This document shows positions 1-64,000 of a stretch of DNA of 64,000 nucleotides, in pieces; positions within the stretch are counted from its first letter, which is position 1; each line of letters starts with the position of its first letter. Both the position numbers and the translations under genes were made by a program. Origin of the DNA: Chloracidobacterium thermophilum B. GTDB lineage: Bacteria > Acidobacteriota > Blastocatellia > Chloracidobacteriales > Chloracidobacteriaceae. The stretch is from assembly GCF_000226295.1 (NCBI RefSeq), contig NC_016025.1:186001-250000 (forward strand), in the 5' to 3' direction. The notes beneath the pieces were generated by a model. That model was not told the origin of the DNA. It saw nothing but the letters and a program-made list of their open reading frames with translations, and made no database searches.

Positions 1-3000
1 TTTGTACGGGATGCCCCACCGGATGTCATCCGCCGGCTGGCTTGCGACCTCCGCTTTCAGCAAATTCTGAAAGCACAGCACTGGCAGGTTTACGGGGTTG
101 CTGACCGGGAAGACAAGTACGACAACACCATTACTTCTGACCAGGCTGTAGCACTGCGGGAAAAGAAAGGTCCGGCACTGTTGCTGCTTGTTGACCGTCA
201 GAAAGCCGGCCCTGGTATGGACGGGGTCTATAGTGCATGCCTAGAAATCAAGGAAGAAAAACTCTTTGAGCGGGCCTGTGATGAGGCTGTACAGAGTGTC
301 GAATCAACCACCTACCGAAAATGGCTGCGCCGTCTGCTCAAAGAGACAAGCCAGCGGCAGCAACATCGCTCACCTTGGTTTCGGTTTGACTTTCTGGCGC
401 GAAGCGCCGAGGACCCTCATGCCTGGGGCAAGTCCTTATGGTTGCTTGGGCTATGGCCCGTGGTTGGCTTTCCTATCCACAGCAAAACAGACGAGCAGAG
501 AGCACTAGCGTGCCTAGAGGAGTCAGCCCGGCTAGTTGCTGAGGTGCTTGATGTAAGAGACCCGCTTCTGTCGATTGCAGAACGTTTGGCGCGGGCCCAG
601 GTGCGGACAAAAACCGAAGCCGACGCTCTGGCGCTCCAACAATTCCTGGAAACCAAACGGCACGAAACGACGGAAGAGCTGCTCAGGGCGTTGTCCGAAC
701 ATCCACACTTCTGGTTGGGCGCAATCGAACTTGCCTCAGCTGCGACCAGCCTGAGTGCAATTGAACTTAGTCCCTGGCGCACCAAGCACGGCACTGCTCC
801 CTTCAAATGGTCGGGACTCGTTGCGGACGAACAGGAAAAAGACCCCGTGTGGGTCATCAGCCCGGATGATGATGACGGACAGCTTCAGGTCAAATGGAAA
901 ACCATGCCGCCAGACCTGCCGGAAGGCAGCGTGCAGTATCAACTGTCCATCGTGGCCGAAGACGGCCAGGTGCTGGCCGAAAAACATGTTTCGCATCGCG
1001 GCAAAAAGGAAGAAGCTGCTACCTTTACCCCAGATGAGTTGACAGACGATACCGGGCAGCTCTACGTCCGGGCGCGGGTACGCCTCACGGCTGAAGACGG
1101 TCAGGTACGGATTGAACAGGAAACCGAGCCGTTCATCATCCGTTATGGCGATCTTCCGCCCGATGCGACAAGTGCACGGTCATTTCCCCGGGTGCGGACG
1201 CTCAGTGAGGGCCTGGTGCAACTGGATGAACTAGAACAGGCCACCGCCGCCTGTACCTCCCCGGAAATGGCATTTGTGGGTGGGTATGTGACTTTGTCTG
1301 TCCGCCAGGGACGTGGGTTTCGTCTTGACCATCCAAGGTTGTTTGCCGAAATCGCCCCACGCTGGAAGGGAGACATCGTACGGTGGCGGCTCAAAGTCCG
1401 CACTTCAGGGCGCTGGCAGGCTGCCGACCTGTGTCCTGTACCCGTGCTGCCCGGTGAGGAAATATCGGTTGGTCTCTGGCAGCGCACGCAGGCAGCCACC
1501 GAAGCCCTGTCCGAGCTATGCCGCCGGGTCAGCATGAGTGGCCTGTGTTATGTCGTCGGCACGCCCCAGGCAAAGCTGATCGAAGATTACCTTGACGCCT
1601 GGTGCGAACTGATGGCGGTTGGCCGCCCGGAGTTGGCGCTGGTAGGGACGGTTGAAGTCCGTGACGGACAGGACAACGTCCGTGGGCTGATCGTGTTGCC
1701 CACCCATCCGCTGCGGCTGGCCTGGCAGGCCGCCTACGATGACCTGCTGTTTGAGCTGCGTTTCAGGCAGGGTGCAACGCTCAAAGGACGTAAGCACGAC
1801 CTGAGTTATCTGAGTGGCGCCTGGTTTCCGGGTTGGTTGCCGGGTGTGGACGGCGTGCGCGCCTTCGTCTTTGCCGATACCCTGGGTTTTCAGGCCGTGG
1901 CCATGACGCCCGAAGCCGACCCCGAACCGAAGGCAACGGTGGCGCTGCTGGCGCAGGTGCTGGACAACGGTGAAAAAGAAGGCCTGGAATCCCTGTATGA
2001 CCGGAGCGCCGACCTGCTCGGTGAAGAAATCATGGTCTATGCTGCCGGACATCCTGACCAAAAGCTGCTACATGTCCACGCCTTGCGCGCAGGCGATGCC
2101 AGGGTGGTTGTCCGGGCGCTAGGCCGGTTGCATCAGACGGCTCCGGCAACAGCCACCCAAACCAATACCGAAGACGACGCTGAAACAGAAGCCGACAAAC
2201 CACCGGCTTTTGTGCTGGAGTTGTATGCGGCATCCGCCGGTACGCCTACGACGGGGCAGTTTCTGCATCGCCTTCTGGCACGCTCCCGTCACCGGGGCGC
2301 AAACCATCTTTCCCAGGAAGACCGCTGGGTGAGTGGTGTGACCCGTTATGAGCCGGAGGGCGTTAACCAGCCTAACTTGCAGTGGGTACAACGGATGAAG
2401 TCACTCCCGGAGACGCCCGCTCACTTGGGGGTTGTATTTGACCTCTTTACTTCGCAGGTCACGGTTGTGGACGAGAAGGCAATGGGTCCGGCTCGTCGCC
2501 CACCGGCGGCGCTGTACGGCCTGCTGGCAGGTCTGCATCGCGTGTACCATCCTGACCCTACGCCCCGATGGACAGCCTTCCTGCCTGATTGTGGTCGCGC
2601 AACCGATCATCCCGCCGATGCGCGACACACGGCGCGGCTGAAAAGTCTCCAAGCCAGCCTGGATGCCCTGCTGGCAAAGCATCTGGGAGGGGAAACAGGC
2701 GGAGTGGCGCTGCAAACGACGCTTTCGGAAGAACGCCAGCTTGAGCTGCGCCGGATGCATGAGCAGTGTGACTGGGTGCTGATCCTCGACCATTTCGCCG
2801 GCGTGGAATACTTCGACCATCCCTACGTCCACGGCGAGGTCTATGAAGCCCACGTTCTGGACTGTGTGCCCGAACGGGATGATCTGGCCGATCTGCGGCT
2901 GGTGGCTTCCACGGCGCTGGTGGAAGAAGTCCAGGAACTTCTCGCCGAACTCATCAGACAGGCCGGCGGCGACCCCAGCCCGGAAGCAGCCCGGTTCTTT

Positions 3001-4932
3001 CTGGCGCGGCTTAGGGAAATCAGTGGCCGTTTGCCAATTCGGCTGGCGGGAGCGCGGCCTCCTGCTAAAGAACTGCTCGCCGTAGCTTGGGCGGCGGCGC
3101 ATTGCCGGAACGCCACTGCGGATGACCCCTGCTGGGTTTCGCTGCGCAAGGGCATCCTCGTGCCCCTCGATGACCTCACCGATGTGCTCGGAGAACCGCC
3201 ACGGGCAAAACAACCAGCCGACCCCTCCACGCCACATGAGCGCCGTGCCGACTTCCTCTATACCTTTTGCCATCCGCAGGGGACGCTGGCCGTGCGTTTC
3301 ATCGAGGTCAAGTATCGCCAAAACCTGGAGAACTTTTCGCCTGAGCAGGTCAATGTCCTGCTCGACGACATTCGCCGCCAGGTTGAAGCCACACAGAGGC
3401 AGTTTCGTGAACAGTATCTGGACGGGTCCGCGCCACTTTCCCTGCGTGCCCTGCGGCAGGCGCGGCTCGTGCGTGTGCTGCGTTCCTATCTGGACAAGGC
3501 ACGGCGCCACAACCTTGAACCGGAAAGCTACGCGGCGATCGCGGCCGAACTCGACCGCATCCTGCACGCAGCCGGCGATTACCGGTTTCTGGTGGAAGAA
3601 GGTGAGCATCGCGGGTGGGTGTGTTCTCCAGACTGTCAGGCGGTGAAGCCGGTGGAGCTGTCCTGGGCTGGCTGGCCCGTCAGAACATTTCGTTTCGGCC
3701 TTCACCTGCCGACCCAGGATGACCACCCCATTTCCATTCAGAAACCAAAGGAAAGTGAAACACCAGAGCGCACCCCGGACGACGGCTCCGGTGAGTTGTC
3801 AGGCGGCTCAGCCAATGCCGCACAGAATGGTGAAACCGACGACCAGGTGACCCGACCGGACAAAGAGGCGGAGGGAGAGCCGCCGCCGGAGCCGGACATC
3901 CTTCTGGGGAAGACGAACCATGGCGCGGACGTTCACTGGAAACTCACCATTCGGGGCAATCCCCACCTGCTTGTCGTTGGACTGCCCGGCATGGGCAAAA
4001 CCACCTGTCTGCTCAACCTGTGCGTCCAGATGTATCCGTACGGTGTGTGCCCGGTGGTGTTTTCCTACCACCAGGATTTTGATGAGAAGCTTCAGGCGCG
4101 CATCCCGCAGGTGGATTTCCTCAACGTCGGACAGCTCAGCTTCAACCCGCTGGAGGTTCCGAACCCAACCCATCCCCGGACTTACGTGGATGTGGCCGGT
4201 GCTGTCCGCGACCTTTTTGCGGCGATGTACCCGGACCTGGGCGACCTTCAGCTTGGAGCCATCCGCCAGTCCCTGGTGGACAGCTTCCGGGAATGCGGCT
4301 GGGACGATCAGCGCGCCGGACAGACGCCACACTTTGGACGTTTTGTTGAGATCGTGCGCCAGCGGGCGGTCAAGGATGCCGCCCTGAAGCGGTTGCTGGT
4401 GCGCCTGACCGAGTTGGAAGACTATGGGTTTTTCCAGACCCTCTCCGGTGAAGTGGCACGCGATCTGTGGCAGCGCAGGGTGCCGGTTGTGGTCTGTCTG
4501 CACCGTGAGCAGAGTGAGTTGGTTCAGCGCGCCTTTGCCATGCTGGTGTTTTACAAGCTCTACCGGGATATGTTCCGGCGTGGGCTTCAGTCCCGGATCA
4601 CGCATGCCGTCATTTTTGACGAAGCCCACCGCGCCCAACAGCTCAGGCTGATTCCGACCATGGCCAAGGAATGTCGCAAGTACGGCATTTCGCTGGTGCT
4701 CGCTTCGCAGGAAGCGCGGGATTTTCACGAAAGCGTCTTTTCGGCCATAGCGCACCAGTTGGTGCTGCGCGTTAATGAAGCTGACGCCAAAGCGCTGGCC
4801 CGGAACATGGCCACGGCCGCCGAGCAGCGGACGGTGATGGACCGCCTCAAGTCGCTGCCGAAGTTTCAGGCGCTGTACTTCAGTGAAGGGGAGCCTGTGC
4901 GCCACGTCCGGTTGCTGGCTGACGGTGCATAA
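1..4932 (+). CDS. Giant nuclease-like / HerA-type ATPase, probable phage-defence or DNA-restriction protein (5' partial)
   Basis: The frame is open to base 1, so the start lies upstream; more than 1,640 residues are visible. The C-terminal third is a HerA/FtsK-type motor: Walker A GLPGMGKT near 3976-4000, preceded by the typical approach NPHLLVVG, and Walker B VIFDEAH near 4606-4626, followed by LVLASQEARDF. Upstream, near 3247-3318, an Asp followed about 15 residues later by IEVKYR resembles a PD-(D/E)xK nuclease core. An acidic, Pro-rich linker (about 3730-3900) joins the two. The layout recalls DptH of phosphorothioation-dependent restriction, which is paired with the ATPase DptF, and an AAA-type ATPase follows here too. 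The N-terminal 1,000 residues match nothing I recognise. The ATPase call is firm; nuclease activity and defence role are inferred. Confidence 0.72.
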   Translation, partial: FVRDAPPDVIRRLACDLRFQQILKAQHWQVYGVADREDKYDNTITSDQAVALREKKGPALLLLVDRQKAGPGMDGVYSACLEIKEEKLFERACDEAVQSVESTTYRKWLRRLLKETSQRQQHRSPWFRFDFLARSAEDPHAWGKSLWLLGLWPVVGFPIHSKTDEQRALACLEESARLVAEVLDVRDPLLSIAERLARAQVRTKTEADALALQQFLETKRHETTEELLRALSEHPHFWLGAIELASAATSLSAIELSPWRTKHGTAPFKWSGLVADEQEKDPVWVISPDDDDGQLQVKWKTMPPDLPEGSVQYQLSIVAEDGQVLAEKHVSHRGKKEEAATFTPDELTDDTGQLYVRARVRLTAEDGQVRIEQETEPFIIRYGDLPPDATSARSFPRVRTLSEGLVQLDELEQATAACTSPEMAFVGGYVTLSVRQGRGFRLDHPRLFAEIAPRWKGDIVRWRLKVRTSGRWQAADLCPVPVLPGEEISVGLWQRTQAATEALSELCRRVSMSGLCYVVGTPQAKLIEDYLDAWCELMAVGRPELALVGTVEVRDGQDNVRGLIVLPTHPLRLAWQAAYDDLLFELRFRQGATLKGRKHDLSYLSGAWFPGWLPGVDGVRAFVFADTLGFQAVAMTPEADPEPKATVALLAQVLDNGEKEGLESLYDRSADLLGEEIMVYAAGHPDQKLLHVHALRAGDARVVVRALGRLHQTAPATATQTNTEDDAETEADKPPAFVLELYAASAGTPTTGQFLHRLLARSRHRGANHLSQEDRWVSGVTRYEPEGVNQPNLQWVQRMKSLPETPAHLGVVFDLFTSQVTVVDEKAMGPARRPPAALYGLLAGLHRVYHPDPTPRWTAFLPDCGRATDHPADARHTARLKSLQASLDALLAKHLGGETGGVALQTTLSEERQLELRRMHEQCDWVLILDHFAGVEYFDHPYVHGEVYEAHVLDCVPERDDLADLRLVASTALVEEVQELLAELIRQAGGDPSPEAARFFLARLREISGRLPIRLAGARPPAKELLAVAWAAAHCRNATADDPCWVSLRKGILVPLDDLTDVLGEPPRAKQPADPSTPHERRADFLYTFCHPQGTLAVRFIEVKYRQNLENFSPEQVNVLLDDIRRQVEATQRQFREQYLDGSAPLSLRALRQARLVRVLRSYLDKARRHNLEPESYAAIAAELDRILHAAGDYRFLVEEGEHRGWVCSPDCQAVKPVELSWAGWPVRTFRFGLHLPTQDDHPISIQKPKESETPERTPDDGSGELSGGSANAAQNGETDDQVTRPDKEAEGEPPPEPDILLGKTNHGADVHWKLTIRGNPHLLVVGLPGMGKTTCLLNLCVQMYPYGVCPVVFSYHQDFDEKLQARIPQVDFLNVGQLSFNPLEVPNPTHPRTYVDVAGAVRDLFAAMYPDLGDLQLGAIRQSLVDSFRECGWDDQRAGQTPHFGRFVEIVRQRAVKDAALKRLLVRLTELEDYGFFQTLSGEVARDLWQRRVPVVVCLHREQSELVQRAFAMLVFYKLYRDMFRRGLQSRITHAVIFDEAHRAQQLRLIPTMAKECRKYGISLVLASQEARDFHESVFSAIAHQLVLRVNEADAKALARNMATAAEQRTVMDRLKSLPKFQALYFSEGEPVRHVRLLADGA

Positions 4933-5014
4933 TGTTGGAACGGTCTTGGTGCTTGACCGGCAGGTGGTGGCGCAATGGTGCCGGCCCTGACCTGTTTCAA
5001 AGCCAAAGGATGCT

Positions 5015-6751
5015 ATGACCATGGAACGCCAACCGCGCCGCCTCAAATGGTTGAGCGAGGTTCAGAAAGCCTACCCCGGGGCGCGTCGGGGCAACTGGGA
5101 AACCCACGGCCTGGACAGCCCCTTTGCCCACCAGACCTACGTGCCGACCGGTCTGGAGGAAGCGCTCTACCGAGACGTTATCAACCGGCGTTTTCGGCTG
5201 GTCGTCCTGTGTGGGAACCCCGGCGACGGGAAAACGGCCCTGCTGCAAAAACTGGCCGGTCAGTTAGGCATAGACAAAACCCGTCAGCCCACTGGAACCA
5301 TTGAGCATCGGCTGCCGGATGGACTGCTGGTGCGCCTCAATCTGGACGGTTCGGCCGCCTGGGAAACGAGTTCCTCGAATGACCTGCTCAACGACCTGCT
5401 CCGTCCGTTTGCCAACGGTGCGCCAGCGGAAGACATTGTGCATCTGCTGGCCATCAACGACGGCCGTCTGATGGGCTGGCTCGACGGGCAAACAACGCCT
5501 CTGGCCCAGTCCCTGCGCCGGTTGCTCAATGGACAACCCTCCGACGCACCGCACATTGGCTTTTTCCACCTCAACAACCGCTCGCTGGTGGGCGAATTCG
5601 ATCAGCATGGCAACCTGCGGACAGATTTTCTCGACCAACTGCTGGACCAGCTTTACGGAGGCGCTGAAGCTGGCAGGATTTGGCAGAAGTGCCAAACCTG
5701 TGTGGCGCAACCCCGCTGCCGGGTCTTTGAGGCAGCAAGATATTTTGGACCGGCTAACCTGTCCGGCATCGAAGATGAACGCCGACGGCAGCATGCCCGG
5801 CAACAGCTTTACCGGCTGTTTCAGGCCGTCCACCAGCGGGGAAAAATCCACATCACCATCCGGGAACTGCGCGGGGCGCTGGTCTATATCCTGTTCGGCA
5901 TGGCCTCGTGCGACACCTACTGCAAGGCAGACGGTGCAAAAAAGCCTTATCCACCTTTCTGGGAGCGTGCGTTTCGGGTGGCGACGCCTGACCGCCAGGG
6001 ACGGCTGCTGGAAGAACTGGCCTCCTTCGACCCGGCGCTGGAAGCCCATGCCCGGCTCGACCGGGCGCTGCTCAGGCACTACCGGGGCGTCCACCGGCTG
6101 GCCGAGGCGCGGCGGCGCGCTTACTTCACATGGCTGCCGGAAGAAATCGAACAGGCCGGCGGGCCGGGAACCACCCTCGATCTGGCGCGCGGCCGGCATC
6201 TGGACACACTGCGCCGGCTGCCGCTGATGTCGGACGAAGAAAAGCAGGCAGTGCTGGCGCGGCTGGGCCGTGGCTTGTCGCGCCTTGAGCCACTGCCGCA
6301 GCCGGCTTACCGTCCGGGCCGGATTCCCTTCCGGCTGCATCCGCGCACACCGACCGATACCATGTTCTGGGTCGAAACCCGGCTGGAAGATTTCACCCTG
6401 GAATCACCGCTGCTTGGCACCGGAGTCTCGGAAACTGGTCGGCGGGGACTGCCCGCAGAGGCATTTCTGGTGTATCGCTTGCCAGCAGGCAACACGGTGC
6501 GTCTACGCCTGACAGCCGATCTGTTTCACGTCCTGCTGGAACTGGAGGGGGGCTATCAGCTCAGTGCCGCGACATTGGAGCAAACTTTTGCCCACCTCTC
6601 CCTGTTTATCGAACAGATGATTCACGCCCAAAACCAAGTGTGGTACGCCTGGCATCCGGCACAGGAAGAGCGGGTGTATCGCCTGGCCATCGAGACACGC
6701 GACCTGGGATTTGGTTATCATCAGACCCTGCGCATCGTCCCGGAAAACTGA
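5015..6751 (+). CDS. AAA-type P-loop ATPase, partner of the upstream HerA-type protein (DptF-like)
   Basis: A 578-aa protein. Walker A is G67-N-P-G-D-G-K-T74, after the hydrophobic strand RLVVLC. LLAINDGRL near residue 145 resembles the sensor strand of DptF-type ATPases. Two cysteine groups (C226, C229, C235 and C299, C303) could bind zinc. The start with an AGGA ribosome site just upstream is used; a second ATG six bases later is possible. The gene lies 82 bases after the giant ATPase on the same strand, so the two are probably cotranscribed. From the GxxGDGKT motif and the pairing I infer a DptF-like motor component of a defence complex. No methylase or dnd modification gene is visible here. 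Confidence 0.6.
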   Translation: MTMERQPRRLKWLSEVQKAYPGARRGNWETHGLDSPFAHQTYVPTGLEEALYRDVINRRFRLVVLCGNPGDGKTALLQKLAGQLGIDKTRQPTGTIEHRLPDGLLVRLNLDGSAAWETSSSNDLLNDLLRPFANGAPAEDIVHLLAINDGRLMGWLDGQTTPLAQSLRRLLNGQPSDAPHIGFFHLNNRSLVGEFDQHGNLRTDFLDQLLDQLYGGAEAGRIWQKCQTCVAQPRCRVFEAARYFGPANLSGIEDERRRQHARQQLYRLFQAVHQRGKIHITIRELRGALVYILFGMASCDTYCKADGAKKPYPPFWERAFRVATPDRQGRLLEELASFDPALEAHARLDRALLRHYRGVHRLAEARRRAYFTWLPEEIEQAGGPGTTLDLARGRHLDTLRRLPLMSDEEKQAVLARLGRGLSRLEPLPQPAYRPGRIPFRLHPRTPTDTMFWVETRLEDFTLESPLLGTGVSETGRRGLPAEAFLVYRLPAGNTVRLRLTADLFHVLLELEGGYQLSAATLEQTFAHLSLFIEQMIHAQNQVWYAWHPAQEERVYRLAIETRDLGFGYHQTLRIVPEN

Positions 6752-6807
6752 ATCCCTACGGCAACTCTGGAAACCGGCTTTCCCGCATCGGAGGCAGCAG
6801 GCAGTCC

Positions 6808-8122
6808 ATGGAAGACCGTTCCGACCGTTTCCTCATCATCGGCGCCGGCCCGACGGGGCTGGTTGTGGCGCGCGCGCTCAAACAGGCAGGCATTCCCTAC
6901 GAGCAGGTCGAAGCCGACGAAGACGTGGGCGGCAACTGGCGGCACGGCGTCTATACCACGGCCCACATCATTTCTTCCCGGCGGACGACGTCCTTCCCGG
7001 AATACCCCATGCCAGCGCACTACCCTGATTTTCCCAGTCGCGCGCAGATGCTGGCCTACCTGTGTGATTATGCGCGCCATTTCGGACTGCGCGAACACAT
7101 CCAGTTCCGGCAGGAAGTAACCGCAGCCACGCCCCTGGAAGACTGGTCGTGGCGGGTTCGGCTGGCCAGCGGTGAGGAACGCCGCTACAAAGGCGTCATC
7201 GTCTGCAACGGCCACCACTGGGACCGGGCGTTTCCCAACCTATCCGGGGACGTTTACGGGCGAGTGGTGGCATTCCAAGGACTACCGCCACCCGGAGCAG
7301 CTTGTCGGTAAGCGGGTGCTTGTCATCGGAGGCGGGAACTCCGCCTGCGACATTGCCTCCGAAGCGGCCCGCGTCAGCGTCTGTAGCCACCTCAGCCTGC
7401 GCCGGGGCTACTGGTTCCTGCCCAAGACCATGTTCGGCATCCCTACAGTCGAAATCATGCGCGGCTGGATGCCGGTTCCCCTGCAGCGCCTGCTGCTGCG
7501 CGTGCTGCTGCGGATTATCGTGGGCAAGTACACCCAGTATGGCCTGCCCGAACCCGACCACCGCATCTTTGAGCGGCATCCGACGGTCAACTCCGAACTG
7601 CTGCACTACCTCAAGCACGGGCGCATCCGGCCACGCCCGGATGTTGCCCGGCTGGAAGGCCGCCGGGTGCATTTCGTGGACGGCACGGCGGATGAGTACG
7701 ACCTGGTGATTTGCGCCACCGGCTTTCACCTGAGTTTTCCGTTTCTGCCGCCCGGACTCGTCGAGATCAAGGGCAGCACGGCGCAGCTTTACGCCGGGGT
7801 CATCCCACCCCGGACCCGCAACCTGTACGTGTTCGGCACGAGCCAACCCCGCTATGGCTTCGGCCCGCTGGCCAGCCCGGCCGCCGATCTGTTGGCTCAG
7901 TTCATTCAGCTTCAGGACAGCATGATGCTGCCGTTGAGTGTCGTATTGGAAATGGGCGGGGAGAAACTCCCGACGACACACCTCGTGGACCCGCACGCGG
8001 CCCTGCGGCGGATGAAGCTCGCGCGTTATTTCCTGCCGCTGCTGGCCCGCCGGGAGCGGCGGCTGCGCACCTCACCCCGGGCGCGCGCCATCACGCTGTG
8101 GACGCCGGCGCGCACGGCCTGA
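6808..8122 (+). pseudogene. Flavin-containing monooxygenase, apparent single-base frameshift
   Basis: The first part (6808 to about 7238) reads as an FAD-binding start with GAGPTG near residue 14 and IVCNGHHWDRAFPN. The frame then runs to a stop at 7311. The +2 frame from the same point gives YPGTFTGEWWHSKDY, the FMO signature FxGxxxHxxxY, then the NADPH site VLVIGGGNSAC, and continues to 8122. Removing one C from AACC at 7238-7240 joins the halves into about 437 residues, the normal family length. The enzyme would oxygenate a nucleophilic or carbonyl substrate using FAD and NADPH. It is either inactivated or carries a base-call error. Both halves are otherwise well preserved, so decay would be recent. 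Confidence 0.85.
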
Positions 8123-8130
8123 CACTGCCC

Positions 8131-8174
8131 GAAAAAAAAAACCGGGAGCGACCTTTCAACGGAGGTCGCTCCCG
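8131..8174 (-). terminator. Rho-independent terminator of the TonB receptor gene
   Basis: A perfect 12-bp inverted repeat (8143-8154 with 8163-8174, loop of 8) is followed on the minus strand by a run of ten T (the A-run at 8132-8141). It lies about 70 bases past the receptor stop codon. It may also block plus-strand readthrough from the monooxygenase gene. Confidence 0.85.
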
Positions 8175-8200
8175 AAAACATTTCCGACGAGATTGAAGGT

Positions 8201-8235
8201 GATGCGTCAGCGACTTGGGCCGTCTCTGACGCATC
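8201..8235. other. Second hairpin in the convergent intergenic region
   Basis: GATGCGTCAG (8201-8210) is repeated inverted at 8226-8235 with a 15-base loop. There is no T-run, so it is not a classic terminator. It sits between the receptor stop and the strong terminator and may stabilise the 3' end of the mRNA. Confidence 0.4.
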
Positions 8236-8244
8236 ACCCGCCAG

Positions 8245-11200
8245 CTAGAAGTTGAACTTCAGGGCAAACTGAATCTGCCGGGGCGGAGCGGCCAGCGTTG
8301 GCGCGCCGCTCAACTGGTAGCTGGGGTTGATCTCCGTGATGTTGACGCGGTTCAAGGCATTGAACATTTCAAAGATGAACTCCAGATTCCGCGCCGTCGC
8401 GTCAGCATCGCGTGAGAAGTAGAACTTGCGCGCCAGCCGGAAGTCCACCGAGATGAAGTTTGGCCCGGTGAAGGCATTGCGTCCGACATTGCCCAGGAAC
8501 GCTGAAACCGGCAGCCCGAAGTTCTGGGGCAGGCGGCTGTCAGGCGGCAGCGTGAGAAAGCCGTTGCCGCGCGGGGATGGGAAACAGGTGAGACCGGCCG
8601 TCCCGGGTGGGCAGGAGGTGACGAAATTCGGGCGCGCCGTGGAGGAGCTGTTGACCTGGGTTTGATCCACCCCGATGAGCAGCGTGTAGGGGCGTCCGGC
8701 GCCGGCTTCGACAATCGGTGCAAACGTCCAGTCCGCCAGCAGGTAGCGGCCCGGCCCCTCGTTGCGCTTGAAGGGGCTGTTGAAGACGGCGCTGAAAATG
8801 AAGCGGTGGCGCTGGTCAAAGTTGGAGTTGGACCGGTCAAGCCGGGGGTTGCTGTTGTCCTGCGGTTCCTGCAGCGTCTGCACGTCGGTCGAATCGTCAA
8901 TGGCGTGCGACCAGGTGTAGGACGCCAGGAACTGGAAGTTGTTGGAGAAGCGCTTGTTCACGCTGAGCGTCAGGGCGTGGTAAATCGAGCTGCCTGACGA
9001 CTCATAGTTCTTGGCACTGCCAAACGGTACGAAGGGCGCACCCTGCAGGCGGGGCAGGTTGAAGCGGTTGGTCAGAGCCGTGAGTAGCTGCTGGGCCTGG
9101 GCCACCGGAATGTTCAGCGTGGCGGCGGTGTAGAGCAGGTTTGGCCCTGTCCGCCGGAAGTCATTGAAGAGGAAGCGCCCAATCGGGGCCACCTGGGCGG
9201 GAAGCCCCGACAGCCCCGGCCCCAGACTGTTGGGCAGGGGGTTGTACAACCCGGCAAGTGGCCCTGTGCCAAAAAAGCCGACCGTCTGCCCGCCAACGAC
9301 AATCGGGTTGGTTTGCGCCTGAGCGTTGGCCTGAAGCAGCGCCAGGTTCTGCTGGTTGACGTTGCGCGGGCGCACCAGTTGCAGCCCGCGAATGTAGCTG
9401 TACGTGGCATTGACCGTAATCGTCCGTCCGAGTTGCCGCTCGATGGAGAGGTTGCCTTGTTGGGTGTAGTCAAACTCGAAGCCCCGGTTCAGGTGCAGGG
9501 TCTGGGAGGTGATGGGTGAAAACAGCAGCGACCGGATAGGGCCGCCGTTGAAAATCTCGAAGCCCGGATCGAGCGGGTTGTACCGCTGCTGTCCAACCTG
9601 GTAGCCGGGCAGGGGCGGAACAGGGATGTTGACCCGTTCATTGCGGAAGATGGCCCCACCACCGAGCAGGCCCGGAAAGACAAGGAACGGTGACTGGGCT
9701 CCATCCACCACGTCGGACAGGAAGATCAATCCCGCCAGAGGCGTGCCGTAAAACAGCCCGTAGGCGGCGCGAACGACCGTCTTGCCGTTGTTGAACGGGT
9801 CCCAGGCAAAGGCGATACGTGGCGCAATGTTGTTGTAGTCACGCGGGATGCCCTGCTGGATGCCGACGATTTCCTCCCCAGCGGCAAACAGGTTGGGCAT
9901 GTTGATGAGGCCGACGTTGCCGGGTCCGGTGAACGGCTCTGGCTGGACGGGGCGAATCTGTTTGGTGTACTGCACGTCGTACCGCACACCATAGTTGAAG
10001 GTGAAGTTCGGGCGAATCTTCCAGCTATCCTGGGCAAAGACGCCGAGCACCGGATTGTTGAAGATGCTGTTCGGATTGCCGACGTTCTGCACGTAGGACT
10101 CCGGCAGCCCCAGCCCATAAGCCTGGACTCCACTGAAAGGCGGAAACCCCTGTGCCGCCGGGAAGAGCTGATTTGGTGGAAAGGCATAAACGCCGCCGAA
10201 GTTGACCTCAAACAGGGCGTTGTAGAGCAGGAGGTTGAAGTCGGCACCGAACTTCATGGTGTGGTTGCCAGCAATCTTGGTGAGGTTGTTCGTCACCTGC
10301 CAGCGTTTTTCAACACGCCGGGCGGGCGAAAACGGCTCGCGCCCAAAGGAAGCAAAGCCCGGTATTTCGACCCCCACGGTCTGGCCCTGCGGGCCGTAAT
10401 CCACGCCCCGGCGGGCAAACTGGAAGCGCGACTCGTTGATAAGCGTCGGGCTGATAGTGGCCAGGTTCTGGGCAACGAGGGCCACATCGCGGGTGCCCTG
10501 GAAGCCCGTGCGGGTGAATTCGTTGAGCGCCGTGGGCTGGTTCTGCCCGTTGGAGGGGATGCCCCGTACCGTGGAGGGTGTGACGCTGATCCGGGCAAAG
10601 AACTGGTGGATGTCGTTGAAGCGGTGGTCAATGCGCAGCGCCGGCAGGAAGGTGCGCTCGCGCACCGTGTAGTTCCCCAGCAGCGTGTTCATCGGACGGA
10701 AGGCGCCGGTGCCGAGCGGAACCGGAGAGTTGACACCGGGATTGGTGATACCCAGCGCCGCCAGCGTCGGAAAGATGGCCTGACCGTTGGTCTGGCGGCC
10801 GGTCAACCCAACGCTGGAGCCTTCCCGCGCCAGGAAGTAGTAGGTGTTGAGCGCCTGGAAGGAGGCATTGGTGAGCAACGCCGTTTGAACCGGCGGCGGC
10901 AGTGCCGTGAACTGTGTGTTCAGGGGAATCCCCGTGGCCTGTGACAAGCCACTCAGCGCCGCATTGAGGAAGGCCGCCTGCTGCGGTGTCACCTGGGCAA
11001 CCTGACCGCCGATGGGCACGAAAATACCGCCGGGAAGGTTGGATAGTCCCAGGTTGGGAGATGTGGCCAGCAGGGCCGGCGGCGTAAACGTCGTAAAGCC
11101 AAAACCATTGCGCCCTGTGATGTTGAAACCTGTGCCATTGAGGGTCTGGGCTTCAAAGGACAGAAAGAAAAAGGTTTTGTCCTTGACAATGGGCCCACCA

Positions 11201-12087
11201 AGGGTAAAGCCACCCTGGAACCGGGTTTCCGGGTACTCCCGCACGCCGGCAAAGGCGTTGTTGGCCGAAAACGCCTGGTCGCGGAGGAAGGCAAAGACGT
11301 TGCCGCGCAGCTCGTTGCCACCGCCCTTGGAGACGATGTTGATGACGGCCGATGAAGCCCGCCCGAACTCCGGGGCGTAACTGTTGGTCAGAATCTGGAA
11401 TTCCTGGACGGCTTCCTGGGAAACCGTCGCCCGCACCCCGTTGACACCTGAATCCGTGGCATCGGCGCCGTCAATGGAGACATTGTTGGCGCGGGCGCGC
11501 TGTCCGCCGAAGTTCAACCCGGAGGTTGGCGCCACACCCAGCTTGGGCTGGTTGTCGCGTGTCGTGGTCGAGGTCAGCAGCGTAAACCCGACGTAGTTCC
11601 GGCTGCTCGTCGGGAGGTTGTTGATGGCACGCTGGTTGATGGTCTCTGCCACGGAGGTGCGCGAACTTTCGATGACCTGCGTATCCGCCGTCACCACGAC
11701 TTCTTCCGTGGTCTCACCCACGCGCAGGGTAAAGTCGAGCTGCGCCGCCGCCCCGATGGTGAGAACGACGTTGCGGTTGACAGCCCGGGCAAAGCCGGGC
11801 GATTCAACCGTGATTTCATACGACCCCGGCGGCAGGGCAATGAACTGATAGACGCCGACCTCGTTGGTTGTAGCCTCACGGGTAAAGCCTGTGCGCTCGT
11901 CACGCGCCGTCACTTTGGCCCCGGCAATGACCTTGCCACCTTCATCACTGACCGTTCCACGCAAGTCGGCGGCGTTGACCTGTGATTGGGCGAACGTCGT
12001 CGCCGGCAAAAGCAACGAAGGCATAATCAGCGAACCTGCGCCAAGACATAAGCCAATCAGCCCACGGCGCAAATGACACAGCAGCAT
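8245..12087 (-). CDS. Oar-type TonB-dependent receptor with carboxypeptidase-regulatory domain
   Basis: A 1,280-aa outer-membrane protein. The start at 12087 has an AAGGAG site eight bases upstream; a longer frame to 12237 lacks such support. Residues 1 to about 34 form a signal peptide ending TTFAQ. Residues 40-120 (LRGTVSDEGGKVIAGAKV through LPPGSYEITVE) are a CarboxypepD_reg beta domain, then a plug (VGETTEEVVVTAD, NNVSIDGADATDSG) and a long beta-barrel ending in the aromatic terminus FALKFNF. This very long class is expanded in Acidobacteriota and takes up large substrates or links to the cell surface; the ligand cannot be told. The gene is monocistronic, divergent from the next secreted protein. 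Confidence 0.92.
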   Translation of the reverse strand: MLLCHLRRGLIGLCLGAGSLIMPSLLLPATTFAQSQVNAADLRGTVSDEGGKVIAGAKVTARDERTGFTREATTNEVGVYQFIALPPGSYEITVESPGFARAVNRNVVLTIGAAAQLDFTLRVGETTEEVVVTADTQVIESSRTSVAETINQRAINNLPTSSRNYVGFTLLTSTTTRDNQPKLGVAPTSGLNFGGQRARANNVSIDGADATDSGVNGVRATVSQEAVQEFQILTNSYAPEFGRASSAVINIVSKGGGNELRGNVFAFLRDQAFSANNAFAGVREYPETRFQGGFTLGGPIVKDKTFFFLSFEAQTLNGTGFNITGRNGFGFTTFTPPALLATSPNLGLSNLPGGIFVPIGGQVAQVTPQQAAFLNAALSGLSQATGIPLNTQFTALPPPVQTALLTNASFQALNTYYFLAREGSSVGLTGRQTNGQAIFPTLAALGITNPGVNSPVPLGTGAFRPMNTLLGNYTVRERTFLPALRIDHRFNDIHQFFARISVTPSTVRGIPSNGQNQPTALNEFTRTGFQGTRDVALVAQNLATISPTLINESRFQFARRGVDYGPQGQTVGVEIPGFASFGREPFSPARRVEKRWQVTNNLTKIAGNHTMKFGADFNLLLYNALFEVNFGGVYAFPPNQLFPAAQGFPPFSGVQAYGLGLPESYVQNVGNPNSIFNNPVLGVFAQDSWKIRPNFTFNYGVRYDVQYTKQIRPVQPEPFTGPGNVGLINMPNLFAAGEEIVGIQQGIPRDYNNIAPRIAFAWDPFNNGKTVVRAAYGLFYGTPLAGLIFLSDVVDGAQSPFLVFPGLLGGGAIFRNERVNIPVPPLPGYQVGQQRYNPLDPGFEIFNGGPIRSLLFSPITSQTLHLNRGFEFDYTQQGNLSIERQLGRTITVNATYSYIRGLQLVRPRNVNQQNLALLQANAQAQTNPIVVGGQTVGFFGTGPLAGLYNPLPNSLGPGLSGLPAQVAPIGRFLFNDFRRTGPNLLYTAATLNIPVAQAQQLLTALTNRFNLPRLQGAPFVPFGSAKNYESSGSSIYHALTLSVNKRFSNNFQFLASYTWSHAIDDSTDVQTLQEPQDNSNPRLDRSNSNFDQRHRFIFSAVFNSPFKRNEGPGRYLLADWTFAPIVEAGAGRPYTLLIGVDQTQVNSSSTARPNFVTSCPPGTAGLTCFPSPRGNGFLTLPPDSRLPQNFGLPVSAFLGNVGRNAFTGPNFISVDFRLARKFYFSRDADATARNLEFIFEMFNALNRVNITEINPSYQLSGAPTLAAPPRQIQFALKFNF

Positions 12088-12317
12088 GGAAGTAACTCCT
12101 TTTTTTCCATAGATTGCCCGGAGCAACCGAGTTGATGGGGGCCGGACATACGTGTATGAGTCAACGGGCGACATCTCACGGGACATAAACCGACCGTCAT
12201 ACGTCCCGGCACTCGATGCCTGAACCTCCAGTACCAAAGCACTTTAGCTTGAGGAAAAAAACCGTGAATGTGCAGCTTTCTAGCACGTGGTGCGCAGGTG
12301 GTGCAAGTCTGCGTCAG

Positions 12318-13475
12318 ATGCGTCAACCTGTGTGGAAACCGTATTTTGCAGTGCGTCATCAGCCCGGCCGGAGCGTCTGGCGACCAACCCTGGCCGGTCT
12401 TCTGGGGCTGGGTGTCGCCCTGTCCCTTCCGTTGGGTCTGCCACCGGCCCCTGTCCTGGCTCAGATTGGCGCAGCGCAGACGGCCGAAGCGACGATCTCC
12501 CAAGGGTTCTCGTCCATAGGGCCGCCGCTGCGAGCTGCCGAGATTGAGGGGCGCGTCCGGGAAGCCTACCTGCGCAACCGCGAAGTGGACGATGTTGCTG
12601 CCGATATTGACCAGCGGGGGATTGCCTTTGAGATGACCGAAGCCTTCGGGCGCAAAATGCGCTTTCTGCGCGCCGCCCAGGTCGAAAGCGCCCTGTGGCG
12701 GGCTGATGAGCGCCGGCAGGCCGTCACCGCCCGCCCCCAGCGCCCTGTGGCGCTGATGACCGACAACCCGAACGTTCCGGTCTATCGGGAGACCCAGCCG
12801 TTCATCGAGCAGGTCCGCGCCGTGGCCCAGGCGTATGTCTCCAGCCTGCCGGATTTTACCGTCCGCCAGCGGGTGCAGCGGTACTACCGGGTGGCCGGCC
12901 GCCCCTGGCAACTCGGCGACTACCTTGAAATCGCCATTGCCTACTCGGCCGAAAAAGGCGAGAAACTGGAACTCAAGCTGCACAACGGCGTCTCCACCTC
13001 GCTCGGACTGGACGAAGTGGGCGGCCTGACCTCGACCGGGCAGTTTGCCGGACTGCTCAAATCCCTGTTTGATGAAACCTCACAGACGACCTTCCGGGAT
13101 GCCGGGACGACAAACTTCTACGGACGGACGTGCCAGGTCTTTGCCTACGTTGTCGAGACCGCGTACTCCCGCCAGACGTTGCAGGTCGGCAAGGCGCGCA
13201 CGATTGCCGGCTACCGGGGGCGGATATTCGTTGACCCCGAAACCCGGCGGATTGTCCGGCTCGAATCCGAGAGCTTTGACCTGCCACCGGATTTTCCGGT
13301 TTCCGAGGCCGTCTCGATTGTCGAGTTCGGGTGGGTCACAGTGGGCGAAAACGACTACCTGCTGCCGGTTGCGGCGCGGGTCGCGCTGACCGACCGCAAG
13401 GACCGGATCACCTCCCTCAACTGCATTACTTTCCAGAAGTACGGCAAGTTTGAGACGACGGTGGTCGTTGAATAA
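12318..13475 (+). CDS. Secreted protein of unknown function
   Basis: About 385 residues from the chosen ATG. The open frame extends to 12216, but this start places a signal peptide (LAGLLGLGVALSLPLG, then VLAQ) about 20 residues from the N-terminus. The mature part alternates helices (RAAEIEGRVREAYLRNREVD) with a beta-rich C-terminal half that reads like an outer-membrane-lipoprotein sorting or lipid-binding fold (GRIFVDPETRRIVRLESES, AVSIVEFGWVTVGENDYLLPV). Such proteins are common in Acidobacteriota but I know no function. It is divergent from the TonB receptor across about 230 bases that must hold both promoters. Confidence 0.7.
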   Translation: MRQPVWKPYFAVRHQPGRSVWRPTLAGLLGLGVALSLPLGLPPAPVLAQIGAAQTAEATISQGFSSIGPPLRAAEIEGRVREAYLRNREVDDVAADIDQRGIAFEMTEAFGRKMRFLRAAQVESALWRADERRQAVTARPQRPVALMTDNPNVPVYRETQPFIEQVRAVAQAYVSSLPDFTVRQRVQRYYRVAGRPWQLGDYLEIAIAYSAEKGEKLELKLHNGVSTSLGLDEVGGLTSTGQFAGLLKSLFDETSQTTFRDAGTTNFYGRTCQVFAYVVETAYSRQTLQVGKARTIAGYRGRIFVDPETRRIVRLESESFDLPPDFPVSEAVSIVEFGWVTVGENDYLLPVAARVALTDRKDRITSLNCITFQKYGKFETTVVVE

Positions 13476-13480
13476 GCCCA

Positions 13481-14725
13481 TCAGGAGACTTCTTCGACCG
13501 CTTTGGCGAGGGCTTCCGGGCTGGTGTGTTTCTGCGCCTGCCCGGTTTCCCCGGCGAGGTTGAACGCATAGGCCGCCAGCGGCGGTCCAATGGTTTCAAA
13601 CACCGCCACCGCCCCCAGCACCACGGCCGCGACGCTTGCTGCCTGGTCCGGGAACAGTTCCGCCGTGGTGCGCGTCAGCCCGATGGCCATCCCGGCCATC
13701 GGGATCAGCAACATACCGCGCGCCACAGCCTTGTTAAGCGCTTCCCGGGTGGCGGCCGCCACGGCCACCACGCCCCCAACCTTGGCCAGACTGCGTGTCA
13801 CAACCAGCAGGATGACGACCGGCGCCAGCGTGATGAGGTCATGAAGGTGCAGGTTGGCCCCGGCCGAAACGAACAGGACGATGAAGAACAGCTCGAACGA
13901 TTCACCGAACTGAATCTGCGACACCGTATCTTCCTGTTCGAGGTTTTTGACCACGATCCCCAAAACCAGTGGCGCATACAGTGCCGACAGGTTGAAGACG
14001 TTGGCCAACCCCGTGGTGAGCATGACGCCCCCGATGACAAAGGCCAGCCGGTACTGCGTGGCCTCGCGGGTACGGTGGGTCAACACATACACCACCGCCC
14101 CGGCAGCGCACCCCAGAATGAGTGAGCCAAAGAACCGGTAGGTTGGCAGGAGCAGAATCTCGCTCCAGCTTTTACCGGAAGAAAACTGCACCAGCGGCAG
14201 CAGGGCCGAAAACGCCACGAAGGAAACAACGTTGTTGATGGCGACAAGGGTTTTGGTGGTCTCGGTCACGTCGCCTGACGCGCGCACTTCGTGGGCCACG
14301 TGCAGAAGCACGGCCGGAGACGAAGAAACGACAATGGCCGCCACCAGCCCGGCGACCGGCAGGGCAAACCCGGCGATCCAGAGAACGCCGGCAACGACGA
14401 TGATGGTCAGGGAACTCTCGGCCAGCCCCATGACACCCAACATCACACGCTCCCGCAACAGGGAAAGTTTGAGTGAAAGCCCCAGCCGGTAGAGGATGAG
14501 TCCCAAGGCGATGTCCACCAGAATCCTGGACTTGGTCAGGGTGGCCTCGTCGAGGACAGCCAGCCCGCTGGGTCCGAAGAGCAGTCCGATGAGCATAAAC
14601 CCCGTGATACTTGGCAGCCAGGGGAAACGATGGGACAGATAGCCCCCCAGTGCGCCCAGAATGAGCAGCAGACCGAAGACGGTCATCGTGTCGAAGGCGA
14701 TGGGCCAGGTCGGCAGGAAGTTCAT
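13481..14725 (-). CDS. CPA2-type cation/proton antiporter (KefB/NapA-like)
   Basis: A 414-aa integral membrane protein with about 12 hydrophobic segments and no C-terminal RCK/TrkA-N domain, so a short antiporter of the Na+/H+ exchanger superfamily. Family cues are RFPWLPSITGFMLIGLLFGPSGL near the N-terminus (helix 1-2 of KefB-type carriers), LVDIALGLILYRLGL, and SSSPAVLLHVAHEVRASG in the central helices, where an ion-binding pair is expected. The stop lies five bases from that of the convergent secreted-protein gene. It probably exchanges Na+ or K+ for protons; ion choice cannot be read from the sequence. Confidence 0.88.
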   Translation of the reverse strand: MNFLPTWPIAFDTMTVFGLLLILGALGGYLSHRFPWLPSITGFMLIGLLFGPSGLAVLDEATLTKSRILVDIALGLILYRLGLSLKLSLLRERVMLGVMGLAESSLTIIVVAGVLWIAGFALPVAGLVAAIVVSSSPAVLLHVAHEVRASGDVTETTKTLVAINNVVSFVAFSALLPLVQFSSGKSWSEILLLPTYRFFGSLILGCAAGAVVYVLTHRTREATQYRLAFVIGGVMLTTGLANVFNLSALYAPLVLGIVVKNLEQEDTVSQIQFGESFELFFIVLFVSAGANLHLHDLITLAPVVILLVVTRSLAKVGGVVAVAAATREALNKAVARGMLLIPMAGMAIGLTRTTAELFPDQAASVAAVVLGAVAVFETIGPPLAAYAFNLAGETGQAQKHTSPEALAKAVEEVS

Positions 14726-14751
14726 GGCAGCGGTCGGTTCACCTCCAGCAG

Positions 14752-16560
14752 CTATGGTTGGCGGGGACGTTGCTCCGCTGGCGGACGTGCAGCGTTTGGT
14801 TGGCCGTCGCCTTCCACCACGATCCGAAAAGGGGGTGCCGGGGAGCGCCGGGCTTCGCTGTCGTGAGGAACGGGTGTTTGCGGACCATTCCGCAGTGCCG
14901 TGATCTGGGGGGACATGATTTCGATGCCGGCAGCGTCAAAAGCGTCCCGGATGTTGGCATGCAGGGCCGCCTAAGTGTATGGCATCAGCCAGGCGTCGTT
15001 TGTGTAGGCATTGAGTTCGTAGGACACGTGAACATCGTTCAACTGCGTTTGCCAGACAAACGGCGGCGGTTCGGCGCGGATACCCGGCGTGGCGCGCGCC
15101 GCGGCGATGAGCAGTTCCTGAACCTGCCGCCACGGAATGTCATAACCCAACGTCACTGTCGTGTGCAGGATAATGCCGCGTGTACGGGCCAGCGTCGAGT
15201 AGTTGATGATGGTGCCGTTGAGTACCTGGGCGTTGGGAATCGAGACAACTTCCTGCCGGATGGTTTCCAGACGGGTGACGAAAAGGGTTTTTTCCACGAC
15301 ATCCCCGGTCGTCGTGCCAATCTGAACCCGGTCGCCGATGCGAAAGGCCCGGGTGTAGGTCAACACAATTCCGCTCACCACGTTGGCAATGGCCGAACTC
15401 GAGGCCAGGGAAAACAGGGCCCCGATGAAGATGGAAACCCCGCGAAATGCCGGCGACTCGACGCCCGGCACGTAGGGAAACGCCACGATGAGGCCGGCCG
15501 CGACAAGAAAGATGACCACCAGCTTGTAGGTCGGACGCGCCCACTCCGGGTCAAAGCCCCCGATGACGATGACACCCCGTTCGAGCGCCAGCGCAATCAG
15601 GCGCGCGCCCTTGATCGCCGCCCAGGTCAGGACAACCACCGTCAGAATGAACAGCAGGTTGGGGATGTAAAGGATGAACGCTCCCCACAGCGTCACGAGT
15701 GGCGTCAGGACGGCTTCCCAGAATGACCGCGACAGTCCCTGCGTGGCCGGAAAAAACGTGAACAGCAGCGGCAGGTAGGCAATGACAATCCCAGCCCGCG
15801 TGAGAAACCAAAGCCCTGTCAGGACTGTCAGCCGCGCTTCACGCAGCCGTCCCCCGACCAGGACATCCAACCGGTTCAGCAGCCGTGACGAGTGTGGCGT
15901 GGAAGATTCAGCCCGCCACGCCCGGCGCAGACGTGCGACCAGTTCATCCACTGCCCGCCAGACCGCAGCAATGACGACGGTGGCCAGCAGGGAAAACAGC
16001 ACCCCGGTCAGCAGCGATTGCCACGAAGTGGCCTGACGCACACGTTGCAGAGCCGCTTTGATGTTCCCGGCGGTACGTTGCGCCAGCTCCGCACGTGGCA
16101 GACCGGCGGCAACGGCGTCGGCTTCCGTAACCACCGTAATCACCCGGCTGCCCAGCACGATTTCAACCGTGTCGTCATACTCGACCGGGCGCAGGTCTTC
16201 CAGATTGAGAAATGGCGTGGCGGCCAGCTCGACCAGCCGCCGCTCAACAATGGATGCCCGCTCTGACGGCGACAGCGTGCCCAGTCGCGCCCGGATGCGA
16301 AACACCGTCTCTCCGCCCAGTTGCACCGGCACGCCGCTTTCAACTGCCGGAGCCGGAGCCTGGAGTTCATCGGCCAGAACCGTTTGCACTGTGGGCAGAG
16401 CCGGCAACAACAGCAGAACAAGCAGCGCCGACATAAGGGACGGAAAACGTGCACCCCACCGGCGCCAGGTGACTGGACAGGCCGCGGCCGGAGAAGTCTC
16501 CCGTGCGGATTTTCGTTGCCTTTGCCTGGACATAGACCAAAAATAAGGCTTCCTGAACAT
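14752..16560 (-). pseudogene. MscS-family mechanosensitive channel with in-frame amber stop
   Basis: The frame from 16560 has a signal-like N-terminus, a periplasmic domain, several membrane segments and the MscS pore and beta domain (SSAIANVVSGIVL, FRIGDRVQIGTTTGDV, ETIRQEVVSIPNAQVL). It ends at a TAG at 14971-14973 after SYELNAYTNDAWLMPYT. Reading on in the same frame gives 72 more residues, starting AALHANIRDAFDAAGIEIMS and continuing to LRNG, exactly the conserved MscS C-terminus, with a stop at 14752. A TAC (Tyr) changed to TAG would explain this. The product is a 529-aa truncated channel, a readthrough product of 602 aa, or a base-call error. A start at 16533 is also possible. Confidence 0.87.
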
Positions 16561-16616
16561 TTCGGCTTCCTTAGATAGCAGACCCCTTGAGATAGCAGAC
16601 CCCTTGCCAGCAAGCC

Positions 16617-18539
16617 ATGCCCCATCCTGTCGTTGACGCCATTCGGAACGGAGCTGCCCCGCGTGCGGCCAAACTGGCCGCCGCCAATGGTTTGTTGCCG
16701 TTGGCCCCGGATGACAACCTGCTCGTGTTGTCCACGCTGGTTCACGATAGTGACGAGGAAATTCGCACGGCCGCCCAAACCTCAGTCACGAAGCTTGACC
16801 CAACGGTTGTGCTGCCTATTGCGCGCGATGACCGTACCGATCCAGCGATTCTGTCCCTGCTGTGCACGGCCAGCACCGATCCGTCCATCACCGAAGCCGC
16901 CGTTTTGAACCGGGCCACCCCGGATGCCGCCGTCGAGGCGCTGGCGCTCAAAACAACGCAGCCCCACATCCTTGAAGCCCTGACCATCAACCAGCAACGC
17001 CTGATTCGCCGCCCGGCGCTCATTGAGGCCATTCTGCACAATCCCCACCGGACGCCGGAAGCCGAGCGCCGGGCGCGGGAGGTCAAGGCCGAGTTTCTCG
17101 AAAAGGAATTCGGGCGCCGCCAGGTGGCCGGTGAACGGGCGGCGTCCACGCCCGAAGTTCCGCTCAAGTCTGCGGCTGACCTTGTCCCGGAAGCCTTTGT
17201 GGATACCCCACCGGCCATCCCTTCCGGCCCGCCGCCGGTGACATCCACGCCGTCCCCGGCCGGGCCACCTGCCGCGCCACCTTCTCCGCCGCCGGTGACG
17301 GCTCCCACGTCGTCTGGCGTCAGCGCGCCACCACCGCCGGCCAAACCGCTCAAGCTGTCCAAGTCGCCCCCGGTGGCCATGATTCAGCAGGGGAAAGCCC
17401 CGCGCCCGGCCAAACTCATGGTGGCGCAGGGGAAACTCCCGCTGGCCCCGGAAGACCTGCTGTTTGCGCAGGTGCTTCTGACAGCCGATGCGGATGCGGA
17501 AATTGCCGAGGCCGCCCGCGCTTCGCTCGCCACGCTGGACTTCAACACCCTGCAACCCGTGGTACAGAACCCGGAAACGCCGGAGGAAGTGCTGCATTAC
17601 CTGCTTCTGCACCCCGGCCTTCCAGAGCGGTTTGGCGAGCAGTTGTTGTTGCATCCGGCGCTGCTGGATGAATCGGTACTCGAATTCGTCCGGCAAACCA
17701 CGAGCGGGTATCTGCTGGAAGCTGTCACCATCAACCAGCAACGGCTCATCCGTCTGCCGGCCCTGCTGGATGCCATCCTGGAAAACCCGGCAAGCACGTT
17801 TGAAGCCAAGCGCAAGGCACGTGAGGTCAAAACCGAGTTTTTCGAGAAAGAACTCGGTGCCGAGCGGGTTGCACGCGAACAAAAGGCGCGGGCGGCGAAA
17901 TTTGCGGCCGTCCTCGACCTGCCGCCCATGCCGGATGAGGCCTTCGAGGCCGAGTTTCAGTCCGTCCTGGCCGGTTTCGAGGCCGAAGTCGGCCAGACCT
18001 TTTCCGATGAAGCCCCCAGTGAAGCTGACGCCGACGCCGACTTTGAGGCTATGCTGGCTGCGGTCAAGAGCGAGGAAGGCATTGATCTGCGCCAGTCAAG
18101 CGACCCGGCAACCAAGGAGCGCCTGTCCATCTATCAGGCATTGGCGCGCATGTCGGTCAAGGAACGTATTTTTGCGGCGCTCAAGGGGGGACGCGATGTG
18201 CGGGCCATCCTCATTCGTGACTCGAACCGCATGGTCAGCACGGCGGTGGTCAAAAACCCACGTATTTCGGAAGCCGAAATTGAGGCCATCGCCAACATCA
18301 AGGGGATCAACGAGGATGTTCTGCGCATCATTGCGATGAACCGGGCGTGGGTCAGCAACTACGCCATCATGCACAACCTCGTGCGGAATGCCCGTTGTCC
18401 GCTCAACTTCAGCATGCAGTTCATCAACCGGCTTCAGAGCCGCGATCTCGTCAACCTGACCAAGAGCAAGTCCATTCCCGACGCGCTGCGGCAGGCCGCC
18501 AACCGGCTGGTTGCCAAACGCCGCGAGACCGGTGGGTGA
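16617..18539 (+). CDS. 640-aa protein with two homologous helical-repeat halves
   Basis: The protein holds the same roughly 180-residue module twice: about 1-190 and 247-430. Shared landmarks are GxAPRxAKLxxAxGxLPLAPxDxL, then xTINQQRLIRxPALxxAILxNPxxTxEAxRxAREVKxEFxEKE. A Pro-rich linker (about 195-245) separates them. The pattern of short helices suggests a HEAT or leucine-rich-variant solenoid. The last 150 residues (ERIFAALKGGRDVRAILIRDSN through LVAKR) form a separate conserved-looking helical domain. There is no signal peptide, so it is cytoplasmic. It is divergent from mscS and isolated from its downstream neighbour. The function is unknown; a scaffold is a guess. Confidence 0.7.
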   Translation: MPHPVVDAIRNGAAPRAAKLAAANGLLPLAPDDNLLVLSTLVHDSDEEIRTAAQTSVTKLDPTVVLPIARDDRTDPAILSLLCTASTDPSITEAAVLNRATPDAAVEALALKTTQPHILEALTINQQRLIRRPALIEAILHNPHRTPEAERRAREVKAEFLEKEFGRRQVAGERAASTPEVPLKSAADLVPEAFVDTPPAIPSGPPPVTSTPSPAGPPAAPPSPPPVTAPTSSGVSAPPPPAKPLKLSKSPPVAMIQQGKAPRPAKLMVAQGKLPLAPEDLLFAQVLLTADADAEIAEAARASLATLDFNTLQPVVQNPETPEEVLHYLLLHPGLPERFGEQLLLHPALLDESVLEFVRQTTSGYLLEAVTINQQRLIRLPALLDAILENPASTFEAKRKAREVKTEFFEKELGAERVAREQKARAAKFAAVLDLPPMPDEAFEAEFQSVLAGFEAEVGQTFSDEAPSEADADADFEAMLAAVKSEEGIDLRQSSDPATKERLSIYQALARMSVKERIFAALKGGRDVRAILIRDSNRMVSTAVVKNPRISEAEIEAIANIKGINEDVLRIIAMNRAWVSNYAIMHNLVRNARCPLNFSMQFINRLQSRDLVNLTKSKSIPDALRQAANRLVAKRRETGG

Positions 18540-18635
18540 TGTTGATGCCCTTCCCAGACTGAAGACCGGGAAGGACACGGGGCAGCAGGGGCGGATGGCC
18601 ATTCGCTCCGGCATGGCGGGGCTTGTCGTACCAAG

Positions 18636-21600
18636 TCAGACCGTGATGGCATTGCCACGGTGAATCCGTGACAGGTAGCGGCTCTGCTCCGGCTCCGGGG
18701 CCGGGGCCGCCGCCAGCAAAACGGCATCCACAAAGCGCTCCAACTCCTCACGTTCTTCCCGTTCGTTGCGTGGTTCTTCGACTCGCGCCCGGCGCGTCAG
18801 GTCCACCTGGTTGACCGTTGGATGGTGGGTGAACCGCTCGCACTCCACGGCCAGCGTCGCCGTCAGCGCGTGAAGTGTCGTCTTGACGAACAACGCCAGG
18901 GCAAACTCTTCACGGGATGAGTTGCGCGAGGTTTTGGGCGTAACGAGCACAATCTGCGACTTGTCCTGCAACGCCGCCTTTTTGGCCACCCGGAAGTGGT
19001 GGGTGATGTGGGTTTCGACAAGCTGCTCGAAGTCCTTTTCGTTGAGCACGCCGCGCCAGTCATCCGTTGCCGCCAGCGGCTTGAGCGGCAGCGGGTCAAA
19101 GGGTGTGGACACCACGACATCCAGATGCCCAAACCGTCGGATGAGGTCATCCATGGCGGCCTCGACGTTGGCACCGGCGCTGAAGATGTGCAGATTGTTG
19201 AGTCGCTGGGCGGAGAAATAGTGCCGCAGCGAATCCGCCCGCTCCGCCGTCTTGGTCAGGATGATGCAGTTGCGGACGACGAGCTGAATGGCAAAGGCTC
19301 CGACCAGCCACCGGAGTTCCTCTTCCAGATAGTCGCCGATGAGCAGGACGTTCTTGCGCCGCAGTTCCATGAGGTGTTCGTTGCGCGGCAGACCGTAAAA
19401 CTCCCCTTCCGTCACCGTCCGGTCGAACTTCAACCCCCCCGAAGGATGCAGCGTTTCACCACTGATGTTCGGATCGGAGAGGTAAAAGACCGTCGCAATC
19501 GCAATTTCCTCTTCGGTGGGCATCCGTCTCAGATTGAGCATCGTCAGGATGCCCGATTGGACACGCTCGGCTTCCCTGTCGATCTCTTTTGGGTCAAAAA
19601 ATGGGTCAGGTGGTTCGGGCAACTCCCGCAGAAAAGCCAGCGTAAAGGCTTCCCGGTCTTCGACCGAGGTCAGATAGCCCCCCTCGAACAGCCGGTGGAG
19701 CAGTTTTTCCGCAATCTTGCGCGTCATGAGGTAGTGGCTGTCCGAGTGGCCTTCATTGACGGCGGCGGCGCGCAGATGCGTGATGAGTCTCCGCACGGGT
19801 TCAGGCGGACCGGCCGCCAGCACATCCTCAAAGTGGTTGTGCGCCAGCGCCCCCAACGTGGACTTGACAGCTTCACCTTCGCGCCACGCACGAATGACAG
19901 CATCGTGGATGTCGTTCAGACGCTTGTTTTCGAGAATGAGCCGCGCCCGGCGGGCATACAGCCCCGGTCGCGAGCCTTCCCCGCGCAGCCGCTTGCCTTC
20001 GACCGGACCCGGCGAGAGGGCGTTGATCTGGATTTCGGGTCCCAGATGCCGCGCCAGAATCTCGGCCAGCGCCCGTTGCCCGGCCTTGGAAACGGCATAA
20101 TCGCTGCGGTTGGGATAGGCCACGGCCACGTATTTCTCACCGCCAAAGTACGAGCTGACGTTGAGAATGTAGCCCGCGCCCTGTTTTTTCATCAGCGGCG
20201 CGATTTTGTAGATGAGCGAATAGTTGCTGAGCAGGTTTGCCTTGAGGGTGTGCCGCCAGGCAGCCAGTGGCAGGTCAACAACCATTTCCTCCGCCCCGGC
20301 AATGCCAGCGTTGTTGATGAGGAAGTCAATGCGTCCGAACTTGTCCAGGGCGAATTTGACCAGCCGCCCCAGGGCCTCTTCATCCGCCACGTCAATGTTG
20401 GCCAGGGTTTCAACCCGTGTTTCCGGCTGCGGGTAGCCAACGGCAAACAGTTCGGCGACGATCTCGCGTTTGAGCGCTGCCAGTCGTTCGGCATCCCGCG
20501 CCGCCAGAACGACCTTGGCCCCGGAAAGCGCCAGGTAGTGACCAATTGCGCCGCCGATGCCGGCGCTGCCCCCGGTGATGACCGCCACCTTGCCGATGTG
20601 CAGGCCGAGCAGCGTCCGGGCAATGTCGCGGGGCAGTTCGGTCTTGCCGGTGGTGCGCTGGATGTTTTCGGGAACGTAGAGGTTCAGTTCGTCAAAGATA
20701 CGGACGCGGTTGGCGAGCGTCGCCAGCCAGTCGGCCGTGAACTTGAGGTTGTCGGGTTCAGCGTTGGCGTAGCGGACAATCTGGTTGGTTCGCACGGCAA
20801 AGCGGCGCGTTCCGGCCGCCACCTGCAGCTCGTCTTCGTGCCGCCACACCCGCAGCAGTTGTTCCACGGCCGCGCGGTAGATGTCTTCAAAGGCGTTGGT
20901 GGCGCCGTCGTGTTCGTTGGTGACGAACAGGACGTTGACCGGTTCCTGGAGTTCGTTTTCGGCGTCGAAAGCGAGCAGGAAGCGCGAAAGTTGCGCCGCA
21001 AAAGCCGTCGTTCCGAGAATGGCCTCGTCGGTGAACTGCCGGATGCGTTCCGGCTCGTCCGGGATGAGTTCCGGGCCGTAGTGACCCGCCGCGTGCGCCG
21101 GAAAAACAATGACCGTATCCAGCCGGTGGTAGCGTTCCCGGATGAGGTCAAAGACGCTCGTCACGGACTCCCGCCGCAGGGGGTCGAGCCAGGTGACGGC
21201 GATGCTGTGGTTGAGTCCGCGGCTTTCAAGCTGGGCCTTGGCCGTATTGACGGCTTCCGGCTGCCGGAACGTCAAAATGACTGATGCCCCGTACGATTGC
21301 TGGCTGGCAGCAATGGTCACGGCATCGTGAACCTGCTCGCCGCCCACGATGAGCACGACGCGCCGGCTGAGGTCAATGAGCCGCTGGTCAGGCCACGCCG
21401 TGAGCTTGGTGCGGCTCTGGGCCTTGACCTGCATGCCGTGCGTAATCTCGAAGTTGTGCCCGGAAATGGCGGCTGATTCGTCCGAACCGAGAAAGAGTAT
21501 GACGTGCGCGACATCGGCCTGGGTCGGATAGCATTTGGTCGGCGCTTCACCCCCGCGCGCCCGCGCCAAAATCATGATGTCGAAAAATTCCTGCGCCGTC

Positions 21601-22286
21601 GTTCCTTCAGGAACACCCTTGAGGCGGTCCATCGCCCCAAACACGGTGCGGATGCGGTCGGAATCAATCGGCCCTGGAAAGACCGTGTTGACGCGCACGG
21701 CGCGGTCGGTCGTCCCAAGCTGCTTGGCCAGCCCCAGCGACAGCGCATTCAGGGCCGATTTGGGCACGACGTAGGGAATCCGCCCGTAGTAGTTCGTCCG
21801 GGAAAAAATCGTGGAGACATTGATGATGCTGGCCCCGACGCGCAGGTAGGGCAGCGCCAGGCGCGTCAGGTGCCACGGCATGCCCAGCAGGTTGGCTGCC
21901 GATTCGCGCATGGTTTCGGTTTCGGTGAAGCCTTCGGCCGCCAGTTGGGCCAGGTCTTCCGAGGTGAAGGGAATCCGAAACAGAGGCTGTTTGGCCCCGG
22001 CCGAGCCGGCATTGTTGATGAGCACATCCAGCCCGCCCCAGCGCGCTGCAATGGCTTCGATGGCTGTCTGCATGCCTGCCAGGTCTGTGGACGCAAAAGC
22101 CACCGGCAGGATGTCGTCGCCGGAGAAGCCTTCGGCCATGAGCGCCGCCCGGAACTGCTCAGCCCGTTCGAGCGACCGGCTGGAAATGGCGACGCGCGCG
22201 CCTTCCCGCAAATACATCCGTGTCACGACACTGCCGATCCCGCCGGCAGCGCCCGTAATGAGAGCAACTTTTCCGTTCAAACGCAT
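18636..22286 (-). CDS. mcr: Bifunctional malonyl-CoA reductase (two-SDR fusion)
   Basis: A 1,216-aa protein, close to the 1,219 of Chloroflexus aurantiacus Mcr, whose sequence it follows from end to end, including INVSTIFSRTNYYGRIPYV, LNVSSYFGGEKYVAV and the final RIHRGNAITV. Each half is an SDR fold: TGAAGGIG at 11-18 with YVVPK near 174, and TGGSAGIG near 570 with YAVSK near 730. In Chloroflexus the C-terminal half reduces malonyl-CoA to malonate semialdehyde and the N-terminal half reduces that to 3-hydroxypropionate, both with NADPH. The start at 22286 puts the SDR motif at the normal distance; the frame is open to 22331. Genes for purE, an acyl-CoA dehydrogenase and a MaoC hydratase lie upstream on the same strand. 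Confidence 0.93.
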   Translation of the reverse strand: MRLNGKVALITGAAGGIGSVVTRMYLREGARVAISSRSLERAEQFRAALMAEGFSGDDILPVAFASTDLAGMQTAIEAIAARWGGLDVLINNAGSAGAKQPLFRIPFTSEDLAQLAAEGFTETETMRESAANLLGMPWHLTRLALPYLRVGASIINVSTIFSRTNYYGRIPYVVPKSALNALSLGLAKQLGTTDRAVRVNTVFPGPIDSDRIRTVFGAMDRLKGVPEGTTAQEFFDIMILARARGGEAPTKCYPTQADVAHVILFLGSDESAAISGHNFEITHGMQVKAQSRTKLTAWPDQRLIDLSRRVVLIVGGEQVHDAVTIAASQQSYGASVILTFRQPEAVNTAKAQLESRGLNHSIAVTWLDPLRRESVTSVFDLIRERYHRLDTVIVFPAHAAGHYGPELIPDEPERIRQFTDEAILGTTAFAAQLSRFLLAFDAENELQEPVNVLFVTNEHDGATNAFEDIYRAAVEQLLRVWRHEDELQVAAGTRRFAVRTNQIVRYANAEPDNLKFTADWLATLANRVRIFDELNLYVPENIQRTTGKTELPRDIARTLLGLHIGKVAVITGGSAGIGGAIGHYLALSGAKVVLAARDAERLAALKREIVAELFAVGYPQPETRVETLANIDVADEEALGRLVKFALDKFGRIDFLINNAGIAGAEEMVVDLPLAAWRHTLKANLLSNYSLIYKIAPLMKKQGAGYILNVSSYFGGEKYVAVAYPNRSDYAVSKAGQRALAEILARHLGPEIQINALSPGPVEGKRLRGEGSRPGLYARRARLILENKRLNDIHDAVIRAWREGEAVKSTLGALAHNHFEDVLAAGPPEPVRRLITHLRAAAVNEGHSDSHYLMTRKIAEKLLHRLFEGGYLTSVEDREAFTLAFLRELPEPPDPFFDPKEIDREAERVQSGILTMLNLRRMPTEEEIAIATVFYLSDPNISGETLHPSGGLKFDRTVTEGEFYGLPRNEHLMELRRKNVLLIGDYLEEELRWLVGAFAIQLVVRNCIILTKTAERADSLRHYFSAQRLNNLHIFSAGANVEAAMDDLIRRFGHLDVVVSTPFDPLPLKPLAATDDWRGVLNEKDFEQLVETHITHHFRVAKKAALQDKSQIVLVTPKTSRNSSREEFALALFVKTTLHALTATLAVECERFTHHPTVNQVDLTRRARVEEPRNEREEREELERFVDAVLLAAAPAPEPEQSRYLSRIHRGNAITV

Positions 22287-22345
22287 GGTTGACTCATTGC
22301 GGCGCAGACACTCCGGTTTCGTCCGGCGCACCTGCCGCCGCTACT

Positions 22346-22849
22346 TCAGTTCCCGTTGTTGATGAGCTGGTTTTTGCTGCGCGAGATTTCGGCCATCTTG
22401 GCTTTGAAGTCCACCAGTTCGCGCTGGAGCTCCGGGTTGTCCGCTGCGACAATCTGGACGGCAAGGATGCCGGCATTTTTGGCTGCGCCGATGGCCACCG
22501 TCGCCACCGGTACGCCGACCGGCATCTGGACAATGGAGAGCAGCGAATCCAGCCCGTTGAGCGCCTTCGACTGAATCGGCACGCCAATGACCGGAAGGGG
22601 CGTCAGGGACGCGACCATGCCCGGCAGGTGGGCCGCGCCGCCCGCCCCGGCAATGATGACCCGCAACCCCCGCATGTGGGCCGTTTCGGCATACATGAAC
22701 ATGTCGCGCGGCGTCCGGTGGGCGGACACAATTCGCATCTCGTGCGCGACCCCGAACTCACTGCAGATAGCCGCCGCATCCTTCATCACCGGGTAGTCGC
22801 TGTCACTCCCCATGATGATGCCTACGGCTGGAAGCTCATGTCTGGCCAT
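22346..22849 (-). CDS. purE: N5-carboxyaminoimidazole ribonucleotide mutase
   Basis: A 167-aa cytoplasmic enzyme of de novo purine synthesis that converts N5-CAIR to CAIR. It has the full PurE signature: GSDSDYPVM, the SAHRTP loop, [13 protein letters not shown] and [33 protein letters not shown]. The ATG at 22849 has a GGAGGG site three bases upstream. The gene start overlaps the end of the acyl-CoA dehydrogenase by 14 bases, suggesting translational coupling, and mcr follows 59 bases downstream. No purK is adjacent. Confidence 0.95.
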
Positions 22850-24080
22850 GTTTCCCTCCGCTTGCACGTTCCTCGGTTTTGGAACGGTGTTTTGTCAACT
22901 CCAGCTTGGCGATGGTTTCCCGGTGCACTTCGTCAGGGCCGTCGGCCAGGCGCAGGGTGCGCGCCTGCGCCCAGGCGTAGGCCAACCCGAAATCGGCGCA
23001 GACCCCGCCGCCACCGTGCGCCTGAATGGCGCGGTCAATGACCCGCAGCGCCATGTTGGGGGCGACGACCTTGATCATTGCAATCTCTGTGCGGGCGGCT
23101 TTGTTGCCGTAGCGGTCCATCATCGCCGCCGCCTGCAGGGTCAGTAACCGGGCCTGATCAATCTCGATCCGCGAGTCGGCAATGGCCGCCCGGAGCACGC
23201 CCTGTTCCGCCAGCGACTTGCCGAAGGCCGTCCGGGTCAGCACCCGTCGGCACATGGCCTCCAGAGACCGCTCGGCAAGGCCGATCAAGCGCATGCAGTG
23301 GTGAATGCGGCCGGGGCCAAGCCGCCCCTGGGCAATCTCGAAGCCCCGCCCTTCCCCCAGCAGCAGGTTGGATGCCGGAACCCGGACGTTTTCAAAAATG
23401 ACCTCGGCGTGGCCGTGGGGGGCATCGTCATAACCGAAGACATCCAGCATGCGGACGACCCGGACGCCGGGCGTGTCCATCGGAATGAGCAGCATGGACT
23501 GCTGCTGATGCTTGGGTGCTTCCGGGTTGGTTTTGCCCATGAAGATGATGAGCTTGCAGCGCGGATCGCCCGCTCCGCTCGTCCACCACTTCCGGCCGTT
23601 GACAACGTAGGTGTCGCCGTCGCGCTCAATACGGGCTGAGATGTTGGTGGCATCCGAACTCGCCACGTCCGGTTCGGTCATGGCAAAGCACGACCGGATT
23701 TCGCCAGCCAGGAGCGGTTCGAGCCACTGCTTTTTCTGCTCCGGCGTGCCGTACCGCACGAGCACTTCCATGTTGCCGGTGTCCGGGGCCGAGCAGTTGA
23801 ACACCTCCGGCGCCAGAAACGACCGCCCCATGATTTCGCACAGCGGGGCGTAGTCGAGATTGCTCAGCCCGGCGCCATATTCGCTTTCCGGCAGAAACAG
23901 GTTCCACAGCCCGGCCGCTTTGGCTTTGGCCTTGAGCGTTTCGACGATGCGCGTCGGCTGCCAGCGGGGGCCGGCGGCAAGTTCATCCCGGAACGTGGCC
24001 TCGTTGGGGTAGATGTGCTCGTCCATAAAGGCCAGCAGCCGTTCGCGGAGTTCAAGGGCTTTGGGTGAAAACTCAAACAT
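22836..24080 (-). CDS. Acyl-CoA dehydrogenase (ACAD10/11-like subfamily)
   Basis: A 414-aa FAD enzyme that oxidises acyl-CoA thioesters to enoyl-CoA. Landmarks are [17 protein letters not shown] (FAD and substrate loop), [18 protein letters not shown], and the C-terminal [18 protein letters not shown] followed by [13 protein letters not shown], which is typical of the ACAD10/11-like group rather than short-chain dehydrogenases. The start at 24080 ([15 protein letters not shown]) matches the usual N-terminus; the longer frame adds an unrelated tail. It lies 23 bases after the MaoC gene and overlaps purE. With MaoC it could supply two steps of acyl-CoA breakdown or of 3-hydroxypropionyl-CoA metabolism. 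Confidence 0.92.
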
Positions 24081-24103
24081 AGCCGGAACCTCAACCAGGA
24101 TGC

Positions 24104-24559
24104 CTAAACCAGAACGCGCAGAATCCACTCCGCGACACAGGCCGGCTTGTCCGCGCCGTCCAGTTCCACGGTGCAGTTGAGCGTGAGGTCAAGGCCGTTA
24201 TCGAGCGACTTGACCTGGGCCATGGCGAAGCGTCCCCGGATGCGGCTTCCGGCCGGGACCGGCGTGACGAACCGCACCCGGTTGAGACCATAGTTGAGCG
24301 CCAGCCGCGCTCCCTCGAAGTGCAGGGTCTGCTCCACCAGATGCGGAATCAGCGACAGCGTCAGGAAGCCATGCGCAATGGTGGTTTTGAACGGGGATTC
24401 GACAGCCGCCCGTTCGGGATCGCAGTGAATCCACTGGGTGTCGCCGGTGATTTCACCAAAGCTGCTGATGCGCGCCTGGTCAATGGTGAACCAGTCGCTG
24501 ACAGCCAATTCCTGACCGGCCAGGGCAGAAAGCGACGCAAGCGAAAAAGACGTAGGCAT
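24104..24559 (-). CDS. MaoC-like (R)-hydratase, single hot-dog domain
   Basis: A 151-aa protein, the normal length for a single MaoC hot-dog domain. The catalytic segment reads [15 protein letters not shown], followed by [15 protein letters not shown], the Asp-His pair and HGF turn of R-specific enoyl-CoA hydratases. It would hydrate trans-2-enoyl-CoA or dehydrate a 3-hydroxyacyl-CoA in the cytoplasm. The ATG at 24559 fits the family start ([11 protein letters not shown]-type opening at about residue 20). It is first of the maoC, acyl-CoA dehydrogenase, purE, mcr series on the minus strand. Confidence 0.9.
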
Positions 24560-24704
24560 GGGACGTAAAAACCGCAGGAAGTAACGTGGGGTGTTTCTCC
24601 CATGCAACCACTATTTTGTGCGTTTGCCAACCGATTCAGCAGTCCCGGCCCGCCGGGTTGCCGTCATGTCACGGGTGAGGCCGGAAGGCGGACGCGAAGC
24701 GGTC

Positions 24705-25586
24705 TCAGGTCTCAACGGCCAGCCGGTTGACAAGCCATCGCTGCCAGTGGGGACGGTAGCGATGCAGCAACCAGGCGATGAGCGGCGGCAGCAGGCAGGC
24801 TATGAAAAAGGCCAGCACGACAAGCAGAAAGCGGCCTCCGAAAAACTCATCGGCCAGCCGGCTGAAGTCCATCCAGTGGCCGCCACCCTTGGCGTCTTCG
24901 TAATCGAGGCGCGCCGCCTGGCTGGTCAGCAGCTCAAAGGCGAAGCGCAGGTCATGGAACTGGATGTAAAACCCGGCAAAGGCATAGATGGGACGCTCCA
25001 GTGCATGGACAAGCGAGGTGCCGCTCCACGCGCGGTAGAGAAACACGGTGGCAAACAGCAGTTCGCCGCCGTGCCCCATGGCGATGACGATGGCCTCGTG
25101 CCAGGACGTTGCAGCCGTGGTGATGTACGCCCCGGCGAGGCTGCTGATGACGAGCAGCGTCCCCGGATTGCGGCGGAAGTAGTACAGCAGCCAGGCAAAG
25201 GCGGCCAGCCACAGCCCGGTAAGCAGCCACTGCCGGTCCTGGTGAAGCGTCACCCCGCCGCCATACACGAAGTCGAACGCCGGAATCGAAGGATAGCCGT
25301 AGAGCCAGCCGGCCAGCGTGTGTCCCAGTTCATGCACCAGGGTCACAAGCGGGTGCAAAAGAAACGAAATGAAGCCAAAAAAGGGCAGGAAAACGACGGC
25401 TGCCGCCAGCCCGGCGCCGCCAAGGATGGACTGGTAGCCCTGTTTGTCCACCCGTTCGGCTTCCAGCGGCGGCTGCCACGGCTTATGGTGCGCCCACCCC
25501 AGCGGCAGCGCCATCCCGCAGCGGACGCAACTGGTCTGGGTCAACGGCTGACGAAGCTGACAGTGGGGGCAGGTCTGGTGGTGCAT
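24705..25586 (-). CDS. Membrane zinc metalloprotease-like protein with N-terminal zinc ribbon
   Basis: A 293-aa protein. The first 25 residues hold CPHC and CVRC pairs (C6, C9, C20, C23), a rubredoxin-like zinc ribbon. Then come a transmembrane segment with the metal site HELGH (H85-H89), as in M50 site-2-type proteases, and about six further hydrophobic stretches. I cannot see the second M50 motif (NxxPxxxxDG), so activity is uncertain. The site is at the membrane surface and would cut membrane-spanning substrates. It follows 145 bases upstream of maoC on the same strand and may be separately expressed. Confidence 0.72.
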   Translation of the reverse strand: MHHQTCPHCQLRQPLTQTSCVRCGMALPLGWAHHKPWQPPLEAERVDKQGYQSILGGAGLAAAVVFLPFFGFISFLLHPLVTLVHELGHTLAGWLYGYPSIPAFDFVYGGGVTLHQDRQWLLTGLWLAAFAWLLYYFRRNPGTLLVISSLAGAYITTAATSWHEAIVIAMGHGGELLFATVFLYRAWSGTSLVHALERPIYAFAGFYIQFHDLRFAFELLTSQAARLDYEDAKGGGHWMDFSRLADEFFGGRFLLVVLAFFIACLLPPLIAWLLHRYRPHWQRWLVNRLAVET

Positions 25587-25853
25587 CGGGTAGCTTTACG
25601 TTCACGAAAGGTTGGGCGGCCAGTGAAGGCGTGCAAATCCACTGGTCAGTAGCGGCCGGCATGGTGACATGCCGGCCCACAGGCGGCAATCCCACGCCTA
25701 GAAATTCGGTCGGGAGAGGCTATGCCGGGTTGCTCACAACTTCCCGGTCGAAAAAAGCCGGATTGCGTTTGCCAGACGGATTCGGTAGTCTCGTCTGCTT
25801 CGTTTGCTGCGTATTGCAGAGACCATTTTTGGGTTGAGGTGCAGTGTTCCCCA

Positions 25854-27914
25854 ATGGCTCAGTCTGAAACGTCTTCCACACAACCGGCGTCCAAGCCGCG
25901 ACGCACTCTGCTGATTGTTGTCATCTGCTTCCTGGGTTTCGTCATGGCGCTGGCGTACTCGTTGCCCTCCCGCTCCCTCTTTGGGGCGAGCGGCCCCAAG
26001 GCTGTACGGCCTGTGCCGGACGACACGGTGATTGCCCGCGTCGGAAGCCGGACGGTGACGGCCAAGGAGTACACCGACTCGCTGAAAAACCTCGTCGCCA
26101 TGTACCGCCGTTATGCGGAGCAACTGGCATCCGGCGGGGGGAGCTTCCCGGTGAGCATTCAGCAGTTGCGTCAGCAGGGCAGTGACCGCGCCATCCTCCA
26201 GCAGTTGGTACGGCGGCGCGTCATCGAACTCGAAGCCGAGCGGCTGGGCCTGACAGCCACCGAAGGCGAAATCCAGCAGCGGTTGCGCGAGCAGTTCCGC
26301 GACGAAAACGGGCGCTTCATTGGTGTGGAGAAGTACAAGCGGCAACTGGCGCGCATGGGCACCAACTACGTGGACTTCGAGCGCGACCTGGCCTACACCA
26401 TCGCGGAGGAAAAGCTGCGCAACTTCATCACCAGCGGCATCCAGATTTCCCCAAAGGAAGCTGAAGAGGAATACCGGCGGCAGAACACCCGTTTTGAGTT
26501 GAGCTATGTGGTACTGCCGGCTGCCGATTTTGAGAAGGAAGTTGGCGAGCCGACTGAAGATGAACTGCGCGCCTACTTCGAGGCGCACAAGGAAGACTTC
26601 CGTCCGACGAAAGACCGGCGCAAGGTGCGCTACATCTACATCAGCCAGGACAAGGCCGCGGAAATCATCCCGGTTTCCGATGAGGAGTTGCGAAGGGAAT
26701 ACGATCCCAACAAGCAGGTCAAGTCAGTCCAGGTCAGCCAGATCGTCCTGAAAGTGCTGACACCCAAGGACGAAGACAAGGTGCTCCAGAAAGCCAACGA
26801 TCTCGTGGCACGTGCGCGGGGCAAGGAAGGCGCACCGCCGGAAGACTTCGCAGCCTTGGCGCGGGGGAACTCCCAGGACCCGGCCACCGCCGTCAAAGGT
26901 GGCGACCTGGGCGTGGTTGAGCGGGCGAATGTCAAGCCTGGTGATGCCGTTGAGGCGGCATTCAATCTCGGCGTAGGGGAAATCAGCGAGCCGGTCCGAC
27001 GGGGCAATGCCTTCTACATCTTCAAAGTGACCGACCGCACCATCAAGTCATTTGAAGAAGCCAAGCCGGGTTTGCTTGCCATCGTGCGCAACCGGCTGTC
27101 CTATGCCAAGGCGTCGCAACTGGCAGACGAGGCGGTATCGCTGCTTTCCCGGACGCGCAACTTTGAGGAAACGGCGGCCTCCATTGCGACGAAACTCAAT
27201 GTCAAACCGGAAGAGGTCAAGCGCGAGACCCCGTTTTTCGCTCCGGGTGACGACGTGCCCGACATCGGCAGCAACCCGTCATTCGAGGAAAAGACATCGG
27301 CTTTGACCGAGCCGAACGAAGTGGGTGAGAAGGTTGGCATCCGGGGTGGATTTGCCGTTCCCCAGCTTGTGGAAATCAAAAAGCCCGGCGATCCAACCCT
27401 GGATGAGGTACGCGATAAGGTGGCGGCCAAGGTCAAACAGGAAAAGGCTCTGCAAAAGGCGTACGAGCGCGCCAAAGAACTCATCGCTGCGGCCAAAAAT
27501 GCTGCCGGCCTGAAGGCTGCGGCCGAGGCCAGAAAGCTCAAGGTTGAAGAAATCAAGGATTTCAACGACACGGCCTACCTGGACAACAAATCCTTCCCGG
27601 CCGCCTTCCCGAATGCCGAAAAAGTCAAGGTCGGTGAGCTTATCCCGATGCCGCTCTACTCTGCCCGCAATACCGTGCCGACGGTGGCCGTTGTGGCAGT
27701 GACAGCGCGCAAGGATGCTGACCTGACGAAGTTTGCCGAGCAGCGCAAGCAAACCATGGATCGCCTGCGTGGCGACCGTGCCAACAATCTGTTTGAGACC
27801 TACATTGATGGCGTCAAGGCGCGACTGAAGGAAAGCGGACAGCTTCGGGTGGATAAGGCGCTGGCGGAACGGGTGGTGGTTGCCGCCGCCGCCAACGAGG
27901 CCCCAACCGAGTAG
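25854..27914 (+). CDS. Membrane-anchored SurA/PpiD-like peptidyl-prolyl isomerase
   Basis: A 686-aa envelope foldase. Residues 19-37 form one N-terminal membrane anchor, followed by a SurA_N-type chaperone region. A parvulin domain spans about 300-410, with DFAALARGNSQDPATAVKGGDLG and EPVRRGNAFYIFKVTDR. A second long helical chaperone region follows. This order (anchor, SurA_N, one parvulin, C-terminal chaperone) is that of PpiD. It would help fold proteins leaving the Sec channel. The start is the ATG just before the charged N-terminus; the frame is open further upstream without a convincing site. Its stop codon lies inside the first copy of a 30-bp repeat. Confidence 0.88.
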   Translation: MAQSETSSTQPASKPRRTLLIVVICFLGFVMALAYSLPSRSLFGASGPKAVRPVPDDTVIARVGSRTVTAKEYTDSLKNLVAMYRRYAEQLASGGGSFPVSIQQLRQQGSDRAILQQLVRRRVIELEAERLGLTATEGEIQQRLREQFRDENGRFIGVEKYKRQLARMGTNYVDFERDLAYTIAEEKLRNFITSGIQISPKEAEEEYRRQNTRFELSYVVLPAADFEKEVGEPTEDELRAYFEAHKEDFRPTKDRRKVRYIYISQDKAAEIIPVSDEELRREYDPNKQVKSVQVSQIVLKVLTPKDEDKVLQKANDLVARARGKEGAPPEDFAALARGNSQDPATAVKGGDLGVVERANVKPGDAVEAAFNLGVGEISEPVRRGNAFYIFKVTDRTIKSFEEAKPGLLAIVRNRLSYAKASQLADEAVSLLSRTRNFEETAASIATKLNVKPEEVKRETPFFAPGDDVPDIGSNPSFEEKTSALTEPNEVGEKVGIRGGFAVPQLVEIKKPGDPTLDEVRDKVAAKVKQEKALQKAYERAKELIAAAKNAAGLKAAAEARKLKVEEIKDFNDTAYLDNKSFPAAFPNAEKVKVGELIPMPLYSARNTVPTVAVVAVTARKDADLTKFAEQRKQTMDRLRGDRANNLFETYIDGVKARLKESGQLRVDKALAERVVVAAAANEAPTE

Positions 27915-28000
27915 GGGCGGGTTCCCATACCCGCCCAAATGTAGGAGCGGGTTCCCATACCCGCCCAAATGTAGGGGCGGGTTGGCGGCCCGCCCCTACG
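27911..28000. repeat. Three tandem 30-bp palindromic repeats
   Basis: The unit GTAGGRGCGGGTTCCCATAC plus CCGCCCAAAT occurs at 27911-27940 and 27941-27970. A third copy (27971-28000) changes to GGCGGGTTGGCGGCCCGCC and becomes a longer palindrome. Each unit can fold (GGCGGG with CCCGCC). The first unit supplies the TAG stop of the foldase gene. It looks like an interspersed extragenic palindrome family rather than a terminator, as no T-run follows. Confidence 0.85.
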
Positions 28001-28018
28001 CACAACGGGTTTTTGGGT

Positions 28019-29089
28019 ATGCAGCTTGGAGCGTTAGGGACGGCGACGCGCGCTGTGACACCTCGTGCCTACCTGCTGGAGAGGCTGGGGCAGCGGCCGT
28101 TCATACCCGACCCGCGCCTGACCAATCCCCATCTGCAAACCATTCTGGGATCGGTGCTGCCCCGGCGGTCGCCGCTTGTCGGGCAGACCGGGCAGCCGCG
28201 TACCTTTCACACCTGCCCGGATACGGCCGTAACGGCCGTCTGCCACTGGCAGCCCGGATGCGCCCCGGCTGATCGTCCGACTCTGCTGCTGCTGCACGGC
28301 ATGGAAGGGTCGGTCGAGTCGAGCTACATGCGCGGCATTGCGGAGAAGGCGCTGCGGGCCGGCTTCCACGTCATTCGGCTCAACACCCGTACATGTGGCG
28401 GGACGGAGCATCTCTCACCACATCTTTACAATGCCGGGCTGACGGAAGATGCCCGCGCCATCATCGCCGAGTTGGCTGAGCGGGACGGCGTTCAGGATGT
28501 TTATGTCGTCGGCGTTTCGCTTTCCGGCAACGTCGTGTTGCGGTTGGCCGGGGAGTACGGCGCGCAGGCTCCCCGGCACGTACGCGGTGTCGCCGCTATT
28601 TCTCCGGCGGCCGATCTGGCCGCCAGTACAGCCGCCATCGAACGCCGTTCCAACTGGCTGTATCACCGGCGCTTCGTCCGCAGCCTGAAAGCGCGCATGA
28701 GGCGCAAGGCCGCCCTGTTTCCTGATCGCTACGACGCCGGACGGCTGGCGCAGATTCGGACGATTCGTGAGTTTGATGAAGCCTACACCGCCGTGGCGGC
28801 CGGCTATGAAAACGCTGCCGATTATTACTACCGGGCCAGCGCCGTACGCATTGCGGCGGCCATCCGGCTGCCCACGCTCGTCATTCACGCGCAGGATGAT
28901 CCGTTCATTCCGGCGACGCCGCTGTACGAGCCGGCCTTTGCCGACAATCCCTGCATCGCGGTACTCCTGACCGAGCGGGGTGGGCACGTCGGATTTCTCG
29001 CGGCCCAGCAGGGCGATGAAGACTGGTACTGGGCCGAACACCGCATCGTGGATTTCGTTCGGGTTCTGGACGCTGTGCGGCGGCGGTGA
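28019..29089 (+). CDS. YheT-family alpha/beta hydrolase
   Basis: A 356-aa cytoplasmic hydrolase. The family N-terminus is present (NPHLQTILGSVLPRR), then LLLLHGMEGSVESSYMRG, the nucleophile elbow GVSLSGN, a distal Asp in VIHAQDDPFIP and the catalytic His in ERGGHVGF. YheT/ABHD1-3-like enzymes act on esters of uncertain identity. The ATG at 28019 is preferred over a TTG six bases upstream. The stop codon overlaps the possible GTG start of the next gene by four bases, so the two are likely coupled. Confidence 0.9.
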   Translation: MQLGALGTATRAVTPRAYLLERLGQRPFIPDPRLTNPHLQTILGSVLPRRSPLVGQTGQPRTFHTCPDTAVTAVCHWQPGCAPADRPTLLLLHGMEGSVESSYMRGIAEKALRAGFHVIRLNTRTCGGTEHLSPHLYNAGLTEDARAIIAELAERDGVQDVYVVGVSLSGNVVLRLAGEYGAQAPRHVRGVAAISPAADLAASTAAIERRSNWLYHRRFVRSLKARMRRKAALFPDRYDAGRLAQIRTIREFDEAYTAVAAGYENAADYYYRASAVRIAAAIRLPTLVIHAQDDPFIPATPLYEPAFADNPCIAVLLTERGGHVGFLAAQQGDEDWYWAEHRIVDFVRVLDAVRRR

Positions 29090-30276
29090 CGCTGACGGCC
29101 ACAGGTCCTGACCGACCGCCGCCTATGTCCGCCAACCCCATGTTGCCAGACACGCTCGCGCCGCTGCTCCCCGCCACACCGGTGGATGTTTTCCTGCAAC
29201 GGGCACTGACCGGTCAGCCGGTGGTTTGGGAGGCGGGGCTGTCGGTGGCGGAGGTCATCGCTGTTTTGCAGGCCCATCGGCTGGGGCCGTTACTGTGTGC
29301 GCAATTGTTGCCAGAAACCTGGGCCACCCTGCCTGGCGAGTTGCAGACATGGCTGAAAGCCAGTGCGCGGGGGCAGGTGGTGCTGGACCTTGAGCAGACC
29401 CTGGCGCTTCAGGAACTGCTCCCCCTGGCGCAGGCGCGGGGCATCCGGGTGCTGCTGCTCAAGGGCGTGCCCGTCGGTTATCGGTACTATGCCGAACCCC
29501 ACCATCGCGTCAAAACCGACGTGGACCTGCTCGTTTGCCCGGCGGATGTTGCCGGTCTGGTTGCCCTGCTGGAGGAACTGGGTTACACGCGCTCGGTCGG
29601 CATTACCGGAAAGCTCGTGAACCGGCAGACGACACTGGCCCGGGGTGACGTGGCTTTGGATGTTCACTGGAGCGCCGCCAATACGGCGCTCTTTGCCCAC
29701 GTGCTGGACTTCGAGACTATGTGGCGCGAGCGTCTGCCCATTTCTGAACTCGGTGCGGCCGCCTATGCCCCGGCGGATGAGGACCTGTTCCTGCATGCCT
29801 GTTTTCACCTGGCACTGCACATCAGCTATGAGTTTGCGCTGGTCTGGCTCTACGACATCCACCTGATGGCGACCCGTTGGCCGCCGGAAGTGCTGGAGCG
29901 GTGTTTGCTCCGCGCCCGGCGATTGCAGATGGCGCGGGTCTGCCTGGCCTGTCTGGCGCTGTCGCGGGCCTGGTTTGGCACGCCCTGTGCCGATGATTTC
30001 TGCGCGGAACTGGTGCGGCAGTCCACATCTGAGCGATCAGCGCAGGTGCTCGTCCGTCACCTGAGCCGCTGGCAACGCTTCCGATTGGAATTACAGGCGC
30101 TGTCCTGGAGCGAGCGGATACTGTTTTTGCGGGAACTGGTATGGCCATCGGCAGACTATCTGCGACGGCGCTACAGTGACAGCACCACCTGGCTGCCCTG
30201 GCTACACGTCAAGCGGTGGCTTGGGCAGCCAGGCAAAGCGGATGCGCCGTCTTCTGATGCCGAAGACCAGCGTTGA
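29086..30276 (+). CDS. Nucleotidyltransferase-fold protein of the PF14907 type
   Basis: About 396 residues from the GTG that overlaps the previous stop, or 383 from the ATG at 29125; neither has a clear ribosome site. The centre reads LLLKGVPVGYRYYAEPHHRV then KTDVDLLV, the G and DxD signature of the uncharacterised nucleotidyltransferase family, followed by ALDVHWSAANTALF and FLHACFHLALHISYEF. Homologues often sit in exopolysaccharide or peptide-modification clusters, but no such genes are adjacent. The reaction would be transfer of a nucleotidyl group to an unknown acceptor. Confidence 0.8.
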   Translation: MTLTATGPDRPPPMSANPMLPDTLAPLLPATPVDVFLQRALTGQPVVWEAGLSVAEVIAVLQAHRLGPLLCAQLLPETWATLPGELQTWLKASARGQVVLDLEQTLALQELLPLAQARGIRVLLLKGVPVGYRYYAEPHHRVKTDVDLLVCPADVAGLVALLEELGYTRSVGITGKLVNRQTTLARGDVALDVHWSAANTALFAHVLDFETMWRERLPISELGAAAYAPADEDLFLHACFHLALHISYEFALVWLYDIHLMATRWPPEVLERCLLRARRLQMARVCLACLALSRAWFGTPCADDFCAELVRQSTSERSAQVLVRHLSRWQRFRLELQALSWSERILFLRELVWPSADYLRRRYSDSTTWLPWLHVKRWLGQPGKADAPSSDAEDQR

Positions 30277-30417
30277 CGAAATGCTGCCCGGCGGCAATAC
30301 TCGCCCGATGGGTTATCCAGAGGTCATCTGGCTGTGGCGGTGTAGTTGCCCGTTGGGAACCACTGTACGGGATGATGTGGGCGCTACGCTGTCTGCCTGC
30401 CATTGAAAGGAGCTTGA

Positions 30418-31782
<1,365 letters not shown>

Positions 31783-31944
31783 CCGGTTGACGATTCCTGA
31801 CAATCGGTTGACCCAATTTGACGGACTTTGGAGCGACGCCCGGCGTCTATAGGGGTAGCCGTCGAACCGAGCCGTTCACGGCTTCAAGTCCGTCCCCTGG
31901 GGCAAACGCAGGGGCAAATGCAGCGAAGAGAAGGAGTATCGCGT

Positions 31945-32457
31945 ATGTTGTACCGTTTCAGCTTACGTCCCTTGATCGCCGTCGCCTTCCTGGCCTTCAT
32001 CCTGACCGGGGTGATGGGCGGGGTGGCCTATGCAGCCGGGCGCGACCGTGGCCCCGGACACTTCATGGGCTTTTTCATCCAACGCATGGCCGCGCAACTG
32101 GGCCTCAGCGAAGAACAACAGACCCAGATTCGGCAGATTATGGAAGAGGAGCGGGCTGTGGCGGAACCGCTCATGCGGCAACTCAAGTCCGTTCGCGGTC
32201 AACTCCGCACTCTCGGTACAGATGGTGTTTTCAATGAAGCGCAGGTGCGTGTGCTGGCCCAGCAACAGGCACAAACGATGACCGAACTCATCGTCGTCAA
32301 GGAACGCACAAAAGCGCGGGTTGCAGCCGTGCTGACGCCGGAACAGCGTGAGCGTGCCAAACAGATACTGGAGCGGTTCCACCAGCGGATGCAGGGCGGT
32401 CCCAGGTGGCATCACGGGCGTGGCTTCGGGCCTGTGCTGCCGCCCCCAGCCATGTAA
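31945..32457 (+). CDS. Periplasmic Spy/CpxP-like protein
   Basis: A 170-aa exported protein. The ATG at 31945 has AAGGAG nine bases upstream. A signal peptide (LIAVAFLAFILTGVMGGVAYA) is followed by a wholly helical mature part with two LTxxQ-type motifs: LGLSEEQQTQIRQIM and VLTPEQRERAKQIL. The His-rich tail (RWHHGRGF) may bind metal. Spy and CpxP are ATP-independent periplasmic chaperones or stress sensors; metal resistance relatives look alike. No two-component genes are next to it. Confidence 0.85.
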   Translation: MLYRFSLRPLIAVAFLAFILTGVMGGVAYAAGRDRGPGHFMGFFIQRMAAQLGLSEEQQTQIRQIMEEERAVAEPLMRQLKSVRGQLRTLGTDGVFNEAQVRVLAQQQAQTMTELIVVKERTKARVAAVLTPEQRERAKQILERFHQRMQGGPRWHHGRGFGPVLPPPAM

Positions 32458-32581
32458 ACACTTTTCGGCTTGGAACGGCGGCGGTCGTTCGGCCGCCATC
32501 GGTCAGGCAAACCGGCACACAGCATACGGCGCGCCAGGGTAGGCAACCCAGCGCGCCGTGTGACCTTTCTGAAAGCTGTTT

Positions 32582-32908
32582 TCAGGCGGTAGCCATCCGT
32601 ACGTTCGGGTTGGTGAGGTTATCGTTGAGCGTCTGGGAAGGCTTAGCCTCACTCTGCTCCGTGGTTGGAGCGAAAAACGCCTTCGATCCGTTTCCCTCCG
32701 CCGATGCCGGGGATTCATCGTGAATGTCCACCGGCAGCAGCCCTTCCCGGTAGAGGGCATAGCCACTGCGCGAGCAGGCAATGACGGATGGAATCCCACG
32801 TGATGCAAACCACTGCTGCCACTTTTCCAGGTCACGGTACTGGGGTGAGTTCCGGCTCTTGACGTAAGTCGAAAAACGATTCTCCTCAGTCAACTTGATG
32901 CGTGCCAT
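32582..32908 (-). CDS. Small protein of unknown function (108 aa)
   Basis: The ATG at 32908 is preceded by AAGGAGG, a strong ribosome site, which makes the gene likely real despite no recognised family. The N-terminal half is basic and helical (MARIKLTEENRFSTYVKSRN, then YRDLEKWQQWFASRG). The C-terminal 40 residues look disordered (SPASAEGNGSKAF). It has no signal peptide. The intergenic stretch upstream contains two palindromes that may regulate it. Confidence 0.6.
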   Translation of the reverse strand: MARIKLTEENRFSTYVKSRNSPQYRDLEKWQQWFASRGIPSVIACSRSGYALYREGLLPVDIHDESPASAEGNGSKAFFAPTTEQSEAKPSQTLNDNLTNPNVRMATA

Positions 32909-33025
32909 CACTGATGCCTCCTTGGTACAGCTCAGAAAACCCGTGGGAGACGTACCCACGGCGATGTCAGCGGCGGCATCCGGGAAGAACCGGACGCCGC
33001 CAGACACCTGTTTTGGGGACGCACT

Positions 33026-33096
33026 GTAAAACCTTACTTTCTTGTAAGGTTTTACGGTGAGAAGTATAACCCTTGGAAACTGTTAGGAAGCTAACA
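33026..33096. promoter_or_regulatory. Two palindromes in the divergent intergenic region
   Basis: Between the 108-aa gene (minus) and the peroxiredoxin-like gene (plus) lie two palindromes: GTAAAACCTTAC (33026-33037) with its exact complement at 33044-33055, and TGTTAG GAAG CTAACA at 33081-33096. Between them is TATAAC, usable as a -10. No T-run follows the first on either strand. They resemble operators for dimeric repressors. Further right an ACGCGAGCCGG direct repeat occurs at 33125 and 33141. The rest of 32909-33296 shows no gene. Confidence 0.5.
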
Positions 33097-33296
33097 TTTG
33101 GTCGGTAGGTGTCGCTTCACCGGCACGCGAGCCGGTTTCCACGCGAGCCGGCAGGAACCCGGAAAACGCGCATCCAGTGTGTGTGGGCGCACGGTTGAAT
33201 CCAGTTCTGCCCGGATGATGAACCCACCCCCGGCAAGGTGAAACACAGGGCTTGTTGCCGCCTGTTCATCTGGCGTAACACAAGGTGGCTGCTGTC

Positions 33297-33839
33297 ATGA
33301 CGAAACGCATTCCGAAAGACATCCTCGAACGTGAAGTGATAGGGCTGAATCTGGCCGGGCGTACCCTGGCCGGGCAGTTGACTGCACCGGTCAATCTGCT
33401 CGTCTTTCTCCGGCACTTTGGCTGCGTCTTCTGCCGCGAAATGGTAGCCGATGTGCGTAACGCGGCCACGCAGGACGCCAACTATCCGAACGTGGTCTTC
33501 TTTTATCAGGGGACGGTCGAGCAGGGGCAGGATTTTTTTGCCAGCCTCTGGAAGGAAGCCCGCGCCATCAGCGACACGCCGCTGGTGTTCTACAAAGCAC
33601 TCGGCATTCAGCGTGGCGGGTTGCGCGAGATGTTCGGCCCCGAAGTGTGGGCTTGCGGATTGCGCGCCGTGGGCAAGGGACACTTCATCGGTCTGCCGGT
33701 TGGTGATCCGTTTGTTATGCCCGGCGCTTTCCTGGTGTCGTCAGCCGGTGACGTTCTCTGGCAACATGACTTCAGGCATGCCGGTGATCATCCCGACTGG
33801 CAGGCAATCGTACCTGCTGCTACTGCCGCGAAGGCATGA
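33297..33839 (+). CDS. AhpC/TSA-type thioredoxin-fold protein (peroxiredoxin-like)
   Basis: A 180-aa cytoplasmic protein. VNLLVFLRHFGCVFCREMVADV carries a CxxC at the position of the redox helix in the AhpC-TSA_2 (prostamide synthase-like) family; the later VSSAGDVLWQHDFRHAGDHPD matches that family's C-terminus. It would reduce peroxides or a disulfide. The ATG at 33297 is chosen over one twelve bases earlier. Its TGA overlaps the ATG of the next gene by four bases, and it opens a five-gene operon. Confidence 0.82.
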   Translation: MTKRIPKDILEREVIGLNLAGRTLAGQLTAPVNLLVFLRHFGCVFCREMVADVRNAATQDANYPNVVFFYQGTVEQGQDFFASLWKEARAISDTPLVFYKALGIQRGGLREMFGPEVWACGLRAVGKGHFIGLPVGDPFVMPGAFLVSSAGDVLWQHDFRHAGDHPDWQAIVPAATAAKA

Positions 33840-34600
33840 CGCGCCCGACGATCATTGCCATCCACGGAAACGGTGGTGGCGCTTTCCGTTTTGCACGGGT
33901 GGAGCCGTTTTTTTCAGAAACCTCTCCGGTCGGCTTTACAGCCCTGACCCTGCCGGGTTTTGGCGGGACGCCACGGGACACACAGTGTGTCACGCTGTCG
34001 GATTATGCCGCGCATATTCAGCAGTTCGTGACGCACATTGACGCGCCACGCATCCTGCTTGGGCACGGCATTGGCGGTTCGCTGGTGCTGGAATATCTCC
34101 AGCATTTCGCGCCCTCCGTTGCTGGCGTCATTCTGCATGCGCCAGTTGGTGCGCGGCTGGACACCCGCTGGTTTCCACGGCTGATGTCCTCTGAAACAGT
34201 CCGTGAACTGGGCAAGCGGATGTTGGCTTCGGCGTTGCTTCGTCCGCTGTGGAAGCGGCTGTTTTTTTCGCAGCCGGTCCCGGACGAATTTCTCAACCGG
34301 TTTTTTGCCGAATACGGCACCTGTGAAGCCTTCGGGCAGATGTTCGAGCTGATTACCGCTGAGTGGTTTGCTGCACTGAAGCCCGTCACGCTGCCTTCTG
34401 TCCTGCTGTGGGGGGCGCGCGAGCGGGTGTTGCGGCTCGATCAGGCGGCTGAGTTTCGGGCCAAGCTGCCGGCAGCCACTATGGAAATCGTCAACGACTG
34501 GGATCACTTTCCCATGGTTGAGCAGCCGGAAGCCTACGCGCACAAGCTCATGCAGCTTGCCTCCAAACTCACCGCCGAACGGGCTGCCACCGCGCGCTGA
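33836..34600 (+). CDS. Alpha/beta-hydrolase fold protein lacking the nucleophile serine
   Basis: A 254-aa protein with the hydrolase frame IIAIHGNGGGAFRF, TLPGFGGTP and NDWDHFPMVEQPE, so the catalytic His is kept. The nucleophile elbow reads GHGIGG: residue 78, normally Ser, is Gly (GGC). The acid position reads ARERV, with Glu where Asp is usual. It may therefore bind without hydrolysing, act as a chaperone for the neighbours, or use different chemistry. The start overlaps the preceding gene by four bases and the dikinase gene follows 43 bases later, so all are coexpressed. Confidence 0.85.
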   Translation: MTRPTIIAIHGNGGGAFRFARVEPFFSETSPVGFTALTLPGFGGTPRDTQCVTLSDYAAHIQQFVTHIDAPRILLGHGIGGSLVLEYLQHFAPSVAGVILHAPVGARLDTRWFPRLMSSETVRELGKRMLASALLRPLWKRLFFSQPVPDEFLNRFFAEYGTCEAFGQMFELITAEWFAALKPVTLPSVLLWGARERVLRLDQAAEFRAKLPAATMEIVNDWDHFPMVEQPEAYAHKLMQLASKLTAERAATAR

Positions 34601-34643
34601 CGTGCAGAACGCTGGCAGTGAGACTGTTGGGACCGAAAAAGCC

Positions 34644-36908
34644 ATGCCGGAAACAGGCGACTTTGTTGTGTGGTTGGGGCGTTCACCGTGGCCGGCGCGG
34701 GTTGGGCCGAAGGCAGACTCTCTCCACCGCGCAAAGGCGGCCGGTTTGCCGGTGCCGCCGGGTGTTCTTGTCGTGGAGGAAGCCCTGACCCACAGCCTGC
34801 ACAGGGGATGGGTTCGCGCTACCGGGGAAGGTTTCGTTATCGCCGACCAAGAAGCCCTTCAGAAGGCGCTCGACCTCCCGCCAGTAGCTTCCAGAGTGGC
34901 CGTGCGTTCGGCTTTTTCGCGTGAAGATGGCGAAAGCCAGAGTCTGGCAGGCTACTTCGCTTCCTTTCTAAACGTTCCCTTTCCAGAAGTCTGGCCGGCG
35001 GTGTGCCGGGTCTGGAATTCGAGTCACCGTCTGGATGCACCCTTCCGCCGCGACGTGCTCATCATGGCCATGGTTGACGCGCGTCATGCTGGAGTTGCCG
35101 TCACCGAAACCGAGTATGAGGATGATCTCGTCAATGTGACGCAGGGACTGGGCGACCGTCTCGTGAGTGGACTCGTAGCCGGTGAAACCCTGCATCTGCC
35201 AAAGCTGCGTGCCTTCGAGAAACCAACGGAAGCCGGCTTTGCAGGGCGGTTGCAGCGGCTTCTGCGTGACGTGCGCCGCGTGTTTGGGGCACGCAACTGG
35301 GATGTCGAGTTTGCCGATGACGGGCAACAGTGCTGGTTGCTTCAGGTACGTCCGCTGACGCGCCCGGTGATACGCAACGAGTGGTTCACCTATGCCAACC
35401 ACCGTGAAATTCTGCCGCCGCTGCCGTCACCGTTGATGACGAGTCTCATCGCGTCCTGTGCGTCTGACCTGTTTGATTACTACCGTGGGTTTGACGCGCG
35501 TCTGCCGGAGCACCGGCCGTTCATTGAGGTCTTTGCCGGAAGACCGTTCATCAACCTGTCGCTGCTGACGGACATGATGCGCCTCTGGGGCCTGCCGACG
35601 CGCCTCGTCACGGATGCCATTGGCGGGCGCGACATTGGCACACAGGGATGGCGATGGGGACGCCTGCTCTGTTCTCTGCCGGTGTTGATACGTCTGGGAT
35701 GGGCGCAGTTGAGAGCGCCGTCCTCGGCGCGCCGGTGTATGGCCTGGCTTTCCGGTTTTGGCCATGCTCCACCTGATACGGACAGTTTCACCAACTGCAT
35801 AAGCGATTTGCAGACGGTTTACACGGCGCTTGTTCGTGAGATGTTTTCACTGACCCAGGCCATGAGCGGCCCGCTGGCGCTGCTCCGCCGGCTGGGTGTG
35901 CTTTCCGCGCTGGCGGCGTGTCATGAAACGGTGACGACGCGCCTGCTGACCGATCTCGATCCGCTGCGTGAATATGTACAGGCTCATCCCCATCTCACGG
36001 CTGTCCTGGCTGAAGGAAGGGTGCCCGAAGACGATGGTTTTCAAACGCTATGGCAGGCGTATCTTGCGCGCTATGGCTTTCGGGGCGTTTTTGAAAGTGA
36101 CATCGCGTGCCCGCGTTATCACGAGCAACCGGAGACGCTGTTGTGCAGCCTGCTTGCTGAGCGTCCCAGGCAGGCCCCCCTGCCGCTGCCCTGGTTGGCA
36201 TGGCTGGTGTATCCCCTGTGGCAGCAGGCCCGCCGGGCACTCGATGCGCGGGAGGAGTTGCGGCATGCCGCCATGCAGACCTTTGACCGCATCCGGCAGC
36301 GGATGAAACGCCTTGCCGCGCAGGCCCTTCAGGACGGACGGCTGCCGGCGGCAGATGATCTTTGGCTTTTGGACATCGAAGAACTCCGGCAGCTTGACGG
36401 CGGCTGGTGTGCAACGCCGGACTTCCTGGCTGCGCGCCGGCAGGCACAGGCGACGCTGGCCGGCTATGCCTTCCCGGACGTGTTTCGGCGTTTTGATAAC
36501 TTTTCGGCTTTTCTGGCCGTGCCTGCCGAAGGAAGCCGTCCGGCCGTCCTGCAGGGAACAGGACTGACCCGTGGTGTTGTTGAAGGACGCGCCTGGGTCT
36601 GCCACACACCATCTGTCCCGCCGGTTTCGACTGAACCGCTCATTCTGGTTGCCCCGGCTGTGGATGCCGGTTGGGTTCCGGTCTTTGCCGGTGTGGCAGG
36701 TGTTGTCGTTGAAATCGGCGGTGACCTTTCACATGGCTCGATTGTCCTGCGCGAGCTTGGTCTGCCAGCGGTGACGAATGTCCGTCATGTGACGCGCGTC
36801 ATTCGGACGGGCGACCGGATTCGGGTGCAGGCGGCGCTGGGCGTTGTGGAAATCCTTGGATTGGAGTCGGCTGTGACATCGCTTGCGTCGGTCGGCGTAC
36901 GCGGATAA
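34644..36908 (+). CDS. PEP-synthase-like dikinase (rifampin phosphotransferase-type layout)
   Basis: A 754-aa protein. Residues 1 to about 240 form a pyruvate-phosphate-dikinase ATP-binding domain: GPKADSLHRAKAAGLPVP, AVRSAFSREDGESQSLAGYF, and WLLQVRPLT at its end. A long helical middle follows (ANHREILPPLPSPLM opening). The C-terminus is the swivelling phospho-His domain, GGDLSHGSIVLRELGLPAVT, with the active His at residue 697. This ATP/substrate/His order is that of rifampin phosphotransferase, which splits ATP and phosphorylates its ligand. The middle domain shows no clear substrate. The start at 34644 agrees with the family opening. An ATP-grasp ligase follows directly. Confidence 0.83.
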   Translation: MPETGDFVVWLGRSPWPARVGPKADSLHRAKAAGLPVPPGVLVVEEALTHSLHRGWVRATGEGFVIADQEALQKALDLPPVASRVAVRSAFSREDGESQSLAGYFASFLNVPFPEVWPAVCRVWNSSHRLDAPFRRDVLIMAMVDARHAGVAVTETEYEDDLVNVTQGLGDRLVSGLVAGETLHLPKLRAFEKPTEAGFAGRLQRLLRDVRRVFGARNWDVEFADDGQQCWLLQVRPLTRPVIRNEWFTYANHREILPPLPSPLMTSLIASCASDLFDYYRGFDARLPEHRPFIEVFAGRPFINLSLLTDMMRLWGLPTRLVTDAIGGRDIGTQGWRWGRLLCSLPVLIRLGWAQLRAPSSARRCMAWLSGFGHAPPDTDSFTNCISDLQTVYTALVREMFSLTQAMSGPLALLRRLGVLSALAACHETVTTRLLTDLDPLREYVQAHPHLTAVLAEGRVPEDDGFQTLWQAYLARYGFRGVFESDIACPRYHEQPETLLCSLLAERPRQAPLPLPWLAWLVYPLWQQARRALDAREELRHAAMQTFDRIRQRMKRLAAQALQDGRLPAADDLWLLDIEELRQLDGGWCATPDFLAARRQAQATLAGYAFPDVFRRFDNFSAFLAVPAEGSRPAVLQGTGLTRGVVEGRAWVCHTPSVPPVSTEPLILVAPAVDAGWVPVFAGVAGVVVEIGGDLSHGSIVLRELGLPAVTNVRHVTRVIRTGDRIRVQAALGVVEILGLESAVTSLASVGVRG

Positions 36909-36967
36909 GAATGCAGCTTCCGGTCAACGATCCCAGTGCTGCTTCAGCTTTGCGGGGGGCTTTCTGT

Positions 36968-38179
36968 ATGCCGACACATCCGCTCACGATGTTGTGTCTT
37001 GCCAGTTATGAAAAAGGCGCGGAGTTTATGCGCGAGACCAAGCGCCAGGGGTGGCGGGTCTATCTGGTCACTTCGGAAAGCATCCGGGACGCTGCCTGGC
37101 CGCGTGAAAGCCTCGACGACATCTTCCTGATGCCCGATGAAAACAAAAAGTGGCGACTCAACGACGTGATTTTGGGTGTCAGTTACCTGGCCCGTACCCA
37201 CCGCATTGACCGCATCGTGGCGCTGGACGATTTTGACGTGGAGACGGCAGCCGCCTTGCGGGAGCACCTGCGCATTCCGGGCATGGGAGAAACAACAGCG
37301 CGTTATTTCCGTGACAAGCTCGCAATGCGGGCCCGGGCGCGTGAATATGGCGTTCCTGTGCCGCCCTTTACGCCGGTGTTCAACGATGAGGTCGTCAATG
37401 CGTACCTGGCGGAAGTACCGGGTCCGTGGCTGGTCAAGCCGCGCTCCGAAGCTTCGACCATTGGCATCAAGCGCACCAGCTCCCCTGATGAAGTGTGGGA
37501 GATATTGAACCAGCTTGGCGACCGGCGTTCCTACCACCTGCTGGAAAAGTTCCTTCCGGGCGATGTCTATCACGTGGATTCCATTGTCTCGGAGCGGGAG
37601 GTGGTGTTCGCGGCGGTCAGCAAGTACGCGCGTCCACCTATTGAGGTCATGCACGATGGGGATGTGTTTGCGACGCGCACGGTGGAGTACGGGTCGGAGG
37701 ACGAGCAGCAGCTTCTGGAGTTCAACCGCCGGGTGCTGAAGGCGATGGGGCTGGTACGCGGCGCGTCCCACACGGAGTTCATCAAATCCCACGCGGATGG
37801 GACGTTTTACTTTCTGGAGACTTCGGCGCGGGTGGGCGGGGCCAACATCGTCGAGTTGGTCGAGGCGGCGACGGGCGTGAACCTGTGGGCGGAGTGGGCC
37901 CGGCTGGAATGCGCGGAACCGCCGGAAACCTACCGTCCACCACAGGGACGGCGCGAATATGCCGGGTTGATCATTTCGTTGGCGCGCCAGGAGTGGCCGG
38001 ACACCAGTGCCTACAATGATCCTGAAGTCGTCTGGCGGCTCAACAAGGCGTTTCATGCCGGCCTGATTGTGAAGTCGCCTGATTACGGGCGCGTCAGCCG
38101 CCTGTTGGATGACTACATGGCACGTTTTCGGGTGGATTTCTTCACCCGCCAGCCGGTGCCTGAACGCCCGACGGCCTGA
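36968..38179 (+). CDS. ATP-grasp carboxylate-amine ligase-like protein
   Basis: About 403 residues from this ATG; an earlier ATG at 36911, two bases after the preceding stop, is equally possible and would add 19 residues. The body reads as ATP-grasp: KLAMRARAREYGVPVPPF, PWLVKPRSEASTIGIKR, YHLLEKFLPGDVYHVDSIV and FYFLETSARVGGANIVEL, with the Mg-binding Glu and Asn of the last motif. Such enzymes activate a carboxylate as acyl phosphate and join it to an amine or thiol. The neighbouring dikinase and inactive-looking hydrolase suggest a small-molecule or peptide assembly pathway; the product is unknown. Confidence 0.87.
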   Translation: MPTHPLTMLCLASYEKGAEFMRETKRQGWRVYLVTSESIRDAAWPRESLDDIFLMPDENKKWRLNDVILGVSYLARTHRIDRIVALDDFDVETAAALREHLRIPGMGETTARYFRDKLAMRARAREYGVPVPPFTPVFNDEVVNAYLAEVPGPWLVKPRSEASTIGIKRTSSPDEVWEILNQLGDRRSYHLLEKFLPGDVYHVDSIVSEREVVFAAVSKYARPPIEVMHDGDVFATRTVEYGSEDEQQLLEFNRRVLKAMGLVRGASHTEFIKSHADGTFYFLETSARVGGANIVELVEAATGVNLWAEWARLECAEPPETYRPPQGRREYAGLIISLARQEWPDTSAYNDPEVVWRLNKAFHAGLIVKSPDYGRVSRLLDDYMARFRVDFFTRQPVPERPTA

Positions 38180-38254
38180 TACTTTCAAGGGGTATCTCAG
38201 GGATCAGCCGTGCCGTCCGACGGCGACTTGCCGGAGAGAACCAAAGCCCGGCCC

Positions 38255-38617
38255 ATGTTTTCAAGGATTTGGAATGCGCTCTTTCCAAAAGGCCGGCTGG
38301 CAAACCAATCGGCAGGCAAGATTTCGTTTGACGATGTGGCTGTTTCATACAGCCCGCCTGATGGTGCTGCGCGTCGCCTCGCCTGGGCAGACCTGCAAGC
38401 GGTTGAAATCGTCACCACCAGCGACGGGCCGTTTGCCGTGGATGTCTTCCGGGGGTTGTTGTCGGACGGTCCGCCGCTGGTCATTCCGCAGTCAGCCGAC
38501 CGTTCGGGCGTGCTGTTGAAACGCCTTCAGGAACTGCCGGGCTTTGACAACCACGCCTTTATCGTCGCGATGGGTTCAACCGATGACGCGCGTTTCCTGT
38601 GCTGGAAGCGGACTTGA
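38255..38617 (+). CDS. Small conserved-looking protein of unknown function
   Basis: About 120 residues from the ATG at 38255; a GTG at 38210 would add 15. The centre reads ISFDDVAVSYSPPDG then RLAWADLQAVEIVTTSDGPF, and the end reads ARFLCWKRT, which looks like a PH-like or beta-sandwich domain. It contains no catalytic motif and no signal peptide. It is the last gene of the operon that starts at 33297. AT-richer DNA with decayed genes begins just after it. Confidence 0.6.
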   Translation: MFSRIWNALFPKGRLANQSAGKISFDDVAVSYSPPDGAARRLAWADLQAVEIVTTSDGPFAVDVFRGLLSDGPPLVIPQSADRSGVLLKRLQELPGFDNHAFIVAMGSTDDARFLCWKRT

Positions 38618-38773
38618 CGCCATTTTGCCACTTGTCTTCCTGATACAACTATGCAGGAAATCCAACTTCCGAGCCTCAGCTCAAATTGATGTAAGCTACT
38701 GTTGACCAGTGCTGAACCCAGGCAAACCCAGCTTGAGAGACACAACAAAACTGAGAAGGGCAGGCTCTGCTCT

Positions 38774-39665
38774 ATGAAAACATCACATACCTTCGGCGGT
38801 GATTGGACAGAGCAAAAGCTGGAGCGGCTCCAAAAGTATCTGAAGGCTTATACGACGATATTTACAAAGAATGAACGTGCTCAGAGTCTGATCCCGATTT
38901 ACGTGGATGCATTTGCCGGTACTGGCTACCGCACCAGCCCGCTGCAACTGACTAAATCATTGAAGCTTTTTGAAGAATTTACCGAGCCGGAAGTTGACAA
39001 TTTTTTAAAAGGAAGTGCCCGGCTGGCGTTGGAAGTTGAGCCTTCATTTCAAAAGTATATTTTCATTGAGCAAAATACCGCCCGTGTAGAAGAACTACAG
39101 AAATTACAGACCATCTTTCCCCAAAAACAAGGCAATATCCAAATTATCCAGAGTGATGCAAACAGTTGGCTGCAAGGTTGGTGCCGTGGTACAGACTGAA
39201 AAAGACACCGGGCAGTAGTATTCCTCGATCCCTACGGAATGCAGGTGGAGTGGACACTGATTGAGGCGCTTGCCAAAACGAAGGCTATTGATTTGTGGCT
39301 ACTGTTTCCACCTGGCATGGCAGTAAATCGCCTGCTGACGAAGGGAGGAAAACCACCAGCGGCTTGGGAACAGGCATTGACACGAGTGTTTGGTACTGAA
39401 GATTGGCGTAAGAATTTTCTACTCACAAAAGACTGAGCCGACGTTGTTTGGTGATATTGATGTCACTGTTAAGGAAGCAGACTTTGTGAAAATCGGGAAA
39501 TTCTTTGTCAACCGGTTGAAGACAGTTTTCAGCGAAGTTGCTGAAAACCCCTTGCCACTGCGAAACAGTCGAAACACGCCACTTTACCTGCTTTGCTTTG
39601 CGGCAGGGAATCCGAGAGGTGCCAAGACGGCAGTGAGGATCGCGCAACATATCCTGAGACCGTAA
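38774..39665 (+). pseudogene. tcmP: Three-Cys-motif partner protein (TcmP), degraded
   Basis: The frame from 38774 reads as TcmP (MKTSHTFGGDWTEQKLERLQ, YVDAFAGTGYR) and hits a TGA at 39197-39199. In the same frame it resumes as RAVVFLDPYGMQVEW and LWLLFPPGMAVNRLL, so a Trp codon TGG probably became TGA. A second lesion is an extra T in the TTTT run at 39415-39418: removing it turns the end into KNFYSQKTEPTLFGD and leads to [15 protein letters not shown] and a stop at 39665. TcmP is a Rossmann, methyltransferase-like partner of the Gp37/Gp68 family protein that follows three bases later. The DNA is visibly AT-richer than its surroundings, suggesting transfer. Confidence 0.88.
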
Positions 39666-39667
39666 CC

Positions 39668-40405
39668 ATGGCTGACAATTCAAAAATCGAATGGACTGAA
39701 GCCACCTGGAACCCAGTGACAGGTTGTTCCAAGATTAGTGATGGCTGCAAAAATTGTTATGCAGAGCGGTTGGCGTCACGCTTACGGGTCATGGGGAGCG
39801 CCCGGTATCGCAACGGCTTTGACATCACCCTGCATGCTGATCTGCTGGAGATGCCCAAACGATGGCGCAAGCCGCGTGTGGTCTTTGTCAACTCTATGAG
39901 CGACTTGTTTCACGATCAGGTACCGTTGGAATTCATCCAGCGTGTGTTCGACACGATGCAGAATTGCCCGCAGCACACTTTTCAGGTGCTTACCAAACGC
40001 ACAGCGCGGCTGCGCGCCATAGCCGACAAATTGCCTTGGCCGAAAAACGTCTGGATGGGCGTTAGTGTAGAAAACGCTGCCGTAATGCACCGGATTGATG
40101 ATTTGCGTGCTGTGCCGGCCGCAGTACGGTTTCTGTCCTGTGAACCTTTGCTGGGACCGATGCAGGACCTGAGCTTGGAAAGTATTCACTGGGTTATTGT
40201 CGGAGGTGAATCCGGCCCCCATGCACGTCCAATAGACAAAGCCTGGGTGATGGGAATCCTGCGGCAGTGTCGGCAGGCTGGCGTTCCATTCTTTTTCAAG
40301 CAATGGGGTGGGGTGCGCAAGGACTTGACCGGACGTAAGCTGGAGGGTCGTACTTACGACGAAATGCCGTATCAATCCGCCGCTTTTTTGACCGCATGTG
40401 GATGA
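39668..40405 (+). CDS. Phage Gp37/Gp68-type three-Cys-motif protein (DUF5131)
   Basis: A 245-aa protein with the family N-terminus [20 protein letters not shown] followed by [14 protein letters not shown]; the three cysteines (C-x5-C-x2-C) name the motif. Other marks are [38 protein letters not shown] and [11 protein letters not shown]. The fold looks like a radical-SAM-type barrel, but the activity is not established. It is normally found beside TcmP and in phages. Here it is intact while its partner is broken. Confidence 0.9.
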
Positions 40406-40449
40406 CAAAGCGGGGGTGTTTCACTTTGGAAACCCTGTACTCCCCGGTC

Positions 40450-41034
40450 TCAGCAGCGGAGAAAATTGGCCAGGATGCGCTGCCCCAACGGCGTTCCAAT
40501 GGATTCAGGGTGAAACTGGACACCGTACACCGGCCAATCCCGATGCTGAAGCGCCATGATGATGCCTTCCACGGCGTCACGCGCGGTGACCATCAGGCAG
40601 TCCGGCAGTGTGGCTTCGTCCGCCACCAGCGAGTGGTAGCGCATGGCCGCAAAGCGTGGCGGAAGTCCGTCAAACAGCGGTGAATCGGCGGTAATCACCA
40701 TCTCCGATGCCTTGCCGTGAACGATGCGTGGTGCCTGGACAGCGCGCCCGCCATAGGCAACGGCAATCCCCTGGTGTCCCAGGCAGACGCCCAGAATCGG
40801 TGCCGCCAGTTCGGTGGCTGCCAGCAGGATGTCCCGACAGACGCCAAAATCACGCGGGTTGTCGGGACGCCCGGGCCCCGGCGACAGGACGATGCGCGTT
40901 GGTCGCCAGTCCCGCAAGGTGGCCAGGTTCACAGCATCGTTGCGGACGACAACCACTTCTTCGGCTGTCTGCATTTGCAGCATCTGGTACAGGTTGAAGG
41001 TAAACGAATCGTAGTTGTCAACAATGACGATCAT
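40450..41034 (-). CDS. trpG: Anthranilate synthase component II (glutamine amidotransferase)
   Basis: A 194-aa class I amidotransferase: MIVIVDNYDSFTFNLYQ start, LSPGPGRPDNPRDFG, nucleophile loop GVCLGHQGIAVAYGG and FHPES near the end. It supplies ammonia from glutamine to TrpE. It could double as PabA for folate synthesis, as no separate pabA is seen. The start at 41034 is fixed by the family N-terminus and lies 25 bases after the trpE stop. It is the last gene of the attenuated aroF-trpE-trpG unit. Confidence 0.94.
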   Translation of the reverse strand: MIVIVDNYDSFTFNLYQMLQMQTAEEVVVVRNDAVNLATLRDWRPTRIVLSPGPGRPDNPRDFGVCRDILLAATELAAPILGVCLGHQGIAVAYGGRAVQAPRIVHGKASEMVITADSPLFDGLPPRFAAMRYHSLVADEATLPDCLMVTARDAVEGIIMALQHRDWPVYGVQFHPESIGTPLGQRILANFLRC

Positions 41035-41059
41035 ACGGGTCAGGGCCGTTGGAGCGCCG

Positions 41060-42547
41060 TTATACCGGAGCCGACGGGCCTTCATGGGTGGAGTGCCGTG
41101 TTGGGGGCAGGGTTTGCTGTTCGGCCAGATAGAGCGCCGTCAGGACGCTGCGCGCCTTGTTACGAGTTTCTTCGGCTTCGAGCTGCGGCTGCGAGTCAAA
41201 GACGACACCGGCCCCGGCGTTGATGTGGGCGATGCCGTCCTGCATGAGCGCCGAGCGGATGGCAATGGCGCTGTCCGCCTGGCCGGCAAAGTCCACATAA
41301 CCCACCATGCCGGCATAGAGGCCGCGCCGTTCGGGTTCAAGCGTCGCCAGCAGTTCCATGGCGCGGATTTTCGGCGCGCCGGTCACGGTGCCGCGCGGAA
41401 AGCAGCTTCGGATGACATCAAAGGCCGTCAACCCCGGACGCAGTTGCCCGGTCACGTCCGTTGCCAAGTGCATCACGTGGGTGTAGCGCACCAGACGCGC
41501 CACTTCACCAGTGGCGACTGTTCCCACCTGCGCCACCCGGCCGACATCGTTGCGCGCCAGATCAACCAGCATCCGGTGCTCGGCCAGTTCCTTTTCGTCG
41601 GCGCACAGCGCCCGGGCCAGCGCCTCATCTTCTTCCGGCGTCTCGCCGCGTGGGCGCGTGCCGGCCAGGGCCCGCAGCGTGATGCTGCCCTGCCGCACCG
41701 TGACGAACGTTTCCGGCGAAGAGCCAACGTAGGTAAAGCCCGGTGTTCCCGTAAAGCGTCCGAACTTGAGACAGTAGGCATAGGGTGATGGATTGAGCGC
41801 CACCAGCGAGCGGTACACCGTAAATGGCGTCGCACTGATCCGACGTGAAAAGCGCCGGGAAGGCACAATCTGAAAGACCTCGCCGGCCGTGATATAGGCG
41901 CGGCAGCGTTCAACCAGCGCGCCGAACGCGGCATCGTCGAGTGAGGTCTCGGCATCGGCAAACACGTCGCGGCTGCGTAACGACGCCGTGGCATCGCGCA
42001 GTGGTGGGAGCGGCGTCCGGCGGCAGACCCGTTCGTATATCTGCTCGACAATGGCCTCGCCACCGTAGGAGACAATGTGCAGCTTGCGGTAGAGATGGTC
42101 AAACACCACAAAGGTGTCATAGAGACCAAAGCAGCCGTCCGGCGCGGCATAGGGTATCGCCGTCTGGATGGGAATGCCGGCCAGACAGGCGGTGGCCCCA
42201 TAACCAAGATAGCCGACAAAACCTCCCTTGAACGGCAGCATCGGCGGCAACGTTGGCATCTGGTCAGCAACCTGTGCCTGCTCGCGCTCCAGGATTTCAC
42301 ACAGAAACCGCAGTGGATCATCCGTCTGTGTCTGGCGCTCGGTCTGGCGGTGAAGGTCACAAACCGTCACGCGCCGGTCCTGAAAAGCCACGACCAGACG
42401 CGGCTCGATGCCGATGATGGAATAGCGCGCCAGGCGGGCGTCACCTTCGGCGCTTTCAAGCAGGAAGGCCACGTCGGAAGCAGCGGCCAGCTCATGGTAA
42501 AGGGCTGCCGGCGTTACGGCATCTGACAACACGGTAAGGATGCTCAT
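41060..42547 (-). CDS. trpE: Anthranilate synthase component I
   Basis: A 495-aa enzyme that turns chorismate and ammonia into anthranilate. The N-terminal [19 protein letters not shown] contains the LLES tryptophan-feedback element. The catalytic half has [53 protein letters not shown] and [21 protein letters not shown]. The ATG overlaps the TGA of the DAHP synthase gene by four bases, so they are translationally coupled. It is controlled by the upstream attenuator. Confidence 0.96.
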
Positions 42548-43374
42548 GCCGCACGCTCCACTGGGCAGGGAAGCTGGCGGCCAACCGCCTGCGCCACACG
42601 GGCTGTTTCACGGACAAGCTGCTCCAGCTCATCGAGCGACAACGCCTGGGCGGCATCCGAAACCGACTGCTGGGGAACAGGATGGCATTCCACGATGAGA
42701 CCGTCGGCCCCAACCGCCACGGCAGCCCGGGCAGCCGGGATGACCAGTTCCCGGCGACCGGTCGCATGGCTTGGATCAACGATGACCGGCAGGTGCGTCA
42801 GGCGCTTGAGCAGTGCCACCGCGCCCAGGTCAAGGACGTTGCGCGTGGCCGGGTCGAAGCTGCGAATTCCGCGTTCGCACAGGATAACCTGCTGATTGCC
42901 CCCGGCCAGAATGTACTCCGCCGCACCGAGCAGCTCCTCAATGGTGGCAGCCAGGCCACGTTTGAGCAGGACGGGTTTGCGTACCTGCCCGAGCGCCTTG
43001 AGCAGTTCAAAGTTCTGCATGTTGCGCGAGCCGACCTGGAAACAGTCGAAGACCTCGTAGGCGCGTTCGAGATGGGCCACCGACATCACTTCACTGACAA
43101 TGCCCAGCCCGTAGGCGCGCTTGATGTCGTGGAGAAGCTGGAGACCTTCGTCCTGAAGCCCTTGGAAGCTGTAGGGCGACGTGCGTGGCTTATAGACACC
43201 AGCCCGCAGCAACCGGATGTCGAGGCGGGTCAGACATTCTGCGACGGTGCGGAGTTGGGTTTCCGATTCGGCCGCACAGGGGCCGGCAATCACAACCATG
43301 GACGGCCCACCCACCGGGACACCGGCAATCGTGACCGTCGTATGTTGTGACGGGGAACTTTGGCGAACGAGCAT
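42544..43374 (-). CDS. aroF: DAHP synthase, type I-beta (first step of aromatic synthesis)
   Basis: A 276-aa enzyme that condenses PEP and erythrose-4-phosphate. Marks are [79 protein letters not shown] and [15 protein letters not shown]. The length and absence of an N-terminal ACT domain fit the simple I-beta (KDO8P-synthase-like) class. Its place as first structural gene behind a Trp attenuator suggests it is the tryptophan-regulated isozyme. Confidence 0.95.
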
Positions 43375-43401
43375 GGCAGCAGGTCCTCACTGGAAATGGC
43401 C

Positions 43402-43443
43402 AAAAGCAAAACCGCCGACCCCCACGCTTGGGAAGGTCGGCGG
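43402..43443 (-). terminator. Trp attenuator terminator
   Basis: The arms CCGCCGACC (43412-43420) and GGTCGGCGG (43435-43443), extended by CCCA/TGGG across a small bulge, are followed on the minus strand by TTTTGCTTTT. The terminator lies between the leader peptide and aroF. The segment TGGGAAGG (plus-strand 43429-43436) in its first transcribed arm is complementary to CCTTCCCA (43511-43518), which lies in the leader gene just after the Trp codons. That gives an alternative antiterminator pairing of eight bases, as expected for classic attenuation. Confidence 0.88.
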
Positions 43444-43472
43444 CTTCTGGAAAAATTTGGCGGAGTGTTGTT

Positions 43473-43571
43473 TCAGTCGTCAAGCACGCACGCCAGCGCA
43501 GCCGGTCGAGCCTTCCCATTGAGGCTCCACCAATACCAATAGCCGCTAAACGTAAAGCTGCGTACGTGCAT
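43473..43571 (-). CDS. trpL: Trp operon leader peptide
   Basis: A 32-codon reading frame begins at ATG 43571 and ends with TGA at 43473, 30 bases before the attenuator hairpin. Residues 11-15 are YWYWW: three Trp codons within five, in a short protein where Trp should be rare. When charged tRNA-Trp is scarce, the ribosome stalls there, frees the next segment to pair with the terminator arm, and aroF-trpE-trpG are transcribed. Two Tyr codons interleave, which may make it sensitive to tyrosine as well. The start lies 26 bases after the waaF stop, so the promoter is probably inside waaF. Confidence 0.87.
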   Translation of the reverse strand: MHVRSFTFSGYWYWWSLNGKARPAALACVLDD

Positions 43572-43596
43572 ACCGGAAACGAAAGCTGAAAGTTGG

Positions 43597-44670
43597 CTAC
43601 AGCCTAGCGTGACGCCACGCCGGATGCAAGTCCCGATGTTCCTCAAGGGTGGCAAGCAGCGCCTGATACACCATGTCGGGCGTTACACCGGTCAGGCAGC
43701 GGTGGTCAATCGGGCAGTCCTTGAGCAGGCAGGGCGCGCACGGAACGAGCTTGCGTACATGCCGCGCCGTCGGCGAAAAGGGCGAAATCTGGTTTGGGTC
43801 GGTCGGCCCGAAGATCGTCACCAGGGGACGGTCGAGCGCGGCCGCGACATAGGCCGGGCCCGTGTCGTTGCTGACCACGGCGGCGCACCGGGAAAGCAGG
43901 GCCACACTTTCCCGCAGGGACAGTTCACCGGCCAGGATCGTGACCCGTTCGGGGCGCTGCATCCCCTGACGGATGGCTTCACACAGGGGACGTTCACCCG
44001 GTGCGCCCACCAGAAACAGCGGCCAGTCATGCTCTGCGGCCAACCGGTCAAGCAGGGCGGTAAACGCCGCGGCCGGCCACTGTTTGGCGCGGCTGTTGGC
44101 GGCGCCGGGAACAACTGCCAGCGGGTGCGCAACCTGCCGGAGATCGGGCCGTTTGGCGTCGAGGGCCGCCTGCGCCGCCGCTGAGACGGGCAGCCGGTAG
44201 TCAGGCGTCTCATAGTTGACGTGGTTGGTGCCCGTCAGGTGGGCTTCCAGTTGGGCAACGAGGTCCAGATAGAAGTATAGCTGGTGCTTGCGTCGGGTGG
44301 CCGGCGTCACCGGGAAGGCATCCGTCAGCAGGAAGCGGCGGCCATCGGTGGCGAATCCGATACGGCGTGGAATGCGGGCCGCTGTGGCCAGCGCCGCGGC
44401 TTCAAAGGCGTTCTGGAAGAAAATGGCGGCGTCAAAGCGCCCGGCTTTGAGTTTGGCCACCCCGGAAAGGAAGGATTCCTGGCGGTTGTCGTACAGCAGC
44501 AGATCATCGGCCAACGGCGTGTCGGCAAACAGGTCGGCTACCCATGGGCGTACCATCAGCGTCAGGTGCGCCGTGGGAAACAAGCGCCGAAGTTCGCGCA
44601 GCGCCGGGAGCGTCATGATGCTGTCGCCAACCCAGTTGGTGCCGCGTACGAGCAACCGCTGAAACATCAT
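43597..44670 (-). CDS. waaF: Lipopolysaccharide heptosyltransferase II
   Basis: A 357-aa GT9 glycosyltransferase that adds heptose to the inner core of LPS from ADP-heptose, at the cytoplasmic face of the inner membrane. It has LLVRGTNWVGDSIMTLPALRE at the N-terminus, VPGAANSRAKQWPAAAFTAL, and the donor site SNDTGPAYVAAALDRPLVT, then FGPTDP. The C-terminus includes CAPCLLKDCPIDHRCL, the Cys motif common in WaaF. No other LPS gene is adjacent. It supports a Gram-negative envelope. Confidence 0.93.
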   Translation of the reverse strand: MMFQRLLVRGTNWVGDSIMTLPALRELRRLFPTAHLTLMVRPWVADLFADTPLADDLLLYDNRQESFLSGVAKLKAGRFDAAIFFQNAFEAAALATAARIPRRIGFATDGRRFLLTDAFPVTPATRRKHQLYFYLDLVAQLEAHLTGTNHVNYETPDYRLPVSAAAQAALDAKRPDLRQVAHPLAVVPGAANSRAKQWPAAAFTALLDRLAAEHDWPLFLVGAPGERPLCEAIRQGMQRPERVTILAGELSLRESVALLSRCAAVVSNDTGPAYVAAALDRPLVTIFGPTDPNQISPFSPTARHVRKLVPCAPCLLKDCPIDHRCLTGVTPDMVYQALLATLEEHRDLHPAWRHARL

Positions 44671-44730
44671 CCTGTCAAAGCCGGTAGTTGGTTTGCACTT
44701 GGCCAGTCAACGTTCTGGCCGGGGGCCGCT

Positions 44731-44784
44731 TCAGGGTGCAAGGGAAACGCTGAGACCGGAGGCGTGGCAGGCGTTGCAGTGTAA
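44731..44784 (-). pseudogene. Decayed copy of the 3' end of the CocE-type hydrolase gene
   Basis: The minus strand reads HASGLSVSLAP then stop at 44731, matching the true C-terminus HASGLSVFLAP at 45928-45975. About 56 bases align with roughly 85% identity by eye, then the match fades. The remaining sequence of 44671-44936 carries no gene. The two copies bracket the toxin-antitoxin islet. Confidence 0.8.
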
Positions 44785-44936
44785 CGGCGTCCAGGCAATC
44801 GGGTCGCCTCCTTGACGAGACCTGCAAAAGGCTAACACCGCTCCCGTTCAATGAAGGAGTGAGCAGTACGATGATGAACACCTGGCTGTGCCTTGCATAC
44901 TCCACTCCAAAGGCTTGTTGGACATTGTTCAAGTCA

Positions 44937-45161
44937 TCATAACAAGTCCTTAAGCTCATCAATTGTCAGTCCGATTTCGCGGATTATTGTCCGCAATGTC
45001 CCTTTTGCTATTTCTTTGTGGTCTGGCACTGTCACTCTCCGGTGTGGAGGGTCTATTTGCCGGAGTATGATATGGCTGCCTCGCTGTCGGTCTTGCTCAT
45101 AACCTATCTTCTTGAGAGCTTTGACTAATTCACGTCCAGAGATTTTAGGTAGGTCGCTCAC
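44937..45161 (-). CDS. hicA: HicA-type mRNA interferase toxin
   Basis: A 74-aa protein with the double-stranded-RNA-binding-like fold of HicA: LPKISGRELVKALKKIGYEQ, then RQRGSHIILRQ, where the His is catalytic, and a basic VTVPDHKEIAKGTLRTIIRE. It cleaves mRNA when free of HicB. The ATG overlaps the hicB stop by four bases. The order antitoxin first is seen in many hic loci. The DNA is AT-richer than its flanks. Confidence 0.93.
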   Translation of the reverse strand: MSDLPKISGRELVKALKKIGYEQDRQRGSHIILRQIDPPHRRVTVPDHKEIAKGTLRTIIREIGLTIDELKDLL

Positions 45162-45370
45162 GATGAAACATCCACGATTTCTTCAGAAATTGGAGGCGGG
45201 ACAGGTTCACCATGAGCTTTCAGGCTCTCTAGGTATCCTGCGATAGCTTCCTTAATGTTTTCCAAAGCCTCAGAGCGAGTTTTTCCCTGGGAAACACAGC
45301 CGGGTAGAGAAGGTACTGTCGCAATATACACATTGTCTTCATCCTGCTCAATGAATACTCGATATTTCAT
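45158..45370 (-). CDS. hicB: HicB-type antitoxin
   Basis: A 70-aa protein: EQDEDNVYIATVPSLPGCVS then QGKTRSEALENIKEAIAGYL, the partially degraded RNase H fold of HicB that covers the toxin. The C-terminal tail is short, with no clear helix-turn-helix or ribbon-helix-helix, so DNA binding is uncertain. A GAGGAA ribosome site lies eight bases before the ATG. Its 5' side abuts the end of a truncated mazF. Confidence 0.93.
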   Translation of the reverse strand: MKYRVFIEQDEDNVYIATVPSLPGCVSQGKTRSEALENIKEAIAGYLESLKAHGEPVPPPISEEIVDVSS

Positions 45371-45418
45371 CTTGAATTCCTCTTATCTACGTGTTTGCGT
45401 GATGTTCCCTGAACTGGC

Positions 45419-45568
45419 TTATATTGGGCAGAGCAGGGCAAGACCAACTTTGCTGTTGTAACTCTTCGGCGATAAAACCAAAGCTGGTCTATGCCGTGTC
45501 TGCTCATGCCCCGCTTGTGGGGTGCACATTATCCAAACGATGTCACCACTGTCGGGAATGTATGCCAT
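45419..45568 (-). pseudogene. mazF: MazF toxin, C-terminally truncated remnant
   Basis: The frame begins at ATG 45568, four bases after the mazE stop, and reads MAYIPDSGDIVWI, PQAGHEQTRHRPALVLSPKS and YNSKVGLALLCPI before a TAA at 45419. MazF is normally about 110 aa. A one-base shift at the stop lets ISQFREHH follow, weakly like the next MazF strand, then sequence runs into hicB. More than half the toxin, including the interface helix, is missing, so it should be inactive. Confidence 0.85.
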
Positions 45569-45572
45569 AGGT

Positions 45573-45815
45573 TCACCAGGCTTCATTTCCTACGGCAAAA
45601 CCCGTCTCGACTTCGGGATGAAGATTGTCCTCGGTGATACCTGCCAGCAATGCGTCAAGTGTCCAACCTGGCGCTGGAGCCGGAGTAATAATAATCTTGC
45701 CTTCGACGATACTGATTTCTACAAGTGAGTCATTTTGAAGCTGAGCTTCAGCAGCAAAGACTTTCGGTATTCGCAGGGCAAAACTGTTACCCCATTTCTG
45801 AATTTTTGCGAGCAT
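45573..45815 (-). CDS. mazE: MazE-type antitoxin (AbrB fold)
   Basis: An 80-aa protein with a swapped-hairpin AbrB/MazE DNA-binding domain: MLAKIQKWGNSFALRIPKVF, LQNDSLVEISIVEGKIIITP. The C-terminal tail (WTLDALLAGITEDNLHPEVE) is the toxin-binding extension of MazE. Its toxin gene is truncated, so it may persist as a regulator or an orphan antitoxin. A plausible promoter lies 29-56 bases upstream. Confidence 0.9.
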   Translation of the reverse strand: MLAKIQKWGNSFALRIPKVFAAEAQLQNDSLVEISIVEGKIIITPAPAPGWTLDALLAGITEDNLHPEVETGFAVGNEAW

Positions 45816-45843
45816 AAGGATAACTCCAGGCTGTTTCTACAAC

Positions 45844-45871
45844 AAAGATACGCTTTTTGCCCCACTTTTCA
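45844..45871 (-). promoter_or_regulatory. Possible sigma-70 promoter of the mazE-hicA islet
   Basis: On the minus strand TTGAAA (45866-45871), a 16-base spacer and TATCTT (45844-45849) precede the mazE ATG at 45815 by about 29 bases. It is the only good match in the 112 bases between mazE and the hydrolase gene. Confidence 0.4.
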
Positions 45872-45927
45872 AAGGTTCGTTCAGCAAGGGGCGTGCCAAC
45901 GGTTGGTTTCAGCCACTGCGTCCGGTT

Positions 45928-47853
45928 TCAGGGGGCAAGGAAAACACTGAGACCGGAGGCATGGCGGGCATTGCGGTGTATGCGGTGCGTCGCCGGCTGG
46001 AAATCGCTGTCACGCGCCTGAAAGATGTTGTCCAGAAAAACCTGTGGGTTGCGGTCAACAAGGGGAAACCACGAACTCTGTACCTGTACCATGATGCGGT
46101 GTCCGGGCTTGAAGCAGTGGTCAATATCCTGAAGCTCAAAGGCAATGCGTTCGACACGTCCCGGCCGGAGCGGCTTCGGGCGCTCAAAGCTGTCCCGGAA
46201 TCTGGCGCGCATGACTTCAGCGCGTACCAGCATCTGATAACCGCCCAGGTGGACGCCCGGCGGCAGGTCAGGCAAGTCCGGGGTGTCGTCAGGAAACACG
46301 TCTATGAGCTTGACGATGAAATCGGCATCGGTGGCCGTCGTGGTGACAAACAGCTCGGCACGCAGCGGCCCCGTCATCGTCACCGGCGCCGACAGAGGCG
46401 GCGTCTGATAGGTAAGCACATCCGGCCGTGCCGCAGCAAAACGCTGGTCTTCGGTCATGTAAGTGATGCCGCGCCGGTTTGTAATCTGGTTCGTGTAGGG
46501 CACAGGGGTGCGCGGGTCACTGAGGTATTCGTCAGCACCGGAAGGTTCCCGGGGCGGATCAAACGACAGTTCGCCGTTGGCCCGGAAGTACAGCCGGGCC
46601 GGTTTGAGTCCGGCGGGTGGATACTGCGCGTAACGCCGCCATTCGTTCGAGCCGGTTTGAAAGATGCAGGCTTCGGGCAGTCCGGGATCGGGTGCGTCCT
46701 TCAGGTGGTGGGCGAAAAACCTGGCTTCGATCTCGCGGCGGTAAAATTCCGCAGTCGGTTGTCCAAAATCAATCGGGCCGAGGCGTCTTCCGTCGCTGCG
46801 CGCCCAGCCGCCGTGAAACCAGGGACCCATGACGAGTGCGTTTTTCACTGTCGGGTTCTGGCGCTCTGTGCTGGCATAGAGCTTGAGTGGGCCGTAGAGG
46901 TCTTCAGCGTCAAACCAGCCGCCAACGAACAGCACCGCCGGCGCGACACGCCTCATGTGCGGCACAAGATTGCGCGCCTGCCAGAAGGCATCGTAGTTGG
47001 GATGCGCCGCCATTTCAGTCCAGAACGCGATGCTGCCCTTGAAGTACCGTTCCTCGATGTGCCGCAGCGAGCCGACATCGAGAAAGAAGCGGTAGGCATC
47101 GGGCGTCGGAAAACGGAAGCCGGGCGGCGTTTTGGTAGTAGGTTCAGGACGGGCCTGGCCGAAGGAAGAAAAGAACGTGAAGGAATCAATCAGAAAGAAA
47201 GCGCCGTTGTGGTGCATGTCATCGCCGATGAACCAGTCGGCGATGGGCGCCTGCGGGGAAACCGCCTTGAGCGCCGGATGAGCGTCAATCATCCCGGCGG
47301 CGGCATAAAAGCCCGGGTAGGAGATGCCCCACATGCCAACCCGGCCGTTGTTGTTGGGAACGTTGTGGATAAGCCATTCGATGGTGTCGTAGGTGTCAGA
47401 TGACTCATCCACTTCCTGCCCGCGCTTGGCCGGGTTGTGGGGGCGCATGTTGACGAACTCGCCTTCGGACATGTAGCGCCCGCGTACGTCCTGAAACACG
47501 AAGATATAGCCCTCGCGCATCATTTCGTCCGAGGGGCCGATGCGTTGCCGGTAGGCGTCGCCATAGGGAGCGCAACTGTAGGGCGTCCGGTTGAGAAGGA
47601 TCGGGTAGGGACGCGAGGTGTCGCGCGGGGCGTAAATGGTGGTAAAGAGCTTGACGCCGTCGCGCATGGGGATGCGGACTTCAGTCTTGGTGTAGTGGGC
47701 CGCAACGTCAAAGGTTTCGGGTGGCGTTGCCTGCCGGGCGGCAGCTGGCGGCGCGGCAACTGCTGGAAGAAGCGGCAGGCTGAAAAGTCCACAGAAGGCA
47801 AGAGCGAGCGCCAGTGCCGGCCAGACCCGACGCTGCAGGGGTGGACGTGTCAT
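45928..47853 (-). CDS. Exported CocE/NonD-family (X-Pro dipeptidyl-peptidase-like) hydrolase
   Basis: A 641-aa protein. The start at 47853 gives a signal peptide (ALALALAFCGLFSLPLLPAVAA). The hydrolase domain has KTEVRIPMRDGVKLFTTIYA, FVFQDVRGRYMSEGEF, the nucleophile motif GMWGISYPGF, and ALVMGPWFHGGW with the catalytic His; a jelly-roll C-terminal domain follows (SAPVTMTGPLRAELFVTTT). Such enzymes cleave peptides or esters and beta-lactam antibiotics in relatives; the substrate here is unknown. It lies just upstream of the toxin-antitoxin islet. Confidence 0.92.
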   Translation of the reverse strand: MTRPPLQRRVWPALALALAFCGLFSLPLLPAVAAPPAAARQATPPETFDVAAHYTKTEVRIPMRDGVKLFTTIYAPRDTSRPYPILLNRTPYSCAPYGDAYRQRIGPSDEMMREGYIFVFQDVRGRYMSEGEFVNMRPHNPAKRGQEVDESSDTYDTIEWLIHNVPNNNGRVGMWGISYPGFYAAAGMIDAHPALKAVSPQAPIADWFIGDDMHHNGAFFLIDSFTFFSSFGQARPEPTTKTPPGFRFPTPDAYRFFLDVGSLRHIEERYFKGSIAFWTEMAAHPNYDAFWQARNLVPHMRRVAPAVLFVGGWFDAEDLYGPLKLYASTERQNPTVKNALVMGPWFHGGWARSDGRRLGPIDFGQPTAEFYRREIEARFFAHHLKDAPDPGLPEACIFQTGSNEWRRYAQYPPAGLKPARLYFRANGELSFDPPREPSGADEYLSDPRTPVPYTNQITNRRGITYMTEDQRFAAARPDVLTYQTPPLSAPVTMTGPLRAELFVTTTATDADFIVKLIDVFPDDTPDLPDLPPGVHLGGYQMLVRAEVMRARFRDSFERPKPLRPGRVERIAFELQDIDHCFKPGHRIMVQVQSSWFPLVDRNPQVFLDNIFQARDSDFQPATHRIHRNARHASGLSVFLAP

Positions 47854-47928
47854 GGTGGTACGAAACTCCGTCGCCGGCCGACTTGAGCCGGACGCCATCA
47901 GGTTTTGTCTGCGGCTGCCGTTGTGTGC

Positions 47929-48450
47929 CTATCGGTCGTAGGTGAGCAGGGATGTAACCGGATACCGGGCGAGTTTTTCACGCCCCCCAAGGAAGGTCAG
48001 CTCGACGAGAAAGGTCAAACCGACGACTTCGCCCCCCAGCTTTTCCACGAGCGCGGCGGTGGCGGCGGCTGTCCCGCCAGTGGCCAGAAGGTCATCCGCA
48101 ATCACGACCCGCTGGCCCGGCTGGATGGCGTCCCGGTGAATTTCCAGTGTGTCACTACCGTATTCGAGGTCATAACTGATACGCTCGACTTCGCCGGGCA
48201 GCTTTTTGGGCTTCCGCACAGGCACAAAGCCTGCGCCAAGCTGGTAAGCCAGCGGCGGAGCAAAGATGAAGCCACGCGCCTCAACACCAATGACCACATC
48301 AACAGGTTGGTTGGCCAGGGCTTCGCTCATCCGGTTGACGGCCAGCTTCAGGCCACGGGAGTCTTTGAGCAGGGTCGTAATGTCGTAAAAAAGAATGCCG
48401 GGCTTGGGAAAATCAGGAATCTCACGAATCAGGCGTCGTAACTCGTCCAT
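47929..48450 (-). CDS. apt: Adenine phosphoribosyltransferase
   Basis: A 173-aa salvage enzyme that makes AMP from adenine and PRPP. Marks are [21 protein letters not shown] at the N-terminus, [17 protein letters not shown], and the PRPP loop [16 protein letters not shown]. The start at 48450 sets the usual N-terminus; the longer frame upstream is not conserved. It is 75 bases upstream of the CocE-type gene and may share its transcript. Confidence 0.95.
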
Positions 48451-48650
48451 CGCGGTCTCCGGTGGGAAGGGCATTGCGCAGTGGGACTGAAACCTACCCA
48501 CAATTACCCCATAAGTCCATGCATGGCTACCCAGTGCCTTCAAGCTGCGAACAAAAGAGCGCCCGCATCCGCCGTTTTGCAAAAAGCCGTTGGTCAGGCA
48601 GTTCTCCGGCGTGTGGATGCTATTCAGCCTGGCGGCGCTTGATGGAGAAT

Positions 48651-48696
48651 AATTAAGAGGGCAGGATAAAGCATTTTTAATTGCCCATTCTCAATT
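48651..48696. other. AT-rich imperfect inverted repeat
   Basis: AATTAAGAGGGCA (48651-48663) faces TGCCCATTCTCAATT (48682-48696), an imperfect 13-15-bp inverted repeat around an A/T-rich loop. It lies just past the acylphosphatase stop codon on the minus strand and could act as a terminator or be a small mobile remnant. The rest of 48451-48716 shows no gene. Confidence 0.4.
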
Positions 48697-48716
48697 GTCC
48701 GTTTCCATTAGCGCCA

Positions 48717-48995
48717 CTACCGCAGGATACGGAACTCATCATATTTGATGGAAGCATCGGCTTCCGTGACCTCAATGCCAGTCACCTGGGCGTTGTAGGG
48801 GCCAAAACTCAACTCGTGCTGGAAAGTTTCCAGGACATTCGGAGACCCTTTGGCCCAGGCTTCGACGCTTCCATCGGGAAGGTTGCGTACCCATCCGACG
48901 ATACCGAGTTCACGCGCCACACACAGCACAAAATAGCGATAACCGACGCCCTGCACCCGCCCCGTGATGCGAAAGTGTCGTGCGATGACCGCCAT
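48717..48995 (-). CDS. acyP: Acylphosphatase
   Basis: A 92-aa enzyme, the standard length, that hydrolyses the carboxyl-phosphate bond of acyl phosphates. FRITGRVQGVGYRYFV carries the active Arg and GWVRNLPDGSVEAWAKG the active Asn. The ATG at 48995 is the family start. The minus-strand frame extends upstream across the tRNA gene, which is spurious. Confidence 0.93.
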   Translation of the reverse strand: MAVIARHFRITGRVQGVGYRYFVLCVARELGIVGWVRNLPDGSVEAWAKGSPNVLETFQHELSFGPYNAQVTGIEVTEADASIKYDEFRILR

Positions 48996-49099
48996 TTTCT
49001 GTTCCGTATGCAAGCTAAGGCCAAAAGGGCGATGGCCGCAGAGCGTCCCTGCTCTCACAACCATCGGGTCGGCAATTCGTGCTGTGGACGACAAAAATG

Positions 49100-49176
<77 letters not shown>

Positions 49177-49263
49177 TGCAAACCGTTCCAGCCACGAATT
49201 CTGCCGCTGTTGTTGGGCGCGGGCTGAAACAGCCGTCAGACTACTCAGACCCGGCGCACTTTG

Positions 49264-49740
49264 TCAAACGAAAAGGTATTGTCCGGCGACAGCCGCAGCG
49301 TGGGTGCGCGCCTCCACCTCAAAGGTGATGTTTTCGTAAGCCTGAGTCAGGCTGTCGCCACGCAGGACGTTGGTGAGAAATTCCAGCCCATAACGCAGCG
49401 TGAAGCCGAAATACCCATGGCGGCGGTACTGGACGACATGGGTCAGTTCGTGGGCAATAAGTTCCAATCCGGCTGGCGTGCTGGGGGCATAACACCCTGG
49501 AACAACCCAGACCAGTGCGCCGAAGGTGATGGCCACGGGCGGCACGACCGCCAGGCGGCGAACCCACCACGGAAGCTCACCCACGCGCCAGAGCACATCC
49601 CGGCCAAGGTCCAGCTCTGAAAAGAAAGGCTGTAACTGCTGGCAGGTCGCTGCCGGCAGGTGCTCCCATCCGGGAGGTGGTGGTCCTTCCCACGGACGCA
49701 CCCCAAGGGCCAGGGCGAGAAGGTGCAGTGAAGTCCACAT
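49264..49740 (-). CDS. Membrane-associated protein with HExxH zinc motif
   Basis: About 158 residues from ATG 49740 (GTG at 49755 possible). The centre has a hydrophobic stretch (LAVVPPVAITFGALVWVV) followed by ELIAHELTHVVQYRRHGY, a zinc-metallopeptidase HExxH motif of the type seen in DUF4157-like proteins, and YGLEFLTNVLRGDSLTQAYEN with a possible third-ligand Glu. It probably belongs to that putative metallopeptidase group. It starts 19 bases after the upstream gene and is likely cotranscribed. Confidence 0.72.
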   Translation of the reverse strand: MWTSLHLLALALGVRPWEGPPPPGWEHLPAATCQQLQPFFSELDLGRDVLWRVGELPWWVRRLAVVPPVAITFGALVWVVPGCYAPSTPAGLELIAHELTHVVQYRRHGYFGFTLRYGLEFLTNVLRGDSLTQAYENITFEVEARTHAAAVAGQYLFV

Positions 49741-49758
49741 ACCTGCCAGCCGCACTTC

Positions 49759-50295
49759 CTACCGCACGCTGCTTCCGACGGCCGGTGGGGCAAAGTGTTC
49801 GGCGTGCCAGCTTTCGGCAAACGGCCGCTCCCAGCGGCCGGCCCGCACTTCCCCCAGCGTACGGACGGTGCCATCAAACACAAGGGTGTCGGGCCGGATG
49901 ACGCCTTCCCGCACCAGTCGCCGGAAGGTGGGACGGTCAACGAGTTCGACACCATTCGGGCCGCGGTAGGCAATGTCGGCCGTGTCGGCCAACGGCACAC
50001 CAGCGCGGCCTACAGCCGCCTGTACGGCACGAAACATGCTGTCAATCGAGCAGCCCGAAACATCGTTGGCAGTTTCATCGGCAGCAACAAGGATGAAACG
50101 TCGGTTGCAGAGGGCGAAGCCACCACGTACCTGCTGGCCGTGCGACATCCAATCGGCGACAAAGGCTTTCAGACCGGCTTCGACCCGTGCGGCCAGGTCG
50201 TCTGTCAGAGGCACCGCCGTGGTGAATATCCAGACCCGCGACTGATCCGGCAGCGCCGCAAGGGATGATAGTTCCGTATTCGTTTTGACTGACAT
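49759..50295 (-). CDS. Conserved cytoplasmic protein with SGCSID motif
   Basis: A 178-aa protein from ATG 50295. The pattern VWIFTTAVPLTDDLAARVEA, FVADWMSHGQQVRGGFAL, FILVAADETANDVSGCSIDS belongs to a widespread family, often labelled ABC transporter ATPase without any ATPase motif. The CSID cysteine is the most constant feature. The C-terminal third (FRRLVREGVIRPDTLVFDGTV) resembles a short linker domain. The function is unknown. Confidence 0.7.
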   Translation of the reverse strand: MSVKTNTELSSLAALPDQSRVWIFTTAVPLTDDLAARVEAGLKAFVADWMSHGQQVRGGFALCNRRFILVAADETANDVSGCSIDSMFRAVQAAVGRAGVPLADTADIAYRGPNGVELVDRPTFRRLVREGVIRPDTLVFDGTVRTLGEVRAGRWERPFAESWHAEHFAPPAVGSSVR

Positions 50296-50699
50296 AGGTG
50301 CTTTCCTTGAAACGGCATTGGGATGAGGTTGCCAGTGACACTCTACCATGCCGATGTGGCTGCCCTGTGCCTGGCATCCGGTGTCAACTTCCCACACTGG
50401 CTTTCTGGCTGGGGCGTATCCCGGAAAACAATTTTCAGAAAAACTGTCGCCGACCGTTGCTTTTCCCAGCCACGCCCCCTATGATGGAGGCAGTGTACAC
50501 CTTCTCTTGCTCATCAACGGTGACGTGCCTCGTTTCGGATAGTGTGTTGGGCGTGGCGGTTTCGGATAGTCAGAGATAGGAAGGTTTAGGTTACTACGAA
50601 ATCCGCCGCTTGCCGGTCAGCCGTGCGTCACTCTTTTGCACCGTTTCCAGAGTGCGTTTCCGGCGTGGGTTTCTTCATCCGAAAGAGGAAAACGCATCC
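50296..50699. other. 404-base intergenic region before the RRM gene, with a 12-bp direct repeat
   Basis: No gene is visible on either strand. GTTTCGGATAGT occurs twice (50532-50543 and 50559-50570, 27 bases apart). The stretch nearest the RRM gene may be a long 5' leader, as is common for cold-induced RNA-binding proteins, with GAGGAAA serving as ribosome site. Confidence 0.5.
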
Positions 50700-51038
50700 A
50701 TGAAGCTGTATGTTGGTAATTTGAGTTTTCAGACCACAAGTGAGGACTTGCGCGACCACTTCTCAAAGGCTGGGACAGTGGAATCGGCGCAGGTCGTCGA
50801 AGACCGTGACACGAACCGTTCACGTGGCTTTGGTTTTGTCGAGTTCACCTCAACCGAAGATGGCAATCGGGCCATTGAGATGTTCCACGGCACTGAGTTC
50901 AACGGACGGACGCTGACAGTCAACGAAGCCCGCCCGCGTGAAGAGCGGAATGGCGGCTATGGCGGCGGCAACCGGCGCGGTGGTTACAACGGTGGCGGCC
51001 GGCGCGGTGGCGGCGGTTACGGCCGTGGCGGCTGGTAA
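50700..51038 (+). CDS. Single-RRM glycine-rich RNA-binding protein
   Basis: A 112-aa protein. Residues 1-80 form one RRM with RNP2 (LYVGNLSF) and RNP1 (RGFGFVEF). The tail after ARPREER is Gly/Arg-rich with repeats such as GGGRRGGGGYGRGGW. This is the bacterial Rbp type found in cyanobacteria and others, which binds single-stranded RNA, often in response to cold. Remnants of its last codons occur downstream of every secreted-protein gene in the array, so this gene lies at the root of the duplication. Confidence 0.94.
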   Translation: MKLYVGNLSFQTTSEDLRDHFSKAGTVESAQVVEDRDTNRSRGFGFVEFTSTEDGNRAIEMFHGTEFNGRTLTVNEARPREERNGGYGGGNRRGGYNGGGRRGGGGYGRGGW

Positions 51039-51081
51039 GCACCACACCGGGCGCTGAATACGCCCAAAGCCAAAAATCTAC

Positions 51082-51111
51082 GGGACGTGCCCTTGCGGGT
51101 GCGTCCCTTTT
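51082..51111 (+). terminator. Terminator of the RRM gene
   Basis: GGGACGTGCCC (51082-51092) pairs, with two G-U wobbles, with GGGTGCGTCCC (51097-51107), followed by TTTT. Related copies occur at 53013, 54996, 56966 and 59944, one after each secreted-protein gene. Confidence 0.8.
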
Positions 51112-51184
51112 CATTTGGTGCTTCGTTTGGGCAACGTGCCGTCGCCCTTACTCCGGGCCCGAAGCTGGCGGGTCGCAGACCGTT

Positions 51185-51271
51185 CAGGCCGGGAAAACAG
51201 ATAGCCCGGCGGTTGCCTGGCGGCGCAGCCGGCCGTTTGGCCAGTTTCGTCAGGCGGATAGGTGAAGTCAT
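51185..51271 (-). pseudogene. selD 5' stub, copy 1
   Basis: The minus strand reads MTSPIRLTKLAKR, as in intact selD, then shifts frame and stops matching near 51185 where RRM-flank sequence begins. The junction is the same as in the other two stubs. It cannot make a functional protein. Confidence 0.8.
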
Positions 51272-51320
51272 AACGGATTGGCAAAAAAACTGAAAAAAAC
51301 TGAAAAAACCTGAAGCCTTG

Positions 51321-51349
51321 TTGACCCTGCCAAAGGTGGTGATTAGATC
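51321..51349 (+). promoter_or_regulatory. Sigma-70-type promoter of secreted paralogue 1
   Basis: TTGACC (51321-51326), a 17-base spacer and TAGATC (51344-51349) lie 38 bases before the gene start. The same element stands before paralogues 2 and 4 and in altered form before 3. Confidence 0.6.
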
Positions 51350-51387
51350 GAAACAGGTTTTCTCCAATTCAGAAGGAGGTCAATCCG

Positions 51388-52878
51388 ATGTTGAAGGTGA
51401 CCGGAAAACACCGCTGTGTCGCCGGGGTTGTGGCCCTTGTGGTTGTTGTGCTGATGCTTGTGGTGCCGCCCGGTTTCAGCACCAACGCGCAGGTGGAGCG
51501 TCCGTCTGACCGGAAGGCGTCCGGCTTCGTCCATGAGCCGCAGCTTTACCGCACGCTGTTTCACACGGTTTTTCTGCTCAACGAGCAGGCGGAGGAAGCG
51601 GAACGGGCTGGACGGACGGATGTGGCGCAGGCGTTGCGGCGCGCGTTCAAACAGGAAGCGGGCCTGGAGGTGGAGCAGGGGGTGGTCCTCGACCGGTTGG
51701 CGGCAGCGTGTGAGCAGGCGGTGCGGGCGGTGGATGCACGGGCGCGGGCAATTCTGGCGGCGCGGCGGGCGAACTATCCTGATGGGAAGCTGGGGGCGGG
51801 ACAGCCGCCGCTGCCGCCGTCAGCGGAACTGTTCGCATTGCAGCGGGAGCGGGAGGCGGTGGTGCTGCGTTACCGTGACCAGTTGCAGGAAGCCTTTGGG
51901 CGGAGTGTGTGGGAGCGGTTTGAGCGGTGGGTACTGATGCCTCTTGACGCCGGGCTGAGAGCTGGCGGTGCTCAAAGGTACGAGCCAGTTGAGGACGGTT
52001 CTGTTGAGTACAGTTCTGAAACGGGTAACCTGCCGACGCAGGCGGGAGAGTCCATTGTCACCGGCTCGGTGCTCATCAGCTACGACCCTGAGACGAACCT
52101 TGTGACGGGCGTGGCCACGACTGAACTCGATTACGCAGCGCAGGATTGGTATGTGGGGCAGGTGGCGTGCAGCCTCCGCGACGGGGACGGAAACCGGCTG
52201 GTGAGCCAGAGTGCCTATGACACCGACGAGGATGGGGTAGTGTCGGTCATCGTGCAGACGGTGGGGCAGGCCGGGATGGCATACTCGGCAGAGGGCAGCT
52301 ACAAGTTGAGGCTGGTTGTTCAGGACACAATTGGTCGTTATCTTGACTACTGGGACTATCCGGCTGGGGTTTCGGCCGGCACTGGAATCCTTGGGTACTA
52401 TGCCTGGTATCGTGGGCGTGGTCCACTCCAATGGAGACCGACGTGGAACAGGTTTCTGGGGAGACTGACAGCCCCCCTTCAAAGGGCTTTGGTTCTTTCC
52501 GGGAATCCGAGGTTTACGGCGAATCCCATTACTGCAGCCACTGATCACACCCATGTTGACGTGGACGTTGAAGTCAGGACAGCAGCAGATGTGATTCAGC
52601 CTGGGGATTTTGCGGTACTGGCCATCAGCGTATCGTCAAAACCGCCGGGGGCCTCTGTGAACTTTATTTCGGGGACAAATGTCAACGTTCCACTGAACAT
52701 AGCCGACCTGAGTACCGGAAGATTCACGCTTTCCGTGAGCAAACCCGGGCAGTACCGATTCGGGGTGTCAGTTGTTGATGTCAGGCGACCCGACGGACAG
52801 GGTGGCTCCTACAGTATTCTCAACAGGGTCACAGTTAATGCTGGGGCTGTGACTGACCCGCCGTTGACGGCAAACTAG
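51388..52878 (+). CDS. Secreted tandem-array protein, paralogue 1 (divergent)
   Basis: A 496-aa exported protein of no family I know. AGAAGGAGGT lies just before the ATG. Residues 10-35 are a signal peptide or anchor. Residues 40-180 are a helical Ala/Glu-rich domain, (EQAEEAERAGRTDVAQALRR), shared with all paralogues. Next come a beta-sandwich-like domain (VLISYDPETNLVTGVATTEL), an acidic DTDEDGVVSV loop that could bind calcium, and a C-terminal Ig-like region with VVDVRRPDGQGGS. It lacks the CCGCCYL cysteine cluster of the other three, and the roughly 100-base leader between promoter and gene is deleted. Confidence 0.8.
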   Translation: MLKVTGKHRCVAGVVALVVVVLMLVVPPGFSTNAQVERPSDRKASGFVHEPQLYRTLFHTVFLLNEQAEEAERAGRTDVAQALRRAFKQEAGLEVEQGVVLDRLAAACEQAVRAVDARARAILAARRANYPDGKLGAGQPPLPPSAELFALQREREAVVLRYRDQLQEAFGRSVWERFERWVLMPLDAGLRAGGAQRYEPVEDGSVEYSSETGNLPTQAGESIVTGSVLISYDPETNLVTGVATTELDYAAQDWYVGQVACSLRDGDGNRLVSQSAYDTDEDGVVSVIVQTVGQAGMAYSAEGSYKLRLVVQDTIGRYLDYWDYPAGVSAGTGILGYYAWYRGRGPLQWRPTWNRFLGRLTAPLQRALVLSGNPRFTANPITAATDHTHVDVDVEVRTAADVIQPGDFAVLAISVSSKPPGASVNFISGTNVNVPLNIADLSTGRFTLSVSKPGQYRFGVSVVDVRRPDGQGGSYSILNRVTVNAGAVTDPPLTAN

Positions 52879-52901
52879 CCTCACCCAGACTTTGCCCCAT
52901 C

Positions 52902-53044
52902 TGAAGCCCACCCCGCGTGAAGAGCAGAGCGGCAGCTATGGTGGCGGCAACCGTCGTGGCGGCTGGTAAGCACCACACCGGGCGCTGAATGCGCCCAAAG
53001 CCAAAAATCTGTGGGACGCGCCCTTTGCCGGGTGCGTCCCTTTT
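52902..53044 (+). repeat. RRM-gene tail and terminator remnant after paralogue 1
   Basis: The sequence encodes PREEQSGSYGGGNRRGGW then stop (52967-52969), clearly the C-terminus of the RRM protein with its inner Gly repeats lost. The duplicated terminator follows at 53013-53044. It has no start codon. Confidence 0.88.
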
Positions 53045-53114
53045 CATTTGGTGCTTCGTTTGGGCAACGTGCCGTCGCCCGTACTTTAGGCCCGAGGCTG
53101 GCGGGTCGCAGGCT

Positions 53115-53205
53115 GTCCCGGCCAGGAAAACAGATAGCCCGGCAGTTGCCTGGCAGCGCAACCGGCCCGCTTGGCCAGCTTGGTCAGGCGAATGGGAAAG
53201 GTCAT
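53115..53205 (-). pseudogene. selD 5' stub, copy 2
   Basis: The minus strand from 53205 reads MTFPIRLTKLAKRAGCAAR, then QLPGYLFS, before leaving selD at the shared junction. It is the best-preserved of the three stubs and keeps the active-site Cys, but not the Lys (Arg instead). Confidence 0.82.
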
Positions 53206-53244
53206 GACGGATTTTCAAAAAGACAGAAAAAACCTGAAGTCTTG

Positions 53245-53273
53245 TTGACGCTGCCAAAGGTGGTGGTTAGGTT
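53245..53273 (+). promoter_or_regulatory. Promoter of secreted paralogue 2
   Basis: TTGACG (53245-53250), 17 bases, TAGGTT (53268-53273). It lies about 130 bases before the start, with the sigma-gene-like leader between. Confidence 0.55.
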
Positions 53274-53403
53274 GAAACAGGTTTTCTCCAAAGCACAACG
53301 TCAGCCGGCGGGTGTACTGGTTTCGGGAGTCACGGCACCGGTTGTGAAGGGTGCCTCCCTGCTGACGGAAAGGCCATCACGCTTTCAGAAGGAGGTCAAT
53401 CCG

Positions 53404-54903
53404 ATGTTGAAGGTGACCGGAAAACACCGCTGTGTCGCCGGGGTTGTGGCCCTTGTGGTTGTTGTGCTGATGCTGGGGGTGCCGCCCGGCTTCAGCACCA
53501 ACGCGCAGGTGGAGCGTCCGTCTGACCGGAAGGCATCCGGCTTCGTCCATGAGCCGCAGCTTTACCGCACGCTGTTTCACACGGTTTTTCTGCTCAACGA
53601 GCAGGCGGAGGAAGCGGAACGGGCTGGGCGGACGGAGGCGGCGCAGGCGTTGCGGCGCGCGTTCAAACAGGAAGCGGGCCTGGAGGTGGAGCAGGGGGTG
53701 GTCCTCGACCGGTTGGCGGCAGCGTGTGAGCAGGCGGTGCGGGCGGTGGATGCACGGGCGCGGGTAATCCTTGCGGCGCGGCGGGCGAACTATCCTGACG
53801 GGAAGCTGCGGGCGGGACAGCAGCCGCTGCCGCCATCAGCGGAACTGTTCGCATTGCAGCGGGAGCGGGAGGCGGTGGTGCTGCGTTACCGTGACCGGTT
53901 GCGGGCAGCCTTTGGGCCGCGGGCGTGGGAGGAGTTTGAGCAGCGGGTTCTGCTGCCTTTTGCCGCCGGGCTGAGCGCAGGCGGTACTCAGAGGCACCAG
54001 CCGGTTGAGGACGGTTCTGGAACGGGCAACCTGACGACACAGGCGGGAGAGTCTATTGTCACCGGCTCGGTGCTCATCAGCTACGACCCTGAGACGAACC
54101 TTGTGACGGGGGTGGCCACGACTGAACTCGATTACGCAGCGCAGGACTGGTATATGGGGCGGGTGACGTGCAGCCTTCGCGACGGGAACGGAAACCCGCT
54201 GGCGAGCCAGAGTGCCGAGGACACCGACGGCGATGGGACGGTGTCGGTCATCGTGAAGATGGTGGGGCAGGAGGGGCTGACGACCTACGGGGCGCGCGGG
54301 GAGTACAGCCTACGGCTGGATATTTATGATCCTTTCTGTGGGTGCTGTGGTTGTTACCTTGACCCCTGGAACTTTCAGCGGGCGCTGCTGGGCGGTTGGG
54401 GCTGGGGGCCTTGGTACTGCACGGTATTTTCGGGGCACGGTCCGTTTCGCACGATGCGGTCGGGTACGCTGTTTCTGGGAGGAAGGGATGTCACCTTTCA
54501 GGTAAAACCGCTGGTCGCTGTCAGGCAGCTAAGGTTTACCAAAAATCCCATCAGGGCCACCTTTGACTCCACCGATCTTGATGTGACTGTTAGGGCCTCA
54601 CGGGCAGGGCTTCAGGATAGGGATTTTGCGGTCTTGGAAGTCAATCTCATCACTGGACCAAGCAACCCACAAGTCAGTTTTGCCTACCCACCGGGAGTAA
54701 CGGACGACGTTGAATTGGTGCCAGGAGGTTATACCGACGCGAGGTTCACTATTCTCTCAATCGCACCACCTGGGAATTATTTGCTTGAGGTAAGAATCAT
54801 AGATGTCAGGCGACCCGATGGGCAGGGTGGTTCGGACAGCATCGCGGATAGGGTTATTATCGGTAGCCCAGTGGAGATCACCTTGACCGTAACGGAACCG
54901 TGA
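53404..54903 (+). CDS. Secreted tandem-array protein, paralogue 2
   Basis: A 499-aa protein with the family plan: signal segment, helical domain, sandwich domain with DTDGDGTVSVIV (a DxDxDG-type calcium loop), then the cysteine cluster FCGCCGCYLDPWNFQ, a Trp/Gly-rich stretch and a C-terminal Ig-like segment ending IIDVRRPDGQGGSDS. The first 395 or so residues equal paralogue 3 almost exactly. About 45 residues near 415-460 differ strongly, then identity returns. The ATG has the same AGAAGGAGGT site as its sisters; the frame is open further upstream, but that part reads through the selD stub and leader. Confidence 0.82.
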   Translation: MLKVTGKHRCVAGVVALVVVVLMLGVPPGFSTNAQVERPSDRKASGFVHEPQLYRTLFHTVFLLNEQAEEAERAGRTEAAQALRRAFKQEAGLEVEQGVVLDRLAAACEQAVRAVDARARVILAARRANYPDGKLRAGQQPLPPSAELFALQREREAVVLRYRDRLRAAFGPRAWEEFEQRVLLPFAAGLSAGGTQRHQPVEDGSGTGNLTTQAGESIVTGSVLISYDPETNLVTGVATTELDYAAQDWYMGRVTCSLRDGNGNPLASQSAEDTDGDGTVSVIVKMVGQEGLTTYGARGEYSLRLDIYDPFCGCCGCYLDPWNFQRALLGGWGWGPWYCTVFSGHGPFRTMRSGTLFLGGRDVTFQVKPLVAVRQLRFTKNPIRATFDSTDLDVTVRASRAGLQDRDFAVLEVNLITGPSNPQVSFAYPPGVTDDVELVPGGYTDARFTILSIAPPGNYLLEVRIIDVRRPDGQGGSDSIADRVIIGSPVEITLTVTEP

Positions 54904-55025
54904 AGAGCAGAGTAGCGGCTATGGTGGCGGCAACCGTCGTGGCGGCTGGTAAGCATCGCACCGGGCGCTGAATACGCCCAAAGCCAAAAATCTGTGGGAC
55001 GCGCCCTCGCGGGTGCGTCCCTTTT
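54901..55025 (+). repeat. RRM-gene tail and terminator remnant after paralogue 2
   Basis: The RRM tail (REEQSSGYGGGNRRGGW, stop 54950-54952) begins directly at the stop codon of the secreted gene, followed by the duplicated terminator at 54996-55025. Confidence 0.88.
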
Positions 55026-55094
55026 CATTTGGTGCTTCATTGGTGCAACGTGCCGTCGCCCGTACCCCGGGCCTGGGGCTGGCAGGTCGCATGC

Positions 55095-55158
55095 CGTTCC
55101 GGCCGGGAAGACAGGCAGCCCGTTTGGCCAGCCCGGTCAGGCGAATGGGGAAGGTCAT
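55095..55158 (-). pseudogene. selD 5' stub, copy 3
   Basis: The minus strand from 55158 reads MTFPIRLTGLAKRAACLPGR and then RRM-flank sequence. It is shorter than the other stubs through further small deletions. Confidence 0.72.
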
Positions 55159-55197
55159 GACGGATTGGCAAAAAGACAGGAAAAACCTGAAGCCTTG

Positions 55198-55226
55198 TTG
55201 ACATTGCCAAAGGTGTTATTGATTCT
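55198..55226 (+). promoter_or_regulatory. Degenerate promoter of secreted paralogue 3
   Basis: TTGACA (55198-55203) is a perfect -35, but the -10 position holds GATTCT instead of TAGATT. Expression may be lower or start elsewhere. Confidence 0.4.
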
Positions 55227-55357
55227 GAAACAGCTTCTCCCGGAAGTGCAATGTTGGCGGGCAGGTATGCCTGGTTTCGGGAGTCACGGCGCCGGTTATG
55301 AAGGGTGCCTCCCTGCTGACGGAAAGGCCATCACGCTTTCAGAAGGAGGTCAATCCG

Positions 55358-56845
55358 ATGTTGAAGGTGACCGGAAAACACCGCTGTGTCGCCGGGGTTG
55401 TGGCCCTTGTGGTTGTTGTGCTGATGCTGGGGGTGCCGCCCGGCTTCAGCACCAACGCGCAGGTGGAGCGTCCGTCTGACCGGAAGGCATCCGGCTTCGT
55501 CCATGAGCCGCAGCTTTACCGCACGCTGTTTCACACGGTTTTTCTGCTCAACGAGCAGGCGGAGGAAGCGGAACGGGCTGGGCGGACGGAGGCGGCGCAG
55601 GCGTTGCGGCGCGCGTTCAAACAGGAAGCGGGCCTGGAGGTGGAGCAGGGGGTGGTCCTCGACCGGTTGGCGGCAGCGTGTGAGCAGGCGGTGCGGGCGG
55701 TGGATGCACGGGCGCGGGTAATCCTTGCGGCGCGGCGGGCGAACTATCCTGACGGGAAGCTGCGGGCGGGACAGCAGCCGCTGCCGCCATCAGCGGAACT
55801 GTTCGCATTGCAGCGGGAGCGGGAGGCGGTGGTGCTGCGTTACCGTGACCGGTTGCGGGCAGCCTTTGGGCCGCGGGCGTGGGAGGAGTTTGAGCAGCGG
55901 GTTCTGCTGCCTTTTGCCGCCGGGCTGAGCGCAGGCGGTACTCAGAGGCACCAGCCGGTTGAGGACGGTTCTGGAACGGGCAACCTGACGACACAGGCGG
56001 GAGAGTCTATTGTCACCGGCTCGGTGCTCATCAGCTACGACCCTGAGACGAACCTTGTGACGGGGGTGGCCACGACTGAACTCGATTACGCAGCGCAGGA
56101 CTGGTATATGGGGCGGGTGACGTGCAGCCTTCGCGACGGGAACGGAAACCCGCTGGCGAGCCAGAGTGCCGAGGACACCGACGGCGATGGGACGGTGTCG
56201 GTCATCGTGCAGATGGTGGGGCAGGAGGGGCTGACGACCTACGGGGCGCGCGGGGAGTACAGCCTACGGCTGGATATTTATGATCCTTTCTGTGGGTGCT
56301 GTGGTTGTTACCTTGACCCCTGGAACTTTCAGCGGGCGCTGCTGGGCGGTTGGGGCTGGGGGCCTTGGTACTGCACGGTATTTTCGGGGCACGGTCCGTT
56401 TCGCACGATGCGGTCAGGTACGCTGTTTCTGGGAGCAAGGGATGTCACCTTCCAGGTAAAACCGCTGGTCGCTATCAGGAGGCTGAGGTTTACCAAAAAT
56501 CCCATCAAGGTCAACATTGACTCCACCGATCTTGATGTGACTGTTAGGGCCTCACTGGCAGGGCTTCAGTCTGAGGATTTTGCGGTCTTGGAAGTCAATA
56601 TCTTGGATCGACCAAGCGAAGGACACCTCACTTTTGGCGACCGAATAATCGGCGTTCGATTGGTGCCGGGAGACATTACCACGAAGATGTTCAACATTGT
56701 CTCAAGCAATAGGGCCGGGAACTATGTGCTTGAGGTAAGAATCATAGATGTCAGGCGACCCGACGGGCAGGGTGGTTCGGACAGCATCATGGATAGGGTT
56801 ATTATCGGTAGCCCAGTGGAGATCACCTTGACAGTAACGGATTAG
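55358..56845 (+). CDS. Secreted tandem-array protein, paralogue 3
   Basis: A 495-aa protein. DNA identity to paralogue 2 is near complete from about 90 bases before the ATG to near 56500, covering the signal, helical, calcium-loop and CCGCC regions. From about 56597 to 56730 the sequences diverge (VNILDRPSEGHLTFGDRIIG here), then match again through IIDVRRPDGQGGSDS to the end. Recent duplication or gene conversion with one excluded patch would produce this. The function is unknown; the patch could be a ligand-contact loop. Confidence 0.82.
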   Translation: MLKVTGKHRCVAGVVALVVVVLMLGVPPGFSTNAQVERPSDRKASGFVHEPQLYRTLFHTVFLLNEQAEEAERAGRTEAAQALRRAFKQEAGLEVEQGVVLDRLAAACEQAVRAVDARARVILAARRANYPDGKLRAGQQPLPPSAELFALQREREAVVLRYRDRLRAAFGPRAWEEFEQRVLLPFAAGLSAGGTQRHQPVEDGSGTGNLTTQAGESIVTGSVLISYDPETNLVTGVATTELDYAAQDWYMGRVTCSLRDGNGNPLASQSAEDTDGDGTVSVIVQMVGQEGLTTYGARGEYSLRLDIYDPFCGCCGCYLDPWNFQRALLGGWGWGPWYCTVFSGHGPFRTMRSGTLFLGARDVTFQVKPLVAIRRLRFTKNPIKVNIDSTDLDVTVRASLAGLQSEDFAVLEVNILDRPSEGHLTFGDRIIGVRLVPGDITTKMFNIVSSNRAGNYVLEVRIIDVRRPDGQGGSDSIMDRVIIGSPVEITLTVTD

Positions 56846-56868
56846 CTTCACCCGGCGTTGCCTGGCCT

Positions 56869-56996
56869 GAAGCCTGCCCGTGTGAAGAGCAGAGTAGCGG
56901 CTATGGCCGCGGCGGCTGGTAGTCACCGCACCGGGCGCTGAGTACGCCCAAAGCCAAAAATCTGTGGGACGCGCCCTTTGCCGGTGCGTCCCTTTT
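56869..56996 (+). repeat. RRM-gene tail and terminator remnant after paralogue 3
   Basis: The tail is shorter here (SSGYGRGGW, stop TAG at 56920-56922). The terminator copy at 56966-56996 now also lies 67 bases past the selD stop, facing it. Confidence 0.85.
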
Positions 56997-57062
56997 CGTT
57001 TGGTGCTTCATTGGTGCAACGTGCCGTCGCCCCGACCCTGAGCCAGGGCTTGATGCCGCGCA

Positions 57063-58112
57063 TTATGAGCGGTGGACGGTCAGCCGCCCTGGCGTCCCGG
57101 CTGCCAGGCGGCCGATCCGGGCGGCGCAGGGCGTCTGGCGGCGCTTCAGCTCTCTGACGAGGTCTTCTACTGTTTCCGGCGCAACGGCCAGCAGCAGACC
57201 GCCCGAAGTCTGCGCGTCGCACAGCAGCAGTTGGTCGGTTTCGGTCACTTCCGGCGCGTAGGTCGTCCAGTCCTGCAGGAAACGCCGGTTGGCATGCGTG
57301 CCGCCGGGAACGATGCCCTCCGCCGCATAGTGTCGCGCCGCCGCCAGGATGGGAACGTCCGTCAGGTCAACTTCTGCCGCGCAACCACTGGCATAAGCCA
57401 GATTGCGCAGGTGGCCCAGAAGCCCGAAGCCGGTGACATCCGTCGCTGCCCGGACGCCGACGGCGCAGGCGGCTTCGGCGGCCGCACGGTTGAGGATCCG
57501 CATCAGTTGGATGGCTTCACCGATGGCGCCCAGCGTGTCCACGTCGTTTTTGGCGGCCGTGGTGATGACGCCCACCCCGATGGGTTTGGTCAGTACCAGC
57601 CAGTCGCCCGGTCGTCCGGCGGCGTTGGTCAGCATCCGGTCGGGCGCAACTGTACCGACTACGGCCAGCCCGTAGATGGGTTCTTCGCTTTTGATCGTGT
57701 GACCGCCGACGATACTGACCCCGGCCGCTTCCGCCACGGCGGCTGCGCCGCGCAGGATGTCGCCGAGAACCTCCGGTGGCAGCCGGTCATCGGGAAAACC
57801 GACCAGGTTGAGCGCCACCCGTGGCGTGCCGCCCATGGCATACACGTCGCTGAGCGCATTGGCGGCGGCGATGGCTCCAAAGTCGGTTGGGTCGTCCACG
57901 ATGGGCGTGAAAAAGTCCGTTGTCAGCACGAGCGCCAGATCGTCGGTCAGCCGGTACACGGCGGCGTCATCGGCCGTGGCGCTGCCCACCAGCACCTGCG
58001 GATCGCGGAGCGGTGGAAGCTGTCCCAGCAGGGAAAACAGGTAGCCCGGTGGTTGCTTGGCGGCACAACCGGCCCGCTTGGCCAGTTTCGTCAGGCGGAT
58101 AGGTGAAGTCAT
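57063..58112 (-). CDS. selD: Selenide, water dikinase (selenophosphate synthetase)
   Basis: A 349-aa enzyme that makes selenophosphate from selenide and ATP, for selenocysteine and selenouridine synthesis. The start at 58112 gives IRLTKLAKRAGCAAKQPPG, with the active Cys and Lys. Other marks are DDAAVYRL, TTDFFTPIVDDPTDFGAIAA, NALSDVYAMGG, GGHTIKSEEPIYGLAV and DVTGFGLLGHLRNLA. No selA, selB or selenoprotein gene is in the window. It is the only complete copy among four partial duplicates and is divergent from paralogue 4. Confidence 0.95.
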   Translation of the reverse strand: MTSPIRLTKLAKRAGCAAKQPPGYLFSLLGQLPPLRDPQVLVGSATADDAAVYRLTDDLALVLTTDFFTPIVDDPTDFGAIAAANALSDVYAMGGTPRVALNLVGFPDDRLPPEVLGDILRGAAAVAEAAGVSIVGGHTIKSEEPIYGLAVVGTVAPDRMLTNAAGRPGDWLVLTKPIGVGVITTAAKNDVDTLGAIGEAIQLMRILNRAAAEAACAVGVRAATDVTGFGLLGHLRNLAYASGCAAEVDLTDVPILAAARHYAAEGIVPGGTHANRRFLQDWTTYAPEVTETDQLLLCDAQTSGGLLLAVAPETVEDLVRELKRRQTPCAARIGRLAAGTPGRLTVHRS

Positions 58113-58151
58113 AACGGATTGGCAAAAAAACTGAAAAAAACTGAAGCCTTG

Positions 58152-58180
58152 TTGACCCTGCCAAAGGTGGTGATTAGATT
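58152..58180 (+). promoter_or_regulatory. Promoter of secreted paralogue 4
   Basis: TTGACC (58152-58157), 17-base spacer, TAGATT (58175-58180), the best match in the array. It lies in the divergent region between selD and the gene, probably the ancestral arrangement. Confidence 0.6.
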
Positions 58181-58311
58181 GAAACAAGTTTTCTCCAAAG
58201 TACAACGTCAACCGGCGGGTGCACCTGGTTTCGGGAGTCACGGCGCAGGTTGTGAAGGGTGCCTCCCTGCTGACGGAAAGGCCATCACGCTTTCAGAAGG
58301 AGGTCAATCCG

Positions 58312-59811
58312 ATGTTGAAGGTGACCGGAAAACACCGCTGTGTCGCCGGGGTTGTGGCCCTTGTGGTTGTTGTGCTGATGCTTGTGGTGCCGCCCGGCTT
58401 CAGCACCAACGCGCAGGTGGAGCGTCGGTCTGACCGGAAGGCGTCCGGCTTCGTCCATGAGCCGCAGCTTTACCGCACGCTGTTTCACACGGTGTTTCTG
58501 CTCAACGAGGAGGCGGAGGAAGCGGAACGGGCTGGGCGGACGGAGGCGGCGCAGGCGTTGCGGCGCGCGTTCAAACAGGAAGCGGGCCTGGAGGCGGAGC
58601 AGGGGGTGGTCCTCGACCGGTTGGCGGCAGAGTGTGAGCAGGCGGTGCGGGCGGTGGATGCACGGGCGCGGGCAATTCTGGCGGCGCGGCGGGCGAACTA
58701 TCCTGACGGGAAGCTGGGGGCGGGACAGCCGCCGCTGCCGCCGTCAGCGGAACTGTTCGCATTGCAGCGGGAGCGGGAGGCGGTGGTGCTGCGTTACCGT
58801 GACCGGTTGCAGGAAGCCTTTGGACCGCGGGCGTGGGAGGAGTTTGACCGGCGGGTTCTGGCACGGGTTCGGGCGGGGATGCGCACCAGCCGCGCGCTGG
58901 CGCGTGGTGGGGAGGGGCAGTCTGGAACAGGCAATCCGGTGCCGCAGACGCCAACGGAAGCTGTGGCTACTGGAGTGACCCTCATCAGTTATGACCCTGA
59001 GACGGGACTTGTGACGGGGGTGGCTACGGTCGAACTCGATTACACGGCGCAGGACTGGTATGTGGGGCGGGTGACGTGCAGCCTCCGCGACGGGGATGGC
59101 AACCCGCTGGCGAGTCAGAGTGCCGAGGACACCGACGGGGATGGGACGGTGTCGGTCATCGTGCAGATGGTGGGGCAGGAGGGACTGACCTACGGGGCGT
59201 GTGGAGAGTACCGCCTACGGCTGGGGATTTATGATCCGTTCTGTGGGTGCTGTGGTTGTTACCTTGACCCCTGGAACTTTCAGCGGGCGCAGTTGATCGG
59301 TGGGGGTTGGGAGAATTGGTACTGCCTGGTAGCTTCGGGGTACGGTCCGTTTCGCACGAGGCGGTCGGATGAGCTGTATCTGGGAAGAGGGAATGTCATC
59401 ACTCAAGCCAGAACGCGGGTCATTGTTCGGAATCCAAGGCTTACCAGGAATCCCATCAGGGTTAGCCTTGACTCCACCCATCTTGATGTGACCGTCAGCG
59501 TCTCAGGGAGTGGTATCCGGCCTGGGGATTTTGCGGTCTTGGGAATCACTATCCTGGAAGGTCCAAGTTCAGGAATCACTTTTGCCCATCCGCCACCGCC
59601 AGGACAAGAAATCGCCATTGAGTTGCCGGAACGAAACAATACCAACGCAAGGTTCACCATTGGTTCGGCCAATACGGCTGGAGACTATTTGCTTGAAGTA
59701 AGAATCATGGATGTCAGGCGACCCAATGGGCAGGGTGGTTCAGACAGTATCTTTGATCAGGTTACTGTCAATGATGACGGCGTAACGATTACCTTGACCG
59801 TAACGGATTAG
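58312..59811 (+). CDS. Secreted tandem-array protein, paralogue 4
   Basis: A 499-aa protein of the same plan: signal segment, helical domain (NEEAEEAERAGRTEAAQALR), DTDGDGTVSVIV loop, FCGCCGCYLDPWNFQ cluster and MDVRRPNGQGGSDS near the end. It differs from paralogues 2 and 3 throughout the middle (MRTSRALARGGEGQSGTGNP) and in the C-terminal domain. It sits next to the intact selD, so its unit is nearest the ancestral layout. A long in-frame extension to 58219 encodes the sigma-like leader and is probably not translated. Confidence 0.82.
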   Translation: MLKVTGKHRCVAGVVALVVVVLMLVVPPGFSTNAQVERRSDRKASGFVHEPQLYRTLFHTVFLLNEEAEEAERAGRTEAAQALRRAFKQEAGLEAEQGVVLDRLAAECEQAVRAVDARARAILAARRANYPDGKLGAGQPPLPPSAELFALQREREAVVLRYRDRLQEAFGPRAWEEFDRRVLARVRAGMRTSRALARGGEGQSGTGNPVPQTPTEAVATGVTLISYDPETGLVTGVATVELDYTAQDWYVGRVTCSLRDGDGNPLASQSAEDTDGDGTVSVIVQMVGQEGLTYGACGEYRLRLGIYDPFCGCCGCYLDPWNFQRAQLIGGGWENWYCLVASGYGPFRTRRSDELYLGRGNVITQARTRVIVRNPRLTRNPIRVSLDSTHLDVTVSVSGSGIRPGDFAVLGITILEGPSSGITFAHPPPPGQEIAIELPERNNTNARFTIGSANTAGDYLLEVRIMDVRRPNGQGGSDSIFDQVTVNDDGVTITLTVTD

Positions 59812-59835
59812 TGCCCCCGGCGGGTTGCCTGACCT

Positions 59836-59975
59836 GAAGCCTGTCTGCGTGAAGCACCGGGTAGCAGCTATGAAGCTATGAACGCGGCAGCCATTGATCA
59901 GCGCGACACCGGGCGCTGAGTGTGCTCAAAATCCAAAACCTGCGGGACGTGCCCCTATCGGGTGCGTCCCGTTTT
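59836..59975 (+). repeat. Fifth, degenerate copy of the RRM tail and terminator
   Basis: After paralogue 4 the array flank recurs (GAAGCCTG start, ACCGGGCGCTGAG, then GGGACGTGCCC and GGGTGCGTCCC with a T-run at 59944-59975), but the RRM codons are scrambled. The following 200 bases up to the sigma gene hold no gene and look like the ancestral upstream region of the sigma factor. Confidence 0.75.
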
Positions 59976-60182
59976 GTTTGGTGCTTCGTTTGGGCAACAT
60001 CCCGTCGCCCGGACCCCGGGCCAAAGCTTGGGGACGCGCGTCAGGACACAGCCGCGAAAACCTCCATAACGTGTGAAACTTTTTCGGCGCATTCGGCACA
60101 TGCTCCATGACGGAGCAACTTTCGCCAGGAGCACAGCGTATGCCGTCGGAGTCAAATCGTTTTGGGAGTCACCGCACCTGTC

Positions 60183-60752
60183 ATGGACAATGCGTCCCTA
60201 CCGACTGAATCACCACCGCTCCCGGATGCGGAAGCCTTTCGTCACTGGTTCGACCGGTATGCCCGTTCGGTATTCAACTTCCTGTGTGCGCTGGTCGGCC
60301 GGCGGGAACTGGCCGAGGAGCTGACCCAGGAGACTTTCGTGCGGGCCTATGAGCAGCGCGCCACCCTGCGGGATCGCGCCCGTGTGGCGGCGTGGTTGTT
60401 TGGGATTGCACGCAATGTGTCGCGTGAGCATGTCCGTGAATATGCCCGCTGGGATTCGTTGGATGACATCTTTGACGGCGAGCGCCAACCGGAACCGACG
60501 GATGGCACAACCCCCGATGCGCAGCTTCTCGATGCCGAACTGCGCTTCGTCGTACGGGCGGCGCTGGCAAAGCTTGAACCCGACAAGCGCATGGTGTTCG
60601 TCCTGCGAACGTTCGAGCCGTACAGCTATGAGGACATTGCCGCGATCACAGGCTTTTCGGTTGGCAAGGTCAAGACGGACCTGCATCGCGCGCGGTTGGA
60701 AATGCGCCGCCACGTCCGACCGTACCTGTCGGCAGGACAGGGAGGTAACTGA
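60183..60752 (+). CDS. ECF-type RNA polymerase sigma factor
   Basis: A 189-aa protein from ATG 60183 (TTG at 60162 possible). Region 2 reads FDRYARSVFNFLCALVGRRE then LAEELTQETFVRAYEQ. Region 4 reads MVFVLRTFEPYSYEDIAAIT then GFSVGKVKTDLHRARLEMRR. It directs transcription of a stress or envelope regulon. The stop overlaps the ATG of the anti-sigma gene by one base. A GAAACTTT element with a CG-rich spacer at about 60075 could be its own ECF promoter. The first 30 codons and the bases before them align without gaps to the leaders of secreted paralogues 2-4. Confidence 0.92.
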   Translation: MDNASLPTESPPLPDAEAFRHWFDRYARSVFNFLCALVGRRELAEELTQETFVRAYEQRATLRDRARVAAWLFGIARNVSREHVREYARWDSLDDIFDGERQPEPTDGTTPDAQLLDAELRFVVRAALAKLEPDKRMVFVLRTFEPYSYEDIAAITGFSVGKVKTDLHRARLEMRRHVRPYLSAGQGGN

Positions 60753-61600
60753 TGGATTGTGAACGTTGCCTCAAACAACTCGATGCCTATCTGGATGGTG
60801 AACTCGACGCGCCGGACGCCAGCCTGCTGGCCGCGCACCTGCGCCAGTGTCCGAGCTGTCAGGCGGAGTACCGCGCCCGCGAATGGGAAAACCGGCTGTA
60901 CCGCGACGTAGCCGCCGGGGCTTCGCTCCCGGAGGGGTTGTGGCCGCGCATTGCTGCCGGCATGGCGGCGGTGGACGAGCGTGAACAGCGTCGGTCAAGT
61001 GGGGGGCGCACAGACTGGTTCCGGCCGGAATGGTCTGGCTGGTGGCGGCTGGGGCCAGCGCTGGGTTGCCTTCTGGCGCTGGCTATTGGCCTTTGGCTCT
61101 GGCTGCGTCCGTCCGCCACGTCGGAGCCGCTTCTGGCTCAGGAGCCGACTCCGCCCAGCCGGTCGGATACCGGCGGCTTGCCACGCATCTCGCCGCCCGC
61201 AAGCCCTTCACCGTCGGTTTCGGAAACGCTGGCGCCGGCGGATACTGTCATCATTGAGCCACCCCGGCGGCGTACGGGAATGGCCAGCCCGCCACCCATA
61301 CGCGAGCGCCCGCCCTCCGAGGCGGAGCAGGTTCTCGCCCAGGCGGAACAAACCTATCTCGTGGTCATCGAGGGCCTTCAGTCCCAGGCCCGGTTACGGC
61401 GCATGAGACTCGATCCGGCGACACGGACGGCCATGGACCGGACTCTGGCCGGACTGGATGCCCAGATTGCGCAGACCCGGGAGGTTGTCCGCCAGTCGCC
61501 GACCGATCCAGCCGCCCTGCATTTTCTGGTGACGGCCTATCGCAGGAAGGCGGAAGTGCTGAGTGAAATCATTGTCATGACCGAAGGGGAAGGTTCCTGA
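60752..61600 (+). CDS. Zinc-containing transmembrane anti-sigma factor
   Basis: A 282-aa protein. The N-terminal zinc anti-sigma domain has H29-x3-C33-x2-C36 (HLRQCPSCQ) and Cys3/Cys6. One membrane helix lies near 100-120 (LGPALGCLLALAIGLWLWLR). The outside part is Pro-rich, then a coiled region (EAEQVLAQAEQTYLVVIEGL). It would hold the upstream sigma factor inactive at the membrane until signalled. GGAGGT lies before the ATG, and translation is coupled to the sigma gene. Confidence 0.9.
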   Translation: MDCERCLKQLDAYLDGELDAPDASLLAAHLRQCPSCQAEYRAREWENRLYRDVAAGASLPEGLWPRIAAGMAAVDEREQRRSSGGRTDWFRPEWSGWWRLGPALGCLLALAIGLWLWLRPSATSEPLLAQEPTPPSRSDTGGLPRISPPASPSPSVSETLAPADTVIIEPPRRRTGMASPPPIRERPPSEAEQVLAQAEQTYLVVIEGLQSQARLRRMRLDPATRTAMDRTLAGLDAQIAQTREVVRQSPTDPAALHFLVTAYRRKAEVLSEIIVMTEGEGS

Positions 61601-61688
61601 ACCTGTCCTTTCGGAAACGGAACGGGTTGGCTCCGAAACAGGTTGGCCCGTGGGGGTAAGGAAACGACGCATGCGGGGGAAAGTTGCT

Positions 61689-62735
61689 ATGAAATCGGTT
61701 GTGTTGATGGCGCGCGTTCTGGCGCTGGGCTGGCTGCTCGGCAGTCTTTCGGTGTTGGCGCAGGAAATCCGGCAGCCCATCGAGCGCAACGGTCGGGTCA
61801 AGGTTCTGTGTCAGGTAGGGGAAGTTACCGTTACCGGCGGTGATGAGGCGGTTTTGACGGTCACGACGGATGGCAATCCGTCCATGGTCAAGGTCAAACA
61901 GCTTGCTGATGGAGCGTACGGTATTTCGGTCGATCCGCCGATGATGCCACATCGGTTACGCATCACTGTCCCACGGGAAGCCTCGCTGCAGGAGGTCAGG
62001 ACGCGCAACGCCAATGTGACCGTCCGCGCTGTGGCCGCCGCCAATGTGACGACGGTCAGCGGCGGGGTCCTGGTTGAACAGGTGCCCGGTCCGGTCAACG
62101 TGGCGACGACGAGCGGACGGGTCCGTTTGACTGAAGTGGGGACGGTCCAGCTCCGTACCGTGAGCGGCGACACGCAGGTGCAGGCGGTGACGGGCAGTGT
62201 GATGGTGAGTGCTGTCAGCGGGAAGCTGGAAGCGTCCCACATTGGGGGGGACCTGACAGCCCAGCTCGTCAGTGGCAATGCCAGCATCCGGTGCAGCCGG
62301 GGCCGGGTTGATGTGTCAACCTTCAGCGGAGAGGTCAGGCTGAGCCGACTGGAAAATGAAGTGGTTGTCGAGACGACGAGTGGGAATGTGTTTTTTGTCG
62401 GGGCGCTGACGCCGGTCAAGCGGTGTACCATCAATGCGCTTTCGGGTGACATCAGGCTGGCCGTACCTGAAACGTGTGGTTTCGAGATGCGGTTCAGGAG
62501 CTTCAGTGGAGCATTGAAGTCGGATTTTCCGGTGGACGGCACAAGTACCGGTGTATCGGTCCCGGATACGGAACCGCCGTCGGGACCCGGAGTGCCACTG
62601 CCGCCGCGTCACGGACGTTTCGTTACCTGGCGACATAGGGATGGTGCCGCGAAGGTTCTTTTGAGTACCCTCAGCGGGACGGTTTCGTTCGTACGGGCCG
62701 ACCCCGAAGCTGAGCCACCCTGCCATCAGCCCTGA
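61689..62735 (+). CDS. Exported DUF4097-type beta-solenoid protein
   Basis: A 348-aa protein with a signal peptide (MARVLALGWLLGSLSVLAQ) and repeated short strands of the form VxxxTVSGxVxVxxVxG (VRTRNANVTVRAV, VNVATTSGRVRLTEVGTVQL, VMVSAVSGKLEAS), the parallel-strand ladder of DUF4097 adhesin-like proteins. ATG 61671 is an alternative start. Proteins of this type often sit behind sigma/anti-sigma pairs in Acidobacteriota. It may report envelope state; that is inference. Confidence 0.85.
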   Translation: MKSVVLMARVLALGWLLGSLSVLAQEIRQPIERNGRVKVLCQVGEVTVTGGDEAVLTVTTDGNPSMVKVKQLADGAYGISVDPPMMPHRLRITVPREASLQEVRTRNANVTVRAVAAANVTTVSGGVLVEQVPGPVNVATTSGRVRLTEVGTVQLRTVSGDTQVQAVTGSVMVSAVSGKLEASHIGGDLTAQLVSGNASIRCSRGRVDVSTFSGEVRLSRLENEVVVETTSGNVFFVGALTPVKRCTINALSGDIRLAVPETCGFEMRFRSFSGALKSDFPVDGTSTGVSVPDTEPPSGPGVPLPPRHGRFVTWRHRDGAAKVLLSTLSGTVSFVRADPEAEPPCHQP

Positions 62736-62879
62736 CGGTTGGCCTGACGGCTGGCGACGCACCCGGCGCGGACTGCCCTTCTGTCCTTGCGCGGCCCGGC
62801 ACCAAATTTGTAGCTTCAGCATTCGGATGTGGTGTGTCACTGCGACAGATACTGATCAGCCAGCGGGGATGTCGCCGGG

Positions 62880-63170
62880 ATGCAGCCGGTCAGCGACCCC
62901 GACAACTTCATCACCACGGAAGGAACCTTCTACTCCTGGGTCAGGGACACAACCGGCCAGCACGAAAGTGCGCCGCCCGTACGGTGGCTCGCCGACCTGA
63001 AAATCCGCCACCAGGTTGAACCCGCCGGAGATGTGCGGCTGGTTCGCCTCGAAGCCACACCACGGGCTGAGCTGTACTTCACTCTGGACGGCTCCAATCC
63101 CAGAGACGGCGGCGCTACGACGGTCCCTTCAAGATTGGTCCGCAAGCCTGCCGCCTGCTGGTGAAGGTTG
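62880..63170 (+). pseudogene. C-terminal remnant of an anti-phage DUF499 ATPase
   Basis: The frame contains TFYSWVRDTTGQHESAPPVR, KIRHQVEP and AELYFTLDGSNPRDGG, the C-terminal domain of anti-phage-associated DUF499 proteins (over 1,000 aa). Its upstream part is gone. At about 63112 a frame change is needed: the +2 frame continues as YDGPFKIGPQACRLLVKVGE, the expected next segment. No ribosome site is evident. Confidence 0.75.
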
Positions 63171-63495
63171 GAGAAAAAATCCCGTGGATCGCCTGCTTGG
63201 CGAGGAACTGTGTGTCCTCGCCTGGGCTGTGGAGCGGATGAACCTTGACCGGATTCCCGTGGCCGTACGTAACCGGGTGGCGCTGCGGCCTGAAGAACGC
63301 TGGTGGTTGTTTGGCATGACCGCCATGGGCACGGGGGGAGTGCTGGATGCCGGCAGGGGCTGGCGCGCTGCGCTGGAGCATGCGCTGGGGGATGTCGTCC
63401 AGAGCGAGATGCTGGAAATCCGTGCCCACCGCAGCCAGCGTTTGCATGAAGACAGCCAGCCCCGGCTGAACCTGTTTGGCGATGACCCCCTATGA
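63166..63495 (+). pseudogene. C-terminal remnant of an anti-phage DUF3780 protein
   Basis: In the frame ending at 63495, NPVDRLLGEELCVLAWAVER and RPEERWWLFGMTAMGTGGVL match the C-terminal half of DUF3780 proteins, which accompany DUF499 and DUF1156 in a known anti-phage gene set. The N-terminal half is missing; it joins directly to the DUF499 remnant. The stop overlaps the darT start by four bases. Confidence 0.72.
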
Positions 63496-64000
63496 CCAGC
63501 GTCCGCGTACCGGAAGAACCCAGGACTTACCACATCGCCCACATTGATCGTCTGGCATCCATCGTTGCCGACAAGTACCTCTGGTGCGATGCAGAAGTGA
63601 TATGCCGTGGGCTTGCAGGTACGAACATTGGCATGAGCAGCATCAAGCAGCGGCGATTGATGCTGGCGCTGGATAGTTACCCTGACCTGTGTGTGGGGGA
63701 CTGTGTGCCGTTCTACTTCTGCCCGCGCTCCGTAATGCTGTATGTGATTTATCGAGGTGAGCATCCGGAACTGGATTATGACGGCGGGCAGGAACCAATC
63801 CTGCATTTCGAGGCCAAGCTGCGTGTTGCCGTCGCCTGGGCGCACAAGTGCGGGCGGAGGTGGGTGTTCACGCTCTCGAACGCCGGTTCGACCAACTTTG
63901 AGGAACGCTGTGACCTGGCGCACCTTGATGAGATTAACTGGGCGGCTGTTCAAGCCCGAGATTGGCGGCGGTGCAAGGAAGAGAAACAGGCTGAGTTTCT
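63492..64000 (+). CDS. darT: DarT-type DNA ADP-ribosyltransferase toxin (3' partial)
   Basis: The frame is open from ATG 63492 to the window end (169 residues). It follows the DUF4433 pattern: YHIAHIDRLASIVADKYLWC, NIGMSSIKQRRL, VPFYFCPRSVMLYVIYRG, WVFTLSNAGSTNFEERCD and KEEKQAEF, whose Glu (residue 168) is the catalytic one in DarT. The enzyme attaches ADP-ribose from NAD+ to thymidine in single-stranded DNA and serves in toxin-antitoxin and anti-phage roles. The antitoxin darG is expected just past the window. Only a few C-terminal residues should be missing. Confidence 0.9.
   Translation, partial: MTSVRVPEEPRTYHIAHIDRLASIVADKYLWCDAEVICRGLAGTNIGMSSIKQRRLMLALDSYPDLCVGDCVPFYFCPRSVMLYVIYRGEHPELDYDGGQEPILHFEAKLRVAVAWAHKCGRRWVFTLSNAGSTNFEERCDLAHLDEINWAAVQARDWRRCKEEKQAEF

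Follow-up and report, generated by a model that had tools for sequence, protein, structure and literature searches.

A candidate tryptophan attenuator with a mixed aromatic leader upstream of aroF-trpE-trpG in Chloracidobacterium thermophilum

The window analyzed here is a stretch of 64,000 nucleotides (positions 186001-250000) of the 1.01-Mb contig C2 in the 3.70-Mb, two-contig genome of Chloracidobacterium thermophilum B. On the minus strand the end of waaF, a promoter-like motif overlapping the last waaF codons, a short open reading frame (ORF), a terminator, aroF, trpE and trpG follow each other in that order (Table 1), and the gene assignments downstream of the leader made in a first-pass annotation of this DNA hold. 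AroF covers positions 73-336 of the 338-position PRK08673 model, and among the matches listed its closest named relatives are Chloracidobacterium or Blastocatellia MAGs at 86% identity. A Shine-Dalgarno sequence (GAGGA, 43388-43384) precedes aroF, and trpG may alternatively start at Met18, in which case it would not overlap trpE. Elsewhere in the window, a protein resembling those of radical-SAM 'mobile pair A' is encoded at 39593-40405 (+), convergent with trpG and scoring far under the NCBIfam cut-off, and a small ORF at 45573-45815 (-) looks by eye like an AbrB/MazE-type antitoxin.

Table 1. Features of the aroF-trpE-trpG leader region and its neighbors, in window coordinates
Feature	Position	Strand	Description
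waaF-like, LPS heptosyltransferase II	43597..44670	-	upstream neighbor, outside the switch; stop at 43597
putative sigma-70-like promoter	43601..43629	-	TTGCAT (43629-43624), 17-nt spacer, TAGGCT (43606-43601)
leader ORF, 32 codons, MHVRSFTFSGYWYWWSLNGKARPAALACVLDD	43473..43571	-	ATG at 43571, TGA 43475-43473
protector hairpin P1:P2	43508..43527	-	GAGCCT (43527-43522):AGGCTC (43513-43508); MFE fold
antiterminator strand P2, TGGGAAGG	43511..43518	-	within leader codons 18-21
P3, CCTTCCCA	43429..43436	-	partner of P2, part of the terminator 5' arm
intrinsic terminator P3:P4 and T-rich tract	43402..43447	-	stem about 43447-43408, tract to 43402; MFE fold
aroF, DAHP synthase class I-beta, core only, 276 aa	42544..43374	-	ORF and domain match
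trpE, anthranilate synthase component I	41060..42547	-	start overlaps the aroF stop codon
trpG, anthranilate synthase component II	40450..41085	-	ORF as listed

The aromatic codons of the leader are F6, F8, Y11, W12, Y13, W14 and W15. Three Trp codons (12, 14 and 15) within five had been noticed at first pass and are there in the sequence (Y-W-Y-W-W, 43541-43527); Phe codons 6 and 8 of the aromatic block and the missing Shine-Dalgarno sequence of the leader had been left out. By eye, no Shine-Dalgarno-like sequence was seen upstream of the leader ATG in the window or in the genus members. If translated, the leader would represent an initiation site without such a sequence, and leader formation without a ribosome binding site has been reported for ilvBNC of C. 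glutamicum, according to an entry in the reference list of PMC4046766. Trp-rich small ORFs by themselves are expected by chance: the window holds two with three Trp in five codons, and 43 occurred across 20 dinucleotide shuffles. The combination of such an ORF with a strong terminator behind it was found once in the window and in none of the 20 shuffles, and the same holds for ORFs with at least seven aromatics in 10 codons (one versus none).

Directly past the Trp codons, GGGAAGG pairs with the first arm of the terminator (CCTTCCC). The 8-base complement from which an antiterminator had been proposed, TGGGAAGG:CCTTCCCA, is present as the core of a longer predicted duplex, TGGGAAGGCTCGACCGGCTGCGCTGG:CCAGAAGCCGCCGACCTTCCCA, at -30.7 kcal/mol. 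The hairpin P1:P2 overlaps P2 and would, as modeled, sequester it after the ribosome has passed. Folding of the RNA, suggested earlier as a check, returned the terminator hairpin in the MFE structure, and the fold of the whole leader region was more stable than that of shuffled sequences (z = -3.75; 0/200 shuffles equally stable).

The dependence of these pairings on ribosome position was computed by partition-function folding, with a ribosome set on each codon and the RNA masked as far as an offset of 13 nt, counted from the first A-site base. The RNA folded was the portion available before the second terminator arm is made, and folding was at equilibrium at 37 C, though the organism is thermophilic. 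With any of codons 6-15 in the A site, the predicted sequestration of the terminator 5' arm at locus L083 was 0.80-0.86, and all seven aromatic codons fall into this predicted antitermination stretch. Sequestration went from 0.62 down to 0.38 at codons 1-5, was 0.61 at codon 16 and 0.19-0.51 at codons 17-24 (climbing again to 0.4-0.5 at codons 23-24), and reached 0.02-0.09 at codons 25-32 and the stop. Ribosome-free RNA gave intermediate values (0.16-0.63). Offsets of 9-17 nt produced a similar profile in the three sequences tried (L083, L088, L090). Two values of L083 were lower: 0.4-0.5 for codon 6 with offsets of 9-11 nt, and 0.6 for codon 15 with an offset of 17 nt. When spacers were shuffled, the observed stall-minus-stop contrast was reached in 0, 0, 2, 5, 2, 0, 2, 0 and 17 of 60 shuffles for L083 to L091, in order; in the model, the contrast is thus good in seven of nine loci, modest in L086 and not significant in L091. 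Near the stop codon, L085, L086, L087 and L091 retain a sequestration of 0.36-0.60.

These results bear on whether something other than a stalled ribosome operates the switch. For attenuation through a bound protein or tRNA (TRAP, T-box), or through some other riboswitch, the only argument is that a terminator precedes aroF. Over the leader region, however, no Rfam family, whether the trp leader or any other leader model, reached its gathering score, and at E values up to 10 the sole match within 43350-43650 was a snoRNA model far under its gathering score. Since the aromatic codons are moreover in frame and inside the predicted competence stretch, we regard such a mechanism as highly improbable.

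Instead, we consider it highly likely, from sequence and modeling, that the element is a ribosome-mediated transcription attenuator of aroF-trpE-trpG sensing mainly charged tRNA-Trp, and the first-pass reading of what the switch does is very probably right. RNA polymerase would start at the putative promoter in the end of waaF, and a ribosome would enter the 32-codon leader. When Trp-tRNA is scarce, the ribosome would stall at Trp codons 12, 14 or 15 and cover P1, leaving P2 (GGGAAGG and the next bases) free for P3. With P2:P3 formed there would be no terminator, and transcription would continue into aroF-trpE-trpG. When Trp-tRNA is ample, the ribosome would reach the stop codon and P2 would be covered or refolded with P1; P2 being unavailable, P3:P4 would pair and transcription would terminate. 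Promoter use, leader translation and the response to Trp are what we infer from the sequence and the folding model. In the same model, a stall at Phe6, Phe8, Tyr11 or Tyr13 would also antiterminate, and the codon content makes it possible that the leader senses Tyr and Phe.

The arrangement is conserved in the family. Nine genomes of a family set of ten carry this AroF (loci L083-L091, of which L087, L086 and L091 are the same as L003, L004 and L009, respectively), with identities of 83-100% in seven genus members, the window's own included, and of 65-69% in two members of other genera. The tenth genome (G007) is without this aroF, its match being KDO8P synthase-like only. Each of the nine loci retains the leader ORF with two or three Trp codons, as well as the terminator and a P2:P3 pairing, and trpE adjoins aroF in eight, the contig of G005 ending inside aroF. 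No locus of the family keeps the genes without the Trp codons or the pairing, which is the observation that, according to the first-pass annotation, would have spoken against an attenuator. Among the seven genus leaders, F6, F8, Y11, W12 and W14 are invariant, Y13 is found in six and W15 in five, Trp15 being replaced by Arg in L087 and L091.

Conservation of the helices was examined at two levels. Inside the genus, the seven pairs of the P2:P3 core form in all seven members, with one A-U being G-U in one of them. Four further P2:P3 pairs form in 71.4% of cells counted, and P1:P2 is paired in 95.2% of cells with zero two-sided changes. No two-sided covariation was found in the leader helices at this level, because the helices hardly vary. 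Between genera, P2:P3 is GGCCTG(C):(G)CAGGCC in L089 and L090 (genomes G009 and G008) instead of GGGAAGG:CCTTCCC; the bases differ yet the pairing is kept, so both strands have changed. For the covariation suggested as a check, the genus offers no case, and the one change of both P2 and P3 lies between genera. No second attenuator was seen between aroF and trpE in G008 and G009.

Since waaF ends just upstream of the leader and is the upstream neighbor in all seven genus loci, the hairpin could be a mere terminator of the waaF transcript, with the ORF and the complementarity coincidental. However, in L089 and L090 waaF was not found in the 1.5 kb upstream, and leader, terminator and P2:P3 are still there. 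Further evidence against a waaF terminator is the promoter-like motif that overlaps the waaF end in the genus, where TTGCNN and TANNNT are spaced by 17 nt in six of seven members and by 18 in L087 (no match to this rule was found within 110 nt upstream of the leaders in L089 and L090), and the absence from shuffles of an ORF combined with a strong terminator. We find this explanation very improbable. A second alternative is that the ORF encodes a functional small peptide and that regulation is unrelated to stalling, and the constant ORF length of 99 nt in all seven genus members could be taken in its favor. The leader ORF displays no third-codon-position bias, however (variable sites 12/14/10 by position in the genus), so that coding by itself is not demonstrated for it, and the residues following the Trp codons differ between sub-lineages (KARPAALACVLDD versus KASTGRPARAIDD) while the RNA pairing stays. 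The missing bias would fit a sequence that is selected for its RNA pairing and its aromatic codons and not for the peptide, and a functional peptide is in our view exceedingly improbable.

That AroF is the sole DAHP synthase of the genome is ruled out by a second PF00793 protein (G000:C1:1173881-1174762), which has the best score in the genome (308 bits) and which, by score and length only, would belong to class I-alpha of the DAHP synthases. A third gene matching PF00793 is KDO8P synthase-like, and no class II DAHP synthase was found in the genome. The first-pass claim that control extends to the first step of the aromatic pathway stands insofar as aroF lies behind the switch, but, given the second DAHP synthase-family protein, the enzyme behind the switch is not the only one for that step. 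Upstream of this other gene and of two PF00697 (trpF-like) genes no terminator-backed leader was found; one W-rich ORF, with no terminator, lies upstream of the former.

We extended the analysis to the rest of the class Blastocatellia. A model of the genus leader (R2), run with strict filters over 199 Acidobacteriota genomes, gave nine matches: three in the genus, a full-length one in G124 (E 4e-8) and five others at E 0.0003-0.004; the leaders of G008 and G009 were not recovered. In G124 (L229) a leader (MTTTNYNSRTINAAWYWWSVN...) and terminator lie upstream of aroF-trpE, with MTTTNYNSRTINAAWYWWSVNVGG... preceding the terminator, an N-extended DAHP synthase gene and then trpE. By eye, its P2:P3 differs (UUGGCGGC:GCUGCCAA, one G-U). 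A near-identical leader and terminator with the same gene arrangement are present in G112 (L232), and the remaining 18 of 20 genomes examined had no such leader in the stretch fetched. L229 and L232, with their AAWYWWSVNVGG leader, belong to another family of the class.

W-rich leaders with terminators also occur directly before trpE. The 82 upstream regions of trpE came from a pool of 123 genomes of the class, family members excluded, in which TrpE had a match; 19 of the 82 contained such a leader by a uniform rule, as compared to 2/410 shuffles, and 63 did not. Under a stricter rule of at least three Trp in six codons the counts were 9/82 and 0/410. Examples are L135, L139, L152, L153, L163, L179, L194, L199 and L204. 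An earlier inspection by eye had set aside L160, L178 and L201 (distant or weak terminator), rows lacking a terminator, and L145 (weak), whereas the count of 19 follows the uniform rule and includes L146. Most of 12 simulated trpE leaders were high in the stall state and low at the stop, the effect being weak in L166, L193 and L199. With such leaders in 19 of 82 regions, candidate Trp attenuation recurs in the class, the leader of the window being one instance. The first-pass statement that the mechanism is best known from Proteobacteria consequently needs qualification, also since Trp attenuation is reported, in an excerpt of PMC11802643, for the actinobacterium C. glutamicum. Of the 21 further DAHP synthase loci in this class (L102-L122), none had a terminator; in L102, L103 and L108, aromatic- or Phe-rich small ORFs lie ~260-280 nt before the DAHP synthase gene, with no terminator passing the rule. 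Among control regions upstream of KDO8P synthase genes, 1/10 had a W-rich ORF with a weak terminator.

Mixed aromatic leaders were also found in cyanobacteria. All 24 cyanobacterial loci among the best 80 AroF relatives (within L005-L046) have an aromatic leader ORF before the DAHP synthase gene, and 23 have at least two in series, as in L010 (2656-2943) with MFATRSYFYFWYWKVRPE and MTLFSNWYYGFYFWPRRSSG. Terminators and pairing antiterminators are present in most of these loci, and no terminator passing the rule was found behind the second leader in L006, L017 and L036. Every one of 43 extracted leader-terminator units contains Phe, Tyr and Trp codons, the units having been chosen by at least five aromatics in 10 and not by the presence of all three kinds. 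The antiterminator of the first leader covaries. In 24 sequences it is paired in 93.3% of cells (at most 54.2% when slid), with 27 two-sided cells versus 7.5 in shuffles, a covariation score of 0.366 versus 0.124 and two-sided changes in five of 10 pairs (reached by 24/500 shuffles); further pair types were not above shuffles. The second-leader antiterminator, aligned from 18 of 19 units (L015 left out), is weaker: 86.0% of cells are paired and 13 are two-sided, versus 5.4 in shuffles, and neither the pairs with two-sided changes nor the pair types exceeded shuffles. A model of the first leader matched exactly once in each of 51 of the 145 genomes in the class to which G340, the source of L016, belongs, and in none of the other 94, some of the 51 having supplied model sequences. 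A DAHP synthase gene lies behind all eleven matches checked, six of which contain model-building sequences. Rfam identified no leader family in 18 loci (11 cyanobacterial), two cobalamin riboswitches being the only matches. In a quick tree of AroF from 105 of 107 loci, with leader labels set by hand, the family's AroF groups with cyanobacteria and a Vampirovibrionales (SH-aLRT 95), and a leader is present in 32 of the 33 rows of this clade and missing only from the Vampirovibrionales row.

A wider association between leaders and the architecture of DAHP synthase did not hold. In the raw data a leader was found at 33/51 core-only and 7/56 N-extended enzymes (shuffled control, 2/535), as if attenuation had replaced a lost allosteric domain in the core-only proteins. 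We reject this because the association stems from one clade: outside the nine-locus family and the cyanobacteria, a hand count gave 2/20 core-only and 6/54 N-extended. L089 and L012 were classed as N-extended solely because their ORF is readable further upstream. Aromatic leader ORFs with terminators were also seen before DAHP synthase genes in L023, L025, L039, L042, L044, L055, L059 and L075, which span Ignavibacteriota, Bacillota, Acidobacteriaceae, Chloroflexota, an alphaproteobacterium and Desulfarculaceae.

Because aroF feeds the pathway common to all three amino acids, it could be hypothesized that the switch reads Phe, Tyr and Trp together, with Trp as only one input. The location of all seven aromatic codons inside the predicted antitermination stretch and their near-complete retention in the genus favor this hypothesis, as does the mixture of Phe, Tyr and Trp in the cyanobacterial DAHP synthase leaders. 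Moreover, over a span of at most 10 codons that closes with the last Trp, Phe or Tyr accounted for 10/28 non-Trp codons in aroF-trpE leaders and for 7/116 in trpE-first leaders (Fisher p = 0.0001, Mann-Whitney p = 0.003). However, this comparison should be interpreted with caution since it was made post hoc, with 18 trpE-first leaders (L146 excluded) but only four aroF-trpE lineages, each represented by a single sequence, and since the leaders of L089 and G124 have one Phe/Tyr each in the counted stretch. The second DAHP synthase-family protein also argues against it, as does the AroR leader of C. glutamicum (Phe-Tyr-Phe), which, as stated in part of PMC11802643, answers to Phe and not to Tyr. 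Combined sensing of the three amino acids is thus possible, although we lean toward a switch that responds mainly to Trp.

Across these leaders the codon mix suggests a simple rule, in that the leader content mirrors the position of the controlled enzyme in the pathway: mostly Trp before trpE, mixed before aroF-trpE, and Phe, Tyr and Trp before a lone DAHP synthase gene. We tentatively propose, as a view that we hold to be somewhat less probable than its negation, that the window's element is part of a cross-phylum class of Phe, Tyr and Trp attenuators of DAHP synthase, tandem in cyanobacteria and maybe shared between Cyanobacteria and Chloracidobacteriaceae together with the enzyme gene, whose codon mix follows pathway position. 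The Phe/Tyr content and the likeness to the cyanobacterial tandem leaders are, on this hypothesis, the less ordinary part of our results. The tandem leaders themselves represent a candidate two-stage control of the enzyme with which the aromatic pathway begins, and they bear on the statement of 2016, in an excerpt of PMC4833913, that there were 'no reliable data' on attenuation in cyanobacteria. A limited literature search returned nothing on tryptophan attenuation or the regulation of trp biosynthesis in Chloracidobacterium, no report of tryptophan leader-peptide attenuation in Acidobacteria, and no report of leader-peptide attenuation of a cyanobacterial DAHP synthase. The kind of regulation is itself already known (the trpL type); what is new, as far as this search goes, is the member in Acidobacteriota, a little-studied phylum for which ribosome-mediated Trp attenuation now has a well-supported candidate.

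In E. coli, trpL is a short ORF with closely spaced Trp codons, followed by the 1:2, 2:3 and 3:4 pairings and a terminator before the trpE-containing operon. The window's leader is alike in its short ORF with clustered Trp codons, in the predicted 2:3 and 3:4 pairings, with a putative 1:2 hairpin, and in the terminator ahead of a trpE operon. It differs in that aroF is the first gene, that the ORF, of 32 codons, has Tyr codons between its Trp codons and Phe codons before them, that no Shine-Dalgarno sequence was seen and no match to the Rfam trp leader obtained, and that the phylum is Acidobacteriota. Attenuation by Trp-tRNA in the E. coli trp operon is described in part of PMC11802643. The AroR leader before aroF of C. 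glutamicum, for which attenuation is stated in excerpts of PMC4046766 and PMC11802643 (citing Neshat et al. 2014), is likewise an aromatic leader peptide before a DAHP synthase gene, and here too Phe and Tyr codons lie in the computed stall stretch ahead of such a gene. AroR, however, carries Phe-Tyr-Phe and reportedly answers to Phe, whereas the window's leader is dominated by Trp and has trpE-trpG behind it. Predicted attenuators before several operons containing class I-beta DAHP synthase genes appear in an excerpt of PMC1173090, and an excerpt of PMC1262725 states that no conserved RNA regulatory structures lie upstream of Phe and Tyr operons in Actinobacteria. The uORFC-13-1 motif of Acholeplasma, as given in part of PMC8632094, is also a candidate aromatic uORF with a terminator before aroF; its lineage is different, its codons are for Phe and it has a consensus structure of its own. 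The Blastocatellia trpE leaders share the W-rich ORF, the terminator and, in most of those simulated, a similar folding switch, but theirs are mostly Trp-only blocks with no aroF between leader and trpE. Finally, the cyanobacterial leaders resemble the window's in the aromatic leader, in the antiterminator overlapping the terminator and in AroF proteins of one clade in the quick tree; they differ in being two in series and dominated by Phe and Tyr, with no trpE in the stretches examined.
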